From: Phototrophicus methaneseepsis
GTDB taxonomy: Bacteria; Chloroflexota; Anaerolineae; Aggregatilineales; Phototrophicaceae
NCBI RefSeq assembly: GCF_015500095.1
Contig: NZ_CP062983.1
Span: 5,518,001-5,582,000, forward strand
Direction of reading: 5' to 3'
Length of the DNA: 64,000 nt
Shown: positions 1-64,000 of the stretch, piece by piece
Numbering within the stretch: position 1 is the stretch's first letter
Layout of the letters: each line of letters starts with the position of its first letter
Notes under the pieces: model-generated
What the model saw: only the letters and a program-made list of their open reading frames with translations
Database searches by the model: none
Told to the model about the DNA's origin: nothing
Program-made: the position numbers and the translations under genes

Positions 1-80
1 TATCTGTTCACTGAACCATCTAACCATAGTGAAATCGTTCTGTCACCCTACCAAAACGGATTCATACTAAATTGTTTTGT

Positions 81-110
81 TTGACCCGTCTTGCATGCAC
101 TGACTGATAC
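81..110 (+). promoter_or_regulatory. Possible promoter of the IDO gene
   Basis: TTGACC at 81-86 and TGATAC at 105-110 are separated by 18 bases, about 60 bases before the start of the indoleamine 2,3-dioxygenase gene. The -10 match is only partial, so this is a candidate. Confidence 0.3.
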
Positions 111-170
111 GAAATCGACGCCATTGTACCAACAAGTTCGGAAAACGCTAATTCGTCAGGATAAAACCCT

Positions 171-1322
171 GTGACCCAGATGATACAGCCCCATTGGCAA
201 CCCGATGCAGAAACCGGTTTTTTAATTTCGCCAGCGCCCCTGGCCGACTTGCGCGCATCCAGCCTATACGGTACGAAGGCACTCCCCAGTGCCATTGCGG
301 ATGCCCTGGAAAACGCTGCCCAGACATTGCCAGCATGGATAACAGCGGGAACCGCGCGCACAGAATTGGAACAGCTCCCAACATGGGAGCCGCAGTATGA
401 TTGGGCGCCGGAAGATGGCCTCACGTTGGAACGATTGTTTGGGCTGTATGGCTACTGTGCCAGTGCCTATGTCTATGGTCACGAAACCCCCTCAAAACAT
501 CTGCCCGCATCCATTGCTGTGCCATGGGTTATCATCGCGGAAGCTGTTGGGCGGCCACCTATGCTCAGTTATACGGCGCAGGTGCTCAATAACTGGCGAC
601 TGATTGACGCCAGGGGCGGCATGCTACCGGATAACCTGGACGTGCACTTCAGGTTGACGAATTTGGATGATGAGCGCTGGTTCTTCGTCGTCCATGCCGC
701 CATCGAAGCCCATGGCGGGGCCTTACTGAGCGCCCTACAGCAAGCCGCAGAAGGGGCACTCCAGGAAGAAGAGCGTATGATGCTGCTGGCTTTCCGCCAG
801 ATGCAGCGCGCTCTTGTCGATATTACGACCCTGTTCCACCGCATGCCAGAGCACTGCGAACCGGGCATCTATTATGAGCAGCTCAGGCCGTATTTGTTCA
901 GCTTTACGGATGTGGTTTATGAAGGAGTGCCTAAGTTAAGCGGCCCCCAGAGCTATCGCGGGGGTTCCGGCGCACAAAGCAGCATTATTCCAGCGGCACT
1001 AGCAGGGCTTGGCATCCTGCATGAGGACAATTCGCTGACCTCACATCTAAACACCATGCGCGATTATATGCCTGTGCCACACCAGCAGTTCATCCAGACC
1101 ATGGCGCAATCTCGTGTGAGAGCGATGGCCGCAGAAAGCCTTGCCCTGCGGGATGAATACAATAATACGCTGCGACGTCTTATGACGTTCCGACGAGCAC
1201 ATCTTTACTATGCCAGGACGTATATCTTCGCCCGGTCGACCAACCCTATTGGCACCGGCGGCACGGACTTCATGCAATTTTTATCCCAGTTGATTGACGA
1301 AACCGAGCAGCATCTCCTGTAA
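171..1322 (+). CDS. Indoleamine 2,3-dioxygenase family protein
   Basis: A 383-residue heme dioxygenase of the IDO family, expected to open the indole ring of L-tryptophan to N-formylkynurenine in the cytoplasm. Family blocks are visible: HFRLTNLDDERWFFVVH in the N-terminal half, a SYRGGSGAQSS loop around residues 264-273, MRDYMPVPHQQF, and near the C terminus FRRAHLYYARTYI, in which His344 matches the proximal heme ligand. Length is close to eukaryotic IDO (about 400). The start is GTG at 171; an in-frame ATG lies at 180, and there is no strong Shine-Dalgarno for either. No other kynurenine-pathway gene is in the window, so a role in NAD synthesis cannot be inferred from context. The next gene is convergent and ends 24 bases away. 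Confidence 0.9.
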   Translation: MTQMIQPHWQPDAETGFLISPAPLADLRASSLYGTKALPSAIADALENAAQTLPAWITAGTARTELEQLPTWEPQYDWAPEDGLTLERLFGLYGYCASAYVYGHETPSKHLPASIAVPWVIIAEAVGRPPMLSYTAQVLNNWRLIDARGGMLPDNLDVHFRLTNLDDERWFFVVHAAIEAHGGALLSALQQAAEGALQEEERMMLLAFRQMQRALVDITTLFHRMPEHCEPGIYYEQLRPYLFSFTDVVYEGVPKLSGPQSYRGGSGAQSSIIPAALAGLGILHEDNSLTSHLNTMRDYMPVPHQQFIQTMAQSRVRAMAAESLALRDEYNNTLRRLMTFRRAHLYYARTYIFARSTNPIGTGGTDFMQFLSQLIDETEQHLL

Positions 1323-1345
1323 ACCATATTCAGGTTGCAACAGGC

Positions 1346-2326
1346 TTATACAGAACGGCGACGCGGGGGAACATAGTCGATATGTTCCTCTCCGCCCACA
1401 TCAAGGCCGAAGGACAGCCACAAAGCATCTTCCGGGCATAGATTGATGCAGGTCTGGCATAGCGTGCATTCCGTTGAAAGGACGCGCTGCCCATTTTTGA
1501 TATATTTGGGGATGTCGATATTCATAGGGCACATTTCCACACAGACGTTGCACGTCTCGCAGCCTGCATCCGGGTTACCAGCAACCTTGAGCAGTGAAAA
1601 GCGAGAGGTCGTCTTCATCATGACGGAGATCGGGCAGAGGTATTTACAAAAGGCGCGGTTATCTTTGAGAAGCAACCCCAGGCCAATGCCGAGCACATCA
1701 TAAAGCAGCAGCCCACCTATGAACCACAACAGCCCCGTCTCGCCCAATGCCCCATTGTATTGAAAGACTAACCACAAGACGCTCACCACAATAAAGCTGG
1801 TGATGAAATGAATGTAGCGTACCCAACCCCAACGCCTGGGCAAACGATAGCGCGAATGCTTGTAAGGCATCAGGTCAAAGATCATCGCGAACCAGCACGC
1901 CCACCCACACCAGATGCGCCCGAACACGAGCGGCCCCAAGACCTTCGCCAGGGCATAGTGCAGCAAAATATAAGGGGCGAAGCCCGCTAACAAAGCCCAG
2001 AACAGCCCTTCAACCTGCATATTGCCATGGTCGCTAAACAGGGCGATGACCAACAGCAGGCCACCCATCATCACCATGATGAGGCGGCGGCCCGTATCTC
2101 GCTCATGCTCCGCCAGGGCAATATAGCTGCCAATGCCTACACCAATGAAAATACCCACATAGACGAAGAAAGCCGTTAGTAGGGCATCTCCGCTCTGTGA
2201 CCATGCGACGGCAGCGACGACCCATAAAACGAGCATGAGCATAGCGGGCACAATCAAAGCCCGTTCGTTGAAGTTATCGCGCTTTTTGCGCCGCGTCCCT
2301 GGTTTGGCTGGCATCTCGCCCCCCAT
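1346..2326 (-). CDS. Membrane-bound 4Fe-4S polyferredoxin (NapH/CcoG-like)
   Basis: A 326-residue membrane protein with about six hydrophobic segments in its first two thirds. It carries two cysteine pairs of the Fer4_5 type (WCGWAC and FCKYLCP) and two classical cytoplasmic 4Fe-4S motifs (CETCNVCVEMCP and CTLCQTCINLCP). This architecture is typical of NapH, MauN and CcoG-type electron-transfer proteins that move electrons between membrane quinol and soluble redox partners. No nap, nos or cco genes lie next to it, so the partner is unknown. ATG at 2326 is preceded by AAAGGCGA; an in-frame ATG at 2314 is possible. It lies downstream of, and on the same strand as, a zinc-ribbon gene, but a terminator separates them. 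Confidence 0.85.
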   Translation of the reverse strand: MGGEMPAKPGTRRKKRDNFNERALIVPAMLMLVLWVVAAVAWSQSGDALLTAFFVYVGIFIGVGIGSYIALAEHERDTGRRLIMVMMGGLLLVIALFSDHGNMQVEGLFWALLAGFAPYILLHYALAKVLGPLVFGRIWCGWACWFAMIFDLMPYKHSRYRLPRRWGWVRYIHFITSFIVVSVLWLVFQYNGALGETGLLWFIGGLLLYDVLGIGLGLLLKDNRAFCKYLCPISVMMKTTSRFSLLKVAGNPDAGCETCNVCVEMCPMNIDIPKYIKNGQRVLSTECTLCQTCINLCPEDALWLSFGLDVGGEEHIDYVPPRRRSV

Positions 2327-2494
2327 TCGCCTTTGCCTACTACACCTCTATTTTCAGCAAATATCGGTATAACAGGCAGTACAGGGTGCCAGCAGCCGCC
2401 CATTATGAATGTCACTCGTTGCGTATCAACGCGTATCAACCGTACAAAATAAGCCTTGGAGATAAGCTTTGGAGCAAGGGGGTTACAAACGCAA

Positions 2495-2526
2495 AAGCCC
2501 CCACGGGGTGTGAGGGCTTGTTTTTT
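2495..2526 (-). terminator. Hairpin terminator after the zinc-ribbon gene
   Basis: AAGCCC at 2495-2500 pairs with GGGCTT at 2514-2519, with extra C/G pairs inside. T-runs follow on both sides (TTTTTT on the plus strand, CTTTTG on the minus strand). It sits just downstream of the minus-strand gene ending at 2597. Confidence 0.7.
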
Positions 2527-2596
2527 TACTTCAATATCGAGTGAGCGTCCCTGGCAGCACGCCTCTTACAGCACTATTCCAAATTCATTACGGGGG

Positions 2597-2833
2597 TCAA
2601 TCGCCGGCGGCAGCGAAGGCCGCAGAACCTGCTCGCTTTCTGGCAACACGTGTCGTTTTGCGGAGTTTAGCGCGGAATAAGGCGGCTTCGATCACACTGT
2701 ATTTTTTACGTATGATCTCGGTGACTTCGCGGGTGCAATGTTTACAGAAGATCGCGTCGTCAGAGGGAAAAGCTGCTTCGGGCAGCTCTTGCTCACAATG
2801 TGGGCAAGGGCGTAATGGTTGCATCTCTGGCAA
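2597..2833 (-). CDS. Small zinc-ribbon protein, function unknown
   Basis: A 78-residue basic protein. CPHC near the N terminus and CKHC about 20 residues later form a likely four-cysteine zinc site. They are followed by an Arg/Lys-rich helix (KLRKTTRVARKR) that could bind nucleic acid. The start is TTG at 2833: AGGAGG at 2841-2846 is 7 bases before it, whereas the first ATG (2824) is 16 bases from the same site. A TATAAT lies upstream on the same strand. The combination of -10 box, excellent ribosome site and terminator argues for a real gene despite its small size. I do not recognise a named family. Confidence 0.65.
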   Translation of the reverse strand: MPEMQPLRPCPHCEQELPEAAFPSDDAIFCKHCTREVTEIIRKKYSVIEAALFRAKLRKTTRVARKRAGSAAFAAAGD

Positions 2834-2868
2834 GGTCGTACCTCCTATGCTTTTTTACGCTAAGGAAT

Positions 2869-2874
2869 ATTATA
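2869..2874 (-). promoter_or_regulatory. -10 box for the zinc-ribbon gene
   Basis: TATAAT on the minus strand, about 20 bases before the AGGAGG ribosome site. No clear -35 element is visible. Confidence 0.5.
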
Positions 2875-3155
2875 ACAGGCTTCAAGGACTTTCGTCATGT
2901 TGGGCCTCGTAACGTAGGGTAATCGACGCGATTTTATAACAATACACAAACCTTCGCTGTATCATAAGAGGTCACAAGAGAGCGCTCCCAGCGGCTTAGA
3001 TATGACTTTATAACGCGCCCCGACGCAAAAAATGCAGATTTATTTCCGTTTGCACCCCATGCAGATACAACCAAAAGCATTAGATTGCACAAATAAAGCA
3101 CATGGTTGGCGCGTATTTTTTACGGGACTTTATCGCCACTCGCAGGAAATTAGCA

Positions 3156-3161
3156 TATAAT
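3156..3161 (+). promoter_or_regulatory. -10 box upstream of the gene at 3269
   Basis: TATAAT in a very AT-rich stretch, which would give a leader of about 100 bases. The -35 element is not obvious. Confidence 0.4.
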
Positions 3162-3268
3162 ATAAACAATTCTTAAAGTCCGTGATCTGTCCCCACAGTA
3201 TCAATGGCGCATGTAGAGCGATTCATCCCAGCCAGCATGTTCGATGATGTTGGTATAAGTGAGGTTAT

Positions 3269-3703
3269 GTGGCGGTCCCAGTCGATATGCTTGTTGGCGA
3301 AAAACTCCTAGGTAGCTATACCGTCGTGGTGCTGGAACATCTGGCGCAAGGTTGGCAGCCAACTGTCATGCCGCTCAATGCGATTGTGACGAATTATCGC
3401 CTAACGTTAAAGCCGTACAAAAAGAAATATCAGCCCGCTACCCTACCCAGCCACTTTATGCGCCGCGTGATGCTAACGACGCGGGGCGGTTATAATTGCA
3501 TCGAACTGACTGTGCGCACAGAACATGCCCTTTACCTCATGTTGAGCACCGGGCGGCTCGATGACCTATACCATGACCTGAACGCTATGGTTACGCCACC
3601 ACCGCGCTTTCGTTTTGATGATAAAGTGGCCCAGGAAGATATTAAGCGGTTGGTGCAATTCCTGGAAAAGCAGCGAGAGCCTATCAACCCCATAAACGAC
3701 TGA
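3269..3703 (+). CDS. Conserved hypothetical protein, possible PH/GRAM-like fold
   Basis: A 144-residue soluble protein without signal peptide or membrane segment. The first two thirds read as alternating beta strands (LLGSYTVVVLEHL, NAIVTNYRLTLKP, VMLTTRGGYNCIELTV, HALYLML) ending in an amphipathic helix, a pattern seen in PH- or GRAM-like domains; this is inference from pattern only. The start is GTG at 3269 with GAGG four bases before; ATG at 3287 is an alternative. No catalytic motif is visible and the neighbours give no functional hint. Confidence 0.6.
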   Translation: MAVPVDMLVGEKLLGSYTVVVLEHLAQGWQPTVMPLNAIVTNYRLTLKPYKKKYQPATLPSHFMRRVMLTTRGGYNCIELTVRTEHALYLMLSTGRLDDLYHDLNAMVTPPPRFRFDDKVAQEDIKRLVQFLEKQREPINPIND

Positions 3704-3760
3704 GATCAATCACGCTATCACGGTCCATGTCGAATTGTGCTTGCGGGGATGCTTAATGCC

Positions 3761-4156
3761 TCAGGTATTGGCGACAGGTTTACGAGCGCCATACTTCAGG
3801 ATGTTGCGGGCTTCCTGGATTGTCGCTGCAACGGTGATACGCTGTTGGAAACGTGGATACATAGGCCGGAAGAGGCGCATAATCGGCCTCATAAGGGGGT
3901 TCGGGCTGACCAGCACAATCAGACGCCAGACAGCAAACTCATGGTCCATACTACGCTGATAATGCATCAGGGAGTTGGTCGGTAGGCTAAAGCTATCCGC
4001 AAAGTTCGCCATCAATCCCACAGAGCGCCCAGCCTCCTGGGCCAGAAGTCGGCCATCAAGCAAAGCCTGGTTCCAATCGTTCCAGGACCAGTGGCCGATT
4101 AATTGGAGATAGATATAGCTCTTCTCCGCGTCACCCCAACCGACACGTACTGGCAT
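3761..4156 (-). CDS. STAS-like (SpoIIAA-like fold) protein
   Basis: A 131-residue soluble protein. Its pattern (YLQLIGHWSWNDWNQAL, a helix, GLMANFADS, a long helix, LIVLVSPN, LMRPIMRLF, ITVAATIQEA) matches the beta-alpha order of SpoIIAA/STAS-like single-domain proteins. It also resembles the two tandem proteins at 49779 and 50534 in order and motif placement. No phosphorylatable Ser in a classical D-S-[SA]-G context is seen. ATG at 4156 is preceded by GAGGGA at good spacing. It lies 101 bases downstream of the TrpC-like gene on the same strand, so the two may be cotranscribed. Function unknown; a protein-interaction or signalling role is the usual one for this fold. Confidence 0.6.
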   Translation of the reverse strand: MPVRVGWGDAEKSYIYLQLIGHWSWNDWNQALLDGRLLAQEAGRSVGLMANFADSFSLPTNSLMHYQRSMDHEFAVWRLIVLVSPNPLMRPIMRLFRPMYPRFQQRITVAATIQEARNILKYGARKPVANT

Positions 4157-4257
4157 GCAGTTCCCTCAACCCTCATGTGTGCTGTAGCATATGCCTCAAT
4201 GTTTCTAATATCTTAGCATACTACTGGCAATTCAGCACGTCCTTTTATTATGCAAAA

Positions 4258-5001
4258 TTACTCTGCGGTGAGGTCGTTATGGGAGCTGCCTTTTGGCAGA
4301 TAAGTTTGAATACGAGGATGGGCAAAGAGCCGAGATGAAACCAACAAAGCGGAGGGGTACGCGTGCCGTGCTGCGGAGAGTTCATCCAATGTTTGGCAGA
4401 CCTGACTGGGCATCACTTCGTACAGAGCAGGTAAAGGGGCGCGCCATTCAGCGAGATTATCTTCACTGTAGCACAGCACGCGCGGGCCAATCATTTCAAT
4501 GAGGGACGGGTCTGTATAAGAATCAACCTGTAAATAGACGGGCATCTTCCAGCGTTGGGCCGTACTGGCAAGCTCGCGCAGCGTCTCAGCTGGCAGCAAA
4601 TCGCTATATAGCCAGATAGCGCTGGCCCCTGCCGCACGTGCCGCGACGACGCCATAGACATCAAGTACATAATTCTGGTAAATGATGGGCACATTGGGCA
4701 AGGCACGGCTGAGAAGTTGCAGGTCTTCAATATCTGCTGAATAAAGGACGTGATCTGTAAAAAACGCGATGGCATCCGCGCCATGATGTAAACAGGCGAT
4801 AGACGTACCAATCGGATCATAAATTTCGCTGAGGGTGATCTGTGCAACGATGAGCGGTGCAGCATCCCAATCCATATAGTTGGGGCGCGATTGCATATGA
4901 GCCAGATCAAATAAAGCAGGCAGCGGAGTTTGCTGGCGACGGACCTGTAAGTGCTTTGTTTTATTCGCGATAACCACCTCACGTGGCATGTCTTCAAGCA
5001 T
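4258..5001 (-). CDS. TrpC-like (indole-3-glycerol-phosphate synthase fold) pseudoenzyme
   Basis: About 247 residues with the beta/alpha-barrel sequence pattern of indole-3-glycerol-phosphate synthase: HHGADAIAFFTDH, then NVPIIYQNYVLDVYG, then ARAAGASAIWLYSDLL. In TrpC the segment after strand 3 reads KDF; here it is QNY (about residue 112), so the catalytic lysine is gone. The strand-1 segment that normally carries Glu and Lys (E-K-K/R-A-S-P-S) is AQITLSE, and the strand-5 Glu is Gln (YLQVD). It should therefore not make indole-glycerol phosphate; a ligand-binding or regulatory role is inference. ATG at 5001 is chosen; TTG at 5010 and ATG at 4989 are alternatives, and a minus-strand TATAAT at 5000-5005 would put the last almost at the transcript start. 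Confidence 0.65.
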   Translation of the reverse strand: MLEDMPREVVIANKTKHLQVRRQQTPLPALFDLAHMQSRPNYMDWDAAPLIVAQITLSEIYDPIGTSIACLHHGADAIAFFTDHVLYSADIEDLQLLSRALPNVPIIYQNYVLDVYGVVAARAAGASAIWLYSDLLPAETLRELASTAQRWKMPVYLQVDSYTDPSLIEMIGPRVLCYSEDNLAEWRAPLPALYEVMPSQVCQTLDELSAARHAYPSALLVSSRLFAHPRIQTYLPKGSSHNDLTAE

Positions 5002-5170
5002 TATACTCAATCATGTTATATCAACTATGAATACTTTGACATTAGTATAGCTTATTGTAAGAAATAGATACACTCACAATTCAAGTCCAATATCTCTATA
5101 GAATCCATAATTTGCCCAGATGATATTGCGGTTTCAGTTACGAAAGGATGCCGAACTGTGGAGGGTGCTG

Positions 5171-5179
5171 TGCTATAAT
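5171..5179 (+). promoter_or_regulatory. Extended -10 promoter of gatC
   Basis: TGC directly followed by TATAAT, an extended -10 element, about 45 bases before gatC. No good -35 is seen, as is common with extended -10 promoters. Confidence 0.55.
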
Positions 5180-5222
5180 GGCGTTATTCTAGCGATTGGC
5201 TTAAGCTCATTGGAGGAAATCT

Positions 5223-5534
5223 ATGCCTGAAAAAGACAGCGCCACGCTAAGCTATGACGACGTGCGCGCGATTGCAGACCTGGCACGCTTACAGCTCAGT
5301 GATGAAGAAGTCACCAAATACGCAGAACAGATCTCCGCGATTCTGCACGACTTCCAGAAGTTGCAGGCGGTTGATACATCCCACATCGGCGCAACGGCCT
5401 CTGTACTGCCGCTGAAGACGATCATGCGCGAAGATGTTGCTAAGCCAGCGCTCAAGCCAGAAGACGCCATCGCCAACGCCCCCCAGGCTGAAGACAATCA
5501 GTTTAAAGTCGCGCCCGTTTTGGGCGACGATTAA
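5223..5534 (+). CDS. gatC: Asp-tRNA(Asn)/Glu-tRNA(Gln) amidotransferase subunit C
   Basis: A 103-residue protein with the full GatC pattern: VRAIADLARLQLSDEEV near the N terminus, then EQISAILHDFQKLQAVDT, and a C-terminal segment rich in charged residues ending in FKVAPVLGD. GatC stabilises the GatA-GatB amidotransferase, which converts mischarged Glu-tRNA(Gln) or Asp-tRNA(Asn) to the correct aminoacyl-tRNA. gatA and gatB are not adjacent. Start ATG is preceded by GGAGGAAA at ideal spacing. A response-regulator gene follows after 41 bases on the same strand and probably shares the transcript. Confidence 0.93.
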   Translation: MPEKDSATLSYDDVRAIADLARLQLSDEEVTKYAEQISAILHDFQKLQAVDTSHIGATASVLPLKTIMREDVAKPALKPEDAIANAPQAEDNQFKVAPVLGDD

Positions 5535-5575
5535 CTGCCCAGATACGCCTACCCATCCAGCACCGGAGCTATCGA

Positions 5576-6385
5576 ATGCCAGTACGCCGTCTGCTGCTGA
5601 TCGAAGACGACTTCGACATTGCGGAACTACTGTTGACTTATTTCGCGAAGCCGGATTATGACGTCATGCACGCCGATACAGGCCAGGAAGGCATTGATCT
5701 GGCGCGCACACGGTTCCCGAATTTGATTTTATTGGACGTGATGCTGCCGGATATGGATGGGTACGATGTTTGCCGCCAACTGCGGCAGACAGCCCTCACC
5801 AAATTTATCCCCACGATCTTCCTCACACAGCGCGACGAACGCACCGCCAAAGTCCGCGGCTTGCAGCTTGGGGCCGATGATTACGTCACCAAGCCATTTG
5901 ATATAGAAGAACTCAAACTGCGGATCGAAGGCAGTATTCGCCGTGCGACGACGGATTCGCTTTATGAGCAGCGCACAGGCTTACCCACAGGTCAATTGGC
6001 TTCTGAAGAAGTGAAACGCCATGAATCCAGAGGCGCGGACCTGTTACGTCTGAGCCTCCAGAACTTCCAGGCTTACCAGGATGTATACAGCTTTATGGCC
6101 GCCCAGGAAGTGCTTTACCATACGGGCAAACTCATCCAGCAGACGTTGATCTCGTTGGGTACGCCGAATGATTTCGTCGGCGTGGTTGAGGATGATTTCC
6201 TGGTTGCGACCTATGGCGACGCGCAAAAGCTGGAACAGGCCATTCAAGAGCAGTTCACAGCCCAGGTGCAGGCCTTCTATAGCTACGCAGATGCAGAAGC
6301 AGGCGGCATCACCGCCCATGCAGGCCAGAGTAATGAGCAATTTGTGCCGCTGATGTCGCTGCAAACAATCGCCGCCACATCATAA
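5576..6385 (+). CDS. Response regulator with degenerate GGDEF-like C-terminal domain
   Basis: 269 residues. The N-terminal receiver domain (about 5-120) is complete: acidic pocket E10-D11-D12, phospho-acceptor Asp54 in LILLDVMLPDMDG, Thr84 and Lys106 in the VTKPFD motif. The C-terminal half (about 135-255) has the spacing of a diguanylate-cyclase domain (LPTG start, then a DVYSFMAAQEVL helix), but the active-site turn reads VEDDFLV in place of GGDEF-bearing sequence, so cyclic-di-GMP synthesis is unlikely. It may work as a protein-interaction module. It has no DNA-binding domain. ATG at 5576 has GGAG seven bases upstream. No partner kinase lies nearby. Confidence 0.85.
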   Translation: MPVRRLLLIEDDFDIAELLLTYFAKPDYDVMHADTGQEGIDLARTRFPNLILLDVMLPDMDGYDVCRQLRQTALTKFIPTIFLTQRDERTAKVRGLQLGADDYVTKPFDIEELKLRIEGSIRRATTDSLYEQRTGLPTGQLASEEVKRHESRGADLLRLSLQNFQAYQDVYSFMAAQEVLYHTGKLIQQTLISLGTPNDFVGVVEDDFLVATYGDAQKLEQAIQEQFTAQVQAFYSYADAEAGGITAHAGQSNEQFVPLMSLQTIAATS

Positions 6386-6418
6386 TCAGCGCACATTAGG
6401 ACCCTATATTTTTAGGAC

Positions 6419-7285
6419 CTATATTTTGTTGACTTTATCATCGCGGTAGACGTGCTCCACCGGGCAGCGAGAGAGCGCGCCGATTTCATCGGCCATCTCC
6501 CGGTATTGCACTAATGCGAAGGCGACTGTCTCGCTCATGCTATAGAGGCGGATCATGCCATCGGGTGTATGGCGCTTAAAGACGTTATCGAGCGTCTTCA
6601 TAGAGCGCTCCACGGCCAATACACGCCGGATGCTGCTGAGATCAAGCTTGGCTTGCACGCGCTCCCCCTTAAGCACAACCAGCAGATGCGGCAGCAAATA
6701 TAGGCCGATTCCCTGCCCCAGGCGCGTCTCGCCTTGCAAAGTCTGCTCCGTATAGAACGCTTCAATCGGGCCGATAGGTGCTTGAGGCGCATTGCCAATG
6801 TTGCGGCGTGAGGGATGGACGGCCTGCCGCAGCAGCTTCACCAGCATTCCCATTTCCATCTGGGGCAGGCGCAGCGTCAGGAGATGCCAGATGCCGTTGC
6901 GCTCCAGATGAATCGTCAATTCGGAGATGTCGCCCGGTTGCAGGCTAATAGCGCTCACCCATTGAATCGACATTAAGGGGAAGTAGAGCAGGTGTTTTGT
7001 ACGCGCATCCTGCAAAACGAGGTCGCCATATTCCAGGTGCAGATGATTGAAGCCTTGCATGCTGCCAAGCTGGGACGGCGTACCAAAGCGATACAGCCCT
7101 GCCTGTGCGAGATTGAGGTAAGGTTTGCGAAATTGCGTCCGCTCGAGTGCTTCTAGCTGTGCCTGGGGCGTCGGTTTACGAAATGATTGCTGCTGCCAGC
7201 GCGTCCGTGCCAGGGCGATGAGGCCCCCGGTTGCGAGCGTTGCCAATGCAATGAGGCCGATTTCTAGCATTGGGGTTCCGGTCAT
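6419..7285 (-). CDS. Membrane-anchored hypothetical protein
   Basis: 288 residues. One N-terminal transmembrane segment (about 8-25, LEIGLIALATLATGGLIALA) is followed by a soluble portion. That portion appears to hold two similar beta-rich regions (about 60-155 and 165-285), each with a hydrophobic strand pattern such as HLLYFPLMSIQWVSAISL and GLYLLPHLLVVLKGERVQAKLDLSSI, which may be PH-like; this is inference. No catalytic motif is recognised. ATG at 7285 has no clear ribosome site; ATG at 7270 with GGAA before it is an alternative. It is convergent with the response regulator, with 33 bases between them. Confidence 0.6.
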   Translation of the reverse strand: MTGTPMLEIGLIALATLATGGLIALARTRWQQQSFRKPTPQAQLEALERTQFRKPYLNLAQAGLYRFGTPSQLGSMQGFNHLHLEYGDLVLQDARTKHLLYFPLMSIQWVSAISLQPGDISELTIHLERNGIWHLLTLRLPQMEMGMLVKLLRQAVHPSRRNIGNAPQAPIGPIEAFYTEQTLQGETRLGQGIGLYLLPHLLVVLKGERVQAKLDLSSIRRVLAVERSMKTLDNVFKRHTPDGMIRLYSMSETVAFALVQYREMADEIGALSRCPVEHVYRDDKVNKI

Positions 7286-7655
7286 TCACACGTTGCATTC
7301 AAACCCTAGTATATCACGCCCCATGATTCCGTGAATGATACATCGGTGAATGCAGGGTTATAAATGCGGGGTTAAGGGAAACAGTTCGCGCAAGATGATG
7401 CAGTCTTCTTGTGCAGTCCTCTAAGGGATAGATCATTGGCCCGTTTTTCACTCGTGAAATCGTCGGTATCGCGCTACAATGAAACGTATTACAATTGGCT
7501 AGGTAGCGTTCATCGTATGGACCTGGGCATGTGGCTAGAGACGAATGCCAGCAGCAATAAGCTCTATAAAACAAGCTCTATAAAAAACGCTATCAAGAAA
7601 ATGCTATCCTGTGCCCATCATCAAGAAGACCCACGACAGAAGAGGATAATCCCAC
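7286..7655. other. Intergenic region with promoter-like tandem repeat
   Basis: A 370-base spacer between divergent genes. It contains a TACAAT box near 7475 and a 14-base tandem repeat at 7559-7586. No coding sequence is apparent. Confidence 0.55.
7559..7586 (+). repeat. 14-base tandem repeat, two copies
   Basis: AAGCTCTATAAAAC at 7559-7572 is followed directly by AAGCTCTATAAAAA at 7573-7586. Each copy carries a TATAAA that could serve as a -10 box for the nitrilase-fold gene 70 bases downstream. Confidence 0.7.
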
Positions 7656-8492
7656 ATGCGTGAAATCACGGTTGCCATCGTGCAGATGAAGCCGGAACTG
7701 GGTGAGCCAGAAGACAACCTCGTTAAAATGTCCGAGATGATCTCCCGCATTGCGTCACAGCAGAAGGTGGATTTGATCGTCTTCCCGGAACTCATCACCA
7801 GCGGCAATGAACTGGGTGTGCGCTTTACGGATATTGCCCAGCGCGTCCCCGGCCCCACAGTGAACCTCATCGCTCAACGTGCGAATGACTTCGGCATTTA
7901 TATCGCTTTTGGCATGGTGACGAAGGAAAAAGTGGAGAGCGTGCTGTACAACTCCGCCATTCTGGTTGGCCCAGATGGTGAACTTGTGGAGCAGTACAAC
8001 AAAGTCCATCTACGCGGCGAAGAGCGCATGGCCTTCCGCGAAGGCTTTAAGCTGCCCGTCGCAGAAACAGAAATTGGCAGCATTGGCCTCGTCATTGGCT
8101 ATGATCTGGCCTACCCGGAAGTCACCCGCAGCCTGTCGCTAGAAGGCGCTGATATGGTGTGCGTGTTGGCAAACTGGGAAACAGCCAATATCGATGAATG
8201 GAAGACCTATATGCGCGCCCGCGCTTATGAAAACAGCATCTTCATGATCGGCGCTAACCGGGTCGGCGAAGATGTGACGCTTAACTTCGGCGGGGAAAGC
8301 CTCGTCGTCGGCCCCCGTGGCGAAATCTTCGCCAGCCTGGAAGATGAGACCGACGAAGAAACAGGCGAGCCGATGGAAGGCTTCGCTGTCGCCCGCATTG
8401 ACCTGGATGAAGTCCGCAAGAACCGCGAGGACTTCCAATTCATCCAGACGCGCCAGCCAACCGTTTACCGCAGCCTGGTTCGCAAATACTAA
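7656..8492 (+). CDS. Carbon-nitrogen hydrolase (nitrilase) fold protein lacking the catalytic Cys
   Basis: 278 residues spanning a full nitrilase-superfamily domain. The catalytic Glu is Glu45 in IVFPELITSG and the catalytic Lys is Lys116 in YNKVHLRGEE. The nucleophile position, normally Cys in a C-Y-D-x-x-[FY]-P-E motif, reads IGYDLAYPE: residue 148 is Gly, encoded by GGC at 8097-8099. The rest of the motif is intact, so the alignment is secure. Without Cys no thioester intermediate can form, which makes amidase or nitrilase activity unlikely. Carbamoylputrescine or omega-amidase-like relatives would otherwise be the closest guess. A strong terminator follows. The alternative to a pseudoenzyme is a sequencing error at one base. 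Confidence 0.82.
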   Translation: MREITVAIVQMKPELGEPEDNLVKMSEMISRIASQQKVDLIVFPELITSGNELGVRFTDIAQRVPGPTVNLIAQRANDFGIYIAFGMVTKEKVESVLYNSAILVGPDGELVEQYNKVHLRGEERMAFREGFKLPVAETEIGSIGLVIGYDLAYPEVTRSLSLEGADMVCVLANWETANIDEWKTYMRARAYENSIFMIGANRVGEDVTLNFGGESLVVGPRGEIFASLEDETDEETGEPMEGFAVARIDLDEVRKNREDFQFIQTRQPTVYRSLVRKY

Positions 8493-8510
8493 ATTGAGTA
8501 TCAGCCATCA

Positions 8511-8540
8511 AAAAAACCGCCGAGAACCCGGCGGTTTTTT
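8511..8540. terminator. Bidirectional Rho-independent terminator
   Basis: AAAAAACCGCCG and CGGCGGTTTTTT flank a short loop, with T-runs in both directions. It serves the nitrilase-fold gene (plus) and the convergent lipoprotein gene (minus). Confidence 0.9.
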
Positions 8541-8583
8541 GATATCTACAAAAGGGCTTTAGAATGCGTTTTAGGACGCACAC

Positions 8584-9144
8584 CTAAGTGGCGTTATTGG
8601 CCTTCACATTGCTAAAGTGCTGCTCGAACAAGCCGCACAGGTTATTCCCCACGCCGACGTAGATATAGGTGAATTCATCATTGCCGACGGCAAATTCGCC
8701 CGTGCTTGCGCATGGCTCAATGGTCACAGATTGTGCACCCAGTCCGCCCAGGTCGCGCCCACGAGAGAGACACGCCAGCACGTTCTGGTTCACACGCGTA
8801 CGGTTCACCACGATGGCAGCACCAGCCTGCGGGATAATATCAGAAGGCGCGGCTTCTGTATAAAAGCGCCCTGCAATGGCACCTGTTTCTTCCATACATT
8901 GCAAGACCGTATCAGCGCGTTCGATAGCCGCCAGGGCCGGAACATTGCCACTCGCCAGGGCAGTCCCAAAACCAGCCTTGGTAAGCGCATCAATGATGCT
9001 GTCGGATTCGGTGGTGGTATAGCCAGCAATATTCGGCAGATAACGCTGAGCACTGGCCGCATCGCTCTGAGTACCGATGGTCTGGCAGGCTGACGCCATA
9101 ACAAGCAGCAGTCCCAGCACGAGCAGAGTCAAAACTTTACGCAT
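8584..9144 (-). CDS. Putative lipoprotein, function unknown
   Basis: 186 residues from ATG at 9144, preceded by GGAGG. The N terminus is a lipoprotein signal (MRKVLTLLVLGLLLVMASAC), giving lipidated Cys20. The mature part contains two further pairs of cysteines and reads as a compact alpha/beta domain with segments such as DSIIDALTKAGFG and AIERADTVLQCMEETG. I recognise no family. An in-frame start 17 codons further upstream (9195) would bury the signal peptide and is rejected. Confidence 0.75.
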   Translation of the reverse strand: MRKVLTLLVLGLLLVMASACQTIGTQSDAASAQRYLPNIAGYTTTESDSIIDALTKAGFGTALASGNVPALAAIERADTVLQCMEETGAIAGRFYTEAAPSDIIPQAGAAIVVNRTRVNQNVLACLSRGRDLGGLGAQSVTIEPCASTGEFAVGNDEFTYIYVGVGNNLCGLFEQHFSNVKANNAT

Positions 9145-9549
9145 TGTCTTTGCCTCCAAAAACGGGTGACAAGTATAGGTGACACGTTGAAACAATGATG
9201 CTTACCCTATTTCGTATCACGTTATTTCCATCTAACGTTATTACATTTAGCCTTAAAAGCATTGTCATTGTATCAGAAATTATCCCGGCTTAGGCCCCAG
9301 TCATTAGGGGTCATCATCGCCGGGATGCCGGCCTGATTATGACGCTGCAACCTGTTAAACCCCTTCTGGCAGGCATTCGTTGCCATAAGAGATGCAATTT
9401 TTACAAGCTTGTTACAGCAACGCCATAAGGGCCACTCATTGGCCCACCTATCGGTATACGCTAATAAGACCATCTTGCGAACTGTGTCTCTCCCATGTAT
9501 GGTTTGCGCGCTAGAATAGATTGACTGACTGATCAATGAAGGGTCGCCC
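9145..9549. other. Intergenic region with nested inverted repeats
   Basis: A 405-base spacer between divergent genes. Its main feature is the nested hairpin at 9282-9326. The minus-strand frame running through here has no ribosome site and no recognisable content. Confidence 0.5.
9282..9326. repeat. Nested inverted repeat
   Basis: ATCCCGGC at 9282-9289 pairs with GCCGGGAT at 9319-9326. Inside it CCCC (9295-9298) pairs with GGGG (9307-9310). No T-run follows, so a terminator is not the obvious reading. Confidence 0.6.
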
Positions 9550-12500
9550 ATGCGTTTGCTGCGCCGCCTCCTGCCTGATTTTATCGCCATTGTGCTGCTG
9601 TTTGCGCTACCTTTATGCTTCTTCTACCAGCAAACAGTGGGCGGCAAGACGCTGATCCCGACAGAGAACATCTACCAGTACGAGCCTTACGCAACCTACC
9701 GAGAAGAAGCTGGCGCGCCCGCCATACCCCATAATCACCTGCTGAGCGACCTCATCTTAGAAAACTACCAATGGAAGCACTTCATCGTTGAGCAGCTTGG
9801 CGAGGGTGAAATTCCGCTGTGGAACCCGCATCAATTTGCAGGGATTCCGTTTTTAGCCGCAGGCCAGCACAGCGCCCTGTACCCACTCAGCATCATTTAC
9901 TACATTCTGGACCTGCCAAGCGCTTATGGCTGGTTCACTGTGGTGAATTTATGGTTGGCCGGGGTATTTATGTATGCCTTCGCAAGGGGGCTTGGTCTGC
10001 GCCGAGAAGCCAGTATCCTGGCGGGCATCATCTACCAGTTTAACGGTTTCGCCATTGCCAGCGTGCTCTTCCAGATGATGATCGGCGGCCTGCCCTGGCT
10101 GCCGCTGATGCTGCTCATGAGTGAACTCATCATCCGCCAGCATCGCTTTATGGGGCGACCTGCCAGCCTGCCGTGGGTCGTGATTGGTGCTATCGCCCTG
10201 GGTATGAATATCCTGGCAGGGCATGTTGAAATCACGATTTATACGTTGTTGATCACCGCCTTTTATGCCGGGGTCCGCCTATTGGTAGCGGGCTGGCGGC
10301 GAGAATGGCGACCTGTATTGAAACAGGGCGTGTGGATTAGCATCATGGTCCTGCTCGGCTTTGCGCTGGGTGCGGTGCAGTTCTTACCCTTATTCGAGTT
10401 CGCCAGTACCAATTGGCGCGCGGCCCGCAGTGACTTCTGGCAAGTGCTGGATTACGCTCATAAGCCGCGTGACATCCTGCAATTTGCGATACCCAACTTT
10501 TACGGCAGCCCGGCACATCATCATATCTTCGATGTATTCAGCCTACAATTTACACCCGTCAGCGGCGTGAACCAGACACACACAGATTGGGGCATTAAGA
10601 ATTACGTTGAAGGCGCACTGTACGTTGGCATTCTACCCCTGCTGCTGAGCGCCTATGCCCTCTATGACCGCTGGATTGGCTGGCGGCTTCGTCAGCGCCA
10701 CACAGGCTCTCGTGATACGGCGGCTGTCATCATGGCGAACGAACCACCCTACCGATTTATCTTCGCGGTGCTGGGCCTGTTCAGCTTGCTCTTTATGTTT
10801 GGCGTGCCAGTCTATGCGGTTGTGTATGTGCTGCCAGGGATTAACCAGTTGAATAGCGCTTTCAGATGGGTATTCGCGCTGACTATATGCGTCGCTATGC
10901 TGGCGGCCTTCGGCATGGATGCCCTGATGCGGCGCGCTGCTGAAAAAGACACGCCGCGCATCACCGTGACGGGCATTGTGATTATGGCCCTGGGGCTTTT
11001 GGTGATGATTGGTCTGCTGCTGAGCCGTTTGCTCTATCCGCAGTTGGAGCCTATTTTTGAGCAAATCCGCACGGGTATGCTCAATGCGGACCGAGCTTTC
11101 CTGGATGCGCGCGCTTTCTACAGTTACGAATTCGTCAATACGGCTGTTTTCGCGGTGATTCTGTTCTTATCAGGCGTCGTGCTATGGTGGGTTGGCCGGA
11201 TGCGCGCCTTTAAAGGGTTACACCGCTGGACCATCTTCACAAGCGCATTGGTCATCGTGGATTTGATGATCGCCTCCTGGGGCTTTAACCCGGCCAGTGA
11301 CCCGGCCCTACTGGATTACACACCCCCTGCTGTACAGTTTTTGCAAGATCAACAAGCAGAAGGCGACATCTGGCGCTTTACAACCCTGGAGAGTGACGCT
11401 CGCCCGCCGATTTTGAATGCCAACCTGGGCTGGATGTACGGCCTTTATGACATCCGTGGCTATGACAGCATCATCCCCGGCAGCTATGTCGATGTTATGC
11501 GGCAGATCGCGCCTCAGTGGCAGCTCGATTACAATCGCATTGCGCCGCTGTTTACCGAGTATCTCGATAGCGAAAACAATGCAGTCTTTGATGTCAATGA
11601 TGCCCTGACCTCGCCGCTGCTGGATCAACTGGCTGTGCGCTATGTGCTGACTTATGCCGATACAGACATCACCGCAGAAGGCTACGAACTGGCTTACAGC
11701 GATGAAGCGCTCCGTATCTACGAGAACACCGATGCGCAGCCCTACGCCTATTTGGAAGGCGACATCATCACGCCGCTGACGCTCATGCGCGACAGCGGGC
11801 GCGAAAAATTCCTTGATATACAAATTGACCAACCGCGCACAGTCATCCTCAGCGAAAATTATGCCGATGGCTGGAGGGCCTTCATCCGGCCCCAGGGCGC
11901 GGGCGAAGATGCAGAAAGACCCCTCAACGTCGCACCAACAGACGCCAACATGCAGGCGATTATGATCCCTGATGCCGGCAATTGGACGCTTCGGTTGGTT
12001 TACAGTCCTAACAGCTTCCAGATCGGCACATTTGGCAGCGCACTGGGTATCATCGTGCTGGCGCTAATGGCGGGGGTTTGGATCTGGCGCACGTATGTCG
12101 GCACCAATACAGAAAACAGCAGCGCGACGGCCAGAGTCGCACGCAACAGCATCGCACCGATTATCCTGCGCCTGTTCAACCGCAGTATCGACTTCGTGCT
12201 GGCCTTCGTCATCTACCGCATTCTGGACCAGGAGAGCGTCGGCATTTATAACTTCGCCGTGGTGATCTTCGTCTGGTTCGATATTTTCATCAACTTTGGC
12301 CTGAACTTGTACCTCATCCGAGAAGTCGCCCGCGAGAAGCTGCGCAGTGGTTATTACTTCTTCAATACCAGTTTTATGCGGCTGAGCCTGTTTGTGGTGG
12401 GCATCTTCCTACTATTCGCCTTTCTGGATATCTGGCCGCGCGTGGGCGCAGAGACGATCCCACAGGAAGGCATTGGCGCGCTGTTCCTGCTGTACCTGGG

Positions 12501-13617
12501 GCTGTTACCGGCCACACTCAGCACAGGTATGACGGCCCTCTTTTACGCCTATGAACAGGCTGAAGTGCCCTCCGCCATTGAAACCATTACTGCCATCAAT
12601 AAGGCCATCTTCGGCGTGATTGTCCTGGCACTAGGTGGTGGCATCATCGGGCTGGCAGCAGTCAGCATCGTGAACAACTTCATCACCCTGGGCGTGTTGA
12701 TGTGGCATGGTCGCAAGCTGATTGGCGAGGTACCCAGCTTTAAGCCCGATCTGCCGCTGATCCGGCGTATGACGCGTGAGAGCTGGCCGCTGCTGCTAAA
12801 TCACTTCCTGGCGACGATTTTCTTCCAGTTTGATATTGTGATTTTGCAGGCGGTACGCGGTGCGGTGGAAGTGGCTAAATACAGCACCTCTTATAAGTGG
12901 TTGATGGCAATCAATATCATTCCAGCGATGTTCACGCAGGCGGTCTTCCCGATGTTGAGCCGGCAGGCAGAAGAGAATATGGATGCCTTCGAGCGGACGT
13001 ACAGCTTCAGCCTCAAGTTAATGATCGCCCTGGCGCTACCCTTCGCGGTGGCGTTTACGGTGCTAGCGGAACTATTGACGCTTATCCTGGCGGGGCCAAG
13101 CTACCTACCAGACGCGGCCATCGCCTTACAACTCATGATCTGGAGCATTCCATTTGGCTGGATGAACAGCCTGACGCAGTACGCCCTCATCGCATTGAAT
13201 TTACAGCGCTATATTACGGTGGCGTTCTTCTGGGCGGTGGGCTTTAACATCGTGACCAACCTGCTCTTCATCCCGCAGTTCGGTTTCCAGGCAGCCGCTA
13301 TCACGACAATCTTTTCAGAAGCAGCGCTGCTGGTGCCATTTGGCGTCCTCATGCAGCGCGGCATGAATCGGCCTATTCCCTGGTTGGGCCTGATCTGGCG
13401 GCCTATCGTCGCGGCAGGGGCTATGCTGCTCGTGACAGTAAGCTTGTGGCCCCTATTCAACGTGGTAGCGCTGCTCATCGGGACGGGCGTTTATGGGGTG
13501 ATACTCGTCGCCCTGCGGCCCCTTTCCGACGCGGAAGCCACCATGCTGCAAAATATGCTCCCGGCCCGCCTGACGCAATCCCGCATCGGGCGCTTTGTGC
13601 TGGGTGGCGCAGCGTAG
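9550..13617 (+). CDS. YfhO-like membrane protein fused to a Wzx-type polysaccharide flippase
   Basis: 1,355 residues with two membrane modules in one frame. Residues about 1-850 are YfhO-like: roughly a dozen transmembrane segments with an extracytoplasmic N-terminal loop (ENIYQYEPYATYR, LWNPHQFAGIPFLA), a large soluble segment around 580-820, and a closing transmembrane helix. YfhO proteins are linked to glycosylation of lipoteichoic acid or envelope polymers. Residues about 865-1345 form a second set of about 12 helices resembling O-antigen/polysaccharide flippases of the MATE-like MOP superfamily (SIDFVLAFVIYRILD, YSTSYKWLMAINIIPAMF). ATG at 9550 has GAAGGG upstream. No stop or frameshift separates the modules. 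Probable role: adding and exporting envelope glycan; substrate unknown. Confidence 0.85.
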   Translation: MRLLRRLLPDFIAIVLLFALPLCFFYQQTVGGKTLIPTENIYQYEPYATYREEAGAPAIPHNHLLSDLILENYQWKHFIVEQLGEGEIPLWNPHQFAGIPFLAAGQHSALYPLSIIYYILDLPSAYGWFTVVNLWLAGVFMYAFARGLGLRREASILAGIIYQFNGFAIASVLFQMMIGGLPWLPLMLLMSELIIRQHRFMGRPASLPWVVIGAIALGMNILAGHVEITIYTLLITAFYAGVRLLVAGWRREWRPVLKQGVWISIMVLLGFALGAVQFLPLFEFASTNWRAARSDFWQVLDYAHKPRDILQFAIPNFYGSPAHHHIFDVFSLQFTPVSGVNQTHTDWGIKNYVEGALYVGILPLLLSAYALYDRWIGWRLRQRHTGSRDTAAVIMANEPPYRFIFAVLGLFSLLFMFGVPVYAVVYVLPGINQLNSAFRWVFALTICVAMLAAFGMDALMRRAAEKDTPRITVTGIVIMALGLLVMIGLLLSRLLYPQLEPIFEQIRTGMLNADRAFLDARAFYSYEFVNTAVFAVILFLSGVVLWWVGRMRAFKGLHRWTIFTSALVIVDLMIASWGFNPASDPALLDYTPPAVQFLQDQQAEGDIWRFTTLESDARPPILNANLGWMYGLYDIRGYDSIIPGSYVDVMRQIAPQWQLDYNRIAPLFTEYLDSENNAVFDVNDALTSPLLDQLAVRYVLTYADTDITAEGYELAYSDEALRIYENTDAQPYAYLEGDIITPLTLMRDSGREKFLDIQIDQPRTVILSENYADGWRAFIRPQGAGEDAERPLNVAPTDANMQAIMIPDAGNWTLRLVYSPNSFQIGTFGSALGIIVLALMAGVWIWRTYVGTNTENSSATARVARNSIAPIILRLFNRSIDFVLAFVIYRILDQESVGIYNFAVVIFVWFDIFINFGLNLYLIREVAREKLRSGYYFFNTSFMRLSLFVVGIFLLFAFLDIWPRVGAETIPQEGIGALFLLYLGLLPATLSTGMTALFYAYEQAEVPSAIETITAINKAIFGVIVLALGGGIIGLAAVSIVNNFITLGVLMWHGRKLIGEVPSFKPDLPLIRRMTRESWPLLLNHFLATIFFQFDIVILQAVRGAVEVAKYSTSYKWLMAINIIPAMFTQAVFPMLSRQAEENMDAFERTYSFSLKLMIALALPFAVAFTVLAELLTLILAGPSYLPDAAIALQLMIWSIPFGWMNSLTQYALIALNLQRYITVAFFWAVGFNIVTNLLFIPQFGFQAAAITTIFSEAALLVPFGVLMQRGMNRPIPWLGLIWRPIVAAGAMLLVTVSLWPLFNVVALLIGTGVYGVILVALRPLSDAEATMLQNMLPARLTQSRIGRFVLGGAA

Positions 13618-13624
13618 AAAATTC

Positions 13625-13720
13625 TTAACGCAGAGGTAAACGCTATCGGATTTCAATTCCAGCAGCGTTGGCAATGCACGTCATGATGGTTTTCTCCGCG
13701 CCGCCGCGTCTCTGCGTTAA
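13625..13720. repeat. 11-base inverted repeat enclosing 74 bases
   Basis: TTAACGCAGAG at 13625-13635 is the exact reverse complement of CTCTGCGTTAA at 13710-13720, which runs into a stretch of A. It fills most of the space between the flippase fusion and guaA. It may be a dispersed intergenic repeat or a weak terminator. Confidence 0.55.
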
Positions 13721-13804
13721 AAAAATGCTACCAAGCTCTACCAAGGTGCCGCATAAGGCTGTACACTGTGGGCTATTCGTTTAATTGGCACACAAGGAAG
13801 CTCC

Positions 13805-15358
13805 ATGACCAACGACCTGCGCCAGGGAGGGGTTGCCGTTATCGACTTTGGCAGCCAATATACGCAGCTCATCGCGCGCCGTGTCCGTGAACAGGGCGTC
13901 TATGCGGAAGTCTTCGCCCATGACGCCGATGCCGATCATATCAATCAGCACCAACCCGCAGCCTATATCCTCAGTGGCGGCCCCAACAGCGTCTATGAAA
14001 ATGGCGCACCCCAGGCCGCACCGCACATTTTAAAGAGTGAGAAGCCCATCCTGGGTATTTGTTATGGGATGCAAGCCCTGACCTATGCACTCGGCGGACA
14101 GGTCGCCCCATCCCAGGCACGTGAATATGGCCCCGCGACAATCACGCATACGCCAGCCAGCCCCTTACTCGATAACCTGGATACAAACTTACAGGTGTGG
14201 ATGTCTCACGGGGACCGCATCGAGCAACCGCCTGCGGGCTTTGTTCCGCTGGCCCAGAGCGAAAACTCACCTTATGCTGCAATTGGTGACCTCGAACGTA
14301 ATATTTATGGGGTGCAGTTCCATCCAGAAGTCAGTCATACGCCCCAGGGTAGCGCGGTTTTGCATAACTTCCTGTTCAAGATTGCGCACCTCACGGCCAA
14401 ATGGACCCCGCTCGCCGTCATTGAAAACGCCATTGAAGCCATCCGCGCCCAGGTGGGTGACGAAAAGGTGATCCTTGGCCTGAGCGGTGGTGTCGATAGT
14501 GCTGTCGCTGGGACGCTCATCCATCGCGCGATTGGCGACCAGCTCACAAGTATCTTCGTGAATACGGGTTTCCTGCGCAAAAACGAGCCGGAAAGCGTGC
14601 TAGCTGTCTTCCGTGACGAGATGGGCATGAACGTCATCTACAACAACGCCACTGAACGCTTCCTGGATGCATTGCAGGGGAAGACCGAACCAGAGCAGAA
14701 GCGCAAGATCATTGGCAACGAGTTCATCGAAGTCTTTAAAGAAGAGGCTAACGCACTGGAAGGTGTGCGCTTCCTGGCACAGGGCACAATTTACCCGGAT
14801 GTGATCGAGAGCGCATCTGGCAGTAAAACGGCCCATGTCATCAAGAGTCACCATAACGTGGGCGGCCTGCCGGAGCAACTTGGCTTTGAGCTGGTTGAAC
14901 CGCTGCGCGACTTATTCAAAGATGAAGTGCGTAAAGTCGGCACTGCTCTGGGCCTGCCGGACCATATCGTATGGCGGCAGCCCTTCCCTGGCCCCGGCCT
15001 GGCAATCCGCTGCCTGGGCGATCTCACATGGGATCGACTGGAAACTTTGCGCGAGGCTGATGCAATTTTCCTGGAAGAGTTAGAAAAAGCGGGCTTGCTG
15101 GTAGGGGATACCGCGCAATGCTTCGCTGTGCTGCTCCCGGTGAAAGCCGTCGGCGTGATGGGGGACCTACGCACCTATGAAGAAGTCATCGCCTTGCGCG
15201 CTGTGCAAACACAGGATTTCATGACAGCGGATTGGGTGCGCCTGCCTTATGATCTGTTGGCACAGGTGAGCAGCCACATCGTCAACAAGGTCAAGGGCGT
15301 CAACCGCGTGGTATATGACGTTACCAGCAAACCCCCAGGCACGATTGAGTGGGAATAG
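13805..15358 (+). CDS. guaA: GMP synthase (glutamine-hydrolysing)
   Basis: 517 residues, the usual length. The glutamine amidotransferase domain (about 10-200) has [16 protein letters not shown], the nucleophile Cys86 in [11 protein letters not shown] and the His-Glu pair in FHPEVSHT. The ATP pyrophosphatase domain (about 215-400) has the P-loop [13 protein letters not shown]. The dimerisation domain has [10 protein letters not shown] and ends in KPPGTIEWE. The enzyme converts XMP to GMP in purine synthesis. ATG at 13805 is preceded by AAGGAAG. No guanine-sensing riboswitch is visible upstream. A terminator follows. Confidence 0.98.
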
Positions 15359-15381
15359 CAGCACTCAGGTTATAGCCGCAA

Positions 15382-15416
15382 ACAGGGGCCTGGCATATGT
15401 CAGGCCCTGTGTTTTT
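15382..15416 (+). terminator. Rho-independent terminator of guaA
   Basis: ACAGGGGCCTG pairs with CAGGCCCTGT (one bulged G) and is followed by GTTTTT. Confidence 0.85.
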
Positions 15417-15443
15417 CCTGTGACTGATGGTCCGATGAACGCG

Positions 15444-16700
15444 TTAGCTATTCCAGCGGGCGGATTGCAAAGCATACCCGGTGTTATCGGTCAGGTAGAG
15501 TGTGCTCAGATTGCTCAGGTTGACGATATGCATCCCAGAGCCAACAATATCCGCGACCATCGCCAGGCCATCGCCAGAGACGCGGCCCGCGATTGCGCCA
15601 TTTAACAGCGAAACAGGCTGGCAATAATTTGTCGTGATGCAACTCGCATCAATCGCGCGAATCTCACGATCTGCAGGATTTGTCGCATCGCTGGTGTAGG
15701 CCGTATAGAGGATACGCTGACCATCGGAGAACAGGCCCGTCCGCTGCACGGCTTGTGTCCCCATGACGACTGTGCGCGCACTGCAATCATTGTTCTGGAC
15801 GCAACCTAGGGGGACGCCTAATACTTGCTCCCCATCACGATAGACCACAGCGTTCGTCGTCACATGCACATCCTGGGCGGAAGGCGGTAAAATCGCTGTG
15901 CCTGCTTCCAGCATATTTTGCGAACAACTTGATTGCAAACAGCCAACATCCGCATAGCGAATCGTCCCGCCTGCATCACGATAGATCAGCCCCGTGCTAT
16001 CCGGCACCCAACTAATCGGCTCCATTGGCAAGGTACTGCCTACGAGCACAAAAGCATTATTGTTGGCGGCATTGATGGCTATCAGATTAGCCTGACCACT
16101 ATCCGTCTGGCCGCCAAAAGCCACAATCGGCGCAATATCACTCCACATAGCGTGCAGGCCGTTGTTGCTGCTTGGGCCGAGCGTCTGGGCTGTCCCCGCC
16201 GCTGTTTGCAAGACGTACAGCCCCCCCTGTAAGTACAACACCGCGCTGCCATCCGGGGCGAGGCTTGTCGATGTTTCGCTATAGGGCGAGGCGACCTGCC
16301 CGGCGACTGTACGTGCCCCATTAAGGGCTATATCCGTACCAAACAACAGCGTACCATCCGGGGCCCATTCGCCACCTGTGACGACACCATTGGCCTGCCC
16401 TAACTCGGTGACGGTCATCGTCGCCGCATCACCAACGCGCAAACTGACCACATTGCCCAGGTCAACTGCGTAGAACAAGCGCGTGCCATCTGGCGACCAA
16501 CGATAGCCTAATGTCGAATCCAACGTTTCGCCGGGGTTAGTGACAATCCACCGCGTGACGCCATCTGCCCCGGCCACAATCAACTGGCCGCTGCTATTGG
16601 TGAAAGCCACCAACGGCGCACCCTGCGCCTGGGCTGGCACAGTGAAAATAGGCAGTGCAATCATAAGTAAGAAAAAAAGAAACCACCTCTTATGGAACAT
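15444..16700 (-). CDS. Secreted TolB-like beta-propeller protein
   Basis: 418 residues from ATG at 16700, which has AAGGA upstream; a longer in-frame start at 16775 would hide the signal peptide. Residues 1-26 (MFHKRWFLFFLLMIALPIFTVPAQAQ) form a Sec signal peptide. The rest shows repeated strands with WSPDGTRLFY, WAPDGTLLFG, LAPDGSAVLY and WVPDSTGLIY, the WD40-like/PD40 signature of TolB-type propellers. Three short cysteine loops recur late in the protein (CLQSSC, CVQNNDC, CITTNYC), probably disulfides in successive blades. Role unknown; likely extracytoplasmic binding. Confidence 0.78.
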   Translation of the reverse strand: MFHKRWFLFFLLMIALPIFTVPAQAQGAPLVAFTNSSGQLIVAGADGVTRWIVTNPGETLDSTLGYRWSPDGTRLFYAVDLGNVVSLRVGDAATMTVTELGQANGVVTGGEWAPDGTLLFGTDIALNGARTVAGQVASPYSETSTSLAPDGSAVLYLQGGLYVLQTAAGTAQTLGPSSNNGLHAMWSDIAPIVAFGGQTDSGQANLIAINAANNNAFVLVGSTLPMEPISWVPDSTGLIYRDAGGTIRYADVGCLQSSCSQNMLEAGTAILPPSAQDVHVTTNAVVYRDGEQVLGVPLGCVQNNDCSARTVVMGTQAVQRTGLFSDGQRILYTAYTSDATNPADREIRAIDASCITTNYCQPVSLLNGAIAGRVSGDGLAMVADIVGSGMHIVNLSNLSTLYLTDNTGYALQSARWNS

Positions 16701-16774
16701 GGAATATCCTTCGGCGCAGTTATGAAAGCGCAATACAAGCGATATAGATATAGCATACGCCCGGATTGGATGCA

Positions 16775-16800
16775 AAAGCCCCCTCAGAACAGGGGGCTTT
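16775..16800. repeat. GC-rich hairpin in the divergent intergenic region
   Basis: AAAGCCCCCT and AGGGGGCTTT are perfect 10-base arms around a 6-base loop. It lies between two divergently transcribed genes, 75-100 bases upstream of the propeller gene, so it is not a normal 3' terminator of either. Only short T-runs flank it. Confidence 0.7.
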
Positions 16801-16972
16801 GGTTAGAGAAGCGTTTAGATTAGCCTATGCATGGCTGACGCCCAACCTACGGGGCGGAGTTAGAAGCTGCTGAACGGCCCAGCGCGTATCCTGAGGCTGC
16901 ATGTGTGACCAATCGTCATTCACAGGTATAATCAGGCAAATTTTGTTATCACTTAGCAACTGGAGGCAGTGA

Positions 16973-17422
16973 ATGCCCACAATTGAACAAAAATTTACGA
17001 TTAATCGCCCTGTGATTGAAGTTTTTAGGGTGGCGACAGATTACAAGAACGCCAGCGATTGGCAGCCAGATACGCTCAGCGTGAATATGATCGCCGGGGA
17101 CCCGATCCGCTCAGGGACCATGCTCACCTTCGAGCGCAGGTTCATGGGCCGTACGATTATTGTGAATGTGGACGTGGTGGACTTCCAGCGAAATAAGCTT
17201 GTAGAGTGGCAAGGCGCGCATGGCGGGTTCCGTTACCACCGCCTGACAGAATTTATCTCCACAGGCGGCAGTACGGAAATTCACGATACACTCGATATCA
17301 ATCTCGGGTGGATTCGCTTCTGGTATATTCCCTTCTTCAAGAGTGCTGTCAATTCGCAGATCTCAAAAGAATGGGCGAACCTCAAACAACAGGTTGAGAG
17401 CGGCGCAGGCATGCGTGGTTAA
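16973..17422 (+). CDS. SRPBCC (START-like) family protein
   Basis: 149 residues with the polyketide cyclase/START-like pattern: N-terminal strand IEQKFTINRPVIEVF, helix and DWQPD, then long beta strands (TMLTFERRFMGRTIIVNVDVVDFQ) and a C-terminal helix (VNSQISKEWANLKQQVE). These proteins form a hydrophobic pocket that binds lipids or other small apolar ligands. No catalytic residue can be assigned. ATG is preceded by GGAGG, and a TATAAT lies at 16927-16932. It is transcribed alone. Confidence 0.85.
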   Translation: MPTIEQKFTINRPVIEVFRVATDYKNASDWQPDTLSVNMIAGDPIRSGTMLTFERRFMGRTIIVNVDVVDFQRNKLVEWQGAHGGFRYHRLTEFISTGGSTEIHDTLDINLGWIRFWYIPFFKSAVNSQISKEWANLKQQVESGAGMRG

Positions 17423-17518
17423 CGCTCAACCGTTACAGCCATACCCTATTGTGTGGCGACTGTATAGGACGACTATCGTTAGCACGTATAGTCGGATAGC
17501 ACCGCGTGTTGTTTGTCT

Positions 17519-18112
17519 TTAGTAGACAGCCTCATGAAGGCCCAGAGCAGCGATAACAGCCGGCATCACCATGCGCTGATAAATTACCGCCATGGTCTCC
17601 GGCGTTTCCTGCATGTTGTTATCCAACCATTGCAGCATCAAGGCAAACATCGCACCAGATGCGAAATGCGCAACAGTGTGTGTTGGTGTGAGGGAAGGCA
17701 TATCCTGCGGGAGAAGCGCCTTAATATTCTCTTCGATGACATCCGCAATGTAGTTAATCGCACGATTGCTGACGTAGGTCACGCTGCGATCACCCAGGAA
17801 AAGCGAGGTATACAGGTCTTTGTACAGCGAAACATGCTCAAAGACCACCGAGCTTGATTGATGGCCCGGCTTTTGCCAATCGAGATCAATAAGCGACGCA
17901 TCGAGAGATGCCACCAGTTCATCAAACAGCGATTCCAGGCTGTCAGCAAGCAATTCATCTTTCTCCTTGTAGTGGAGATAAAATGTAGCGCGACTAAGAT
18001 CTGCCCGGTCTGTGATTTGCTGAATGGTTACATTCTCATAACCACTTTCCATGACCAATGCGAGTAACGCATCTCGTAGTTGGCGACGCGTGCGACGTAC
18101 ACGACGATCCAT
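17519..18112 (-). CDS. TetR/AcrR family transcriptional regulator
   Basis: About 197 residues. The N-terminal helix-turn-helix is typical: RRTRRQLRDALLALVMESGYENVTIQQITDRADLSRATFYLHY, then KDELLADSLESLFDEL. The C-terminal helical domain is divergent and would bind the effector. ATG at 18112 is chosen because AAGGA precedes it by about 10 bases and because family members begin close to the D-R-R-V-R-R-T motif; ATG at 18142 is possible. It is divergent from the GT4 gene. No clear palindromic operator is seen in its own upstream region. Confidence 0.88.
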   Translation of the reverse strand: MDRRVRRTRRQLRDALLALVMESGYENVTIQQITDRADLSRATFYLHYKEKDELLADSLESLFDELVASLDASLIDLDWQKPGHQSSSVVFEHVSLYKDLYTSLFLGDRSVTYVSNRAINYIADVIEENIKALLPQDMPSLTPTHTVAHFASGAMFALMLQWLDNNMQETPETMAVIYQRMVMPAVIAALGLHEAVY

Positions 18113-18408
18113 GTGAACACGTTCCTTTACTTTTGCATCCATGACATCCCAAGCTAAGCAGCGCATCAACACCTAAGTCTGCAATGCGTAAAACTGGGCA
18201 TCAGAGGTGGACATTATGTATAAGAGTAGTCTTTTAGTCAATTGTGGGTAATTGTGCTCCAAAATACATCCGAGGAAGGGCATAGAAATCGTTTACAAAT
18301 GTCACAACTTTCTTTATTGGATACTAATACGTATTTAAAATTGGACTTACATCTACTCATCAGATTTGACTCTATGCTCACAAGAGGCAATAAGTCATAA
18401 TAAAACCT

Positions 18409-19554
18409 ATGACAATCAAAATTCTCTTCACATCCTGGTATAGTGGCCTTGGCGGTGGCGAGACGGACTTGCTCACACTGGCGCAAGGTCTGGATCAAAC
18501 GCGCTACGAGCCGCATTTGCTGCTGCCTCGCGTCGGTGAACTCGGTACGCAATGGCAGGCCAATGGATGGTCTGTCCATTATGAGCGTTGGCGCGGTGCG
18601 ACAACCTGGTTCGTACCACGTTTGTGGGTGCAGTTCCCGGTCGTCACACGGATGAAAGAATTGCTCAAGTCACAGCGCATTGACATTGTTCATGCCGATT
18701 ATCACACATTGCCACTCATTGTCTCCGCTGCGCAGTCGCTGAATATCCCGGTCATGTGGACCTGCCACGGATGGTGGTTCCAGCCCAAGCCCTGGCAGCG
18801 TGGCTTCTTCCAGGCGATCCCCTGCGTGGCACGCAGCGAAGCGATCCGCGATGGATTCCTTGGCCCCCGCCCGTTCTTATCGCAGGATCAATTACCTGTG
18901 GTTTATTCCGGCGTGGATACAACACGATTCACCCCCAGCAAACAGCCTGAAGAACGCATGAAGGCGAATATTCCGCTTGATGCACCTGTGGTTGCCATGA
19001 TTGCCCGCTTCCAGCGGGTTAAAGGCCATTACACGTTTTTGGCGATGGCCCGCTGCATCCTTGAAATGTTACCGAATGCGCACTTCTTGATTGCAGGGGA
19101 AGACACATTTGGTGTCGCACGAGATGCGGATTACCGTCAGCAGGTTATCGAGAATATTCAGGCAGATAGCCAACTGAGAGAGCACGTGCATTTACTCGGG
19201 TTTCGGACGGATGTGGAACACGTCTTGCAAGCCGCTGATGTGGTGGTTTGCCCGTCGGAATTTGAAAGCTATGGCAAAGTGAACCTTGAGGCGATGGCCT
19301 GCGGCGTGCCCGTCGTCAGCACGAATAAAGGCGGTCCTTCTGAAACAGTGAAAGATGGCGAAACCGGCTATCTGGTAGAAGCCGGTGACGTCGATGGATT
19401 CGCCCAGGCGGTGCTCTCACTGTTACAAAACCCGCAGCAACGTGCCCAACTTGGCAAACAGGCGCGTGCATGGGTCGAGGAACATTTTTCTGCAAAGCAG
19501 ATGGTCAAACAGTACGAAGAGACCTTCGAACGATTGCTAGCCCGGTCATCATAA
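18409..19554 (+). CDS. Family 4 glycosyltransferase
   Basis: 381 residues, GT-B fold. The N-terminal domain starts with SWYSGLGGGETDLLTLAQGL. The C-terminal domain has VVAMIARFQRVKGH, the strand LIAGED, and the nucleotide-sugar-binding block CPSEFESYGKVNLEAMACGVPVV with its E-x7-E motif, followed by NKGGPSETVKDGETGYLV. It probably transfers a sugar from a nucleotide donor during glycan or glycolipid synthesis; donor and acceptor cannot be read from sequence. There is no Shine-Dalgarno: CATAAT at 18396-18401 ends 7 bases before ATG, suggesting a leaderless transcript. No polysaccharide cluster surrounds it. Confidence 0.9.
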   Translation: MTIKILFTSWYSGLGGGETDLLTLAQGLDQTRYEPHLLLPRVGELGTQWQANGWSVHYERWRGATTWFVPRLWVQFPVVTRMKELLKSQRIDIVHADYHTLPLIVSAAQSLNIPVMWTCHGWWFQPKPWQRGFFQAIPCVARSEAIRDGFLGPRPFLSQDQLPVVYSGVDTTRFTPSKQPEERMKANIPLDAPVVAMIARFQRVKGHYTFLAMARCILEMLPNAHFLIAGEDTFGVARDADYRQQVIENIQADSQLREHVHLLGFRTDVEHVLQAADVVVCPSEFESYGKVNLEAMACGVPVVSTNKGGPSETVKDGETGYLVEAGDVDGFAQAVLSLLQNPQQRAQLGKQARAWVEEHFSAKQMVKQYEETFERLLARSS

Positions 19555-19649
19555 CGCCCAAAAACGGACCAGATAGGCAATTGTCCTGACTTACAGCACA
19601 GCGGTATACTCAGCTAAGTAACCGCCGAACAGCAGAGGCGCAACGCTCC

Positions 19650-20057
19650 ATGACAAAAACCGAACCCGGTGCGCGCAATATCTTCAATATTACTGAGCCA
19701 GAGCGCTACCGTTGCCAGGTCTATCATTATCACAGCCGCTTGTCGCGCCTTTACCTGCGCGTCTTTAAAGAACAGAATCAGCAACCCTCGTTTTATCTGC
19801 TTTTCTCCGATGTGGCTTACTTCGATTGCCCGGTGACGTGGCAAGGCGCACAGTTCGACATTGCAGAATACGATGAATGCCTCCAGCTTATGCTCGATAG
19901 CGGGCTGGTTGGGCAGGCGATTTTACGCTTCCCAGGGGCCTATGCTTCTCTGACGGAGTATACGCGGCTTTACCGTGCTCCAGGCCCACCCCGCCCCATC
20001 CAGATCATCGCGGGCAGTGGCAGCCTGCTGCAGCGCCTACCCAACGACTTGGGCTAA
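19650..20057 (+). CDS. Hypothetical protein
   Basis: 135 residues, no signal peptide or membrane helix. The central part has strands YRCQVYHYHSRLSRLYLRVF and SFYLLFSDVAYFDCPVTW and an acidic helix (FDIAEYDECLQLMLDSG). AGAGGC precedes ATG at 19650. I do not recognise a family. The coding character (no rare-codon runs, plausible ribosome site) supports a real gene. It is convergent with the nucleotidyltransferase-like gene, 23 bases apart. Confidence 0.55.
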   Translation: MTKTEPGARNIFNITEPERYRCQVYHYHSRLSRLYLRVFKEQNQQPSFYLLFSDVAYFDCPVTWQGAQFDIAEYDECLQLMLDSGLVGQAILRFPGAYASLTEYTRLYRAPGPPRPIQIIAGSGSLLQRLPNDLG

Positions 20058-20080
20058 CGAGAAAAGTCTTGCGCGGGGCC

Positions 20081-20764
20081 TTATGCCTGCCGCTGCTGGT
20101 GTGCCAGATACTGATCAATTTTTTCAACACGGTCCAGCAAGCCACGTCTTTGGCTCACAGCCCGTTGTAATTCGAGCGGCACGACGCTGATAGCCTTATC
20201 GTGCCAATGGATAACTTCTAGCTGGCGCGCAGCAACCGGGCCGTAATCACTGGGTTCTGGCTCATCAATACTCGCATGCACACCGCCTACCCATTCAAAA
20301 CGTGCAGATAGAAAAGCCCGTCCAAAAGTATTCCAGACCCACCCACCTTGCAGCGGTTCGATGAGATAATCCAGCAATAAGTCGCCTAATTTTTCTGAAC
20401 TGGCATCATCGACAGCAATATCAAGATCATGCGGCGCGACATCAATGCCCCTTACAGCCAGGGCCCCGCTACCGACCAGCCACCAGTTGATGTCTGCACC
20501 ATCAATGAGGCTCAAAAACGTCAACAGGGCCTCCTCCCAGGCAACAGGCTTGATGTGTGCAGATTGTAAGACAATCTCCTCTGCATATCGTTCAAAGTTC
20601 TTATAGATATGCTCTAGGTGGGGCGTCTCTATAGGGAATGATTTGGCAAAGCCTCCCTCGGTAGGTAGATAGTACAATCCCTGTACAGCGTCCTGATACA
20701 CAGGCTCTACATCCGTAAACATAAAAGATGCTGTGGTGCTATCCATCCGCAAACACGTCTTCAT
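20081..20764 (-). CDS. Nucleotidyltransferase-superfamily protein
   Basis: 227 residues. The core LVGSGALAVRG (Gly98-Ser99) followed by HDLDIAVD (Asp113, Asp115) is the G-S-x9-14-D-x-D signature of polymerase-beta-like nucleotidyltransferases (MNT/AbiEii type). The second half contains a helical region and a strand with VHASIDEPEP, which may supply a third acidic residue. ATG at 20764 has AGAGG upstream. No adjacent HEPN or antitoxin partner is seen, so a toxin-antitoxin role is not supported here. The substrate is unknown. Confidence 0.7.
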   Translation of the reverse strand: MKTCLRMDSTTASFMFTDVEPVYQDAVQGLYYLPTEGGFAKSFPIETPHLEHIYKNFERYAEEIVLQSAHIKPVAWEEALLTFLSLIDGADINWWLVGSGALAVRGIDVAPHDLDIAVDDASSEKLGDLLLDYLIEPLQGGWVWNTFGRAFLSARFEWVGGVHASIDEPEPSDYGPVAARQLEVIHWHDKAISVVPLELQRAVSQRRGLLDRVEKIDQYLAHQQRQA

Positions 20765-20900
20765 GATGCCTCTTGCTTGCTGTGATAAGCCATTAAGTAG
20801 AACACCTTATTTTAACACTTTCAGACCGTTCTTTTCAGCATATCCTGTCACTGAGACGGTTCAATTGCTGGCAACCGTTACATTAAGCAAATATTCCAGC

Positions 20901-20929
20901 ACATATACACAACAAGTGTGTATATATGT
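20901..20929. repeat. Imperfect inverted repeat upstream of the small gene
   Basis: ACATATACACA at 20901-20911 pairs with TGTGTATATATGT at 20917-20929, with one extra AT. An operator or a hairpin in the leader is possible. Confidence 0.5.
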
Positions 20930-20977
20930 ATGCAAAACCAGAACGTCGCAGTACAATGAAACGTATAGGGTATATAG

Positions 20978-21048
20978 AAAGGAGGCGGTTGTTGCAAACG
21001 TTGACGTCTGCATGCGATACGTTTTGCACACCCAACGAAGATGAATGA
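20978..21048 (+). other. Candidate leader peptide with strong ribosome site
   Basis: AAAGGAGG at 20978-20985 is followed by TTG codons at 20989 and 20992 that open an 18-19 codon frame ending with TGA at 21046-21048. That frame overlaps the ATG of the next gene (21041) by eight bases. The downstream ATG itself has only a weak ribosome site. The layout suggests translational coupling; the peptide itself is unrecognised. Confidence 0.35.
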
Positions 21049-21277
21049 CCCTAAAATTTCCGAACTCACAGTGAGCCAGCTGAAGCATCTCATTCGTCGG
21101 ACTGTTCAGGAAGCTGTTGCCGAAGTCATTATTGAGTTTAGTGTCGCCGCAGAAGCTGATGCACAGATCACCTATGAAGCCGAGATGGTCGATTATCTGC
21201 GTTCTATTCTGCAATCATCCCAAGTCACACAAGAATCAAAAGCTGTCTCAGCTCCGGCTACTCATCTGGATGACTAG
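21041..21277 (+). CDS. Small helical hypothetical protein
   Basis: 78 residues. The N-terminal part (ISELTVSQLKHLIRRTVQEAVAEV) is an amphipathic helix of a kind seen in small antitoxin-like or scaffold proteins; the middle is acidic and the C terminus is low-complexity. No stop-free extension upstream offers a better start. No toxin gene follows. Function is unknown; antitoxin-like is only a resemblance. Confidence 0.55.
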   Translation: MNDPKISELTVSQLKHLIRRTVQEAVAEVIIEFSVAAEADAQITYEAEMVDYLRSILQSSQVTQESKAVSAPATHLDD

Positions 21278-21438
21278 CTAAGGCATTTGTACCAACCTGA
21301 TAATTTTCCTCGCCCCTGGCCACCAGGCGTCCCTCGCCCCGTCTGATGTGCCTGCTATGGGGACTATACGCTCTTCGCCTTTTGCGCTAAGATGCGCTCC
21401 AATTATTTCGTCTAAACCAGCAAAGTGATGGCGTCTAC

Positions 21439-22293
21439 GTGAGTATGTATGCGACCAATCCTGATACGCTGCCGTCTCGGCCAGAACCCAAGATCCTCAT
21501 CGCCCTCTTAGCCCTGAACGAAGCGCGCAACGTCGGGCGAGTCATTCATAATGTGAAGGCACATGTGCCCTTTGCAGATGTCCTGGTTGTTGATGATGGC
21601 TCTGTTGACGACACCGTCACTGTCGCACATGCAGCAGGTGCCCTGGTTGTACAAGTCCCCTATAACATTGGCATCGGGGCGGCAGAACAAACAGCCTTTA
21701 AGTTTGCGGCGCGACATGGCTATAAGGTCTTGATCCGCAATGATGGCGATGGTCAGCATGAGCCAGAAGATATTCCGCTGCTGTTGAACGCGTTGGAAAT
21801 GCAGCCCGCTGATATGATTATCGGGTCCCGCTTCATCGGTGAAGGGGATTATGGCACACCGACAACACGCCGCATGGGCATCCTGATTATCACAGGCATC
21901 CTACGACTGCTCACACAACAGCCTATTACAGACCCTACGTCCGGCTTCCGGGCGTTCAACCACCGCGCCATTACCTGCTTCGCCCAGATTTACCCCCAGG
22001 ATTACCCGGAACCAGAGACGATTGTCATGGCGCACCGGTTGGGGCTGCGCGTCAAAGAAGTTCCGGCGCATTTTCATGTTCGGCAGCATGGGCGCTCGCA
22101 GTTCTTCAGCATCCGCACCGTCGCATATTATATGGTCAAGGTCATCCTGGCGATCTTCATTGATGCGCTGCGCCGCGACCCACTGCCAGAAACCGTCACC
22201 ATCCTACCGCCAGAGCCGCCCATACAGGCCCCCACACAAGCGCAGGCCCAGCCCACGGCCCAGCCACCCGTTAAACAATCCAACATGGACTAA
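21439..22293 (+). CDS. Family 2 glycosyltransferase (dolichol-phosphate-mannose-synthase-like)
   Basis: 284 residues, GT-A fold. KILIALLALNEARNVG opens the domain; DVLVVDDGSVDDT gives the nucleotide-binding acidic residues and IRNDGDGQHEPEDI the D-x-D-like metal site, followed by GSRFIGEGDY and DPTSGFRAFN. The C terminus has a hydrophobic helix (AYYMVKVILAIFIDAL) and a Pro/Gln-rich tail. It probably transfers a sugar to a lipid carrier at the membrane face. GTG at 21439 is used; ATG at 21445 is possible. A NIF3-type domain gene follows after 49 bases. Confidence 0.9.
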   Translation: MSMYATNPDTLPSRPEPKILIALLALNEARNVGRVIHNVKAHVPFADVLVVDDGSVDDTVTVAHAAGALVVQVPYNIGIGAAEQTAFKFAARHGYKVLIRNDGDGQHEPEDIPLLLNALEMQPADMIIGSRFIGEGDYGTPTTRRMGILIITGILRLLTQQPITDPTSGFRAFNHRAITCFAQIYPQDYPEPETIVMAHRLGLRVKEVPAHFHVRQHGRSQFFSIRTVAYYMVKVILAIFIDALRRDPLPETVTILPPEPPIQAPTQAQAQPTAQPPVKQSNMD

Positions 22294-22342
22294 CCCGGCT
22301 TCAGCGTCGTAACCATCTAACCAGCCCCATGGAGTAACCTGA

Positions 22343-22681
22343 ATGACATCTTCACCAGAGCGCGTCATGATCGTCGTCGGCGCCCCGCCGGAAAATGTAA
22401 CCGCTGTTTTAGATGCGATCTCAGGAGCGGGCGGCGGCATCGTAGGTGACTATACGCATTGTGCCTTTGCGAACCCTGGCGAAGGTCGTTTTAAACCCAG
22501 TGCGGAGGCGCATCCTCACGTCGGTGACCGCGAAACGATCAATCGGGTGCCGGAAGTGCGCATCGAGACATTTTGTGAACGCAGGCTGGCAAAGCAGGTC
22601 GCTCAGGCTATCCGCGCGGCCCATCCTTACGAAGAACCCGTCATCTATATTGTGCCACTGCTCTCAGAAGACGACCTATAA
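22343..22681 (+). CDS. Stand-alone NIF3/YqfO C-terminal-type domain
   Basis: 112 residues matching the insert domain of NIF3/YqfO proteins: VMIVVGAPPENVTAVLDAISGAGGG, then IVGDYTHCAFANPGEGRFKP and a final AAHPYEEPVIYIVPL. In most bacteria this PII/CutA-like domain sits inside a metal-binding NIF3 protein of about 260-370 residues; here it stands alone. Function is not established. It follows the GT2 gene closely and is convergent with the methyltransferase gene, 15 bases apart. Confidence 0.8.
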   Translation: MTSSPERVMIVVGAPPENVTAVLDAISGAGGGIVGDYTHCAFANPGEGRFKPSAEAHPHVGDRETINRVPEVRIETFCERRLAKQVAQAIRAAHPYEEPVIYIVPLLSEDDL

Positions 22682-22696
22682 GCCCTGCCCGGTCCT

Positions 22697-23398
22697 TCAA
22701 CGCCGCACAGCATCTACATACCAGAAGAAATCGCCCGCTTGGTATACCTGCGCGACGAACCCTGCCGCCTCTAGGGCCGCCTTCAGGCCTTCTGCTTCGT
22801 AGAATACTTTGACGATCTGATACGTGCGGCCATCATTGAGTTTACGTGTCAGGGTCGTGCTGGCCTCCGGGATTACATGATCAACGGCGGTAGATGTCGG
22901 CGTTTTCAAAGAATCCACCAGGAATAAGCGACCATCTGGCACCAGCGCACGAGACATTGCCTCAAGGTGAGCGCTCAAGCGTTCCGGCGGCACGTGCGAC
23001 AGCCAGAAGCTGGCAAACAGCATGTCATATGTCTGGGTAGGCTCCCATTCAAACAGGTTCACCTGCTGATAAGTCACATTTTCAGCGGCAACTTTTGTCT
23101 GATTGATTTTGAGCATCTCCGGGGAGGCATCCAAGGCCGTGACTTGCTGCGCGAGTTGGGCCAGTTCCTGCGTCCAGATGCCCGTGCCACAGGCCAGTTC
23201 TACAACAGAATGGACCTGCCCGCCTGCAAAGAGCGCCTCTCGCACCGCTTCCGCAGCGGCAAACCAACGAGCGTTATTTTCTTCACCACGATCATAACGC
23301 CCCTGCCGATAAAACCACTCGTCATATTCAGCGGCCCGTGCCCGATAGTACGCCATCTGCTCTTCAATGACAGAAGGATTCCCCGTCTCGTCCATCAT
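22697..23398 (-). CDS. Class I SAM-dependent methyltransferase
   Basis: 233 residues. Motif I VVELACGTGIW binds AdoMet; VTALDASPEML is the strand-2 acidic motif, and DMLFASFWLSHVPPERL and LVPDGRLFLVDS are motifs II and III. It belongs to the Methyltransf_11/25 type. The substrate is not predictable; the N-terminal EEQMAYYRARAAEYDEWFYR segment is common among small-molecule methyltransferases. ATG at 23398 has AAAGG upstream. Confidence 0.88.
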   Translation of the reverse strand: MMDETGNPSVIEEQMAYYRARAAEYDEWFYRQGRYDRGEENNARWFAAAEAVREALFAGGQVHSVVELACGTGIWTQELAQLAQQVTALDASPEMLKINQTKVAAENVTYQQVNLFEWEPTQTYDMLFASFWLSHVPPERLSAHLEAMSRALVPDGRLFLVDSLKTPTSTAVDHVIPEASTTLTRKLNDGRTYQIVKVFYEAEGLKAALEAAGFVAQVYQAGDFFWYVDAVRR

Positions 23399-23564
23399 GC
23401 AGCCTTTCTTGCTCCAAATCTGACACCGATCAGCCCGATTCTAGCCCAGGGCAGCGCTCATAGGTATAGGAGCCGCTATGGTGGCGGATAACGATTTTGA
23501 ATAGAGATCGCTTTTGAATAGAGGCTGAATTTTAAGAAGACTCGCCTATTGCCTGCTTCAAAAC

Positions 23565-23594
23565 AAAAGTCCCCTCCAGAAGAAGGGGACTTTT
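23565..23594 (-). terminator. Terminator of the oligoendopeptidase gene
   Basis: AAAAGTCCCCT and AGGGGACTTTT arms around a short loop, 41 bases beyond the stop of the minus-strand gene. The closing T-rich arm acts as the T-run. Confidence 0.8.
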
Positions 23595-23634
23595 GATCAT
23601 GATTGCTTATTCTCATAGCATTCAAGAAAAGCGC

Positions 23635-25446
23635 TTACTCAATCAGACTTTCCAGACGGTCCACCAGGTCACTGAGCACAGCAAAGGTCTTTTCGACAGC
23701 TTCCGGCGTGGTCATATCGACGCCAGCCGTTTGCAGCGCCTGCATCGGATAAACGCGGCTGCCAAGCGTCAGGAATTCACGGTAATTCTCAACGGCATTG
23801 CCATCACCCGCCAGAATATCCGTCGCCAGGGCATGGGCAGCGCTGATCCCGGTCGAATACTGGAAGGTGTAAAACGGCACAAATAAGTGACCAAATGTGG
23901 CCCAGGTGATGCCTGTGCGTTCCGGGTCATCGGTCATCGTATCACCATAACCCTCCGCAAAGAGATCGCTCATCAGGCCATTGAGCGTATCCGCAGTCAG
24001 CGGCTTGCCTGCCATGACGCGGTTGTGTACTTCGTACTCAAAACGGGCCAGCGTCGGCATGATGAAGAAGTAGCGATGGAAGTTATCCATAGCTTCCTGG
24101 ATCTGCGTCAGTTGGAAATCGCGGTCGTCGGCATATTTTTCGAAGAGATAGGCACGCGTCAGGGCCTGGTTGAAGTTGCTAGCCACTTCCGCGACGAACA
24201 TGCTGTAGCCACTGTAGACGAAAGGCTGCGTCTTGCGAGAATAGTAGCTGTGCATGCTATGGCCCAATTCATGCGCCAATGTGCTCACACTGCCTAGGTC
24301 GTTGCTATGGCTCATCATGATGAAGGGGAACGTATCATATGTGCCGAAGGAGAAGGCCCCCTGGCGCTTGCCTTCGTTCAAGCTGGAATCGACCCAACGT
24401 TCTTCCAGGCAACCCTTGCGCAGGATTTCAACATAATCATCACCGAGCGGGGCCAGCCCTTCGCTAATGAGGTCAACGGATTCTTCAAAGTTGATCTTGG
24501 GCGAGTTGTTGGTTAGCGGGGCCCAGATATCCCAGGGGTGGATCGTATCATAGCCCAGGGCACGGCGGCGCACATCCCAGTAGCGGTGCCAGGTGGGCAG
24601 GTTCTTCTGGAAGGTATCTACCAGATTATGAAAGACGGCTGTCGGCAAATTATGTGCAGAGAGCATCCGCTCTAACGTGCTGTCATATTTACGCACGCGC
24701 GTTTCAAAAGCTTGCTGCTTAACATCGGTCAGGTAGGCACTGGCGAACGTATTTTTATACGTCAGGTAGCCATCCATATAATTCTGCCAGACAGTACGGC
24801 GCAGGGTGCGGTCATTGCTGCCGATCGCAACACCGCGCACACTCTGATTCACCGATGTTGGCTGGTCATCTTCGTCATGGGCTGGCTCAAATTGAAGGTC
24901 CGTATTGGCGAGTTCCGTCGCTGTCTGCTGTGCCCCGCCGAAGGACTCCGAAAGCATGCCTAAAATGGCTTCTACTTCAGCAGAGCGCACATGGGGCTGT
25001 AAGCGGAACAGATCGTCAATGGCTTTGCCCATATGCGACAGACGCGGCTCGCTGGTCATCCACTCTTCCAGCGTTTCCTGGCCGATATTCAGCAGTTCGG
25101 GGTCCGCGAAAGCGGTCAGGCTGCTGAACTGACCGTACAAGCCCATAATCTGGCCGACAAGCTGCTTAGCCACCATATCATTGCCATCGACAGAGACGGA
25201 CATACGCGCGTAAAAAGCCAGTTTACTCACCCGTCGCGCGAGATCTTCCGCCAGATCATTGTAGTTAGCCCATTGGGCCGCACCCTGGCTGAGCGTGCCA
25301 GGATACGCTTCTAGCTGCGGTAATTCCGATTGCACCGTTTCATATTCTTTTTGCCATGCCTCGACATCCGCAAAGACACTTTCTCGGTTCCAGGTCGCTG
25401 CCTGGGGCACATCCGCACGTGCTAAAACTGGATTTTCTACAGCCAT
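23635..25446 (-). CDS. pepF: Oligoendopeptidase F (M3 family metallopeptidase)
   Basis: 603 residues from ATG at 25446, preceded by GAGGATAGG; a GTG at 25461 is less likely. The zinc site is HELGH at about 392-396 within the family motif LAHELGHSMHSYYSRK, with the third ligand expected in the following FVAEVASNFNQAL segment. The long N-terminal helical domain (about 25-200) matches PepF oligopeptidases of about 600 residues. It degrades short peptides in the cytoplasm; no signal peptide is present. Confidence 0.93.
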   Translation of the reverse strand: MAVENPVLARADVPQAATWNRESVFADVEAWQKEYETVQSELPQLEAYPGTLSQGAAQWANYNDLAEDLARRVSKLAFYARMSVSVDGNDMVAKQLVGQIMGLYGQFSSLTAFADPELLNIGQETLEEWMTSEPRLSHMGKAIDDLFRLQPHVRSAEVEAILGMLSESFGGAQQTATELANTDLQFEPAHDEDDQPTSVNQSVRGVAIGSNDRTLRRTVWQNYMDGYLTYKNTFASAYLTDVKQQAFETRVRKYDSTLERMLSAHNLPTAVFHNLVDTFQKNLPTWHRYWDVRRRALGYDTIHPWDIWAPLTNNSPKINFEESVDLISEGLAPLGDDYVEILRKGCLEERWVDSSLNEGKRQGAFSFGTYDTFPFIMMSHSNDLGSVSTLAHELGHSMHSYYSRKTQPFVYSGYSMFVAEVASNFNQALTRAYLFEKYADDRDFQLTQIQEAMDNFHRYFFIMPTLARFEYEVHNRVMAGKPLTADTLNGLMSDLFAEGYGDTMTDDPERTGITWATFGHLFVPFYTFQYSTGISAAHALATDILAGDGNAVENYREFLTLGSRVYPMQALQTAGVDMTTPEAVEKTFAVLSDLVDRLESLIE

Positions 25447-25685
25447 AATGCCTATCCTCACTCTTTTTGCATTGCACTGCTATTGCATAAATCGCTAAGG
25501 CCTGATTATGGAGAATCCGCCTACAAAGTGCAAAGACCATACCAACCACTTCTACAAAGCATGCTCCAAGAGGCAAGCACACAAGGACGCATTCATACAA
25601 GAGCACTTTATGTTGCCAAACCATATATAGCAAACAAGCACGTATAGTAAAATGAATCGACGTAGCCGATATAGATCCTTATAGG

Positions 25686-26486
25686 ATGCAACGCCTGATG
25701 GATAATCATGCCACACAACTGACATGCCCAAACTGCCAGACGACGATCCCGGCGGAAAATATTAATATTCAGAAGACGCTAGCGCTGTGCCCGAATTGTG
25801 GCGTCGTCTTTAACTTTGGCGAGGCCAACCAGCCCACAACCACCCCAAAAATCAAGCGGCGTAAGGCGAAAAAGCCGGAGTCTATCACGGTCACAGAGTC
25901 GTCGGGCCAGCTGGATATCGCCTATGCCTCCCTGGGTACGCGCAGCAACAAAATCGGCCTTGGCTTCCTGATGCTCACCGTCTTCCTGGTCTGGCTGATA
26001 TTATCCGTCCTGATGATATCTGAGGCGGAATATATGCCTGCGCTCATCTTTAGCCTGATCTTTGGCGCGGCGGAAATTGTGACCTGGCTGCTGTTCCTGA
26101 ATCGGACGCATATCATCCTTGATGAAACCGATCTCAAAAGCGTGACGCGCCCACTGAGCAGTGGCAACATCAGCCTGAACCGCGATGATATTGTAGATGT
26201 GACTTATGAGCCAACAACGTCGATGTTTGAATCCGCAACGACATCGTCTACCTTCAGCGTGATGGCGGTGCGCTATGATGGTCAAAAGCGCCTGCTACAA
26301 AGTGGCCTACAAGAAGAATATGCAGCTTACATCAGCCAGGAGCTGGCTCGCCATATCCGCGAAGACCGCACAGAAACGGCTATCAACAACCTGGACGCTG
26401 ACCGTGCTGAGTATGACGCGGGCGAGTTCATTGATTTAGATGATTATGACGAAGCATCGCAACACTCAAGCCAGAGCAATCGTTAA
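25686..26486 (+). CDS. Zinc-ribbon membrane protein, function unknown
   Basis: 266 residues. An N-terminal zinc ribbon (CPNC and CPNC, about 14-40) is followed by a basic linker (KIKRRKAKKPE) and two transmembrane helices (about 85-105 and 115-140). A soluble beta-rich region follows (THIILDETDLKSVTRPLSSGNISL), resembling the bPH_2 type, and then an acidic low-complexity tail. ATG at 25686 is used; ATG at 25698 is possible. It may be a membrane-tethered sensor or scaffold, which is inference from architecture. Confidence 0.7.
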   Translation: MQRLMDNHATQLTCPNCQTTIPAENINIQKTLALCPNCGVVFNFGEANQPTTTPKIKRRKAKKPESITVTESSGQLDIAYASLGTRSNKIGLGFLMLTVFLVWLILSVLMISEAEYMPALIFSLIFGAAEIVTWLLFLNRTHIILDETDLKSVTRPLSSGNISLNRDDIVDVTYEPTTSMFESATTSSTFSVMAVRYDGQKRLLQSGLQEEYAAYISQELARHIREDRTETAINNLDADRAEYDAGEFIDLDDYDEASQHSSQSNR

Positions 26487-26558
26487 ACGATGCCGCCTCA
26501 AAAGGCTGGTTGAATCAGATTGTTAGGGGTTACATAGCTGGTTCTTATCTAGAGGTCG

Positions 26559-26564
26559 TATAAA
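26559..26564 (+). promoter_or_regulatory. -10 box before the tRNA-like RNA
   Basis: TATAAA (continuing TATAAATAC) lies 18 bases before the first base of the tRNA-like structure, a distance that suits transcription followed by 5' processing. The -35 region is weak. Confidence 0.4.
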
Positions 26565-26582
26565 TACATGCTTACATCCCAT

Positions 26583-26661
26583 GGGGGCGCGATTGGTGTC
26601 GCCAATGGGTAAATCCTGCAAGGGAACTCATTGGGAGAAGGTTCGATTCCTTCCGCCTCCA
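26583..26661 (+). ncRNA. tRNA-like RNA, compact tmRNA-like fold
   Basis: A 79-base sequence that folds like a tRNA end but not a normal tRNA. GGGGGCG (26583-26589) pairs with CGCCTCC (26654-26660) as a 7-base acceptor stem with one G-U. GAAGG (26637-26641), the 7-base loop TTCGATT and CCTTC (26649-26653) form a perfect T arm, and A26661 is the discriminator; CCA is not encoded. No 5-7-5 anticodon arm can be drawn. Instead CCAATGGGT (26602-26610) pairs with ACTCATTGG (26626-26634) in a 9-base stem closing a 15-base loop. The D-arm region ATTGGTGTCGCC resembles the A-Y-U-G-G-U-U-U-C-G-A-C block of tmRNA. There is no room for an mRNA-like reading frame. It may be a reduced tmRNA, a remnant, or another tRNA-mimic RNA. 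Confidence 0.55.
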
Positions 26662-26690
26662 AAGTGAACATATAGCAAGTATGTTACGAA

Positions 26691-26716
26691 AAAGGGCACG
26701 CCATGGCATGCCCTTT
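26691..26716 (-). terminator. Terminator of the FtsX-type permease gene
   Basis: AAAGGGCA and TGCCCTTT arms around a 10-base loop, with TTTTT following on the minus strand, just past the stop at 26747. On the plus strand it could also end the tRNA-like transcript. Confidence 0.8.
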
Positions 26717-26746
26717 GTGCTTAGATCCGGTTATATGTTGGTTCGG

Positions 26747-29530
26747 TTATTCATAGCGCAGCACATTCATAACGCGCTCGCGGATAGCGACATTGGCGCT
26801 GAGGAACGTCGAGACCACGCCGATGAGCACGGCTGCCAGGACAAGCCCCACAGCAATCAGGCGTGAATCCGCCGGCACCGGGATGGGCGTGCCGCTGAGG
26901 CTCGTAAACAGAGCGACGAACAGAGAGCTCAGGCCAATGCCCAGCAACGCGCTCAACAGTCCGACAATGCCCGTCTCCAGCAGCATCACCACCAATACGC
27001 GCCTGCGCTGCAAGCCAATCGCTTTTAAGATGCCTATCTGACGGCGACGTTCCAGCGTTGCCAGAGCGACAGTATTTGCCATAATCACCGCTGCCGCACC
27101 CAGCGAGAGCAAACCAACAACCGTTGGCAAAGCCGCAAACTGGTCAATCAGGCGGGAGAGCAAACTATCAATAAAGCGAATATCGACAACGAAGGTCGGC
27201 GGGATGCGGATAGCGCTCAGGTTGACCATGGCTTCATTCACATGCTCATCTTCAATATCGAAGGTATACACACGGAAAGACACCTCTGATTGAATGACGT
27301 CCGGTGCCACCATGACCGTGCTGCCCATCATGCTGCTAGAACTCGCACTGAGGCCAATCACTTCAAAGTTATAGTCACGGCCTCCGACGCTGTACGTCAC
27401 CGTTGAGCCAACCTGAATCCCCAGGAGTTGAGCAGTCTCCGCTGGCCCCACCATCACAGCACGGCCTGCATCTTCCGGCGTCAGATTGCGCCCAGCGACG
27501 ATGTGATTGAAATTATCGTAGACGGCCTGTGTATCCGTTTTCCATACGCTGAAGCTATTCCAGGCAAAATACGCTTGTACGGCAGGGTCCAGAAAGTTCA
27601 GTTCCCCATCCACCATCAGATCGCCATCACCGTCTCGCGCAAAATTCGGCAGGTTCATATCAGCGGGGCGGCCATCAATCGCAACCAGACCCGCACTATA
27701 CATACTGAGTACACTTCTCGAGCGCACCCCAGAGACTCCGTTCAAAGCCGTTGTCAAAGCAAGCTGGCCGACACTGCTAAGCGACCCCGGCGCAAACGGG
27801 AAGGCCATGACGTTACCGCCAAGCTGGCTGCTTAGCTGTAAGTTGAGCATCTCACGCGCACCCTGCCCGACGAAGGTGATACTGCTCAGCGCGAACATCC
27901 CCGCACTGAGCGCCAGTAAAGTGGTGGCAGTTCGCAGGCGATTGGTGCTGAGATTCCGCAGCGCCAAACGTAATTCCGTAATGCCGAAGCTGGGGAGTTT
28001 GCCAACAAGCCACACCACAACCCACAGCACCATCACCAGGAAGCCCAGGAAGGCCAACGTCAGTGTGACGCCAATAATGCCGATGATATATGGTGCAAGG
28101 GGGTTAAATTCAGCGCCGTATTCATTGGGCAGCAAGATGGAAGGCCGGATAATCTGGCCGACAATCAAGCCCAACATGACGGTCACCAGGAGCATCAAGC
28201 CGAGCGTCTGTAAGAGGCCCAGGCGGGGGACGTGCGCTTCATTAGGCCGCAAGATAATCCCAGGGCGGACCTGCAACGCCGTGAGGATCGGCGCGAGGCC
28301 GAAAATAGCCGAGACAACAATCCCCAGGGCCAACCCATACGCCAGCGCCTCTGGATAAATACGCCAGGGGATGCCCTGCTGCAAAAAGGCTTCGCCATAT
28401 TGATTGACGATGCCACCCAACAGCACGCCAATAATACATCCCAGTACGCTGCCGATGACGCCCAACGTCAATCCTTCTGTCAGGAACATCATAGCGACCT
28501 GCCGCCCTTTCAGGCCAAAGGTCTTGAGCGCTGCAATCTCATTTGTGCGACGTCGTACCATCACGATCATGGTATTCATAATGCCCACGCCGCCGATCAG
28601 CAGCGCACCGAGGCCCATGACCACGATAAAATCGGCCAGAATTTGGCTAATGACTGTGTAGCCTTCCAGCATATCGAACGTATCCTGGGCACGCGTCCAT
28701 TGACCATCATAGGTCAGTTCGCGCAGCGTCTCGACGTATGCATTGATGATTTCCTGCGTGAGGGGCACATCATCGGGGAAGTCAATAGCAATAGCATTGG
28801 GCCGCAGGTTCGGGTTGAGCGTCGCTCGCACATCGTCAATTTCAAGATACATGAAGCCGAAGAAGGCAGACAAAATCTGGGTGGGGCCTGCTTCTTCAGC
28901 GGTATCGACAATACCGCGTACGATAAATTCTTCTTCCGTGCCTGTGATGCGGATACGATCCCCAACGGCGATATGTTGCTGTTGGGCCATATTCTCGCTG
29001 ATGACAGCATCAAGGCCATCTGTATAAAGATCGCCCAGAGGCACACCCGGCGGGTCAATGGCTGTAATTTGATAATTAGAAGGGTAATTACCCGGCGTGA
29101 TATAGGTCGTATTGATGAACGAGAGGTTCCCAAAGCTGGACGATATGCCGCCGACTTCTTCTTCGCCGGTTGCATTGATCTTTGAAACCTGCACGCTGCT
29201 GCCGCGTACATAAACGCTGACGTTCGCGCCTAAAGTGCCTGCCCATTCGCGCACATTATTGATCTGCGCATCTGTGAAGGACACATTCTGGCTATCATCA
29301 AAGGCCCCCAACAGGCCATCGCCCGTATCGCCCTTCCAGATGCGGATATCGCCTTTATTTTCGTAGGCGACATTTTCAATCAGCGAATCACCGATTGCCA
29401 GCCCCAGGCCGCGCAGGGCGACAATCGTCGCGACGCCAGCAGCGATCGAGAAAATCGCCAGTGTGGACCAGCGACCACCCCGGCGTATATTGACAAATGC
29501 GTAGCGCAAATAAAAAGCGAGTCGTCTCAT
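26747..29530 (-). CDS. ABC transporter permease, duplicated FtsX/MacB type
   Basis: 927 residues. An N-terminal transmembrane helix (about 22-42) leads to a large extracytoplasmic MacB-core-like domain (about 45-280). A first FtsX domain (about 290-410, VVMGLGALLIGGVGIMNTM, RRRTNEIAALKTFGLKGRQV) follows, then two further helices (about 440-515), a second N-anchor (ELRLALRNLSTNRLRTATTLLAL), a second extracytoplasmic domain, and a final FtsX domain with RRRQIGILKAIGLQRRRVLVV. This 10-helix duplicated layout is that of large LolCE/MacB-like permeases. The ATPase partner is not adjacent. Likely role: lipoprotein, lipid or peptide extrusion. ATG has GAGG upstream. Confidence 0.9.
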   Translation of the reverse strand: MRRLAFYLRYAFVNIRRGGRWSTLAIFSIAAGVATIVALRGLGLAIGDSLIENVAYENKGDIRIWKGDTGDGLLGAFDDSQNVSFTDAQINNVREWAGTLGANVSVYVRGSSVQVSKINATGEEEVGGISSSFGNLSFINTTYITPGNYPSNYQITAIDPPGVPLGDLYTDGLDAVISENMAQQQHIAVGDRIRITGTEEEFIVRGIVDTAEEAGPTQILSAFFGFMYLEIDDVRATLNPNLRPNAIAIDFPDDVPLTQEIINAYVETLRELTYDGQWTRAQDTFDMLEGYTVISQILADFIVVMGLGALLIGGVGIMNTMIVMVRRRTNEIAALKTFGLKGRQVAMMFLTEGLTLGVIGSVLGCIIGVLLGGIVNQYGEAFLQQGIPWRIYPEALAYGLALGIVVSAIFGLAPILTALQVRPGIILRPNEAHVPRLGLLQTLGLMLLVTVMLGLIVGQIIRPSILLPNEYGAEFNPLAPYIIGIIGVTLTLAFLGFLVMVLWVVVWLVGKLPSFGITELRLALRNLSTNRLRTATTLLALSAGMFALSSITFVGQGAREMLNLQLSSQLGGNVMAFPFAPGSLSSVGQLALTTALNGVSGVRSRSVLSMYSAGLVAIDGRPADMNLPNFARDGDGDLMVDGELNFLDPAVQAYFAWNSFSVWKTDTQAVYDNFNHIVAGRNLTPEDAGRAVMVGPAETAQLLGIQVGSTVTYSVGGRDYNFEVIGLSASSSSMMGSTVMVAPDVIQSEVSFRVYTFDIEDEHVNEAMVNLSAIRIPPTFVVDIRFIDSLLSRLIDQFAALPTVVGLLSLGAAAVIMANTVALATLERRRQIGILKAIGLQRRRVLVVMLLETGIVGLLSALLGIGLSSLFVALFTSLSGTPIPVPADSRLIAVGLVLAAVLIGVVSTFLSANVAIRERVMNVLRYE

Positions 29531-29669
29531 GTTGCCTCATGGATTGGTGAGTGGACGAATTGAATGCATATCAACGTTCATGCATGACAGTCAGATGATA
29601 TTGAATACACGTCTCTTGCCTATACGCAGCTAACGGGCAACCCGTCGCACACAAGATCATGCACAAGCG

Positions 29670-30224
29670 TTAAGAGATGTGCTGTGCGCGGCGCAAAGAG
29701 CGGCTCACACGCGCCATCAGGGTATCATAGTCCGTATGGGTACGGCTCGTCAGGGCGATGACAGGGCGACCACCTGCCCCGGCGAATAAGCCCGTCAAGC
29801 GGTAGGGCCAGGGCAGCGCCGGGATGATGAGCATCTGCCCACGTGGTGCCTGATACTTTTTACGACCATCTACAACGAACTTTCGCAATGTCTCGTGATT
29901 TTCCGTTGGCAGGAGCGGGTAATCTCTCACTTCTGCAACAGATTCCCAGGGGATGAAGCGCTCGCGCAGCAGGAAAGGGCGCACTGTCAGGCCAGCATCA
30001 TCTGCACTGACCGGGGGCGATGCATTGAGCATATGCAGCAGCGGCAGCAGTAAGAGGCCAAGCAGCGGCACACCCAGGAATAACAGCGGTCCTTCTAAAG
30101 CAACCGCGATAAAGACCAGCAGCGGCATCGCCACAATCAGCAAGACAGCGCCAACCAGGCCCAGGGCCTGCTGAGCGCGATATTGGAAAAGATTAGGGGG
30201 ATTGTGATGCGTTAATTTACCCAT
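29670..30224 (-). CDS. PH-domain-like membrane protein
   Basis: 184 residues from ATG at 30224. Two transmembrane helices (LVGAVLLIVAMPLLVFIAVAL and LLFLGVPLLGLLLLPLLHML) are followed by a beta-rich domain with DAGLTVRPFLLRERFIPWESV, the usual opening of a bPH_2-type domain after a membrane hairpin. A start 61 codons upstream (30407) would read through divergent promoter DNA and is rejected. TATAAT on the minus strand (30232-30237) ends 7 bases before ATG and no Shine-Dalgarno is present, so the mRNA is probably leaderless. Confidence 0.7.
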   Translation of the reverse strand: MGKLTHHNPPNLFQYRAQQALGLVGAVLLIVAMPLLVFIAVALEGPLLFLGVPLLGLLLLPLLHMLNASPPVSADDAGLTVRPFLLRERFIPWESVAEVRDYPLLPTENHETLRKFVVDGRKKYQAPRGQMLIIPALPWPYRLTGLFAGAGGRPVIALTSRTHTDYDTLMARVSRSLRRAQHIS

Positions 30225-30231
30225 AGGGGCG

Positions 30232-30237
30232 ATTATA
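30232..30237 (-). promoter_or_regulatory. -10 box of a probably leaderless gene
   Basis: TATAAT on the minus strand followed by 7 bases and then the ATG of the PH-like membrane protein. Confidence 0.55.
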
Positions 30238-30363
30238 GTCTCTAGAGATGCAATCGCATACGGTCGGATCAGCATGCAAGATGAGTTATTTTGAAGAAGG
30301 CGAACCGCCTCCGGCAGTGCCCACCGCCTACCCCACGCTGTCATATGGGAGATTGTACCTCTG

Positions 30364-30391
30364 TTGACACCCCTAGGCGGCATGATATAAT
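30364..30391 (+). promoter_or_regulatory. Consensus sigma-70-type promoter
   Basis: TTGACA at 30364-30369 and TATAAT at 30386-30391 with a 16-base spacer and an upstream TGA extension. It is the strongest promoter match in the window, 38 bases before the LysM surface protein. Confidence 0.85.
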
Positions 30392-30428
30392 CGCGCCCGC
30401 ATACCACCGTGATTGGAGAACCCGCGTC

Positions 30429-32180
30429 ATGGCGCGATACAAGCTGATTTTTGCCTTTTTTGTGCTTCTTTTGCCCGTTTTTGGCACTGTTCAGGCACAG
30501 GATAACTTACTGGAAAACCCCGGTTTTGAGCGGGGTGGCGAGTACCGTCAAGTTAGTTCTTCTGTAGAAGACGGCACGATCTTCAATGCTGCACCTGGCT
30601 GGAATGGCTGGGTTGCGCTGACCCCCAAGACCGAAGATTGGATGAATGAACCGCCGAATGCGTACCCGCACAGCGGCAGTTACAAGCGCTCCGGTAATTA
30701 CGCGCAGGATATTTCTCGTGGATGGGGTACCTTTACCGCATCCATCTTCCAGACTGTGCCCGCTGTCGCAGAAGGCACCACATTGCGCTTTAGCGTCTGG
30801 GTTTACCAGGAAAATGTCGCTGAAAGCAACGCGCGTACACGCGTCGGCATTGGCGTGAACACAGGCAGCCCGGTAACGGGCGACATCACGTGGTCTGGCT
30901 GGAACCGGTCTGTTAAATCCTGGCAGGAGCTCACTGTCGAGGCGACAGTGCCCGCTGGCGCTGTGACCGTCTTCATCTACAGTACACAGACCTCGCCCAA
31001 TAACCCCAACGCAGTCTACTTTGATGATGCCCAACTGATCGTCGTGGGCGAAGGCGAGCCGAATGTTGGTGATGGCAGCAGTGGCGGCGAAGGTGGCGAG
31101 AATGCCACACCACGCCCCCCCACAGCGACACCGCAAATTTACGCGCCTTTCGTCAACCCGCAGCAGGGTGATGAAGCAGGCCGTGTCGTCCATACGGTAC
31201 AATCTGGCGACACATTGGCCGCGATTGCCGTCGCGTATGGCGTGCCGATGAGCGAAATCCGTGAATTAAATAACCTCAATGGCAGCGTTTTGCAGATCGG
31301 CCAGGAATTGCTCATCCGCGAAGGTGGCCCGACAGCGACTGTCGAGCCAACAGAGAGCACAGAGAGCGCTGAAGCCACAGAACCCATTGAGCCAACGCCA
31401 AACCAGACGCTCATCGCGCAAATCCCCACCGTCACCCAGGATGTGTCGTCAGAAGTGGTCATGGACCCGACGTCAACCCCGTTGGAAATTGACGCTGAAG
31501 CAGCTGCAACTGAAGAGGCGACTGAAGAAAGTACGGAAGACGCCACAGAAGAGGCGACCGAAGAAAGCGCTGAGGATGCCACAGAAGAAACAACCGAGGA
31601 GCCAACAGAGCCGCCGACGATCACACCGATCCCGGCGACAGCGACAGAAGCACCACCTGCTCCGGTTGAATCCGGCTCTTCTGGCAACCCGGTAACGCTG
31701 GATGCGGCTGTTTGTGTGCTGATGTACGAAGATGCCGACCAGAACCGCATTCAGGGCCCTTCGGAAAGCTTGCTGGCGGGTGGGCAAATCGTGCTGAACG
31801 ATCAGGCAGGCAGCCAGGTCGATAGCTACACAACCACAGGTGCAGATGAGCCGCACTGCTTCAATGAATTAGAATCTGGCACTTATACGGCTGTCGTCAG
31901 TGCGCCGGAGGGCTATGGCCTGACCACACCGCAATCGCTGGTCGTCAATGTGCAGCCTGGGGCGCGCTTCCAGATTAGTTTTGGCGCGGCAGAAGGCGTC
32001 ACGACAGCGGCAGTCCCAACACCTGACGATAGCACAACGGATACAGGCACCGTCGAAACCACGCCAGAGACAAATACAGCGCCAGACCTGACGAGTGTCG
32101 CGGGCCTCCTGGTATTGGGCTTAGCTGGTGTCGTGCTGGTGGGTGGTGCTGTGGTCGCATTTGTGGCTCGCCGCTTGTAA
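30429..32180 (+). CDS. LysM-domain surface protein with SdrB-like domain and C-terminal anchor
   Basis: 583 residues from ATG at 30429 (GGAG upstream); a longer frame from 30291 would run through the promoter and is rejected. Order: signal peptide (1-23, ending TVQAQ); a jelly-roll, carbohydrate-binding-like region (about 25-205, NLLENPGFERGG, YFDDAQLIV); a low-complexity linker; a LysM domain (about 253-297, HTVQSGDTLAAIAVAYGV); a Glu/Thr-rich repeat stalk (about 357-396); an SdrB-like domain (about 421-500, CVLMYEDADQNRIQ); and a C-terminal transmembrane helix with a short basic tail. It probably binds glycan outside the cell. The next gene shares the SdrB-like module. Confidence 0.85.
   Translation: MARYKLIFAFFVLLLPVFGTVQAQDNLLENPGFERGGEYRQVSSSVEDGTIFNAAPGWNGWVALTPKTEDWMNEPPNAYPHSGSYKRSGNYAQDISRGWGTFTASIFQTVPAVAEGTTLRFSVWVYQENVAESNARTRVGIGVNTGSPVTGDITWSGWNRSVKSWQELTVEATVPAGAVTVFIYSTQTSPNNPNAVYFDDAQLIVVGEGEPNVGDGSSGGEGGENATPRPPTATPQIYAPFVNPQQGDEAGRVVHTVQSGDTLAAIAVAYGVPMSEIRELNNLNGSVLQIGQELLIREGGPTATVEPTESTESAEATEPIEPTPNQTLIAQIPTVTQDVSSEVVMDPTSTPLEIDAEAAATEEATEESTEDATEEATEESAEDATEETTEEPTEPPTITPIPATATEAPPAPVESGSSGNPVTLDAAVCVLMYEDADQNRIQGPSESLLAGGQIVLNDQAGSQVDSYTTTGADEPHCFNELESGTYTAVVSAPEGYGLTTPQSLVVNVQPGARFQISFGAAEGVTTAAVPTPDDSTTDTGTVETTPETNTAPDLTSVAGLLVLGLAGVVLVGGAVVAFVARRL
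31497..31614 (+). repeat. Glu/Thr-rich coding repeat (stalk)
   Basis: Imperfect repeats encoding variants of ATEE-STED, such as EATEESTEDATEEA. It is low-complexity DNA that could expand or contract. Confidence 0.75.
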
Positions 32181-32238
32181 TGCATCACGATTCGTGCATC
32201 ATTATGTGCACCGTTACTCAACACGCAGGAGAATCCTG

Positions 32239-33084
32239 ATGAATCGAACGATCCGGAAAATGATACAGCTTGGCTTGTTGGTCCTGCTGTTGGCGATGAG
32301 CACCACTGCCCTGGCCCAGGAAGGCGACGGACAGCTTTGTGTGCGCGCCTTTGAAGATCGCAACCGTAACGGCATCAAAGAAGCTGGTGAGCCTTTCCTG
32401 GTAGATGGCATCAGCGCCAATCTGCTCAACGAAGATGGCATCATCATTAACACAGCCCTGCTGTCACAATCCCAGCGCAAGAGCGAAGGCCTGGTTTGCT
32501 TCCAACGGCTGACGCCCGGCGTTTACACGGTGCAGGTCATCAGCGCAGATTATGTACCTACTTCTGCAGAGCAGGTTACGCTCACGATTGGCGAGAGCAG
32601 CATCCCAGAAGTCTTTGAGTATGGCGCGGAGCTGCTGGTTGTGGATGCCCCAACAACGACCACCGCTGAAGGGCCTCGTTCCCTGGACCAAGCACTGACC
32701 CCAGCGCTCTTGCAGCGTGTTCTGGTAGCGTCTATTGCGTCAGCCGTGGTCATGGGCTTCTTCATCGTCATCGGCGTGCTGGTATGGTTCCTGGTGCTCA
32801 GGCCACGCCGCCAACCTCGCCCGGTCACAGGCGCGTATGCTCCGGTACCCGGCACTGGCACTTACCAGCCCGTCCCCGGCACAGACAATTATCCGCCAGC
32901 ATCGCCGCCTTCTAGCGGACGCTTCCGCCCGGTCACACCGCCGACAGGCACCATGACCGTCGTGCCAGATGTGGAAACGAGTTCAACCACATATGACCCG
33001 GATAATGACGTCGATGTGGATGATTTACTGGATGATTCGCAGTTCGATGATGATGATGTCGAGCGCTATCAGCCACCCACATAA
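32239..33084 (+). CDS. Surface protein with SdrB-like domain, one membrane helix and acidic tail
   Basis: 281 residues from ATG at 32239 (GGAG upstream). It has a signal peptide (1-26, ending TTALAQ). An SdrB-like domain (about 30-125) opens with CVRAFEDRNRNGIKEAGEPF and ends in VITA-like strands (PGVYTVQVISADYVPT). A transmembrane helix lies at about 161-187, and a cytoplasmic tail first rich in Pro (VPGTGTYQPVPGTDNYPP) ends in a run of Asp. It starts 58 bases after the LysM protein, on the same strand, and shares its SdrB module, so the two likely form one operon and act together at the cell surface. A terminator follows. Confidence 0.8.
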   Translation: MNRTIRKMIQLGLLVLLLAMSTTALAQEGDGQLCVRAFEDRNRNGIKEAGEPFLVDGISANLLNEDGIIINTALLSQSQRKSEGLVCFQRLTPGVYTVQVISADYVPTSAEQVTLTIGESSIPEVFEYGAELLVVDAPTTTTAEGPRSLDQALTPALLQRVLVASIASAVVMGFFIVIGVLVWFLVLRPRRQPRPVTGAYAPVPGTGTYQPVPGTDNYPPASPPSSGRFRPVTPPTGTMTVVPDVETSSTTYDPDNDVDVDDLLDDSQFDDDDVERYQPPT

Positions 33085-33103
33085 CGACCTCATACACAGA
33101 TGC

Positions 33104-33130
33104 AAAAAGGCACCGTAAGGTGCCTTTTTT
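33104..33130 (+). terminator. Rho-independent terminator of the surface-protein operon
   Basis: AAAAAGGCACC and GGTGCCTTTTTT arms around GTAA. Confidence 0.92.
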
Positions 33131-33212
33131 GTTGTTTGCATGTTGGTGTTAAAAATCAGCGTATGGCATCAAGAGCTGTTTAAGAGCACGACCAGCGCCG
33201 GATGCGGCGAGC

Positions 33213-33218
33213 TATAAT
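33213..33218 (+). promoter_or_regulatory. -10 box upstream of the GDPD-like gene
   Basis: TATAAT followed by CGCG, about 35 bases before the start codon. Confidence 0.45.
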
Positions 33219-33250
33219 CGCGGCATTCAAAATACCCTGTGAGGCTCATT

Positions 33251-33667
33251 GTGGCGCTGCCCTTCATTGAACACCACATGGCAAATATTGATAACGGGGC
33301 AGATCACTTGCCCAATTCCTTAGAAGCTCTCCAGGCCAGCCTGGCCGCCAACGCCGCCATTATCGAAATTGATGTGCAGGTACTCAAGGCAGACGATTAT
33401 GTTTTGCTGTATGATGCCACACTGGACCGAGAAACCAACGCCAGCGGGCGCGTCGCAGCCTGCACCGTGGCGGATATCCAATCTATCAAGCGCAAGCACA
33501 GCGATTTACCCCCTGCTGATGGCAAACAACTGGCGACGTATACGATAGACATCGGCAGAGAGGGCACAGAAGCGAACCTGCTCCATGTGCTGGATGCCGA
33601 TAGCATCACCACCAATACACCGCTGGCGTTAGCTGCCTACCTGGGCCAAGCAGGCAGCATATCCTGA
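33251..33667 (+). CDS. Shortened glycerophosphodiester phosphodiesterase-like protein
   Basis: 138 residues from GTG at 33251, which has GAGG six bases before it; GTG at 33239 is in frame. The first part aligns with GDPD enzymes (PNSLEALQASLAANAAIIEIDVQV, then LLYDATLDRETNASGRV), but the H-R-G opening is HHM and the second catalytic His (H-D) is Tyr. The last part (ATYTIDIGREGTEANLLHV, ADSITTNTPLALAAYL) matches the final strand and helix of the family. About 100 residues of the barrel between them are absent. The frame is intact, so this may be a degenerate but expressed remnant or a pseudogene. Confidence 0.6.
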   Translation: MALPFIEHHMANIDNGADHLPNSLEALQASLAANAAIIEIDVQVLKADDYVLLYDATLDRETNASGRVAACTVADIQSIKRKHSDLPPADGKQLATYTIDIGREGTEANLLHVLDADSITTNTPLALAAYLGQAGSIS

Positions 33668-33688
33668 GTGAACGACCTGGAATCAGAC

Positions 33689-34276
33689 TTATGAAGATGT
33701 CGCAAGCCGGCTCTGGCGTAAGGGCTGCGTCACTTTAGCCCATTTCAGCATTTCATCCAGCATGGCAGAGGCCGCATTTTCCTGCACTTCGCCTGGATCA
33801 AAGCTCTTCCCCGCCTCATCAATGTGCTTGCTAAAGAACGGGATTGATACAGCCTGTGGCACAACCACCACATTAAAGGCCATCATCACCGTTTTGGTGA
33901 GCATCGCGCCACGCGTCCCTGCAGAAACACCACCATAAGAGACAAAACCATAGGGCTTATAGGACCACTCGTGGTTGAGGTAGGTAATGGCATTGAGCAG
34001 CGAGGAGGGGGGCGCACTGTTGTACTCCGGCATCACGAAGACATGGGCATCACCCCGTTGAATGGTCTTGCTCCAGGCTTTTGTGTGCTCGTGCACATAA
34101 TCCTGCTTACGCGGATGGTTTGGTTCATCAAAAATAGGCAGGTTAAATTCCGCCAGATCAACCAGTTCGACACTAAAGCCGTTGTGTTTGCGCGCTTGTT
34201 TAGCAAACCATTTTGCGACCAGAGGTCCCCGCCGTGTTGGACGCGTCGTGGTGATGAGCACCTGTAGATTGAGCAT
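33689..34276 (-). CDS. NADPH-dependent FMN reductase family protein
   Basis: 195 residues with flavodoxin-like fold: phosphate-binding loop TTTRPTRRGPLVAKWF, the FMN loop MPEYNSAPPSSLLNAI, and YGFVSYGGVSAGTRGAMLTK. Such proteins reduce quinones, azo dyes, metals or flavins using NAD(P)H. ATG has GAGAGGAAA upstream. A 16-base palindrome lies about 165 bases upstream and might be its operator. Confidence 0.9.
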   Translation of the reverse strand: MLNLQVLITTTRPTRRGPLVAKWFAKQARKHNGFSVELVDLAEFNLPIFDEPNHPRKQDYVHEHTKAWSKTIQRGDAHVFVMPEYNSAPPSSLLNAITYLNHEWSYKPYGFVSYGGVSAGTRGAMLTKTVMMAFNVVVVPQAVSIPFFSKHIDEAGKSFDPGEVQENAASAMLDEMLKWAKVTQPLRQSRLATSS

Positions 34277-34738
34277 TGAAGTTTCCTCTCTGTCCCGTGT
34301 GATGTGATACAGTCATGTAAACAGTCGGCAATGAGAGCGTTGTGAAAATCATCTTAGCAACTGACAACGTCATGTTGGTAGCTGCTGAGATGGGCACAAC
34401 GCTGTTTCAATAACCCTGCATTGAATACAGGCTAGATCATACCTTGCAAGGTATATAGGGGCAGCAATTGGTCTAGGTCCAAAGCTTTACAACACATGCG
34501 CATGAGATCAGCCCACACCCAGCAGCACACATATTACCTAGTCAATAAGGAACGGCACTTACCAGAAGCGCGCCATATAGGCTAAATAGCCAGCCATTTA
34601 TAGGAGACCTGTCCTAATTGCGGCATTTATTGCGATTTGACATAAGTCCAGCCTTTAAAAAAAGGCTCTCTCATGGCAATCTTATGTAGAACGACGATGC
34701 AGGCAGTCCAAGCCTGTCGAGACTCAACAGGATACACC
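34277..34738. other. Intergenic region with two inverted repeats
   Basis: A 462-base spacer between divergent genes. It holds the imperfect repeat CCTGCATTGAATACAGG near 34415, the perfect palindrome at 34439-34454, a TTGACA at 34637-34642 and a small hairpin at 34650-34667 (AGCCTTT, AAAA, AAAGGCT). No gene is seen. Confidence 0.55.
34439..34454. promoter_or_regulatory. Perfect 16-base palindrome, operator candidate
   Basis: ATACCTTGCAAGGTAT reads identically on both strands. It lies between the divergent FMN reductase and DUF4272-type genes. Dyads of this size are typical sites for dimeric winged-helix or TetR-like regulators. Confidence 0.5.
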
Positions 34739-35509
34739 ATGGACGAACCGAGGATACAGAACGCACGCGCTGTAGCCTACCGTGCGTTGTGTTTGGGGGC
34801 CATCCTCAAACGGGGGGAATTCGAGATCACTCTACAGGGCCTCGATGACGATTACGCTTTGCCCGAAGACGCACGCCGTCACATGACCTCTAAGCACCAC
34901 GATTTAAATGATCAACTCTATAAGTGGGTTGATGACGAAAACCTCACCCAATATCTCATCGATACAGAACGTACATTACTCCAAAAACCACTGGGCTCAT
35001 GGCGAGAACGCACCATCATTAGCATGAGCTGGCGCGTGGAATCTTTGGGGGTGATGTTATGGGCACTGCGTTATCTGGATTCGATCCCGCCATTTGATGT
35101 GCAGTTCGAACCAGATGATGTGCTCTATCCTCTGGATGTCCTCACACCGACTGTCGATTTTGTCTGGCGGGCCCAACTCCGGCCAGCACGGACGTTGATC
35201 CAGATGCGCGACCGGGCCGAGGGCTGGAACTGGCGAGCACGGGCAACCGAGCTAGAACGCCTGGGCGTACAGCCACCAAACGGCGTCCCATTCCGCGAGA
35301 TCATCCATGAGACAGCCCATAAAGCGCGTGATAAGGGCCATGTGCCTTACCTGATCGATAACGACTTCCCGGCTTTTGGCAAGCCATTTGCAGAATTAGA
35401 TAGTGAGCAATATGCGCTGGTGAGTAATATCGCCTATGAGCGTTATACCGCCCTGAGTTGGTTATGCGAGCTCAGTGCAGCCTGGGAAGGCATCCGCATC
35501 GACCGCTGA
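34739..35509 (+). CDS. DUF4272-type protein
   Basis: 256 residues from ATG at 34739 (AGGA eight bases before); a start at 34673 is in frame but lacks a ribosome site. The central SMSWRVESLGVMLWALRYLDSIPPFD block is characteristic of DUF4272 proteins, as is the RHMTSKHHDLNDQLYKWV region. Soluble, mostly helical. The biochemical function of the family is unknown. Two small anchored proteins follow closely on the same strand. Confidence 0.8.
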   Translation: MDEPRIQNARAVAYRALCLGAILKRGEFEITLQGLDDDYALPEDARRHMTSKHHDLNDQLYKWVDDENLTQYLIDTERTLLQKPLGSWRERTIISMSWRVESLGVMLWALRYLDSIPPFDVQFEPDDVLYPLDVLTPTVDFVWRAQLRPARTLIQMRDRAEGWNWRARATELERLGVQPPNGVPFREIIHETAHKARDKGHVPYLIDNDFPAFGKPFAELDSEQYALVSNIAYERYTALSWLCELSAAWEGIRIDR

Positions 35510-35526
35510 GCAACCGCGAGGCACAC

Positions 35527-35817
35527 ATGGCAAATAAGGATACGAAGTGGCTCCTGGGTATCATACTCATGGCTGTGCTGGTTATTCTGCAAATAGCCTA
35601 TCAATATGCCCAGACGCCCGCTGGTGATGGGACCCTTCCTCTGGAATACCCGAGAATGCCTCCGGCAACCGCCTGGGCAGAAATCCAACAATTAGAAGCC
35701 ACAACCAACGCCATCGACAACCGCAACCTGGGCATTACAGCCACGCCAGGTGCGATGCCGGATTCATTCCAGGATGCTTATGACGCTCGCGCCACAAATG
35801 CGGCTGCGACGCCCTGA
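35527..35817 (+). CDS. Small membrane-anchored protein (paralog A)
   Basis: 96 residues from ATG at 35527 with GAGG upstream, 17 bases after the DUF4272-type gene. There is one N-terminal transmembrane helix (WLLGIILMAVLVILQIAY), then a short exposed region ending in ITATPGAMPDSFQDAYDARA. The tail resembles that of the next gene (VTATPDTGQNPLEVLFDERLAAATP). No family is recognised. Confidence 0.65.
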   Translation: MANKDTKWLLGIILMAVLVILQIAYQYAQTPAGDGTLPLEYPRMPPATAWAEIQQLEATTNAIDNRNLGITATPGAMPDSFQDAYDARATNAAATP

Positions 35818-35880
35818 ACCTGCTATATCAACTTCTAACGACCGCACACGCCTATACAGATAGAGAGATTGGACCCAACC

Positions 35881-36345
35881 ATGCCTGATGATCGCAAAAA
35901 GCTAAGTTGGGGAGTCTTCGGGGCGATGATCCTGGCTATTGTGATTGGACTCGCTGGCGAATACGCAGAGATGGCCCTCACAGGGGAATTACCCACGCCG
36001 TTACCCACCACAGATTACGCTAAACAAATCCAGGCCATTAACGAGCAGCAATTGACATCAGATGCAGCCATGAATGCAATGCGCGGTGTGACAGCCACGC
36101 CGGATACAGGCCAGAACCCGCTCGAAGTCTTGTTTGATGAACGCCTCGCCGCGGCCACACCCAACGGCGAGTTACTCCTCACTTATTGCGAAAATATCCG
36201 TCCTGATGAGACAATTGATTGCGTGACATGGCGCGATGCCATCATAGCCGAATATGCCGCTGACATCGCCCGCTGCCAATCCGAAAATGGCAACTTCCCC
36301 GCCTGCCTACAAGAAGCTGAAATCCCCCCGCCAGGTGACGAATAA
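35881..36345 (+). CDS. Small membrane-anchored protein (paralog B)
   Basis: 154 residues from ATG at 35881; a TTG at 35869 is possible. There is one N-terminal helix (GVFGAMILAIVIGLAGEYA) followed by a TATP-containing segment similar to the preceding protein. An added C-terminal part has three cysteines (YCENIRPDETIDC, ACLQE) that may form a disulfide outside the cell. It is convergent with the TylF-like gene, seven bases apart. Function unknown. Confidence 0.65.
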   Translation: MPDDRKKLSWGVFGAMILAIVIGLAGEYAEMALTGELPTPLPTTDYAKQIQAINEQQLTSDAAMNAMRGVTATPDTGQNPLEVLFDERLAAATPNGELLLTYCENIRPDETIDCVTWRDAIIAEYAADIARCQSENGNFPACLQEAEIPPPGDE

Positions 36346-36352
36346 GACCCGC

Positions 36353-37108
36353 TTAGGGCTTTTGCCAGTAAACGCCCGTCCAATCCACCGGGATGATGGG
36401 TGCCATAATCTGATGCTGTGTGCGGTAGTCATCAACAGCCTGTTTGCAATTGGGGATCGCACCATAATCATCAATCAGGATATAGCCCCCTGAAGACAAC
36501 TTAGGATACAAGTACATCAATCCCTCCATTGTCGATTGGTAGAGGTCGCCATCGAGCCGTATCAGAGCTAACTGGTCAATCGGTGCGGTGGGTAGCGTCT
36601 CTTCAAACAACCCTTTCAGAAAGCGCACATTCATATCCAGCACATCATAACGCAGGAAATTCTGTTGTACTTTTTCCAACGGGACGGCCAGATAACGATA
36701 AGTATGCAGGTCGCTCGCTGCATCCTGAGGGTATTTTTCAGGGTTTGGCGGCGGGATCCAATTAAAAGAATCCGCCACCCACAAGCGGCGAGAGGTGGCC
36801 TTATGAACCTTCAGAACAGCTTGCATGAAGATACTCGCACCACCCTGCCACACACCCGTCTCGATCACATCGCCGGGTATGTTGTTTTGCAAGACATCTT
36901 GCAAGCAGTGCTGAATATTGTTCAGCCGTTTCATGCCGATCATACTGTGCATAGGGCCGTTCAGCGGCCATTCGCTGCCATCCTGGCGAGCGAGATGTAA
37001 CGGCGTTGGCTTTCCATTAGCCATCACAATTCTATCTGGCTCTGCATACAATAGATTCATCAGCGATTTCTTCAATAAATCCAGATAAAGCTGTGTAGGG
37101 TCTGACAT
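36353..37108 (-). CDS. TylF/MycF-type O-methyltransferase
   Basis: 251 residues. DVIETGVWQGGASIFM is the AdoMet-binding motif I of the TylF family, with LIRLDGDLYQSTMEGL and GGYILIDDYGAIPNC giving the metal-binding acidic residues. Family members methylate sugar hydroxyls, as in macrolide deoxysugars or cell-surface glycans. No antibiotic cluster surrounds it, so glycan modification is the likelier role. ATG has GAGAGAG upstream. Confidence 0.88.
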   Translation of the reverse strand: MSDPTQLYLDLLKKSLMNLLYAEPDRIVMANGKPTPLHLARQDGSEWPLNGPMHSMIGMKRLNNIQHCLQDVLQNNIPGDVIETGVWQGGASIFMQAVLKVHKATSRRLWVADSFNWIPPPNPEKYPQDAASDLHTYRYLAVPLEKVQQNFLRYDVLDMNVRFLKGLFEETLPTAPIDQLALIRLDGDLYQSTMEGLMYLYPKLSSGGYILIDDYGAIPNCKQAVDDYRTQHQIMAPIIPVDWTGVYWQKP

Positions 37109-37143
37109 CTAGCTCTCTCAAGAATATGGGTCATATCAAATAA

Positions 37144-37167
37144 AAAACTCCCGTTGCCGGGAGTTTT
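37144..37167 (-). terminator. Terminator of the molybdoenzyme gene
   Basis: AAAACTCCCG and CGGGAGTTTT arms around TTGC, with TTTTTT following on the minus strand. Confidence 0.85.
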
Positions 37168-37172
37168 GCTCT

Positions 37173-38048
37173 TTAGAAAAAGCCTCTGCGGCCGCCGTAG
37201 CGCTCTTCTTTGAAGGGATCGCCGTCATTATGATAGCCTGCCTTCTCCCAAAAGCCCGGTTTATCCACTTTGCTAAACTCAAGGGCCCTTAAGAACTTGG
37301 CACTCTTCCAGAAGTAGCGTTTGGGGACTAACGTCCGCACAGGTGCGCCATGATCTGGCTCCAACGGAACGCCTGCATAGGTGTAGGTGATGAGCACATC
37401 ATCGTCCATCATCACATCAAAGGGCAGGTTAGTCGTGTAGCCATAATCACAGTGGGCAATGACGTACTTCACCGCTGGGTCCAGGTCGAGGAATGTCTCG
37501 ACAAAATCCCTGAAGCGAATGCCCTCCCAACTGGTATCGAACTTGCTCCAACGTGTCACACAGTGAATATCTGTGGTGATTTTAACCGTCGGCAGGCTGA
37601 GCATTTGCTCATAGGTCCAGCGCAGCGGGTCGTCATTCGTGACTGTTTTGGTTTCCGGCGGCGACTGGATGAGTGCAGCGACTGCATCTAGGGCCTCTTC
37701 GCGCTTCCCAAAATCGAGCGTCCCGGCCTGGGTACGCAGCGCATCCTGGAATGCAGGCGAGGCGTTTGTAATCGCCTTATCTGGATTTCGTTCCCAATAC
37801 AGTTCGTTCCAGACCTGGTAGGCTTCCGCAGCGAGAGTACCGACTTCGCCCTCATGGCTCGCCCCTGGCTTGGCCTTGACCTCGCCAAAGAAGCGCAAAT
37901 CCCAGGTTTTCAGGTCAAAACGCGGGTTAGGGCCATAGGTCAACACAGGGAACTTGCTCGTCAACGATTGGCCAGGTGGCAGGCGATTGCTCGACTTCGC
38001 CTCTTGCTCCTCCTTGCGACGATTCAGCAGGTCATCGAATAAGCCCAT
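37173..38048 (-). CDS. Sulfite-oxidase-like molybdopterin protein
   Basis: 291 residues from ATG at 38048 (AAGGAACGG upstream); a start at 38093 has no ribosome site. The opening LPPGQSLTSKFPVLTYGPNP and WDLRFFGEV match YuiH-type oxidoreductases, and IHCVTRWSKFDTSWEGI carries the Cys that ligates molybdenum. C-terminal motifs YAGVPLEPDHGAPVRTLVP and YFWKSAKFL are intact. Between WDLRFFGEV and the LPTVKITTDIHC strand there are about 75 extra, mostly helical residues where relatives have about 12. No signal peptide or heme domain is present. Substrate unknown. Confidence 0.85.
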   Translation of the reverse strand: MGLFDDLLNRRKEEQEAKSSNRLPPGQSLTSKFPVLTYGPNPRFDLKTWDLRFFGEVKAKPGASHEGEVGTLAAEAYQVWNELYWERNPDKAITNASPAFQDALRTQAGTLDFGKREEALDAVAALIQSPPETKTVTNDDPLRWTYEQMLSLPTVKITTDIHCVTRWSKFDTSWEGIRFRDFVETFLDLDPAVKYVIAHCDYGYTTNLPFDVMMDDDVLITYTYAGVPLEPDHGAPVRTLVPKRYFWKSAKFLRALEFSKVDKPGFWEKAGYHNDGDPFKEERYGGRRGFF

Positions 38049-38229
38049 AGAATCCGTTCCTTCTAACTTTTGATCTAACTCTTGATACGACATGCTTTAT
38101 CATGTGTCTGGCCCATAGCATACCAAAAAATGCTTAGCAAAGGGTAAAGCCACCCTCTGCAAATCTACCAAAATGAGTATAAATACTCAGCATTCATTGA
38201 GAATCACCTCCTGTAAAGGCGCAACACCC

Positions 38230-38703
38230 ATGACACGCATCCACATCGAACCTGCCAGCCCCGATTTAGCGGGCCATTTTCTGGCGGTATTGGTCGCTTC
38301 GTTTGAGCAATATCGCCTGACGCTGGACCCACCCTCCGGCGTTTTTAAAGAGACACCAGAGAGCATCGCCCGGAAAATTGAATCCGGCGGGGGCTTCATG
38401 GCATATGATGACACGATCCTTGTCGGCGTGGTGCTGTACGAATTCCACAAGGACGCGTTATATCTGGGCCGCCTGGGCGTCCTGCCAGATTATCGTGGGC
38501 AAAAGATCGCCCATCTGCTCATCAACGCTGTGGAGCAAGTCGCTGTCGCACACCAGGCCCCCTGTATAGAATTGGGCGTACGCATTGGGCTGGTTAACAA
38601 TCAGCAGTTGTTCAAATCACTCGGCTATGAAATCACCTCATATGATCGCCATGAGGGCTATAGCGAAATCACGTCCCTCACGATGGTGAAACGGCTTGTG
38701 TAG
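38230..38703 (+). CDS. GNAT family N-acetyltransferase
   Basis: 157 residues from ATG at 38230 (AAAGGC upstream); an earlier in-frame ATG at 38173 has no ribosome site. The acetyl-CoA motif is LYLGRLGVLPDYRGQKIAHLLINAVEQVA (Q/R-x-x-G-x-G/A region is RGQKIA), and the C-terminal NQQLFKSLGYEITS is typical. Its last 26 bases overlap the end of the convergent FAD oxidoreductase gene. Substrate unknown. Confidence 0.88.
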   Translation: MTRIHIEPASPDLAGHFLAVLVASFEQYRLTLDPPSGVFKETPESIARKIESGGGFMAYDDTILVGVVLYEFHKDALYLGRLGVLPDYRGQKIAHLLINAVEQVAVAHQAPCIELGVRIGLVNNQQLFKSLGYEITSYDRHEGYSEITSLTMVKRLV

Positions 38704-40096
38704 GGGCGGCAGCAGCCCGCTTTGCGGGTGGGTTCGTCAGGCTGTGCCACAGCACAGAGGCCATCACACGCGGATGAAATAGCGCTCTTGTCGGCTTGGT
38801 CAGGTTCATAATCTCGACGAAGACCTGGGCAATGTAAGGATCATAAAGCATGGTGCCAATTGAGCGGCCAATATACATCTGGGCCATGCGCTCTATCCGG
38901 CTAGGACCTTTGCCTTCCATGCCCTCTTTCTGGCTGATGAAGACGAGGTCCTCCATGGTCGCCAGCAGCCAGATGTCCTCATGTAACTCAGCCAGCTTTT
39001 TCTGGAAGGTGGCTGTCACGCCTGCGAGGTCGCCATGGCTATGCGCAATGACCTCACCCAGGAGTTCAGCAGCCATTGCCGCGGAAGACATCCCCTGCCC
39101 ATAAACGGGATTAAAGCCGCAGACAGCATCACCGACGACAGCATAATGCGTTGGCAAGGTCATACGCTGGTAGTGATAACGGATGTTGCGCGTATTGCGG
39201 TAGCTGACCACATCAGAGAGCGGTTCAGCATCTTTAATGGCATTGTAAAGATCGGGCTGTGGGAACGTACTGGCGAAGTTCAGGAAGCCATCCGGGTCCG
39301 TGGGCGGGTAATCGCGCAGATAGCCACCCTGGCTGACGAGCCAATAATCATTTTCAACTTCAAAGACAGCGCCACCGCGCGGATTGGGCCATTTAGGGGG
39401 CATATAGAGCACCGTCCAATCATCGAAGCCCGCTGGCTTGCGATAAAGCCGGGTTGCATAACCAACGCCGCTATCAACAATCGAAACTTCAGGTTTGCCG
39501 AAGCCCAGTTCTTCCAGCCATACCGGGGTACGCGTACGGCGGCCACTGGCATCAACGACGAAATCCGCGGCCAGCTCTGAGGGTGCTTTCACACCGCGCT
39601 GGGATACCTTAACGCCTGTCACGCGCGTTTTGTTGGCATCCAGCAGTAACCCATCAACCACCACGCGTTCACAAATCTCCACATTGGGCAGCGCCATCAC
39701 GCGCTCCCGCAGGAGCCATTCCACCATCGGGCGGCTAGCAGCCCGCGAAGCATACGTGGTTTCAATCCTGGGCAGCCATTGCGTTGGCGTGACAAGCACC
39801 CGCACATCAGAGCCATAATTCATCACCGGGGCACCTTCATCCGCGAGAGCCTGCTCAAAGCCAGGGAAGAGGGCCTCCATAATGCGTAAACCACGCACCA
39901 GCAGGTTATGCGCGTGCTTGCCCTGTGGCGCACCAGCCCGGCCCTGGGGGCCATCTGGCAGGCGGTCACGTTCCAGGATCGTCACAGTATCAAAGTGGTC
40001 ACTGAGCACACGAGCAGCCAGCAAACCCGCGATGCTGCCGCCGATCACAATAGCGTGCGTTGACGTAGCAGGGGTTGGGGTGGTGGATGGGGTCAT
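38678..40096 (-). CDS. FAD-dependent oxidoreductase (aromatic hydroxylase/halogenase-like)
   Basis: 472 residues. N-terminal Rossmann motif IVIGGSIAGLLAARVL with ERDRLP binds FAD; VVDASGRRTRTPVWL and GDAVCGFNPVYGQGMSSAAMAAELL are the second FAD motifs of the UbiH/PHBH group. The C terminus (about 400-472) is helical. Substrate cannot be assigned. ATG has AAGGGA upstream. The 3' end overlaps the convergent GNAT gene. Confidence 0.87.
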   Translation of the reverse strand: MTPSTTPTPATSTHAIVIGGSIAGLLAARVLSDHFDTVTILERDRLPDGPQGRAGAPQGKHAHNLLVRGLRIMEALFPGFEQALADEGAPVMNYGSDVRVLVTPTQWLPRIETTYASRAASRPMVEWLLRERVMALPNVEICERVVVDGLLLDANKTRVTGVKVSQRGVKAPSELAADFVVDASGRRTRTPVWLEELGFGKPEVSIVDSGVGYATRLYRKPAGFDDWTVLYMPPKWPNPRGGAVFEVENDYWLVSQGGYLRDYPPTDPDGFLNFASTFPQPDLYNAIKDAEPLSDVVSYRNTRNIRYHYQRMTLPTHYAVVGDAVCGFNPVYGQGMSSAAMAAELLGEVIAHSHGDLAGVTATFQKKLAELHEDIWLLATMEDLVFISQKEGMEGKGPSRIERMAQMYIGRSIGTMLYDPYIAQVFVEIMNLTKPTRALFHPRVMASVLWHSLTNPPAKRAAAAPTQAVSPS

Positions 40097-40215
40097 GGTG
40101 GATTCCCTTCTTTAACAAAAATCACTGACGGCAATGCCTAAGGTTCTTTAGGCTATTTTGTTCAGCATATCACAAGTTCAGCAAGCCATGAACCAATTTT
40201 ACGCAGATACAAAAA

Positions 40216-40240
40216 GGCCGACGCGGACGTCGGCCTCTTG
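40216..40240 (-). terminator. Terminator of metH
   Basis: GGCCGACG and CGTCGGCC arms around CGGA, with CTTTTTG following on the minus strand. Confidence 0.88.
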
Positions 40241-40259
40241 TATTGAACTATAACAGTGC

Positions 40260-43200
40260 TTAGCTGCCCAGGATTTGCTCGCTGCGGTCCAGGCTGCCAA
40301 CCGCATAATACTTGGCATCGGGATGATGGGCGAAGATCGCCGCCGTGCTCTGTTCCGGCACGAGCTGGAACGATTCCGTCAACGAAATGCCGATGTTCTG
40401 TTCAATCTCCGGCATCAGTTTCCATACCAGGGCATGATCATCCAGGTCCGGGCAGGCCGGGTAACCCCAACTGTAACGCTTGCCCTGGCGGGCCGTCAGG
40501 CCCAACTGCCCACGTACCAGATGGGTCATATAGTTGGCGACGCCTTCCGCCATCTGTACGGCCAGCCCATGGAAGAAGTAAGCTTCGCTGTAGTTATCCG
40601 CGCCTTGCAGCTTTTCAAACTTTTTATCGGCAGCAGCGCCAACCGTCACAGCCTGAAGCTGCACGACATCCACGCCGCGCCCATCAACGGGCTCGTAATA
40701 GTCGCTGATGCACAAATATTCGCCGGCTGGCTGGCGTGGGAAGCTAAAGCGGGCGACTTCCAGCAGCTTGCCCTCTTTTTCATAGGCATCCACATCCCAC
40801 ACAATCAGGTCATCACCATCTGCATTCACCGGGAAGTAGCCATAGACTGCTGCCGGGTTGAGCGTGCCATCCTGTATAGCCTGCTGGGTCATCTGCTCAA
40901 AACGTGCGTCATACTCCGCCTGGATCCGCGCCCATTCTTCGCCTTGCTTGTTCTTAGCGCCCCAACTCAGGCGATAAAGTTCCGGCTTATCCACGTGCTG
41001 CTGCACAATTTCTAGCGGGATATTGGTGACAGTCTTGGCACCCCAGAAAGGCGGCTTCGGCAGTTGCGGCGCTAGCGAAACTGTCTTATGCGCTTTAGGC
41101 CCACGCGAACGACGCTTAGGCTTGGGTTTGCCCATCTCCGCATAGGCATCGTCGAGCAGCGTCTGCAAGACGACTTCGCGGTCGCCCCCCATGAGCTTGT
41201 CCATGGTATCCAGACCTTCGAACGCATCCTGGCAGTAGAAAACGCCCGGTTCATAAGGTTCGTTGCTCTCATCCAGGAAGAGGATGCGCCGCCCGAACTT
41301 GCGATTGATAGCTGCGCCGCCGATCAGTACGGGGAAATTGAGATTACGCCGTGCCAGTTCGTTGACGATGAGCGGCATCTGCTTACTGGTGCTCACCAGC
41401 AGCGCCGATAGCCCAATCGCATCAGCCTTATATTCCACAGCCTTTTCGATAATCGTGTTGGCAGGCACCTGCTTACCAATGTCATGGACTGTGTAGCCGT
41501 TGTTGCTCAAGATCGTCTTGACGAGGTTCTTGCCGATGTCGTGAACGTCGCCATAGACTGTCGCCAGCACGACTGTGCCCTTGGTGCTGCCTTCGACCTT
41601 ATCCATGAACTGTTCCAGATAGGCGACGGATTTCTTCATCGCTTCCGCACTTTGCAGCACAAAAGGCAAGATCAACTCACCCGCGCCGAACTTATCGCCC
41701 ACTTCTTTCATCGCAGGCAGCAGCACATTATTGAGGACGCCAACCGCATCCTGACGCGTCAGGCAGTCATCAATGAGCGCTTCCAGGCCTTCTTTCTTGC
41801 GATGGACGATCTGCCAGTGCACGGCTTCTTCGCTGGTCATGTCCTTGGTGGGGTCTTCTACCTCTTTGCCACCAACAGCGACCTCGTTTTGCTCAAAATA
41901 TTGGATGAAGCGCGGCAGAGCATCTTCATCACTATTGAAAATGAGGTCATCAGCGACCTTACGCTGGTCTTCTGGAATCTCCGAATAGGGTGTGATGTGG
42001 GCCGGGTTGACAATCGCCATATCCAGGCCCGCGCGTACTGCCTGATACAGGAATACGCTGTTGAGCACGCCACGCGCCGCCGTCCCCATACCAAAGGAGA
42101 CATTACTCACGCCGAGGGCGGTTTTCACACCGGGGATATGCTCTTTAATCAGGCGGATGCCTTCAATGGTTTCAATCGCATCCTGGCGCAGTTCTGCCTG
42201 CCCGGTCGTCAGCGGGAAGGTGAGCACATCGAAGATGAGGTCTTCCGGCTTCATGCCGTATTCTTTCACGGCAATATCTGTAATGCGCCTGGCAATTTCC
42301 AGCTTTTTCTCGCGGGTGTGGGCCATGCCCTCTTCGTCGATGGTCATGCTCAGGACTGCCGAACCATGCTTACGCGCAATCGGCAGAATACGATCAATGC
42401 GATCACGGCCATTTTCCAGATTGTTGCCATTGATGACTGCACGCCCTGGATACAGTGAGAGGGCAGCTTCGGCCACTTCCGCTTCAGTCGTATCAATGAT
42501 GAGCGGCACCGTGATGGCCATGCTCAGCTTCTTGACGAGCTTCTCCATCTGGATGCGCTCATCGTCGCGCTCGGTAAGGGCCACGCAGACGTCAAGCATG
42601 TGTGCACCGCTGTTGACCTGATCCACAGCGATCTGCACGATGCTGTCATAATCATCGGCCAGCAGCAACCGCTTGACCTTACGACTACCCTGGCTGTTGA
42701 CGCGCTCGCCAATCAGCGTAGGGGCCGGGTCATTGATAAGGGGTGTGGCCGTCATGCCGGAGCTCGCCTGTGGCTGAAAATCAATTTCGCGCACAACCGG
42801 GTGCTTACGCTGAGCCTTGCCATCCACCAGGTCACTATGTGGGTGGCCGTTCACTTTCTGATAGAGCTTATCGAGGTGCTGCGGCGTCGTCCCACAGCAA
42901 CCACCGACGATATTGATGCCCCATTTGGTGAACTCGCTCACCAGATCGCTGAATGGGTCCGGCTCCATCGGGTAGACAGCTTCCCCATCCACGTTAATCG
43001 GCAGGCCCGCATTAGGCAGCACGCTGATCGGGAAAGGACTATGTTCCGCCAGATATTGCAGCGGCGCGCGCATATACTCCGGCCCGGTGGAGCAATTAAT
43101 GCCGATAACATCAATCGGCAAGGGGGCCAACGTCGTCAAGGCGCTACCAACGTCCGTACCAAAGAGCATACGCCCGCTAACATCAAGCGTGACCTGCACC

Positions 43201-43826
43201 TGTAACGGCACGCGACTGCCGCTGTCTTCAAAATAGCGATTGATACCGTAGATTGCTGCTTTGACTTCTAGGATATCCTGTGATGTCTCCACCAGCAGCA
43301 GGTCAGCGCCACCTTCTACAAGACCCTGAGCCTGTTGATAGAAGATGTCAGCCAATTCATCGAATGTGATATTGCTCAAGTCCGGGTCATCACCGCTTGG
43401 CAGTTTACCGCTGGGGCCGATGCTGCCCGCGACAAAGCGCGGCACGCCGGTCTTCTCTTCCCAGATGTCGCAAGCTTTGCGAGCAATCTGGGCTGCGGCG
43501 CGGTTGATTTCCAGCACGCGGTCGCCCAGGCCATACTCGCCCAGCGTCAGGCGGTTGCCGCGGAAGGTATCCGTCTCGACAACTTCGCTGCCAACAGCCA
43601 GGAAGCTTTCATGGATCGCCTGGATCACGTCCGGGCGCGTAATGACGAGGTAGTCATTACAGCCTTCCAGCCTTTCACCGCCGAAGTCATCCGCGGTCAG
43701 GTTATACTTTTGAATGCTCGTGCCCATAGCGCCATCAAAGATGACGACATGGTCTTCAATCGCATCCAAATAGCGGCGATTGCTGTACGTTCTCGGTTGT
43801 GCAGGTGTAAATTCTGCTGTGGTCAT
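40260..43826 (-). CDS. metH: Cobalamin-dependent methionine synthase
   Basis: 1,188 residues with all four modules. The homocysteine domain (about 20-340) has IFDGAMGTSIQ and zinc cysteines in GINCSTGPE and GGCCGTTP. The methyltetrahydrofolate domain (about 375-630) has LIGERVNSQGSRK. The cobalamin cap and binding domains (about 665-900) have DVHDIGKNLV, whose His ligates cobalt. The reactivation domain (about 930-1180) has GYPACPDLDDHALVW for AdoMet. It makes methionine from homocysteine. ATG has GGAG upstream. No cobalamin or SAM riboswitch could be recognised in the leader. Confidence 0.97.
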   Translation of the reverse strand: MTTAEFTPAQPRTYSNRRYLDAIEDHVVIFDGAMGTSIQKYNLTADDFGGERLEGCNDYLVITRPDVIQAIHESFLAVGSEVVETDTFRGNRLTLGEYGLGDRVLEINRAAAQIARKACDIWEEKTGVPRFVAGSIGPSGKLPSGDDPDLSNITFDELADIFYQQAQGLVEGGADLLLVETSQDILEVKAAIYGINRYFEDSGSRVPLQVQVTLDVSGRMLFGTDVGSALTTLAPLPIDVIGINCSTGPEYMRAPLQYLAEHSPFPISVLPNAGLPINVDGEAVYPMEPDPFSDLVSEFTKWGINIVGGCCGTTPQHLDKLYQKVNGHPHSDLVDGKAQRKHPVVREIDFQPQASSGMTATPLINDPAPTLIGERVNSQGSRKVKRLLLADDYDSIVQIAVDQVNSGAHMLDVCVALTERDDERIQMEKLVKKLSMAITVPLIIDTTEAEVAEAALSLYPGRAVINGNNLENGRDRIDRILPIARKHGSAVLSMTIDEEGMAHTREKKLEIARRITDIAVKEYGMKPEDLIFDVLTFPLTTGQAELRQDAIETIEGIRLIKEHIPGVKTALGVSNVSFGMGTAARGVLNSVFLYQAVRAGLDMAIVNPAHITPYSEIPEDQRKVADDLIFNSDEDALPRFIQYFEQNEVAVGGKEVEDPTKDMTSEEAVHWQIVHRKKEGLEALIDDCLTRQDAVGVLNNVLLPAMKEVGDKFGAGELILPFVLQSAEAMKKSVAYLEQFMDKVEGSTKGTVVLATVYGDVHDIGKNLVKTILSNNGYTVHDIGKQVPANTIIEKAVEYKADAIGLSALLVSTSKQMPLIVNELARRNLNFPVLIGGAAINRKFGRRILFLDESNEPYEPGVFYCQDAFEGLDTMDKLMGGDREVVLQTLLDDAYAEMGKPKPKRRSRGPKAHKTVSLAPQLPKPPFWGAKTVTNIPLEIVQQHVDKPELYRLSWGAKNKQGEEWARIQAEYDARFEQMTQQAIQDGTLNPAAVYGYFPVNADGDDLIVWDVDAYEKEGKLLEVARFSFPRQPAGEYLCISDYYEPVDGRGVDVVQLQAVTVGAAADKKFEKLQGADNYSEAYFFHGLAVQMAEGVANYMTHLVRGQLGLTARQGKRYSWGYPACPDLDDHALVWKLMPEIEQNIGISLTESFQLVPEQSTAAIFAHHPDAKYYAVGSLDRSEQILGS

Positions 43827-44495
43827 AGGCGCTCCAGTCTATCTGGCGGTCAGAACCGTTAGGGTCAGGAAACCGTTTTTTTGAAGTGGACGCGTTCAGC
43901 GCTGCGCGGGAGGCCGCGACAAGGAGGAAACGTGCTGAGGTCACTTGGTCAGTCGCTCTGCTTTACTCTTGACGCGTTGTCAGTCTCAAATCTTGCCAAC
44001 GAATGTTCATATCATAGTAGAAAGGGGCGCGGGAATCAATCGAGAAAGGAGATAGCCATGCTGGTAATAGGTGCTGAATCATAAATTGAGTCATGAAGGC
44101 TGAGTAGAACGCGACACTATGGCTTTTTAGCACAGGCCTGTGAATCGTCCTTACAGGACCAGGGCTTTGTTTACACGGTCCCCAACAATTTGGATATTGC
44201 GGAGTGATAAACCGCCCTGGCTGTTCAACGCCCGCTCTGGATCATCACTTGTTCCATCTGGCAGAATATCTTCTGATGAAAAGGATGCCGATTACAGATT
44301 AAGAGACTGCTTGACTTTTTGAAAAACAACATTTATGCTTAGTTTCCTGTCAGAACAAGTGTACAACTCTTAAGGCACTGTTGCCTGCACAACCCCCGCT
44401 TGAATGAAGCCATCCGTTGCCTCATTCACCCGTCCTATTCTCTTAGCCATTTTATTGTTACCCACTTAACCAATTACAGATTAATGGAGTAAACA
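43827..44495. other. 669-base gene-poor region between metH and the UvrA-like gene
   Basis: It contains the metH leader with TCAGC/GCTGA arms near 43890-43945, the palindrome CACAGGCCTGTG at 44131-44142, a small GTCC/GGAC hairpin at 44147-44159, and short interrupted frames between 44080 and 44330 that look non-coding. The right part is more AT-rich than the neighbourhood. Confidence 0.5.
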
Positions 44496-46760
44496 GTGAT
44501 TCAAGAATTCATTGAATTGCATGGCGCTCGTGAGAATAATCTCAAAAATGTCTCGCTAAGAATCCCAAAACGCAAGATCACGATTTTTACGGGTGTATCG
44601 GGTTCAGGTAAGTCCTCTATCGTATTTGATACGATTGCTTCCGAGGCACAACGCCAACTTTACGAAAACTTTAGTATGTTCGTGCGCAACTTCCTGCCCC
44701 GCTATGCACAGCCAGATGCGGATTCCATTGAAAACTTAAATATGCCGATTGTGGTGGACCAAAAGCGCATGGGCGGCGGCTCACATTCGACTGTCGGCAC
44801 CATCACAGATATTTACACGGTCTTACGGCTCCTATTCTCGAAGATTGGCCAGCCTTATGTGGGGCATTACAACGTTTTTTCATTTAATGACCCACAGGGT
44901 ATGTGCCCGGAATGTAACGGTATTGGCCGCAAATTAGGCGTCGACCTGGAAAAATTCCTGGATATGTCTAAATCGTTGAATGAGGGCGCGATTTTATTCG
45001 GGGCCTATGGCGTCGGTAAGTGGGATTGGAACTTCCTCACGGAGTCCGGCTTATTCGATAACGATAAAAAGCTTGAAGATTACACAGAAGAAGAATTGGA
45101 CCGTCTCCTTTACAGCCCGCCCTTTAAGGTGAAGACCGATATGGGGGCTAATTCCATCAATTTGACATTTGAAGGCATCATTGCCAAGTTCACGCGCAAA
45201 TATATCACCACAGACATCAAAACGTATTCTGAGCGCACGCAAAAACAGGTTGAACCTTATATCACGACAGGGCCCTGCCGCGCTTGTAAAGGCACCCGCC
45301 TGAGCCAGACAACCCTTAGCTGCAAAATTAACGGCTACAACATCGCTGAAATGGCCGCTATGGAAGCGGGCGAACTCGTACACGTCATCCGCCAAGTTGA
45401 CGACACAGCAGCACAGTCGATGGTAGAAACCCTGACCGAGCGTTTGCAGCACCTTGTCGATATTGGCTTGGAATATCTCAGCCTGAATCGTGAAACCGAT
45501 ACCCTATCCGGCGGCGAATCGCAGCGCGTGAAGATCGTCAAACATCTGAGCAGCAGCCTCAGCGATGTGATGTATATCTTCGATGAACCCAGCGTCGGGC
45601 TGCATCCGCGTGATGTGCATCGGCTCAATGATCTGCTCCAGAAATTACGCGATAAAGGTAATACGGTCATCGTCGTCGAGCATGACCCAGATGTGATCAA
45701 AGTCGCTGATCATATTGTGGATGTTGGCCCACTTGCAGGGACACACGGCGGCACAATCGTCTATGAAGGCTCATTTGATGGTCTGTTGCAAGCGGATACC
45801 GTCACAGGCAACCATATGCAGCATGCTATGCGCCTTAAAGAGACCTTCCGCAAGCCATCAGGCCAGCTCGCCATCAAAAACGCTAAAGTCAACAACCTGC
45901 AAAACCTGGATGTTGATATTCCCACAGGCGTACTCACAGTGGTGACAGGCGTTGCAGGCTCTGGTAAAAGTTCGCTCATTAATGAGACCCTGCTGCACCA
46001 ACACGCCGATGCCATTGTCATTGATCAGTCGGAAGTCGGTGCAAACAGCCGCTCAACGCCCGCGACCTATACTGGCATGATGGATGAAATCCGCAAAGAC
46101 TTCGCCAAGGCCAATAAAGTCAGCCAATCACTCTTTAGCTTCAACTCAGAGGGCGCATGTGAAAATTGCCAGGGCTTAGGTGTCGTATACATCAGCCTCG
46201 CCTTTCTGGACGAAGCCAAAACCCCGTGCGAAGTCTGTGGCGGCAAGCGTTTTAAAGATGAGGTGCTGGAATACAAACTCAATGGCAAGTCGATTGCCGA
46301 TGTCCTCAGCATGACCGTTGAAGAAGCGCTGGGTTACTTCACAAACAAGAAGATTCTGAACACATTGCAAGCCATGAACGATGTCGGGCTGAATTACCTT
46401 TCGCTGGGGCAACCGCTGAGCACGCTTTCCGGCGGTGAGTGCCAGCGCATCAAGTTAGCCAGCGAACTCCACAAAGGCGGCAGCATTTACGTTATGGATG
46501 AGCCGACAACCGGGCTGCATATGTCCGACACCAGCCAGTTGTTAGAAGTCATCAACCGGATTGTTGATAACGGCAATACCGTGGTTGTGATCGAACATAA
46601 CCTGGATATTATCAAAAATGCGGATTGGATCATTGATATGGGGCCTGAAGGCGGCCACAAAGGCGGGCAAATCTTGTTCGAAGGCACGCCGAAGGACCTC
46701 TTGAGCCTGGATACATCCTACACAGCGCAATTCCTCAGAAGCGACCTACAACCGATATAA
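44496..46760 (+). CDS. Short UvrA-type ABC ATPase (UvrA2/DrrC-like)
   Basis: 754 residues, compared with about 940 in housekeeping UvrA. Two ABC modules are present: Walker A GVSGSGKSS (about 33) and GVAGSGKSS (about 485), signatures TLSGGESQRVK and TLSGGECQRIK, and Walker B IFDEPSVGLHP and VMDEPTTGLHM. Cysteine pairs CPECNG, CRACKG, CENCQG and CEVCGG show that zinc modules persist, but the UvrB-binding and insertion regions are shortened. Such proteins are linked to resistance to DNA-binding drugs. The start is GTG at 44496 with GGAG seven bases before. It stands alone beside an AT-rich gap, which could mark acquisition. Confidence 0.9.
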   Translation: MIQEFIELHGARENNLKNVSLRIPKRKITIFTGVSGSGKSSIVFDTIASEAQRQLYENFSMFVRNFLPRYAQPDADSIENLNMPIVVDQKRMGGGSHSTVGTITDIYTVLRLLFSKIGQPYVGHYNVFSFNDPQGMCPECNGIGRKLGVDLEKFLDMSKSLNEGAILFGAYGVGKWDWNFLTESGLFDNDKKLEDYTEEELDRLLYSPPFKVKTDMGANSINLTFEGIIAKFTRKYITTDIKTYSERTQKQVEPYITTGPCRACKGTRLSQTTLSCKINGYNIAEMAAMEAGELVHVIRQVDDTAAQSMVETLTERLQHLVDIGLEYLSLNRETDTLSGGESQRVKIVKHLSSSLSDVMYIFDEPSVGLHPRDVHRLNDLLQKLRDKGNTVIVVEHDPDVIKVADHIVDVGPLAGTHGGTIVYEGSFDGLLQADTVTGNHMQHAMRLKETFRKPSGQLAIKNAKVNNLQNLDVDIPTGVLTVVTGVAGSGKSSLINETLLHQHADAIVIDQSEVGANSRSTPATYTGMMDEIRKDFAKANKVSQSLFSFNSEGACENCQGLGVVYISLAFLDEAKTPCEVCGGKRFKDEVLEYKLNGKSIADVLSMTVEEALGYFTNKKILNTLQAMNDVGLNYLSLGQPLSTLSGGECQRIKLASELHKGGSIYVMDEPTTGLHMSDTSQLLEVINRIVDNGNTVVVIEHNLDIIKNADWIIDMGPEGGHKGGQILFEGTPKDLLSLDTSYTAQFLRSDLQPI

Positions 46761-46773
46761 GTATGGTTCAAAG

Positions 46774-46801
46774 GCAGGGCTTAGTACACACTAAGCCCTG
46801 C
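46774..46801. terminator. Hairpin between convergent genes
   Basis: GCAGGGCTTAG and CTAAGCCCTGC, a perfect 11-base stem around TACACA. T-runs are short on both sides. Confidence 0.65.
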
Positions 46802-46820
46802 GCCTTCATGCAGGCAGCCA

Positions 46821-47072
46821 TCAAAAAGTCATTTTTTTGCTATTGAGGATGACCAGTATCGTGATGAAGGGCGCGATCAACAGCAAGCTCACAGTCCCGA
46901 TGAAGACCTCCGGGCCAGCGGCTTGCAAGCTTGTCGCATAATCTTCAGGCGCGGTGGACTGCGTGGCATCACGCGTCAGGGCCAACAGCAGCGCAATCGA
47001 CCCCGCTGCACTGAGGATATACACACTGGCATAGAGGAGAAAGCGCTTCAGCAGGGATAAAAACCGTTTCAC
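46821..47072 (-). CDS. Small two-helix membrane protein
   Basis: 83 residues from GTG at 47072, preceded by GAGAGGGA at good spacing; ATG at 47099 is in frame but poorly placed. Basic N terminus (MKRFLSLLKRFLLY), then two transmembrane helices (VYILSAAGSIALLLAL and VFIGTVSLLLIAPFITILVIL) joined by an acidic loop. No family recognised. Confidence 0.6.
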   Translation of the reverse strand: MKRFLSLLKRFLLYASVYILSAAGSIALLLALTRDATQSTAPEDYATSLQAAGPEVFIGTVSLLLIAPFITILVILNSKKMTF

Positions 47073-47193
47073 AGGGTCCCTCTCAGATATGCAACCCATA
47101 CGCTCGCAACGCCGTCTATAGGACGGCGTCTATAATAAGAGCGTAGCAAAATCTGGCAATAAAGCCAATCATTCAACGGATGTAGCATACAAA

Positions 47194-47214
47194 AAGCCGC
47201 CATCTGGGCGGCTT
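47194..47214 (-). terminator. Terminator of the Trx-VKOR gene
   Basis: AAGCCGCC and GGCGGCTT arms with TTTTTG following on the minus strand. It lies 60 bases after the stop, beyond the tandem repeat. Confidence 0.82.
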
Positions 47215-47224
47215 CTGCTTTAGT

Positions 47225-47269
47225 GTTGTCTCTATCCCGGTTGTCTCTATCCCGGTTGTCTCTATCCCG
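47225..47269 (+). repeat. 15-base tandem repeat, three exact copies
   Basis: GTTGTCTCTATCCCG repeated three times without interruption, followed by a partial fourth (GTTG). It lies in the 3' untranslated region of the Trx-VKOR gene, between stop and terminator. Confidence 0.92.
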
Positions 47270-47275
47270 GTTGAA

Positions 47276-48499
47276 TCAAGCGTGGCGCTTCTGAGTTACT
47301 TGTGGCGGTGCTGTTTGCAACGATGCCACATCAGGCGTCGTTAACCACAACAACGCCAACATCACAACCGCAGATGACAGGCACCACAGGCAAGTCGCCC
47401 CAATGACGAATGGCTCCAGAAAAGTCAGGTAGATTGAGAAGACCACGCCCACCAGGGCCAACAACCAGATCAGGCTATGCAGACGGCCTTCGCTAAAGAA
47501 GTGGCTGTAAGCCCATACCAGCACGATCAGGCTGTAGCCAAATAAGCCAATCATGCCAATGGGCACGCCGAAGATGCGCGCATATTCGCTTTGCTGCACA
47601 GTATTGCAATTGCCGACCGCGCCACAGACCGCATCAGAGAGCGTCATCTCAACGTAAGTCAGGTACCCGGCGACGGCTAACCCGACCAGCGAAATCACCG
47701 GGATCAGCCAATCGGCGGCGCGCAAGCTGCCACACCCTGCACTGATGAGTAAGATCAGGAAGACGATCACAAGGGCGAGCGCCAATATCGCCACTGTTGA
47801 TTCCCCCAGGCTGCCGGAAAGGAGCGTGCCACCGATGAGGATACCTGCCACGCCCAGGACGAGCAGCGCAGGCCGCTCTAGCGGCGTGCTGATACGGCGG
47901 CGCACTGCGGGGATGAGGGCAATCAGGCTGGCAACCAGCGCGATGAGCACACCGACAGCCGCCGCGTTCGCAATCGGATCAGCGGCGAGCTTATCCAGCA
48001 GGGTTTGTTGGGTCACACTTTGGGCCGCGACTTCTGCAGAATGCCCCAGGGCCGCCTGATCGACTTCCAGGCCTTGCGCTGTCATGGATTCTGTATAGGC
48101 TTCTCGCAGGGCTGGCACATCTGGCAGCGGAATGCCCCCATTCGCCAGGCCATCACGCACAATCTGGGGCGTCTGGGCGGGGATATCAACCGAGCCAACG
48201 AGCACTCTATCGCCAATGATGAGCATGGGCACGCCTGTGGCTTCAATATGGAGCACAGTGCGCGTCTCCTGCATGAGGGCATTGCCACCGGTTGTGCTGG
48301 CATCTACAAAGGAAACCCTTAGCTGATCGCCAAACATCTCTTCGATACCGGGCCAGTGATTGGTGAGGACGTCATGACAGTGAGGACAGGTCGGTGAGTA
48401 GAAGAAAACACCGTAAACAACAGGCTGCTGAGCCTGTACAGTGGGGATGATACTTGCAAGAAGCAGTAGTATGGAAATAAAGAAGCCTTTTAAGCGCAT
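47276..48499 (-). CDS. Thioredoxin-like/VKOR fusion protein
   Basis: 407 residues. A signal peptide (1-24) is followed by a thioredoxin-like domain (about 28-125) with active site Cys38-Pro-His-Cys41 and the cis-Pro segment ATGVPMLI. Two helices come next (about 180-245), then a VKOR domain (about 265-385) with YLTYVEMTLSDAVCGAVGNC, GVPIGMIGLFGYS and the redox CLWC. VKOR passes electrons to quinone while reoxidising its thioredoxin partner, forming disulfides in exported proteins in place of DsbB. The thioredoxin domain precedes VKOR here, the reverse of the common VKOR-Trx order. ATG has GGAGGGA upstream. Confidence 0.88.
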   Translation of the reverse strand: MRLKGFFISILLLLASIIPTVQAQQPVVYGVFFYSPTCPHCHDVLTNHWPGIEEMFGDQLRVSFVDASTTGGNALMQETRTVLHIEATGVPMLIIGDRVLVGSVDIPAQTPQIVRDGLANGGIPLPDVPALREAYTESMTAQGLEVDQAALGHSAEVAAQSVTQQTLLDKLAADPIANAAAVGVLIALVASLIALIPAVRRRISTPLERPALLVLGVAGILIGGTLLSGSLGESTVAILALALVIVFLILLISAGCGSLRAADWLIPVISLVGLAVAGYLTYVEMTLSDAVCGAVGNCNTVQQSEYARIFGVPIGMIGLFGYSLIVLVWAYSHFFSEGRLHSLIWLLALVGVVFSIYLTFLEPFVIGATCLWCLSSAVVMLALLWLTTPDVASLQTAPPQVTQKRHA

Positions 48500-48636
48500 T
48501 AAATCCCTCCAACAATCGACAATCCATTACCTTATTGTCCATGTAAAAGAGACTTTGGATCAGTGGCACACGTCACCCGCTGCCAATGACGGGCTGCCCT
48601 GTCCATATATTGGTAGAGGGTTGCCATTAAAAAATA

Positions 48637-48661
48637 AAGGGCATCGCAAGTGATGCCCCTT
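48637..48661 (-). terminator. Terminator of the aldo/keto reductase gene
   Basis: AAGGGCATC and GATGCCCCTT arms around a short loop, with TTTATTTTTT following on the minus strand. Confidence 0.82.
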
Positions 48662-48707
48662 ATAAATCAGATTTTCAGCGCGCAAGTGCACTGACGTGCA
48701 AATGTAC

Positions 48708-49571
48708 TTAGACGAAGAGAGGCTCCATCTCCCACTCAGCGACCATCGCTTGCATCACGTCATCGCTGGGGCGGCTTTCGAAGCGGCTCGCTGCATCCAG
48801 AACCTTGGGCAGCACGTAAATATCGCCCAGTGTATTCAGGAAGATACCCGGCTGGCCCAAAACCCAATGAACGGCTTTATCAATACTGGCCTGGTCTGTC
48901 AGCGGCTCGTACCATGTGGCATGGCTGCGCGCATCGCTCTGGTAGGGGCGGCGCGTCACGGATTTAATCGTCTGGACGGCGACATCGCGTTCTTTTGCTA
49001 GCCGCAGCACTTCGTTAAAGCCCGCTGCATAGACCGGATTCTGCATCATCAGGTAGTTATAAGGCAGCAGTACGGAATCAAAATCATAGTGGTCCAGGCT
49101 TTTACGGTGCATCTTAACGATAGCAACATCATGCCCCGTCACACCGATATACTTCACGAGGCCCTGGTCACGTGCTTCCATGAGGTATTCCAGCACGCCC
49201 CCCGGCCCCATGGCGACTTCCCATTCTTCTTCGCCGACCAGGTAGTGCAATTGAATGAGATCAACGGAATCCACCTGCAAGCGATCCAGCGAACGTAAAA
49301 ATTCTTCTTTTGCTTTTGCATAAGTCCGTTCGCCCGTCTTCGTCGCCAGGAAGAATTGGTCGCGATAGCCGCGCTTCATCCATAGGCCAATCCGCAGCTC
49401 AGATTCACCATAGCTGGCGGCCGTATCAATATGGTTCACGCCATATTCCAATAATAAATCCAGGGTCTGGTCGGCCTCCGCCTGGGTCACAGTGCTGAGT
49501 GCAGCCGCGCCGAAGACGGTCCGTGTACTCATGTGCCCTGTCCGACCGAAGCGTAACTGATCGATTGCCAT
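48708..49571 (-). CDS. Aldo/keto reductase
   Basis: 287 residues. The catalytic tetrad is visible: Asp in HIDTAASYG, Tyr in the same motif, Lys in FLATKTGER and His in [27 protein letters not shown] is the typical central block. The C-terminal part is shorter than in full AKR barrels. It reduces aldehydes or ketones with NADPH; substrate unknown. ATG has AAGGAG upstream, and a TATAAT lies at 49612-49617 on the minus strand. It is divergent from the first tandem STAS-like gene, with an operator-like palindrome between. Confidence 0.9.
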
Positions 49572-49611
49572 GTTTCACTCCTTAACACCTAATTTTTAGT
49601 TGTTTAATTTT

Positions 49612-49617
49612 ATTATA
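49612..49617 (-). promoter_or_regulatory. -10 box of the aldo/keto reductase gene
   Basis: TATAAT on the minus strand about 40 bases before the start codon. Confidence 0.5.
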
Positions 49618-49690
49618 CCGGATTTGCAAGATATGGTTTGATGGACCTAAAACCATTCACCAACGCTCAGTAAGAACTTATTTTGCAACC

Positions 49691-49706
49691 TAACAAACGT
49701 TTGTTA
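49691..49706. promoter_or_regulatory. Perfect 16-base palindrome, TetR-type operator candidate
   Basis: TAACAAACGTTTGTTA reads the same on both strands. Its AT-rich arms and CG centre resemble sites bound by TetR-family dimers. It lies between divergent genes, about 30 bases upstream of a TAAAAT box (49736-49741). Confidence 0.6.
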
Positions 49707-49778
49707 ATGCTTATTCCGCGTAATTGCGATTAGGATAAAATAGCAAACAACCAACCCAGTCTTTGAATAGGCCGCAAA

Positions 49779-50189
49779 TTGTATCTGAAGTGCAAATATC
49801 TGGAAGATGGCATGCTCTATGTAGAAGCCAACGGCCAGTATACCTACAAAGATATGCACATTGCGCAAAAACAGATCAATACCTTTATCGAGCAAGCAGG
49901 AAGCCCGAAGACCATTATTATTGCGGACTTACGGACCAGCCGCCTGCCCTTTGAAAAAATAAATCTCTCGATGTGGCAATCTTTTTATAAAAAGAGAGAC
50001 TCCGCTGTTAAAGGCTATGTGCTCATAGGTAAATCAATGTATTTGAGCATTTACGGCAATAGGGTAATGCGCTTTTTTGGGTTAAAAGTCTTCTATGCTC
50101 GGCACTTAGAGCAAGCCATACAACTCGCCCATCAGATCGCTGAGAAAGCCTCTGATAAAACAGGTAAACAGACAAAGACCACCGTTTGA
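49779..50189 (+). CDS. STAS-like protein, tandem copy 1
   Basis: 136 residues, soluble. Strand-helix order: MYLKCKYLEDGMLYVEANGQYTYKDM, helix, TIIIADLRTSRLPFE, helix, GYVLIGKSMYLSIYGN, LMRFF-like segment, VFYARHLEQAIQLAHQI. This is a SpoIIAA/STAS-like pattern. The start is TTG at 49779 (AGG eight bases before), supported by alignment with copy 2, which begins MYLEV at the same point. No Ser phosphorylation site of anti-anti-sigma type is evident. Function unknown. Confidence 0.65.
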   Translation: MYLKCKYLEDGMLYVEANGQYTYKDMHIAQKQINTFIEQAGSPKTIIIADLRTSRLPFEKINLSMWQSFYKKRDSAVKGYVLIGKSMYLSIYGNRVMRFFGLKVFYARHLEQAIQLAHQIAEKASDKTGKQTKTTV

Positions 50190-50391
50190 AGATACCTCAT
50201 GCCATTAAATGATATGGTACGTCATGCCTCCTGAAGTCCTATAGATAGCCACGATTTCAGGCACTCTCTTTATGCAACGCACCCTTTATGCTTTATTTTT
50301 GGCTAAAAACGAGCCTATTTTCCACAAATTCTAAACTAATTTGTCATCTTATATTTACTTTTACCTGTATAGTAGTTTCTCACTTACAGCT

Positions 50392-50406
50392 TTCTATCTG
50401 ATAGAA
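50392..50406. promoter_or_regulatory. 15-base inverted repeat upstream of the second STAS-like gene
   Basis: TTCTATC, T, GATAGAA: perfect 7-base arms centred 42 bases before the TATAAT box. Operator candidate, different in sequence from the palindrome at 49691. Confidence 0.5.
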
Positions 50407-50440
50407 GTCATTTATCTAACAAGCACAAATCAGATTTTTG

Positions 50441-50446
50441 TATAAT
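50441..50446 (+). promoter_or_regulatory. -10 box of the second STAS-like gene
   Basis: TATAAT preceded by TTTTTG, about 88 bases before the start codon. Confidence 0.5.
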
Positions 50447-50533
50447 TAAGGAACATTAACGCATCATATAGATATGATAAATGTGGTTGGATAAGAGTTC
50501 TGCTAAGAATAAGCAGCGCTATGTGAGGATAAG

Positions 50534-50947
50534 ATGTATCTAGAAGTACGGCAGTTGGATAAGGGGCTGTTCCTTTGTGAAGCCAACGGCCACTATAGCA
50601 TTGAAGATATGTTTGTTGCTCAGAAAAAGCTGGCGAGTTTCATAGATCAGCATGGAGGACGTCAGTCAGTCATCATGCTGGATTTACGCACAGCAACCAT
50701 GCCCCTGGAAGCTATGCTACCTTCTACGTGGAAAGCTTTTTTTGAGATAGAGCATCCTAGCACCAGGGCCTATGTCCTCATCGGCAAGTATATGTACCTG
50801 GGCATCTATGGCAATTTGCTTATGCGCTTGTTCAACAAACGCATTCTTTATGCCCGTACTGTCGAACAAGCCGAGAAGCTAGCGCGAGAATTTATAGAGA
50901 AGCATTATCCAGACCTCGTTAGCCCAGAGCGTATTGAGATCGAATAG
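50534..50947 (+). CDS. STAS-like protein, tandem copy 2
   Basis: 137 residues, plainly paralogous to the gene at 49779: both share an EANG-x-Y segment, a D-M helix, a DLRT strand, YVLIGK-x-MYL, IYGN and a YAR segment followed by EQA. ATG at 50534 has GAGG upstream. It is convergent with the LRR gene, 30 bases apart. The duplication with separate regulatory regions suggests the two copies respond to different signals; this is inference. Confidence 0.65.
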   Translation: MYLEVRQLDKGLFLCEANGHYSIEDMFVAQKKLASFIDQHGGRQSVIMLDLRTATMPLEAMLPSTWKAFFEIEHPSTRAYVLIGKYMYLGIYGNLLMRLFNKRILYARTVEQAEKLAREFIEKHYPDLVSPERIEIE

Positions 50948-50977
50948 TATTCCACAGCATCATCACACCTTGTATGA

Positions 50978-51925
50978 TCAGGGCCATGCCGGTTGTTGAG
51001 GCATACGCCCCAGATAGTAACGTCGCATCAGCCAATGCTGTGTTACCAGCGCCCCAACTAAAATGCCTATAAAGGCCAGCATATCTTTTAGATGCTGCCA
51101 GAATGCCGCGCCGTCGTAAGCACTTTGTGCAGCGAGATAAGCTTGCACCTGTGCTGGAATATAACTATTCGCCGTTGAGTAGCGTACGATGAGCGGATTG
51201 TTCCAGACTTCGAACGTCAGCAAATTTTTTAGCTGGCTGAGTTCACCCGGCAGACGATACAGGCTGTTCGCCCTCAGATTGAGATAGCTCAGGTGACTGA
51301 GCTGGCCTATCTGAGGTGGGAGACTGGTCAGGTTATTGGCCGAGACATCCAGGTAGACGAGTTCCCTGAGCAAACCAACCTCCTGTGGGAGCGATTCAAG
51401 GCGATTATTCTTGAGATCAAGCGTCTGGAGCTGGGCTAGGTTGCCGACCTGGATGGGCATAACACTGATTTGATTCTGGCCCAGGTAGAGTATACGTAGA
51501 TTATGCAGGCTACCTATTTCCGCAGGTAGAGAAGTGAGTTGGTTTTGCTCCGCAAAGAGGGATTGGAGTTGCGTTAACCAGCCAACTTCAGGCGGCAGCA
51601 CCTGCAATTGATTATCCGATAAAGCCAGCCAGCGCAACTGTCGCAAATTGCCGATCTGCGGTGGCAAAGATGTGAGCTGGTTATGCGTCAGATAAAGTGC
51701 CTGGAGATCCGTTAGATACCAGAGTTCTGGCGGCAGTTCAGCCAAGCCCAGGCCAGCCAGAGAGAGTTCTTGCGCTCCACTGGCTGCCGCTGAGTAGATA
51801 CGTGACAAGGCTTCTGTATAGGCCATGTTGAACGCGCTTTCTTCCTGTGCAAACGCTCCTGATGCACTCAGCAGCAGGAGGACGCCCCCCAATCCCAGTA
51901 CGAAGGTGCGCACGACTCGGAACAT
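50978..51925 (-). CDS. Leucine-rich-repeat protein with signal peptide and C-terminal membrane helix
   Basis: 315 residues. Signal peptide (1-26, ending GAFAQ), then eight LRR units of about 23 residues with the LPx-E/Q-I/V turn (TSLPPQIGNLRQL, QVLPPEVGWLTQL, TSLPAEIGSLHNL), then a transmembrane helix near the C terminus (DMLAFIGILVGALVTQHWL) and a short basic tail. It should display the repeat arc outside the cell for protein binding. A second protein of the same plan is at 60692. ATG has GGGGAG upstream. Confidence 0.85.
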   Translation of the reverse strand: MFRVVRTFVLGLGGVLLLLSASGAFAQEESAFNMAYTEALSRIYSAAASGAQELSLAGLGLAELPPELWYLTDLQALYLTHNQLTSLPPQIGNLRQLRWLALSDNQLQVLPPEVGWLTQLQSLFAEQNQLTSLPAEIGSLHNLRILYLGQNQISVMPIQVGNLAQLQTLDLKNNRLESLPQEVGLLRELVYLDVSANNLTSLPPQIGQLSHLSYLNLRANSLYRLPGELSQLKNLLTFEVWNNPLIVRYSTANSYIPAQVQAYLAAQSAYDGAAFWQHLKDMLAFIGILVGALVTQHWLMRRYYLGRMPQQPAWP

Positions 51926-52294
51926 GGCAAACTCCCCAATAATCTTATTTCCCCTGCGATACTATCAAAGTAGCCAATCTCCCATTAATAAGGCAATGCA
52001 TAGTGGGTCAAGCGTGCGCGTAACGTCATTAAGCGGTAGGTTTGGGGCGTCATCAACGTATGATTGCTATAGGGTGGCAGGGGACAAACGCACTCCATAA
52101 GCGCTGAAAATCACGTCGCAACGCAATATCCACACTTTACAAAGCGCTGGCGTGCGGTGTATCCTACACAGTCGTTAACGACCGTGAGTCATCGACCAAA
52201 TAGCAGGCAACCCACGCCCCGCATGGTCGGGGGAGCGCCGATCAATTGCTGCCTCAGCGCGCATATCGGCCTTGAGGGACGGAGGAAAAACATT
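51926..52294. other. Intergenic region with the rpmB promoter and leader
   Basis: A 369-base spacer between divergent genes. The left part has no evident structure; the right part holds the rpmB promoter (52136-52165), the palindrome GTCGTTAACGAC at 52171-52182 and a leader of about 120 bases. Confidence 0.6.
52136..52165 (+). promoter_or_regulatory. Promoter of rpmB
   Basis: TTTACA at 52136-52141 and TATCCT at 52160-52165, spacer 18. The palindrome GTCGTTAACGAC begins at 52171, near the expected transcript start. Confidence 0.55.
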
Positions 52295-52543
52295 ATGGCA
52301 AGTAAACGTCGTATTAGTGGCAAGAAGCCGATGTTCGGCCAGAGCCGGAGTAAGGCTTACAATACCGTTAAGCGTAAGTTCAAGCTGAACATGCAGAGCA
52401 AGCGCTACTATGTACCGGAATACGACCGCTTCGTGCGCGTCCAGGTCACAGCCCAGGAAATGAAGACCATCGATAAGATTGGTTTGCTGGCATTTTTGAA
52501 GCGCCAGGACATTTCCATCAAGCAGCTGCTGCCGAAAGAATAA
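52295..52543 (+). CDS. rpmB: Large ribosomal subunit protein bL28
   Basis: 82 residues from ATG at 52295 with GGAGG upstream; a longer in-frame start at 52157 would include leader DNA and is rejected. The sequence follows bL28: SGKKPMFGQSRSKAYNTVKRKF, then NMQSKRYYVPEYDRFVRVQVTAQ and MKTIDKIGLLAFL. Strongly basic. It is a structural component of the 50S subunit. A terminator follows. Confidence 0.93.
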   Translation: MASKRRISGKKPMFGQSRSKAYNTVKRKFKLNMQSKRYYVPEYDRFVRVQVTAQEMKTIDKIGLLAFLKRQDISIKQLLPKE

Positions 52544-52572
52544 ATCCGGCGACATCGCAAGATGGCATGATG

Positions 52573-52596
52573 AGGACGCCTCGCGGCGTCCTTTTT
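52573..52596 (+). terminator. Rho-independent terminator of rpmB
   Basis: AGGACGCC and GGCGTCCT arms around TCGC, followed by TTTT. Confidence 0.92.
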
Positions 52597-52634
52597 GCGT
52601 TCAGGCCTTCTAGGTATGGGGGTTTCTCAACAAA

Positions 52635-55600
52635 TTAATCTGTTGATTCCGATGCGTTGAATGCCGCAATAGCAGGCGTCTCCTGCGAATCAGAGACAGA
52701 TTTTGGTACCAGCGGTAGCAGAACATAGAATGTGCTGCCAACGCCCACTTCACTTTCCAACCAGATATAGCCCTGATGCAGCAAGACCAATCGTTTGGTG
52801 ATGGCTAACCCCAGGCCAGTCCCACCGTGTTCGCGCTTAACGGAGCCATCAACCTGGCGGAAGGCATCAAAGATCATTTGCTGGTCGTCCTTGCGGATGC
52901 CAATCCCCGTATCTGCTACGCTAATCAGTACCCACTCCCGCCCTAGTTCTTGCAACACATCCATCGGCAGCGACATACCATAATCAACAATGATATGCTC
53001 CACACGGATACTCAAGCGGCCTTCGTAAGTAAACTTGACAGCATTGCTGAGCAAGTTGGTTAAGATCTGCTCTAGATGCTGCGCGTCCATCTCAATGACA
53101 GGCACATCGTCTTCAACTTCGACAAGGAGCGGCAGACTTTTCTTCTCAAGCTGGGGCGTTATATGAACGATGGACTGCCTGACGATCTCGCCAATATCGA
53201 CTTTGGCATTTTTGACGCTGACGCGGCCTGCCTCAATCTTACTCAGGTCGAGGATGGAATTTATCAGCTCTAGCAGATGCGTGCCGCCGCTGTTGACGCG
53301 TCGCAAACGATCCACCTGTATCTCATTCAGAGGGCCGTAGATATTACCTATCAGCAGTTCACTGTAGCCGATGATCGCATTTAATGGCGTGCGCAGCTCA
53401 TGGCTGATATTCGCCAGGAACTCGCTCTTAAGCTGGTTGGCTTCGACAGCCTGACGATAGAGTTCAGAATTGCGTACAGCCAGCGCCAACTGCGATGCAA
53501 TCGTCATCAGCATGCTCTTATCGCTCTCGCTAAAATCCTGATTCGGATCTCGGCTATCCAGGCCCACGCTGCCGATCACATCATTATAGGCAATCATCGG
53601 GGCACAGAGCATCACCGGCGCGTTTACACGGTTGTACGTCTCGCGGCCTTCGTGTCCGTTACCCACAATATCATCCACATTATCCCAGGTGAGCAAGGAT
53701 GTGCGGCGCTCACTGAGCATATTCTGTGCAGTTTCATAAGCGAGCGTGCCCGGTATAAGCACATCGTTGCCTATTAGTCCCCAGTCCGGGTACTCAGCCG
53801 CCAGATAGCCGACATGCTCATGATTGAACAGTACAATGCCGCAATGATCGACCCCAAACAAATCCACAAGTGCCGCCGCCGCTTTTCTTAAGATGCGTTC
53901 TTGCTTTAAAGAGCCTGTAATCGTCATTGCCAGGTCGTTCAGGCGAGCAAGCCGCTGTGCGCGCTGTTCCAATTCTTGCAAGGTCTGGGCAGCTTTGCTA
54001 TGGAGCTGCGCATTCTGGACAGCCACAGCACCCTGACGTGCCAGAGCGAAGATAGTCTGGGCATCATCATCGTCGAAGGCGCGACGCATATAGCGATCCA
54101 GCACGATCAGGCCGATCACATGCCCCTGAGAGACCATCGGTACACCCATCCAGGTGCGCGGGCGTGAGCTTTGCAAGAAAGCTGGCTCATCATCCCCCAT
54201 AAAGTCATACACGATGAGCGGTTGCTGGCTGGTGATTACATGCTGCAGCACAAAGCTTTCCATCAAGGGGACAGTTTCACCTTCAAAGGACGTGCTGAAG
54301 CCCGTTGTCACATGGATGACAGCCGCTGTTTGGTCCGTATTTTCTTCGTCCAGCATCAGCAGCGCTGCATGATCATACGTCAGCAAGCGCGCAATCTGGG
54401 CCATCATGCGCTCAAATACCGATTGCACGTCCAGAGTTGAACTCACGACACGGCCAATTTCGATGAGGCTGTCGGCAATGCGGCGGCGTTCCTGCTCGGA
54501 TTCCAGCAGGCGGACATTATCCAGTGCCAGTGAAATCTGGGCTGCGACAGCAGAGAGCAGATCCTCGTCATCCTGCGTAAAACCGTTCACTCTATGGCTG
54601 GCAACATATAACAGCCCAACCACAGATTTGCTGCGGCTCTTGAGGGGGACACCCAACCAGGCACGATACGCCATCTCGGCATTTACAGGCATCTCTATGG
54701 AGCGATTCTCGTCATAGAGATAAATATCCGGTATAGAAAGGGGGCGATCAGCTTCTATAACGGCACGCCATAAACTCTCTTCGCTGGAGTACAGCGGGTT
54801 GTGTTCCGCTGCTGGCAAGCCAAAGCGATTAAATGAGGCGTTGTATAACACAATCTGCACATCCACCGCGGAGAAGCGTTGACGCAGCAACCGAAGGAGC
54901 GTTTCCCACATATCCGGCGTGCCAAAGTGCCGCACTAACGTCTGGCTGACCTGGTTAAGCAGCGAAATTTCTTGCATCTGGCGCTGAGTATCCGTCACCA
55001 GGCGCATATTGGATAATGCAAAAGCGGTGCTGTTCGCCAGCGTGAGCATAAATTGAATATCGTTGCTATCGAAGGCAGCGGCTTCCGCAGCTTCTGTATA
55101 AATCGCCCCAAGCACCTCATCACGCGCAATGATGGGCAGCCCCAGGAAAGACACAGGCAGATCATTATCCAGACCAAAGTATTTCGCAGCCGCATCCCGC
55201 TCAGGGATATTCTGCCAGAAGATAGGCACGGCATCCCGGATCATCATCGAGAGGAGGTTATTGCCCAGCTTGCTCTGATACTCAATCGGCGCGCCATCAC
55301 CAAAGGTAGAAATAGAGAGCATCTGCTGATGCTTGTCATAGAGCACAAAGGTGAAATCCCCTGGCTCGTGAATATCCTGCACAGCCTCATAAACGCGCCG
55401 CTTCAGCTCATCCATATCATAAGCCGCCTGCACCAACAGGCTCAGCTCCGTCATAGCAGACATATCGCGCAGGCGCTCTTGCAATTCTTCCATCAAGCGC
55501 GCATTTTGCATCGCAACGGCCAGTTGGTCTGCAATGCTCTGGATAATTTCTTCATCCCCGGCCGCAAAGGCATTGACCCTATCACTGTGTACGATCAGCA

Positions 55601-57230
55601 CGCCGAGAATGTCTATCGTCGCAATGAGTGGGAGCACCATAATTGACCCGGTCGCGTCCCGGTCTGGCACAGGGAAAATTCGCTCATCCCCCTGAATATC
55701 CGATAGCACAATCGATTTATGCTGTTCAATCGCGTAACGGCTCAGGCTGGGCACGTCTAACGGAATCATAATGGGCATTGCTTCGGCATCAACGGGGCCT
55801 GTTATCGTTGATGAGGCTATTCGCTTAAGCGCTGTATGGTCGTTGGAATAGATGAGTACATCGGCGCGGTCAATATTGAAGTGCACACAGATGAGGCGCG
55901 TCACGCGCTTGAGCAAATCTTCTAGATTGCGGGTGCCAATAATGGCCTGGGAGACGCTCGCCGCTGCGGCAATACGCGAGCTTTGCTTGCGCATAGAGTT
56001 CACGAGATAGTACAGTTCGGTTACGTCGTCAGTGATCGTGCCATAACCAATAATCTTCTGGGCATGGTTGCGCAGCGCCATCACAGAAACCCGCGCATCA
56101 AAGAATTCATCTTCGCCACGCCGCAGAGATAAGTAATTCGTCCAGCCCTCTTCCAGGGCCGCATTTGGGAAGATCGACTTATCAATAAGCGTGCGATCAA
56201 CTTCGTGCAGGCGCGCGTAATAATCGACGACTTCCCCTTTGTCGATGCCAAAAAGGGCGTTCCATGCCGGGTTCCGATAGATCACATGCCCGTCTGTATC
56301 ACAAATATCGACGGCCACAGTCGCTTTATCGACAAGTTGACGGAATAGCGGTTCATTCAGCACTTCGCTGAGAGGCCCCGTCTGTGTGCGGTCAAAATCA
56401 CAGGCCTGTGAGCCTGAATGGCCCATTAACTCCAGGGTTTCTTGTTCAACTGCTGTGAGGGGATAAGGTTGCTTATACGCTATGGCGACGAAACCAGCCA
56501 GATCAGCCCCTTTCTTAAGGGGCAGCGTCAGGACCTGCGAAAAAGACAATGCCTGCATCAACAGTTGTGCACGGCGTGGGTTCGGATACCATATCGTATC
56601 TGTTTTATCAAAAACACGCACACCCTGGTTCAGCTCGCGCGCTGTGTAGGTATAGTCGTAAATGCCCAGGTCCGTATCTTCCGCAGTGAGCAGATGCGGC
56701 TGCTGCACGATGAACTCTGGCGCGGGCATTTGCGATGTAAACCGATAAGCGATGATGTAATCAGCCTTCAGCAATTCACGAATTGCGCAAACGAGCTTGC
56801 CCATAACGCGCTTGTTATTGCCCTTAAAGCGCGACAACTTCTGACAATATTCATTGGCTCGCTTGATGATGTCGGCTTCGTGCAGGCTTTCTACATGGTG
56901 AATCAACAGGCTACCGATGCTCTCCAGGTCGGCTGTAGCATTTGCGGATGATTGTCTGGGCGTGAGCATCACCAGCATACCGCGCCGCTTGCCCTGGTAC
57001 ATCAAGGGAATAACGGTAACATTTCCCCGCTCATAGCTCTGCCCTTCTTTATAAGCAAGCAGCCAATCACATAAAGCAGGTGGCAGCGGTTCACTCTGTG
57101 CCAGCACTTGGTGACGCCAGATCATAATGGCAGGTTGTGATAGAGCCACAACGGCCTGAGCAGCGGCGTCCTCTGGCGTTTGTTGAGCGTAGATATAGGA
57201 TATGAAGCGATGTAGTGATCTTTGTGCCAT
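52635..57230 (-). CDS. Large multi-GAF/PAS sensor histidine kinase
   Basis: 1,531 residues, cytosolic (no membrane helix). A first GAF-like region (about 130-285) is followed by a PAS domain (about 295-410, VAVDICDTDGHVIYRNPAWNALFG) and about five further GAF domains to about 1265. The HisKA phospho-acceptor His1277 lies in NISHELRTPLNAIIGY, and the ATPase domain (about 1330-1510) has NLLSNAVKF (N box), VADTGIGI and GGTGLGLAI. No receiver domain or DNA-binding domain is attached and no response regulator is adjacent. ATG at 57230 has GGGAG seven bases before; a TTG at 57233 is less well spaced. Signal unknown; GAF stacks often bind cyclic nucleotides or tetrapyrroles. Confidence 0.93.
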   Translation of the reverse strand: MAQRSLHRFISYIYAQQTPEDAAAQAVVALSQPAIMIWRHQVLAQSEPLPPALCDWLLAYKEGQSYERGNVTVIPLMYQGKRRGMLVMLTPRQSSANATADLESIGSLLIHHVESLHEADIIKRANEYCQKLSRFKGNNKRVMGKLVCAIRELLKADYIIAYRFTSQMPAPEFIVQQPHLLTAEDTDLGIYDYTYTARELNQGVRVFDKTDTIWYPNPRRAQLLMQALSFSQVLTLPLKKGADLAGFVAIAYKQPYPLTAVEQETLELMGHSGSQACDFDRTQTGPLSEVLNEPLFRQLVDKATVAVDICDTDGHVIYRNPAWNALFGIDKGEVVDYYARLHEVDRTLIDKSIFPNAALEEGWTNYLSLRRGEDEFFDARVSVMALRNHAQKIIGYGTITDDVTELYYLVNSMRKQSSRIAAAASVSQAIIGTRNLEDLLKRVTRLICVHFNIDRADVLIYSNDHTALKRIASSTITGPVDAEAMPIMIPLDVPSLSRYAIEQHKSIVLSDIQGDERIFPVPDRDATGSIMVLPLIATIDILGVLIVHSDRVNAFAAGDEEIIQSIADQLAVAMQNARLMEELQERLRDMSAMTELSLLVQAAYDMDELKRRVYEAVQDIHEPGDFTFVLYDKHQQMLSISTFGDGAPIEYQSKLGNNLLSMMIRDAVPIFWQNIPERDAAAKYFGLDNDLPVSFLGLPIIARDEVLGAIYTEAAEAAAFDSNDIQFMLTLANSTAFALSNMRLVTDTQRQMQEISLLNQVSQTLVRHFGTPDMWETLLRLLRQRFSAVDVQIVLYNASFNRFGLPAAEHNPLYSSEESLWRAVIEADRPLSIPDIYLYDENRSIEMPVNAEMAYRAWLGVPLKSRSKSVVGLLYVASHRVNGFTQDDEDLLSAVAAQISLALDNVRLLESEQERRRIADSLIEIGRVVSSTLDVQSVFERMMAQIARLLTYDHAALLMLDEENTDQTAAVIHVTTGFSTSFEGETVPLMESFVLQHVITSQQPLIVYDFMGDDEPAFLQSSRPRTWMGVPMVSQGHVIGLIVLDRYMRRAFDDDDAQTIFALARQGAVAVQNAQLHSKAAQTLQELEQRAQRLARLNDLAMTITGSLKQERILRKAAAALVDLFGVDHCGIVLFNHEHVGYLAAEYPDWGLIGNDVLIPGTLAYETAQNMLSERRTSLLTWDNVDDIVGNGHEGRETYNRVNAPVMLCAPMIAYNDVIGSVGLDSRDPNQDFSESDKSMLMTIASQLALAVRNSELYRQAVEANQLKSEFLANISHELRTPLNAIIGYSELLIGNIYGPLNEIQVDRLRRVNSGGTHLLELINSILDLSKIEAGRVSVKNAKVDIGEIVRQSIVHITPQLEKKSLPLLVEVEDDVPVIEMDAQHLEQILTNLLSNAVKFTYEGRLSIRVEHIIVDYGMSLPMDVLQELGREWVLISVADTGIGIRKDDQQMIFDAFRQVDGSVKREHGGTGLGLAITKRLVLLHQGYIWLESEVGVGSTFYVLLPLVPKSVSDSQETPAIAAFNASESTD

Positions 57231-57310
57231 CAACGGGCTCCCCTTGCGTATGCCCTGCCGTTATTATGACACGTTTCGCAATAAATCTACCTTAAGTAAG
57301 TGTGCCTAAA

Positions 57311-57344
57311 ACCACAAACGCCCTGAAAACAGGGCGTTTGTGGT
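57311..57344 (-). terminator. Long hairpin terminator
   Basis: Perfect 15-base arms ACCACAAACGCCCTG and CAGGGCGTTTGTGGT around AAAA, followed by TTTTA on the minus strand. It is downstream of the small membrane protein at 57423 and upstream of the kinase. Confidence 0.8.
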
Positions 57345-57422
57345 AACTTGTGGAGCCTGGCGAGCACCGCATGAGAAGAATTACCCGCCAGACGGGGGCC
57401 ACGATGTTAATGTCATCACTCT

Positions 57423-57815
57423 CTATACGTAGGTATCGCTGAATTCGTCGCGCTTCTGCTTGGGTTTGATGTCATCATCGAGGTAATCGTCGTCGTAGCG
57501 GCCTAACCGAGGGCGCAGGTTGCCACCAAAGAGCATGAACAAACCGATTACGATCAGGGCAATCGGCCAGATCGTGCCCCAGTCGATGCCATCAATGAGA
57601 CCAGGCACACCAAAGACCACACCAATACCAATCACCCAGAACGCGCCTGTTGCGCTCGTCCAGGGCTGGCCTTCGGCTATCGTACGCGCGATGATCGTCG
57701 CGCCGACCACAAACATAATTCCCGGCCACCACCAGTGCGTCAGAAACAACATCGCCAGACCAATGAGGAAAACCCCACCGCTAATCTGATCCGCATTTTG
57801 CTTATTTGTCTTCAT
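57423..57815 (-). CDS. Small multi-helix membrane protein
   Basis: 130 residues from ATG at 57815 with AAGGGG upstream; a longer start at 57839 lacks one. Four hydrophobic segments (GGVFLIGLAMLFLTHWWWPG, MFVVGATIIARTI, GAFWVIGIGVVFGVPGLI, TIWPIALIVIGLFMLFGG) resemble the N-terminal membrane module of LiaF/DUF5668-type proteins. A charged cytoplasmic tail (DDDYLDDDIKPKQKRDE) follows. Function unknown; envelope-stress proteins share this module. Confidence 0.65.
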   Translation of the reverse strand: MKTNKQNADQISGGVFLIGLAMLFLTHWWWPGIMFVVGATIIARTIAEGQPWTSATGAFWVIGIGVVFGVPGLIDGIDWGTIWPIALIVIGLFMLFGGNLRPRLGRYDDDYLDDDIKPKQKRDEFSDTYV

Positions 57816-58164
57816 CTTTAGTCCCCTTATTTGTGACACAAACCGTTTTTAGCAGTGTGCCCACGTCATTTTGTTGATTTTTGGCTTCACTGAACTATAC
57901 GCACAGTTATGGGGACTGTTGCAGAGCCGTACTTTATTGACGCACTTATTTACAAGAAATTGATTATTCGGCCTGAATGCATGAAACCGCCGCCTCCCCC
58001 ACGCTGAACACCATATCCAGACGCTAGCCGTAGACGATGCCAGAATGCTCGTTTATAGTTACGGCTATAAACATGGCTATAAATACGACGATCAAGTGGC
58101 TCAGCGAGTGGGGCCATTGATCAGCCAACTTCTGACAAACTACAGCCAATAACCCAAGACGCTT
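57816..58164. other. 349-base spacer between divergent genes
   Basis: It contains a TATAGT box on the minus strand near 57895 and two close GGCTATAAA copies near 58065-58080 that may act as -10 boxes for the penicillin-binding protein. No gene or strong hairpin is seen. Confidence 0.45.
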
Positions 58165-60468
58165 ATGCGATATATCCCAAAACAACCCAAGCATTACGCG
58201 GCACATCCAGCGGTACGTTATGCACTGGCGCTAATTGCGGCCTTCGTGCTCATTGGCAGTAACATCCTGGCGCAGTCAACGCCGGAAGATGTGCTCGACC
58301 AATTTATGACCGCCTGGAATGATCAAAACTTTGAAGCGATGTATGCCCTGCTGCACCCCCAGGCGCAGGAGCTATACCCCATGACGATCTTCCAGAATCG
58401 CTACAATGCTGCCCAGATCGCGATGAACTTTACAGGTGTGACTTACGAGGTTGAAAGCAGCCGTATTCAGGGCATCAGTGCGGAATTGCACTATGACGCG
58501 GTCATTCAGTCCTCAGCGTTTGAAGAAATCCAGGATCCTGACCGCACCATGCGTATGATGCAGGCCGATGGCAACTGGCGCATTGCGTGGTCCTCAATGG
58601 ACATCTTGCGCGATATGGCCGCCGACATCACCCTCCAGCCAACGCGCACCTTCCCGACACGGGCGTCAATTTACGATACCAACGGCCTGCCCTTAGCCGC
58701 CGATAACAGTCGCATCATTAATCTATGGGCGCGCCGCATTGAAATTATCAATGAAGAAGCCTGCTTCAACACATTGGCACAGATGATGTTCCGCTCCTAC
58801 AGCGAGATCGAAGGCATGTTCAGCCCCTACCCGCCGGGGTCCGATACCTACTTTGCATTGGGCGAGACAGACCCGGAAACATACGCGCGCTACAGCGAAA
58901 GCCTGCGTAACGACTGCGGCATTTATGACGACAATGGCGCACAATACGACAAAGTCTATGAATTTACAGCCCGTAATTATTATGGGCACGGCGCGGCAGC
59001 CCATATCACGGGTTACGTTGGCTCAATCCCGCAGGAAGAACTGGCTTTTTACCAGGGGCAGGGCTACAGCTCTGGGGATTATATTGGCCGTGCAGGTGTT
59101 GAGCGCTCTATGCAAGAGTACCTCGCAGGCAAAGCGGAAAGCCACTTGCAGATGGTCGAACCGGGCGGCCTCGTCATCCGTGACCTGGGCACCAGCACCG
59201 GCGCACCTGCGACGCCTGTGCAGCTCACGATTGACCGTGACCTGCAATATGCTGTGAGCAAAGCCATCAATGACGCCTATCTCTATGCAGAGGCGCGCAA
59301 CTGGGGGCAGGAAATCTACTCCACAGGGGCAGCAGCAGTCGTCATCGATATTCACACAGGCGCGATCCTGGCGATGTCTAGCTACCCAACCTATGATCCG
59401 CGTATCTTCGATTTGCAAAATACAGGCTATGGCGAGCTCGTCTCAAGCTATTTGCTTAACCGCGCCAGCCAGACGGATACGCGCGAACCGCTCGCCAATA
59501 AAGCCCTGCGGCAGTATACGCCGGGTTCCGTCTTCAAGATATTCACAGCAGCCGCAACCGCGCAAGAAGGCATCTTCCCGATTGATGACAGCGAGCAGTT
59601 CAATTGTGACCTGTATTGGAATGGCACCACCTACGGCGATACGGTCGGCGACCGTCCAGATTGGCGTGTGGCCGATGAGATGGACGCCGCTGGCCCGGTT
59701 TACCTGTGGCAGGCCCTGAGCACATCCTGTAACCCCTTCTTCTGGGAGATGGGCGGCAGATTGTGGAAGCTCGGCCCAAGCGTCAACGTCTCTTATGAGC
59801 AGCGCTTCGGCCTGGGGCAGCCAACCGGTATCGTCGGCCTGGGCAGTGAAGACCCCGGCAATCTGGCGTTGCCCAATAACCCGACCAGCGCCATCAACAA
59901 TGCCATCGGCCAGGGTGATGTGCAGGTAACGCCCTTACAGATGGCCGTCGCTGTGGCAGCCGTCGCCAACAATGGCACAGTTTACCAGCCTTATATTATC
60001 CAGCAGATCGGCGGCCTGGATGGCACAGATGTCGTCAGTGTGACGGAGCCGACTGTAAAAAATGAATTGGGGCTGGACCAGGCCGTGCTGGATATCGTTC
60101 GGCGCGGGATGTGTAACGTCCCGGTCGATGACATCCTGGGGACGTCTTATGTCACCTTTGGGCCGAATGCAGACCCGCCACCGCCGTATACCTCTTGCGG
60201 CAAGACAGGTACCGCTCAGGCGGGCCCGCCTGGCTCAGAGATTCCGCCACATGCCTGGTACGTCAGCTATGCCCCGGCAGAAGACCCGCAAATCGCGACA
60301 GTCGTCATGGTACTGAACTCGCGCGAAGGGTCGGAAGTCGCAGCGCCGATCACGCGCCGCATCCTGGATACGTACTTCAATGCAGAGCAGTGGCCGTATC
60401 CATCTTGGTGGAATGAGGTGGATTATATTCCGGTCCCCGTACCACAAGGTATCGGCACAGAAGGCTAG
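58165..60468 (+). CDS. Class B penicillin-binding protein with NTF2-like N-domain
   Basis: 767 residues. A signal-anchor helix (about 18-36) is followed by an NTF2-like (MecA_N-type) domain (about 40-150, TPEDVLDQFMTAWNDQNFEAMY) and a PBP-dimer domain (about 155-360). The transpeptidase domain has Ser455-x-x-Lys458 in TPGSVFKIF, the SxN motif Ser521-Cys-Asn523 and Lys680-Thr-Gly in CGKTGTAQ. It cross-links peptidoglycan outside the membrane. No transglycosylase domain is present. MecA-type N-domains occur in low-affinity PBPs, but resistance cannot be claimed from sequence. The ATG has only a weak ribosome site. It is followed by a terminator. Confidence 0.92.
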   Translation: MRYIPKQPKHYAAHPAVRYALALIAAFVLIGSNILAQSTPEDVLDQFMTAWNDQNFEAMYALLHPQAQELYPMTIFQNRYNAAQIAMNFTGVTYEVESSRIQGISAELHYDAVIQSSAFEEIQDPDRTMRMMQADGNWRIAWSSMDILRDMAADITLQPTRTFPTRASIYDTNGLPLAADNSRIINLWARRIEIINEEACFNTLAQMMFRSYSEIEGMFSPYPPGSDTYFALGETDPETYARYSESLRNDCGIYDDNGAQYDKVYEFTARNYYGHGAAAHITGYVGSIPQEELAFYQGQGYSSGDYIGRAGVERSMQEYLAGKAESHLQMVEPGGLVIRDLGTSTGAPATPVQLTIDRDLQYAVSKAINDAYLYAEARNWGQEIYSTGAAAVVIDIHTGAILAMSSYPTYDPRIFDLQNTGYGELVSSYLLNRASQTDTREPLANKALRQYTPGSVFKIFTAAATAQEGIFPIDDSEQFNCDLYWNGTTYGDTVGDRPDWRVADEMDAAGPVYLWQALSTSCNPFFWEMGGRLWKLGPSVNVSYEQRFGLGQPTGIVGLGSEDPGNLALPNNPTSAINNAIGQGDVQVTPLQMAVAVAAVANNGTVYQPYIIQQIGGLDGTDVVSVTEPTVKNELGLDQAVLDIVRRGMCNVPVDDILGTSYVTFGPNADPPPPYTSCGKTGTAQAGPPGSEIPPHAWYVSYAPAEDPQIATVVMVLNSREGSEVAAPITRRILDTYFNAEQWPYPSWWNEVDYIPVPVPQGIGTEG

Positions 60469-60510
60469 GCACTCACGCGTCAAAGGGTGACGCTAAAAGC
60501 TAAAAACAGC

Positions 60511-60538
60511 AGGGGTATCGTCTTCGATGCCCCTTTTT
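60511..60538 (+). terminator. Rho-independent terminator of the PBP gene
   Basis: AGGGGTATCG and CGATGCCCCT arms (one G-U) around TCTT, followed by TTTT. Confidence 0.85.
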
Positions 60539-60691
60539 AATGCCCTGGGCTTCTCGCTGAATACGCCCTTTTTTATGGCCTGAGCACAATACAATAGAGT
60601 ACCCGTTGTGTCAGCGTCGTGTCTGATGTCCTTTTTTGCCTTACGATAGGTGTGTATTCTCTTTCTGTCGGAGAAGTTGGGGCAATCTCTC

Positions 60692-61531
60692 ATGAAACAC
60701 CTTTTACGATTCACAAGCCTATTGATATTGAGTCTATCCGGCGTGGTGTCGGCACAATCCAACGCCGAACACCCGATACAGGCCGCGATGGAATACGCCG
60801 CGCGGCACCCCACCAGTAATGTCGCTGTGAGCTTGTGGAACGATGGCCTGACCGAACTGCCGCCGGAATTCGCACAAGCCAAGAGCATCTTTCACCTCGA
60901 CCTGAACCAGAACCATTTTGAGCAGTTTCCGCTTGTCGTCACGCAACTGCCTAAACTCACAAAATTGACGCTGGCATCCAACAATCTGACGTCGCTACCG
61001 CCAGAAATCAGCGATTTGAACGCGATTACAGAGTTGGACCTCTCCAACAATCAGCTTACGGAACTGCCGCCAGAAATCGGCCAACTGAAGTCATTACAAT
61101 GGCTCAACCTGGATCATAACAATCTGACGAGCCTACCACCGGAGATCGGCCAGCTCGATAACCTGACGTATTTGCATGTGGGCCACAATCAACTGACGAC
61201 GTTGCCGCCAGAAATTGCGAATATGGACAATCTGCAAATCCTCTGGGTGGCGGATAACCAGTTCAGCACACTCCCACCCATCGAAATTAGTGCCGCCCCT
61301 AAGCTGACTTTCCTCAATTTAGAGCGCAACCCTCTTGAGGATGCCTTGCCACAGGGCGTCAGCATCTGGGGCGATAGCAGCATCCTGGCCTACCTCCAGG
61401 CCCAATACAAATTGGCACAACAAGGGCGGCTTTCGCTGCTGATTGCTTTAGGTAGCTCTAGTACACTGCTGCTCCTTGGGCTAATATGGCGGCGTTGGCG
61501 GCGACCCCGCCGGAAGAAAAAGCGCGCCTGA
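60692..61531 (+). CDS. Leucine-rich-repeat protein with signal peptide and C-terminal membrane helix
   Basis: 279 residues from ATG at 60692 (GGGG upstream; an earlier in-frame ATG at 60650 would extend the signal peptide unnaturally). Signal peptide (1-21, ending VVSAQ), then about seven LRR units with LPPEI turns (TSLPPEISDLNAI, TELPPEIGQLKSL, TTLPPEIANMDNL), then a transmembrane helix (SLLIALGSSSTLLLLGLIW) and a strongly basic tail (RRWRRPRRKKKRA). It has the same plan as the protein at 50978 and is probably an extracytoplasmic binding protein. Confidence 0.83.
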   Translation: MKHLLRFTSLLILSLSGVVSAQSNAEHPIQAAMEYAARHPTSNVAVSLWNDGLTELPPEFAQAKSIFHLDLNQNHFEQFPLVVTQLPKLTKLTLASNNLTSLPPEISDLNAITELDLSNNQLTELPPEIGQLKSLQWLNLDHNNLTSLPPEIGQLDNLTYLHVGHNQLTTLPPEIANMDNLQILWVADNQFSTLPPIEISAAPKLTFLNLERNPLEDALPQGVSIWGDSSILAYLQAQYKLAQQGRLSLLIALGSSSTLLLLGLIWRRWRRPRRKKKRA

Positions 61532-61613
61532 GCATTATGCACTGCTATCATGGGGTTGCGCACCGAGAAGCCAACGATTGATCTGTAGAAAATAGCATTC
61601 CAGGAACCAGATC

Positions 61614-61871
61614 ATGGACAAGCAGAAGAACGACGCAAACTGGGAAGATGACCCACAAAACGGGGGTCCGCAAGAAGAATATTATGACCCAGAGGTCTGC
61701 CCGGTTTGTGGCAGTATCGACTTCCGATGGGGTAAGCTGCATCAGCGCTGGGATAGTACTGGTATGGGGTTCCGCCCAGATGATGCGGGTATGCTGGATA
61801 TGAGCCGCGCTGTGCGGGCGCGTCAGTGCCTGCGCTGCGGTAATGTGCAGCTCTTCGCAGAGCTTGACTAA
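61614..61871 (+). CDS. Small zinc-ribbon protein (paralog A)
   Basis: 85 residues. CPVC (about 29-32) and CLRC (about 72-75) form a four-cysteine zinc site; the flanking SIDFRWGKLHQRW and RAVRARQCLRCGNVQLFAEL match the next gene. Acidic N terminus. Function unknown. It follows the LRR gene by 82 bases. Confidence 0.65.
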   Translation: MDKQKNDANWEDDPQNGGPQEEYYDPEVCPVCGSIDFRWGKLHQRWDSTGMGFRPDDAGMLDMSRAVRARQCLRCGNVQLFAELD

Positions 61872-61916
61872 GATCGTCAACAACAAACGCATTGGCCTTT
61901 ACAATAAATTGGCCTC

Positions 61917-61922
61917 TATAAT
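61917..61922 (+). promoter_or_regulatory. -10 box between the zinc-ribbon genes
   Basis: TATAAT 30 bases before the second zinc-ribbon gene, with a TTGGCC 19 bases upstream. Confidence 0.45.
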
Positions 61923-61951
61923 GAGCGAATTAGATTCATACGAGTGACATC

Positions 61952-62191
61952 ATGAGTGAACGACCACGTCCACAACCCCGCACATTAGGCTACAGCCTGC
62001 CCCAGAATGAGCCGCGCCTCCAATGCCCTTACTGTGGTTATCATCGTTTTGAATGGGGCACATGGACCGGGGGCAGCTACCAAGCCAAAAACGACGAAAT
62101 GACACAGCCGATCCGGGCCCGTAAGTGCCTGGGATGCGGCCATGTGGCCCTTTTCGCCCCGGTTGATGGGCCTGAAGCTGGCTCAAAGTAG
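61952..62191 (+). CDS. Small zinc-ribbon protein (paralog B)
   Basis: 79 residues with the same plan as the preceding gene: CPYC, then HRFEWGTW, then PIRARKCLGCGHVALFAPV. The shared R-A-R-x-C-L-x-C-G and V-x-LFA motifs show that the two are duplicates. It has its own -10 box. No DNA- or RNA-binding function can be assigned from sequence. Confidence 0.65.
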   Translation: MSERPRPQPRTLGYSLPQNEPRLQCPYCGYHRFEWGTWTGGSYQAKNDEMTQPIRARKCLGCGHVALFAPVDGPEAGSK

Positions 62192-62366
62192 CCTTTCAGT
62201 AAATAGCCTCATTACAGATAGGCGGCACAGGCCAGCACGCCTGCATGTCATAGAATTCTGTGTCGCCTATCATCAAAGCAGCATGTGCTTCGGCGCTCTT
62301 CACTGAAACTTCATCACTGACGCCCATAATGCATCAGTAGCGCCTCTCAGATCATCGCCTCATCGG

Positions 62367-62375
62367 TGATATAAT
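62367..62375 (+). promoter_or_regulatory. Extended -10 promoter
   Basis: TGA directly followed by TATAAT, 45 bases before the anchored hypothetical gene at 62421. Confidence 0.55.
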
Positions 62376-62420
62376 GGACTATAAGGGGTTACTAAAGGTT
62401 ATAAAGAAGGAGAAATATCC

Positions 62421-62846
62421 ATGGGGGATGCGCCTCATCTGCATCGAGGGCAAAACACGCCCAGAGGGCTTTTGTACAGCGTGGCCCTGATCACAGTCGG
62501 TATCGCCATATGCTCTGTGACGCTGGTCGTCTCAGTGGATGCGCTCTGCGTTGCCAGCGTAAACGAATGGGTACCCGTCTACCCTGGCTCTGAAGAAGTG
62601 GAAGAATGGCATAATATGTTCCGCGCGAAGGGCATGGGCATCTCGGAAGTGACTTATATGACAGAAGACCCGCTTATCGAGGTTATCCGCTGGTACCAGG
62701 ATCATCAGGCCAGCTTTTCGCAGCAGCCTGGGCGGCTGGGTGTCGTCGTCGGGCGGAACTCGCTGGCTGATTCTCACTATCGCCTGACGGAACTGGAAGA
62801 AGGCGGTACACAGATCCAGATTTCCAGCGAATGCGCCTATAACTAG
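62421..62846 (+). CDS. Membrane-anchored hypothetical protein
   Basis: 141 residues with an N-terminal membrane helix (GLLYSVALITVGIAICSVTLVV) and an exposed domain opening VPVYPGSEEVEEW, followed by VTYMTEDPLIEVIRWYQDH. A short YPG motif followed by a T-x-D-x-x-x-x-V-x-x-W/F-Y helix recurs in anchored proteins of unknown function. ATG has AAGGAG upstream and an extended -10 promoter, supporting expression. A terminator lies 200 bases downstream. Confidence 0.65.
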   Translation: MGDAPHLHRGQNTPRGLLYSVALITVGIAICSVTLVVSVDALCVASVNEWVPVYPGSEEVEEWHNMFRAKGMGISEVTYMTEDPLIEVIRWYQDHQASFSQQPGRLGVVVGRNSLADSHYRLTELEEGGTQIQISSECAYN

Positions 62847-63175
62847 GGCGCTATAAGCTTAGCAAATAGCCTGGAAGCTCATATGTAAACCTCGTGTAAA
62901 TTGTGACAATTCTGATGTTTTTCTGATGTCAGCGTAGGGCATGAGTAGGCATCACGTCACACTTTTTTTACAATTGGTTGGTACATTATCGTTGTCTGAT
63001 GAAGCAGCCCCCACACTTCACAGACACAGGCTTCCCCGATAGAACCTTGCACCCCCACCTCCCTGGGGGTGTTTGGTTTTAATGGCCCGGTGAGGTGGCT
63101 CCTAAAAAAGGCCATCTCATACACAGGCCATTGTGAGGGCTGCTTATAGCTCTGCTTATATCTAGCGGCTTATAC
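62847..63175. other. 329-base spacer between convergent genes
   Basis: It contains the terminator at 63050-63080. The AT-rich part before it shows no gene. Confidence 0.5.
63050..63080 (+). terminator. Rho-independent terminator
   Basis: CACCCCCA and TGGGGGTG arms around CCTCCC, followed by TTTGGTTTT. Confidence 0.8.
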
Positions 63176-64000
63176 CTAGGCTTTCACCCATCCCAGTTCT
63201 TCCACAGCGGCATACGTCAGGGTTGCCCACTCTTGCAGGGTGAGCGTCTCCGCACGGCGAGCAGGATCAATATTGGCACTGCCGAGCAAAGCCGCAGCGA
63301 CCTTGTTATTGATCTGCAAACCGCCGGAAAGCGCGTTGCGCAGTTGTTTGCGCTTCTGGCTAAAGCCGGCCCGTACCACTTTAAAAAACCATTCATCAGA
63401 AGGAACATCTACGGCGGGCTGGTCGTAACATTCAATGGACAAAACGGCGCTGTCGATATTCGGGCGCGGCCAGAAGACAGCAGGCTTCAGGCGGCTGACG
63501 ATCTCCGGCTTACCGTAAAATTGCACGCTCACGGAGAGCACACTCATATCGCCGGGTTTGGCGATGATGCGCTGGGCGACTTCGTACTGCATGGTGATGA
63601 CCAACCGCCGGGGCCGACGGTAATTTTCAAGCATGTGGCTGATGATCGCAGTCGTGATGTAGTAAGGTACATTCGCCACGACGACGAAATCACCTGGGCC
63701 GACCAATTTAAGCACGTCCGTCTTGAGGATGTCCTGATAGACAAAATAGACATTCTTCGTATCGCTGAAGCGGTCTTCCAGGATCGGCTGCATACGCTCG
63801 TCGACTTCCACAGCGATCACATGGCGCGCTGCCTTGGCGAGTTGGGCCGTAAGCTGCCCGGTCCCTGGGCCGACTTCGACCACGGTATCAACCGGCATCA
63901 ATTTCGCTGTAGCGACGATTTTCTCAATGGTGTTGGGATCGTGCATAAAGTTCTGGCCGAGGCTCTTCTTGGGCATAATGCCGTATTCATCCAGCAGTTC
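63176..64000 (-). CDS. rsmA: 16S rRNA dimethyladenosine transferase (5' end outside the window)
   Basis: At least 274 residues. The frame stays open from the first visible ATG (63976) to the window edge and reads ELLDEYGIMPKKSLGQNF, the normal N-terminal stretch of RsmA/KsgA, so the true start lies beyond 64000. AdoMet motif VVEVGPGTGQLTAQL, acidic VIAVEVDERM, and the catalytic ANVPYYITTAII (N-x-P-Y-Y, where most KsgA have N-L-P-Y) are present, along with FWPRPNIDSAVL and the C-terminal helical domain. It dimethylates two adjacent adenines in helix 45 of 16S rRNA during 30S maturation. Confidence 0.95.
   Translation of the reverse strand, partial: ELLDEYGIMPKKSLGQNFMHDPNTIEKIVATAKLMPVDTVVEVGPGTGQLTAQLAKAARHVIAVEVDERMQPILEDRFSDTKNVYFVYQDILKTDVLKLVGPGDFVVVANVPYYITTAIISHMLENYRRPRRLVITMQYEVAQRIIAKPGDMSVLSVSVQFYGKPEIVSRLKPAVFWPRPNIDSAVLSIECYDQPAVDVPSDEWFFKVVRAGFSQKRKQLRNALSGGLQINNKVAAALLGSANIDPARRAETLTLQEWATLTYAAVEELGWVKA

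Follow-up and report, generated by a model that had tools for sequence, protein, structure and literature searches.

The window, a 64,000-nucleotide stretch of the single-contig, 5.63 Mb genome of Phototrophicus methaneseepsis, carries a small RNA gene in the intergenic space flanked by a 266-amino-acid gene, which stops at 26486, and a convergently oriented ABC permease gene, which stops at 26747. None of the listed reading frames of 80 amino acids or more overlaps positions 26583-26661. The features of the locus are as follows.

25686..26486, plus strand: upstream gene, 266 amino acids, with a zinc-ribbon-like N-terminus that lies below the Pfam cut-off
26559..26564, plus strand: TATAAA, a possible, weak -10 box seen in the sequence, below the promoter-scan threshold
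26583..26661, plus strand: TLD-only tmRNA-like RNA gene, 79 nt; the last base is the discriminator A, CCA is not encoded, and covariance model R1 links it to relatives
26583..26589, plus strand: acceptor stem, 5' strand GGGGGCG, with G3 at 26585; partner strand 26654-26660
26590..26601, plus strand: short D arm CGAU-UGGU-GUCG, containing the GGNNUCG block typical of tmRNA D-loops (cf. the Rfam tmRNA consensus)
26602..26610, plus strand: P2-like arm, 5' strand CCAATGGGT, nine pairs with 26626-26634; the arm covaries in the family
26614..26625, plus strand: inner hairpin UCCU-GCAA-GGGA at the tip of the P2-like arm, after UAAA; the relatives have a similar consensus, UAAAnCC...GGA
26626..26634, plus strand: P2-like arm, 3' strand ACTCATTGG, from the MFE fold
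26637..26653, plus strand: T arm GAAGG-UUCGAUU-CCUUC, from the sequence and the MFE fold
26654..26660, plus strand: acceptor stem, 3' strand CGCCTCC, with U70 at 26658
26691..26716, strand unassigned: 26-base hairpin AAAGGGC..GCCCTTT with one mismatch, a possible terminator with no clear T run
26747..29530, minus strand: downstream convergent gene, FtsX/MacB-type ABC permease, 927 amino acids, from the listed frame and a domain scan

The acceptor strands form seven pairs, the third of which is G.U, and with G3.U70 and A73 the window RNA has the alanine-type acceptor of tmRNA. The initial annotation had described a seven-base acceptor, a T arm GAAGG-TTCGATT-CCTTC and a discriminator A, all of which are present, and a nine-base stem with a 15-base loop; that arm of nine pairs is there too, and in the MFE fold four pairs within its loop make a further hairpin, capped by GCAA. 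The MFE is -36.2 kcal/mol (z -3.46), and one of 200 shuffles was equally stable. A 4-bp D stem is included in the MFE fold; tmRNA has no D stem according to the available part of PMC3968760. The D region (TTGGTGTCGCC) does resemble the tmRNA block, as had been proposed, but the block reads UUGGUGUCGCC and not UGGUUUCGAC. In the reduced D-loop of tmRNA the expected block is GGNNUCGAC and the window has GGUGUCGCC, a single-letter change (C for A). From the family consensus the window copy departs at two points, UCGCC for UCGAC and GGGA for GGAC.

The elongator-tRNA anticodon arm, with five pairs and a seven-base loop, is absent, as had been claimed, and the 9-bp arm with its inner hairpin stands in its place. 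It had also been argued that 79 nt leave no room for the frame and pseudoknots of a standard tmRNA, and we reached the same view: a single stop interrupts frame 0, frames 1 and 2 stay open only if they are read through both acceptor strands, and the nested fold occupies nearly the whole length. The window RNA has the makeup of the DS6A type, a TLD without an mRNA domain that is not a tRNA. A -10 box had been placed just upstream; a TATAAA-like box does end 18 bases before the gene, but the promoter scan reports none above threshold. The terminator scan did not call the hairpin at 26691..26716.

ARAGORN calls neither a tRNA nor a tmRNA in the window, and the Rfam scan of the window gives no match at gathering score, the best weak match of the RNA being tRNA-Sec (RF01852) at 23.4 bits against a gathering score of 47. 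In a search of the whole genome with the tmRNA model RF00023, the window RNA is the second-best place at 32.6 bits, below the 47-bit gathering score, after the full tmRNA gene (107.8 bits) and before the best tRNA (29.5 bits). A pattern combining the tmRNA parts matches once in the window and in none of 100 shuffles.

A full ssrA elsewhere in the genome had been suggested as a check, and one is present: a single gene of 390 nt at G000:C1:2469433-2469822 (L001), on the minus strand, with the tag AEDNNFALAAA followed by a stop. There is also one SmpB (190.9 bits). Because full tmRNA and SmpB occur in the same genome, the short RNA is an extra and not a substitute. The full tmRNA escapes ARAGORN; it has an odd T-loop, GGCAGGT (or GGGCAGGTC, by choice of pairing), and AG in its D-loop, and the tmRNA of the same-genus genome (L233, G001) has the same. 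We considered whether the window RNA is a deletion copy of this gene, and this was ruled out: the elbow of the window RNA is GG/UUC and that of the full tmRNA is AG with GGCAGGT, which argues against any recent deletion origin from that gene. A DNA search with the window copy in 60 relatives gave no match. At the syntenic place in the sole other genome of the genus the flanking genes are still adjacent, with a 222-amino-acid frame between them and no such RNA, so the RNA was either gained by the species of the window or lost by the other. The window copy could be a recent arrival or decaying.

Relatives were searched for with a pattern consisting of a GGGG acceptor start, GGNNTCG in the D-loop, 25-55 bases, a T arm and CTCC, with the third pair as G.U. 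This pattern fixes part of the sequence, and the acceptor and T stem belong to the selection while the P2-like arm does not. It matched at least 120 stretches in viral contigs, which are metagenomic, and 23 stretches in 257 Gb of genomes (genome_contigs). The 143 stretches listed and the window copy were then filtered for full pairing of the acceptor and T stem, which 12 failed (2 of the 120 viral stretches listed and 10 of the 23 from genome_contigs), leaving at least 132 loci and at least 105 different sequences, window included. Among the matches listed, the 105 unique sequences comprise 93 viral ones, 13 from genome contigs (two shared with the viral set) and the window's own. A control pattern with a scrambled D block gave nine matches, two of which are the already known loci L036 and L121; the scramble resembles a tRNA D arm.

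There were 82 unique sequences of 73-80 nt, and 80 of these were aligned, with L063 and L152 left out. R1, a covariance model built from the window RNA alone, was run on the 80 loci and gave 76 matches at E <= 0.001, all at the pattern positions and none to an ordinary tRNA. The top scores are 58.4 bits for viral locus L035 and 53.4 bits for bacterial genome G297, and we claim for neither that it is nearer by descent. RF00023 scores the relatives at 55.7-73.9 bits, above cut-off, in 13 of the 15 loci scanned, so some of these RNAs may be in databases as plain tmRNA. Two elements that the pattern does not force are common among the matches listed: the TCGAC block (76 of 105 unique RNAs) and GGAC preceding the T stem (54 of 102). 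The discriminator is A in 104 of the 105 unique RNAs listed, and CCA follows it in the DNA (read as ACCA) at 48 of the 132 loci listed. Hexamers resembling a -10 box are slightly commoner at the 5' end of the 102 viral-set RNAs, with 10 and 9 in the nearest 10-base bins versus 2 to 7. The family consists of folded RNAs whose acceptor is of the alanine type, whose D-loop is of the tmRNA type and whose elbow is tRNA-like; their P2-like arm closes in a small hairpin or loop and does not lead on to pseudoknots and a tag frame.

The structure of these RNAs is selected for. In the MAFFT alignment of the 80, changes on both sides are found in 12 of 16 RNAalifold pairs, and one pair of the P2-like arm (MAFFT columns 23-54) is AU in 26 sequences, GC in 25, UA in 21 and CG in 4. 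In the alignment of the 76, which was fitted with R1 to the structure of the window RNA and is therefore biased towards its fold, 87.5% of cells are paired; the corresponding figure is 62.4% for shuffles and 37.7-51.9% after sliding. The covariation score is 0.606, against 0.146 in shuffles and at most 0.091 when slid. The weak one of the five measures is the number of pairs changed on both sides, 22 versus 20.2 in shuffles, which 49 of 500 reach. The D helix is paired in only 65% of cells of the R1-fitted alignment. The initial annotation had taken the RNA for a tmRNA relative lacking the mRNA domain, and not for an intron-bearing tRNA, and had named covariation in relatives as a check; the recovery of 76 of 80 related loci by R1 and the many compensatory changes in the arms bear this out.

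The third acceptor pair was varied with the rest of the pattern held constant. In the viral contigs G3.U70 occurs at least 120 times, G3-C70 three times, C3-G70 three times and A3-U70 not at all. G3.U70 and A73 are described as the keys for AlaRS, and contacts between the D- and T-loops as required for SmpB (PMC3968760, in part). The elbow can be examined in the same way. A second pattern, with AG in the D-loop and UGC in the T-loop, matched 49 stretches, 21 of them unique and all fully paired, so that the two patterns together give at least 114 different TLD-only RNAs in viral contigs. GG/UUC was found at least 120 times there, AG/UGC 49 times, GG/UGC not at all and AG/UUC twice, and both AG/UUC matches also contain a GG, displaced upstream by two bases. 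Full tmRNAs of the window's family were readable at 25 of 30 loci (L267-L296), with GG+UUC in 7, AG+UGC in 17, AG+GGC in 1 and no crossed type; these types were read by eye, and loop lengths vary. The D-loop and T-loop change together, as would be expected if they are in contact, and the family tmRNAs with two elbow types make up a natural test set for that contact.

The surroundings of the viral copies were sampled. PHROGs comparisons of ten proteins identified terminase (L063, L158), portal and head protease (L049) and head morphogenesis proteins (L161), and a protein of the RNA-binding family phrog_850 near the RNA in L162. A frame of at least 150 amino acids runs over the RNA at 31 of 131 loci. 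When ARAGORN was run on 49 of 167 filter-passing viral loci, it found ordinary tRNAs nearby in 8 and was silent at the place of the RNA in 48, the other being L082, where it called a 396-nt 'tmRNA' with an implausible tag.

A group of 73-/91-nt forms (L046, L049, L051, L060, L063, L126, L148, L149) looked haloarchaeal, and an origin in archaeal viruses was considered; the flanking portal and head protease (L049) and terminase (L063) gave no lead to one. In L049, L051, L063, L126, L148, L149 and L046 a frame of 513-528 amino acids, a portal in L049, has its 3' end covered by the RNA-like match, an arrangement that may be either a true overlap of RNA and coding sequence or a coincidence kept by descent. 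Given this overlap, the group could be partly shaped by coding; it is counted among the unique RNAs except for L060, which fails the pairing filter, and is absent from alignments A2 and A3.

Named phages and database records were also searched. BLAST with the window RNA gave 42 records at E up to 1, none with 80% query coverage, and BLAST with four relatives gave 17, 1, 0 and 0 records, with no short form seen in those opened; a query of about 80 bases makes this a weak test. Seven phage records and one plasmid record were opened from BLAST, and the phage collection held 50,697 records. The candidates cr7_1, cr124_1, S-CAM1, Wakanda, Calle_1 and phi38:1 proved to carry full-length or permuted tmRNAs instead (cr124_1 by annotation only). 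In phage record MT836032 the match is cut by the contig end, the match in the plasmid record gave nothing with R2, the covariance model introduced below, and a near search with one viral contig returned no phage record. One short form lies in Nostoc sp. UCD121 (L164 5848-5927, contig NZ_JACKZS010000007), adjoining an aldehyde dehydrogenase gene.

Bacterial genomes were searched with R2, built from the 76 sequences, in 396 genomes of the class, 400 of the phylum and 98 of the family. Because R2 scores tRNAs up to about 47 bits, only places opened individually were counted. At E 1e-4 it reported 260 of the 396 class genomes, and the 12 top loci, when opened (L190-L201), held seven short forms, three ARAGORN tRNAs, an ARAGORN tmRNA (L197) and L199, which looks like the 3' part of a tmRNA. 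The remaining class matches, at about 44 bits or less, were not counted as members and, the genomes of g47 and g98 aside, are taken for tRNAs. Five new places came from the phylum search, namely a tRNA-Ala (L265), a place inside a tmRNA (L264), two of an odd type (L263, L266) and, as the fifth, L199. The family search reported 4 of 98 genomes at E 2e-6, two of them with atypical RNAs. The clear members with no tRNA call at their place are the window copy, six in genus g98, two in g47, two in g9 and one in G020. In the fetched regions R1 alone found nine (six g98, two g47, one G020) and no tRNA; the g9 forms were not found by it there.

In family f50 (genus g98) the RNA occupies a conserved place in all six genomes, with an HNH-type gene downstream in each (by Pfam in one, by N-terminal likeness in the others) and a tRNA-Lys and a NuoN-like gene upstream in four. 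All six g98 copies have G3.U70; the first acceptor pair is lost in G285 and G336, A73 is replaced in two (by G in G190 and C in G336), and the MFE structures of G318 and G354 are not a tRNA-like fold. In both genomes of g47 the RNA sits within a tRNA-Lys / RNA / tRNA-Asn / tRNA-Gln cluster. The two genomes of g9 in the family have forms of 123-126 nt, and the protein encoded nearby combines an alanine racemase N-terminal domain with a D-serine dehydratase domain. The contig of the G020 copy also encodes primase and ParB-like phage families, and there may be a second copy of the RNA 68 bases upstream of the first. Full tmRNA scores above cut-off in seven of the eight g98 and g47 genomes (none in G194, a fragmented assembly) and also in G000, G009, G020 and G027.

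Several further observations concern these genomes. The tag-less g9 forms (L298 7322-7444, L299 7538-7660) are preceded by a TACAAT or TATAAT box, at distances of 9 and 5 bases, and the neighbouring gene is common to both. The RF00023 matches in L234, L235 and L236 (G297, G354, G318) are interrupted within the T-loop, following GGGTT; the site resembles group I intron position 2 as given in the accessible part of PMC11915505. L263 and L266 (each 1501-1569; G489 contig C6) are tRNA-like RNAs of the Ala type, separated by 2.6 kb; ARAGORN calls neither, their middle arms differ and the tmRNA D block is lacking in both. In the family of the window, L204 (G006) and L355 (G089) have G3.U70 tRNA-like RNAs near 1501, likewise with no ARAGORN call; L204 contains TTAAAGCCGAAGCGC, as does viral L059, and lacks the GGNNTCG block.

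The closest described system is the TLD-only tmRNA of mycobacteriophage DS6A (tmID 11587; Mao et al. 2009, as cited in the available parts of PMC4131195 and PMC11915505), to which we liken the window RNA by description and not by alignment. A DS6A-like molecule is reported to inhibit endogenous tmRNA in E. coli, and for this inhibition charging of the RNA does not matter (Mao et al. 2009, as cited there). The DS6A RNA is phage-borne, whereas the window copy belongs to a chromosome, and a complete tmRNA system is present in the same genome. Two plastid TLD-only tmRNAs of about 65 bp are also described, and the 2025 tmRNA database has 9 'Standard, no CDS' and 72 'Permuted, no CDS' entries among 97,179 (PMC11915505, Table 3). 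The initial annotation had held such short forms to be known only from mitochondria, a claim that the DS6A and plastid forms contradict, as do the many viral-contig forms and several bacterial-genome forms found here. Like the window RNA, the mitochondrial and Mallomonadaceae plastid 'no CDS' tmRNAs are TLDs without a tag frame; unlike it they are organellar, the mitochondrial ones are mostly permuted, and the genome of the window has a full tmRNA in addition to the short form. Although it apparently has no tag frame, mitochondrial tmRNA seems to assist where mRNAs are incomplete (PMC11915505, in part).

Canonical tmRNA (ssrA, RF00023) has in common with the window RNA the G3.U70 acceptor, the GGNNUCG D-loop block, the T arm and the P2-like arm, and with the relatives also UCGAC in most and GGAC before the T stem in about half; it differs in that the window RNA has no tag frame and no pseudoknots and is 79 nt long, against 390 nt for the tmRNA of the same genome. 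The phage tmRNAs of S-CAM1, crAss-like cr7_1, Streptomyces phage Wakanda and Cellulophaga phage phi38:1 are likewise phage-encoded relatives of tmRNA, but they give RF00023, cyano_tmRNA or tmRNA_permuted matches of 184-362 nt. Bacterial tRNA-Sec shares long arms and a weak model match, but the window RNA has no anticodon arm. A phage survey found tmRNA in 402 of 18,146 phages, typed with ARAGORN (PMC9004378, available part). The available parts of the tmRNA and phage-tmRNA accounts PMC11915505, PMC4131195, PMC3968760, PMC9004378 and PMC7162821 describe no large phage family of TLD-only RNAs and no chromosomal TLD-only RNA beside a full tmRNA.

We consider that the window RNA is probably a TLD-only relative of tmRNA that is charged with alanine, bound by SmpB and competes with or modifies trans-translation. 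This explanation builds on a family with a defined fold, an alanine-type acceptor, a tmRNA-type elbow, no tag frame and partner genes in the genome, while the function itself is one that we infer from a single published precedent, that of DS6A. AlaRS would charge the TLD-only RNA, SmpB would bind its elbow and EF-Tu would bring it to stalled ribosomes. In that position it would be a competitor of full tmRNA: it would either sequester SmpB or accept the nascent chain while offering no resume codon, and trans-translation would be damped or rerouted. A phage could benefit if its own truncated products were spared or ribosome rescue were altered during infection, and chromosomal copies, that of the window included, may modulate the trans-translation of the host itself, having been either acquired or retained for a long time. 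The strictness of G3.U70 speaks against titration alone, because charging should not matter if titration sufficed. Inhibition that does not depend on charging fits poorly with the strict G3.U70 seen here, which is a hint, and no more than that, that the TLD-only RNA accepts the nascent chain in nature.

It is also possible, though unlikely, that the RNA serves tag-free rescue, in which the charged RNA with SmpB accepts the nascent chain, drop-off or hydrolysis follows and the ribosome is helped, as suggested for mitochondrial tmRNAs without a tag frame. The almost exceptionless retention of G3.U70, conservation beside full tmRNA, which fits a useful role, and the mitochondrial parallel (PMC11915505, in part) speak for this, but in the sole published experiment with an RNA of this kind endogenous tmRNA is reported, by the papers that cite it, to be inhibited, and where full tmRNA is present, as in seven of the eight g98 and g47 genomes and in G000, G009, G020 and G027, rescue is already covered. 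Tag-free rescue overlaps with the rerouting branch of the favoured explanation, and the two are not exclusive.

We think it improbable that the window copy has no function and represents a prophage remnant or a decayed tRNA or tmRNA. Its absence from the only other genome of the genus, with a gap that differs between the two species, and its two departures from the consensus would fit a relic, but all 25 pairs of the acceptor, P2-like arm, inner hairpin and T arm and the elbow letters are intact, the z-score is low, a model of the window RNA alone scores relatives up to the 58.4 bits of L035, and an elbow unlike that of its own tmRNA means that it is not a fresh deletion copy. Two flanking proteins have PHROGs matches, both of unknown function, by which a mobile origin is neither supported nor opposed.

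A role as an alanyl donor or non-ribosomal tRNA mimic, such as a peptide ligase substrate, a decoy for tRNA-cutting enzymes or an RNA-processing signal, seems very unlikely. The alanine-type acceptor, the lack of an anticodon loop for cutting or decoding, and the ordinary tRNAs near the RNA in 8 of 49 viral loci and around the g47 copies are compatible with it, but the tmRNA-specific D block and GGAC would be unnecessary, and no aminoacyl-transferase family was found among the small sample of neighbouring proteins scanned. That an ordinary tRNA, for example tRNA-Sec or an intron-bearing tRNA, has been misread is scarcely credible: tRNA-Sec is the best weak Rfam match, but far under its gathering score, there is no anticodon arm and no ARAGORN call, and 13 of 15 relative loci pass RF00023.

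To our knowledge, trans-translation is nearly universal in bacteria. A single phage TLD-only RNA, reported to be inhibitory, was known before, and at least 114 different ones are now found in viral contigs; several bacterial lineages retain a TLD-only RNA in a genome that bears a full tmRNA gene as well. Because phage surveys used ARAGORN (PMC9004378, available part), which was silent in 48 of 49 loci, short forms may have been passed by. The elbow types and acceptor variants provide ready test pairs for a need for SmpB, for charging or for both, and the Nostoc sp. UCD121 copy could serve as a workable laboratory system. These RNAs suggest a widespread, barely noticed means of interfering with or modifying ribosome rescue. 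A broader idea, which we put forward only tentatively, is that some bacteria may keep a second, inherited TLD-only RNA beside full tmRNA, one that works permanently with SmpB as a peptide acceptor charged with alanine, for untagged rescue or for setting the level of tagging, and that phages may use the same type of RNA on a large scale against the ribosome rescue of the host. If this is true, the strict G3.U70 would mean that charging and peptide transfer matter, and not mere titration.
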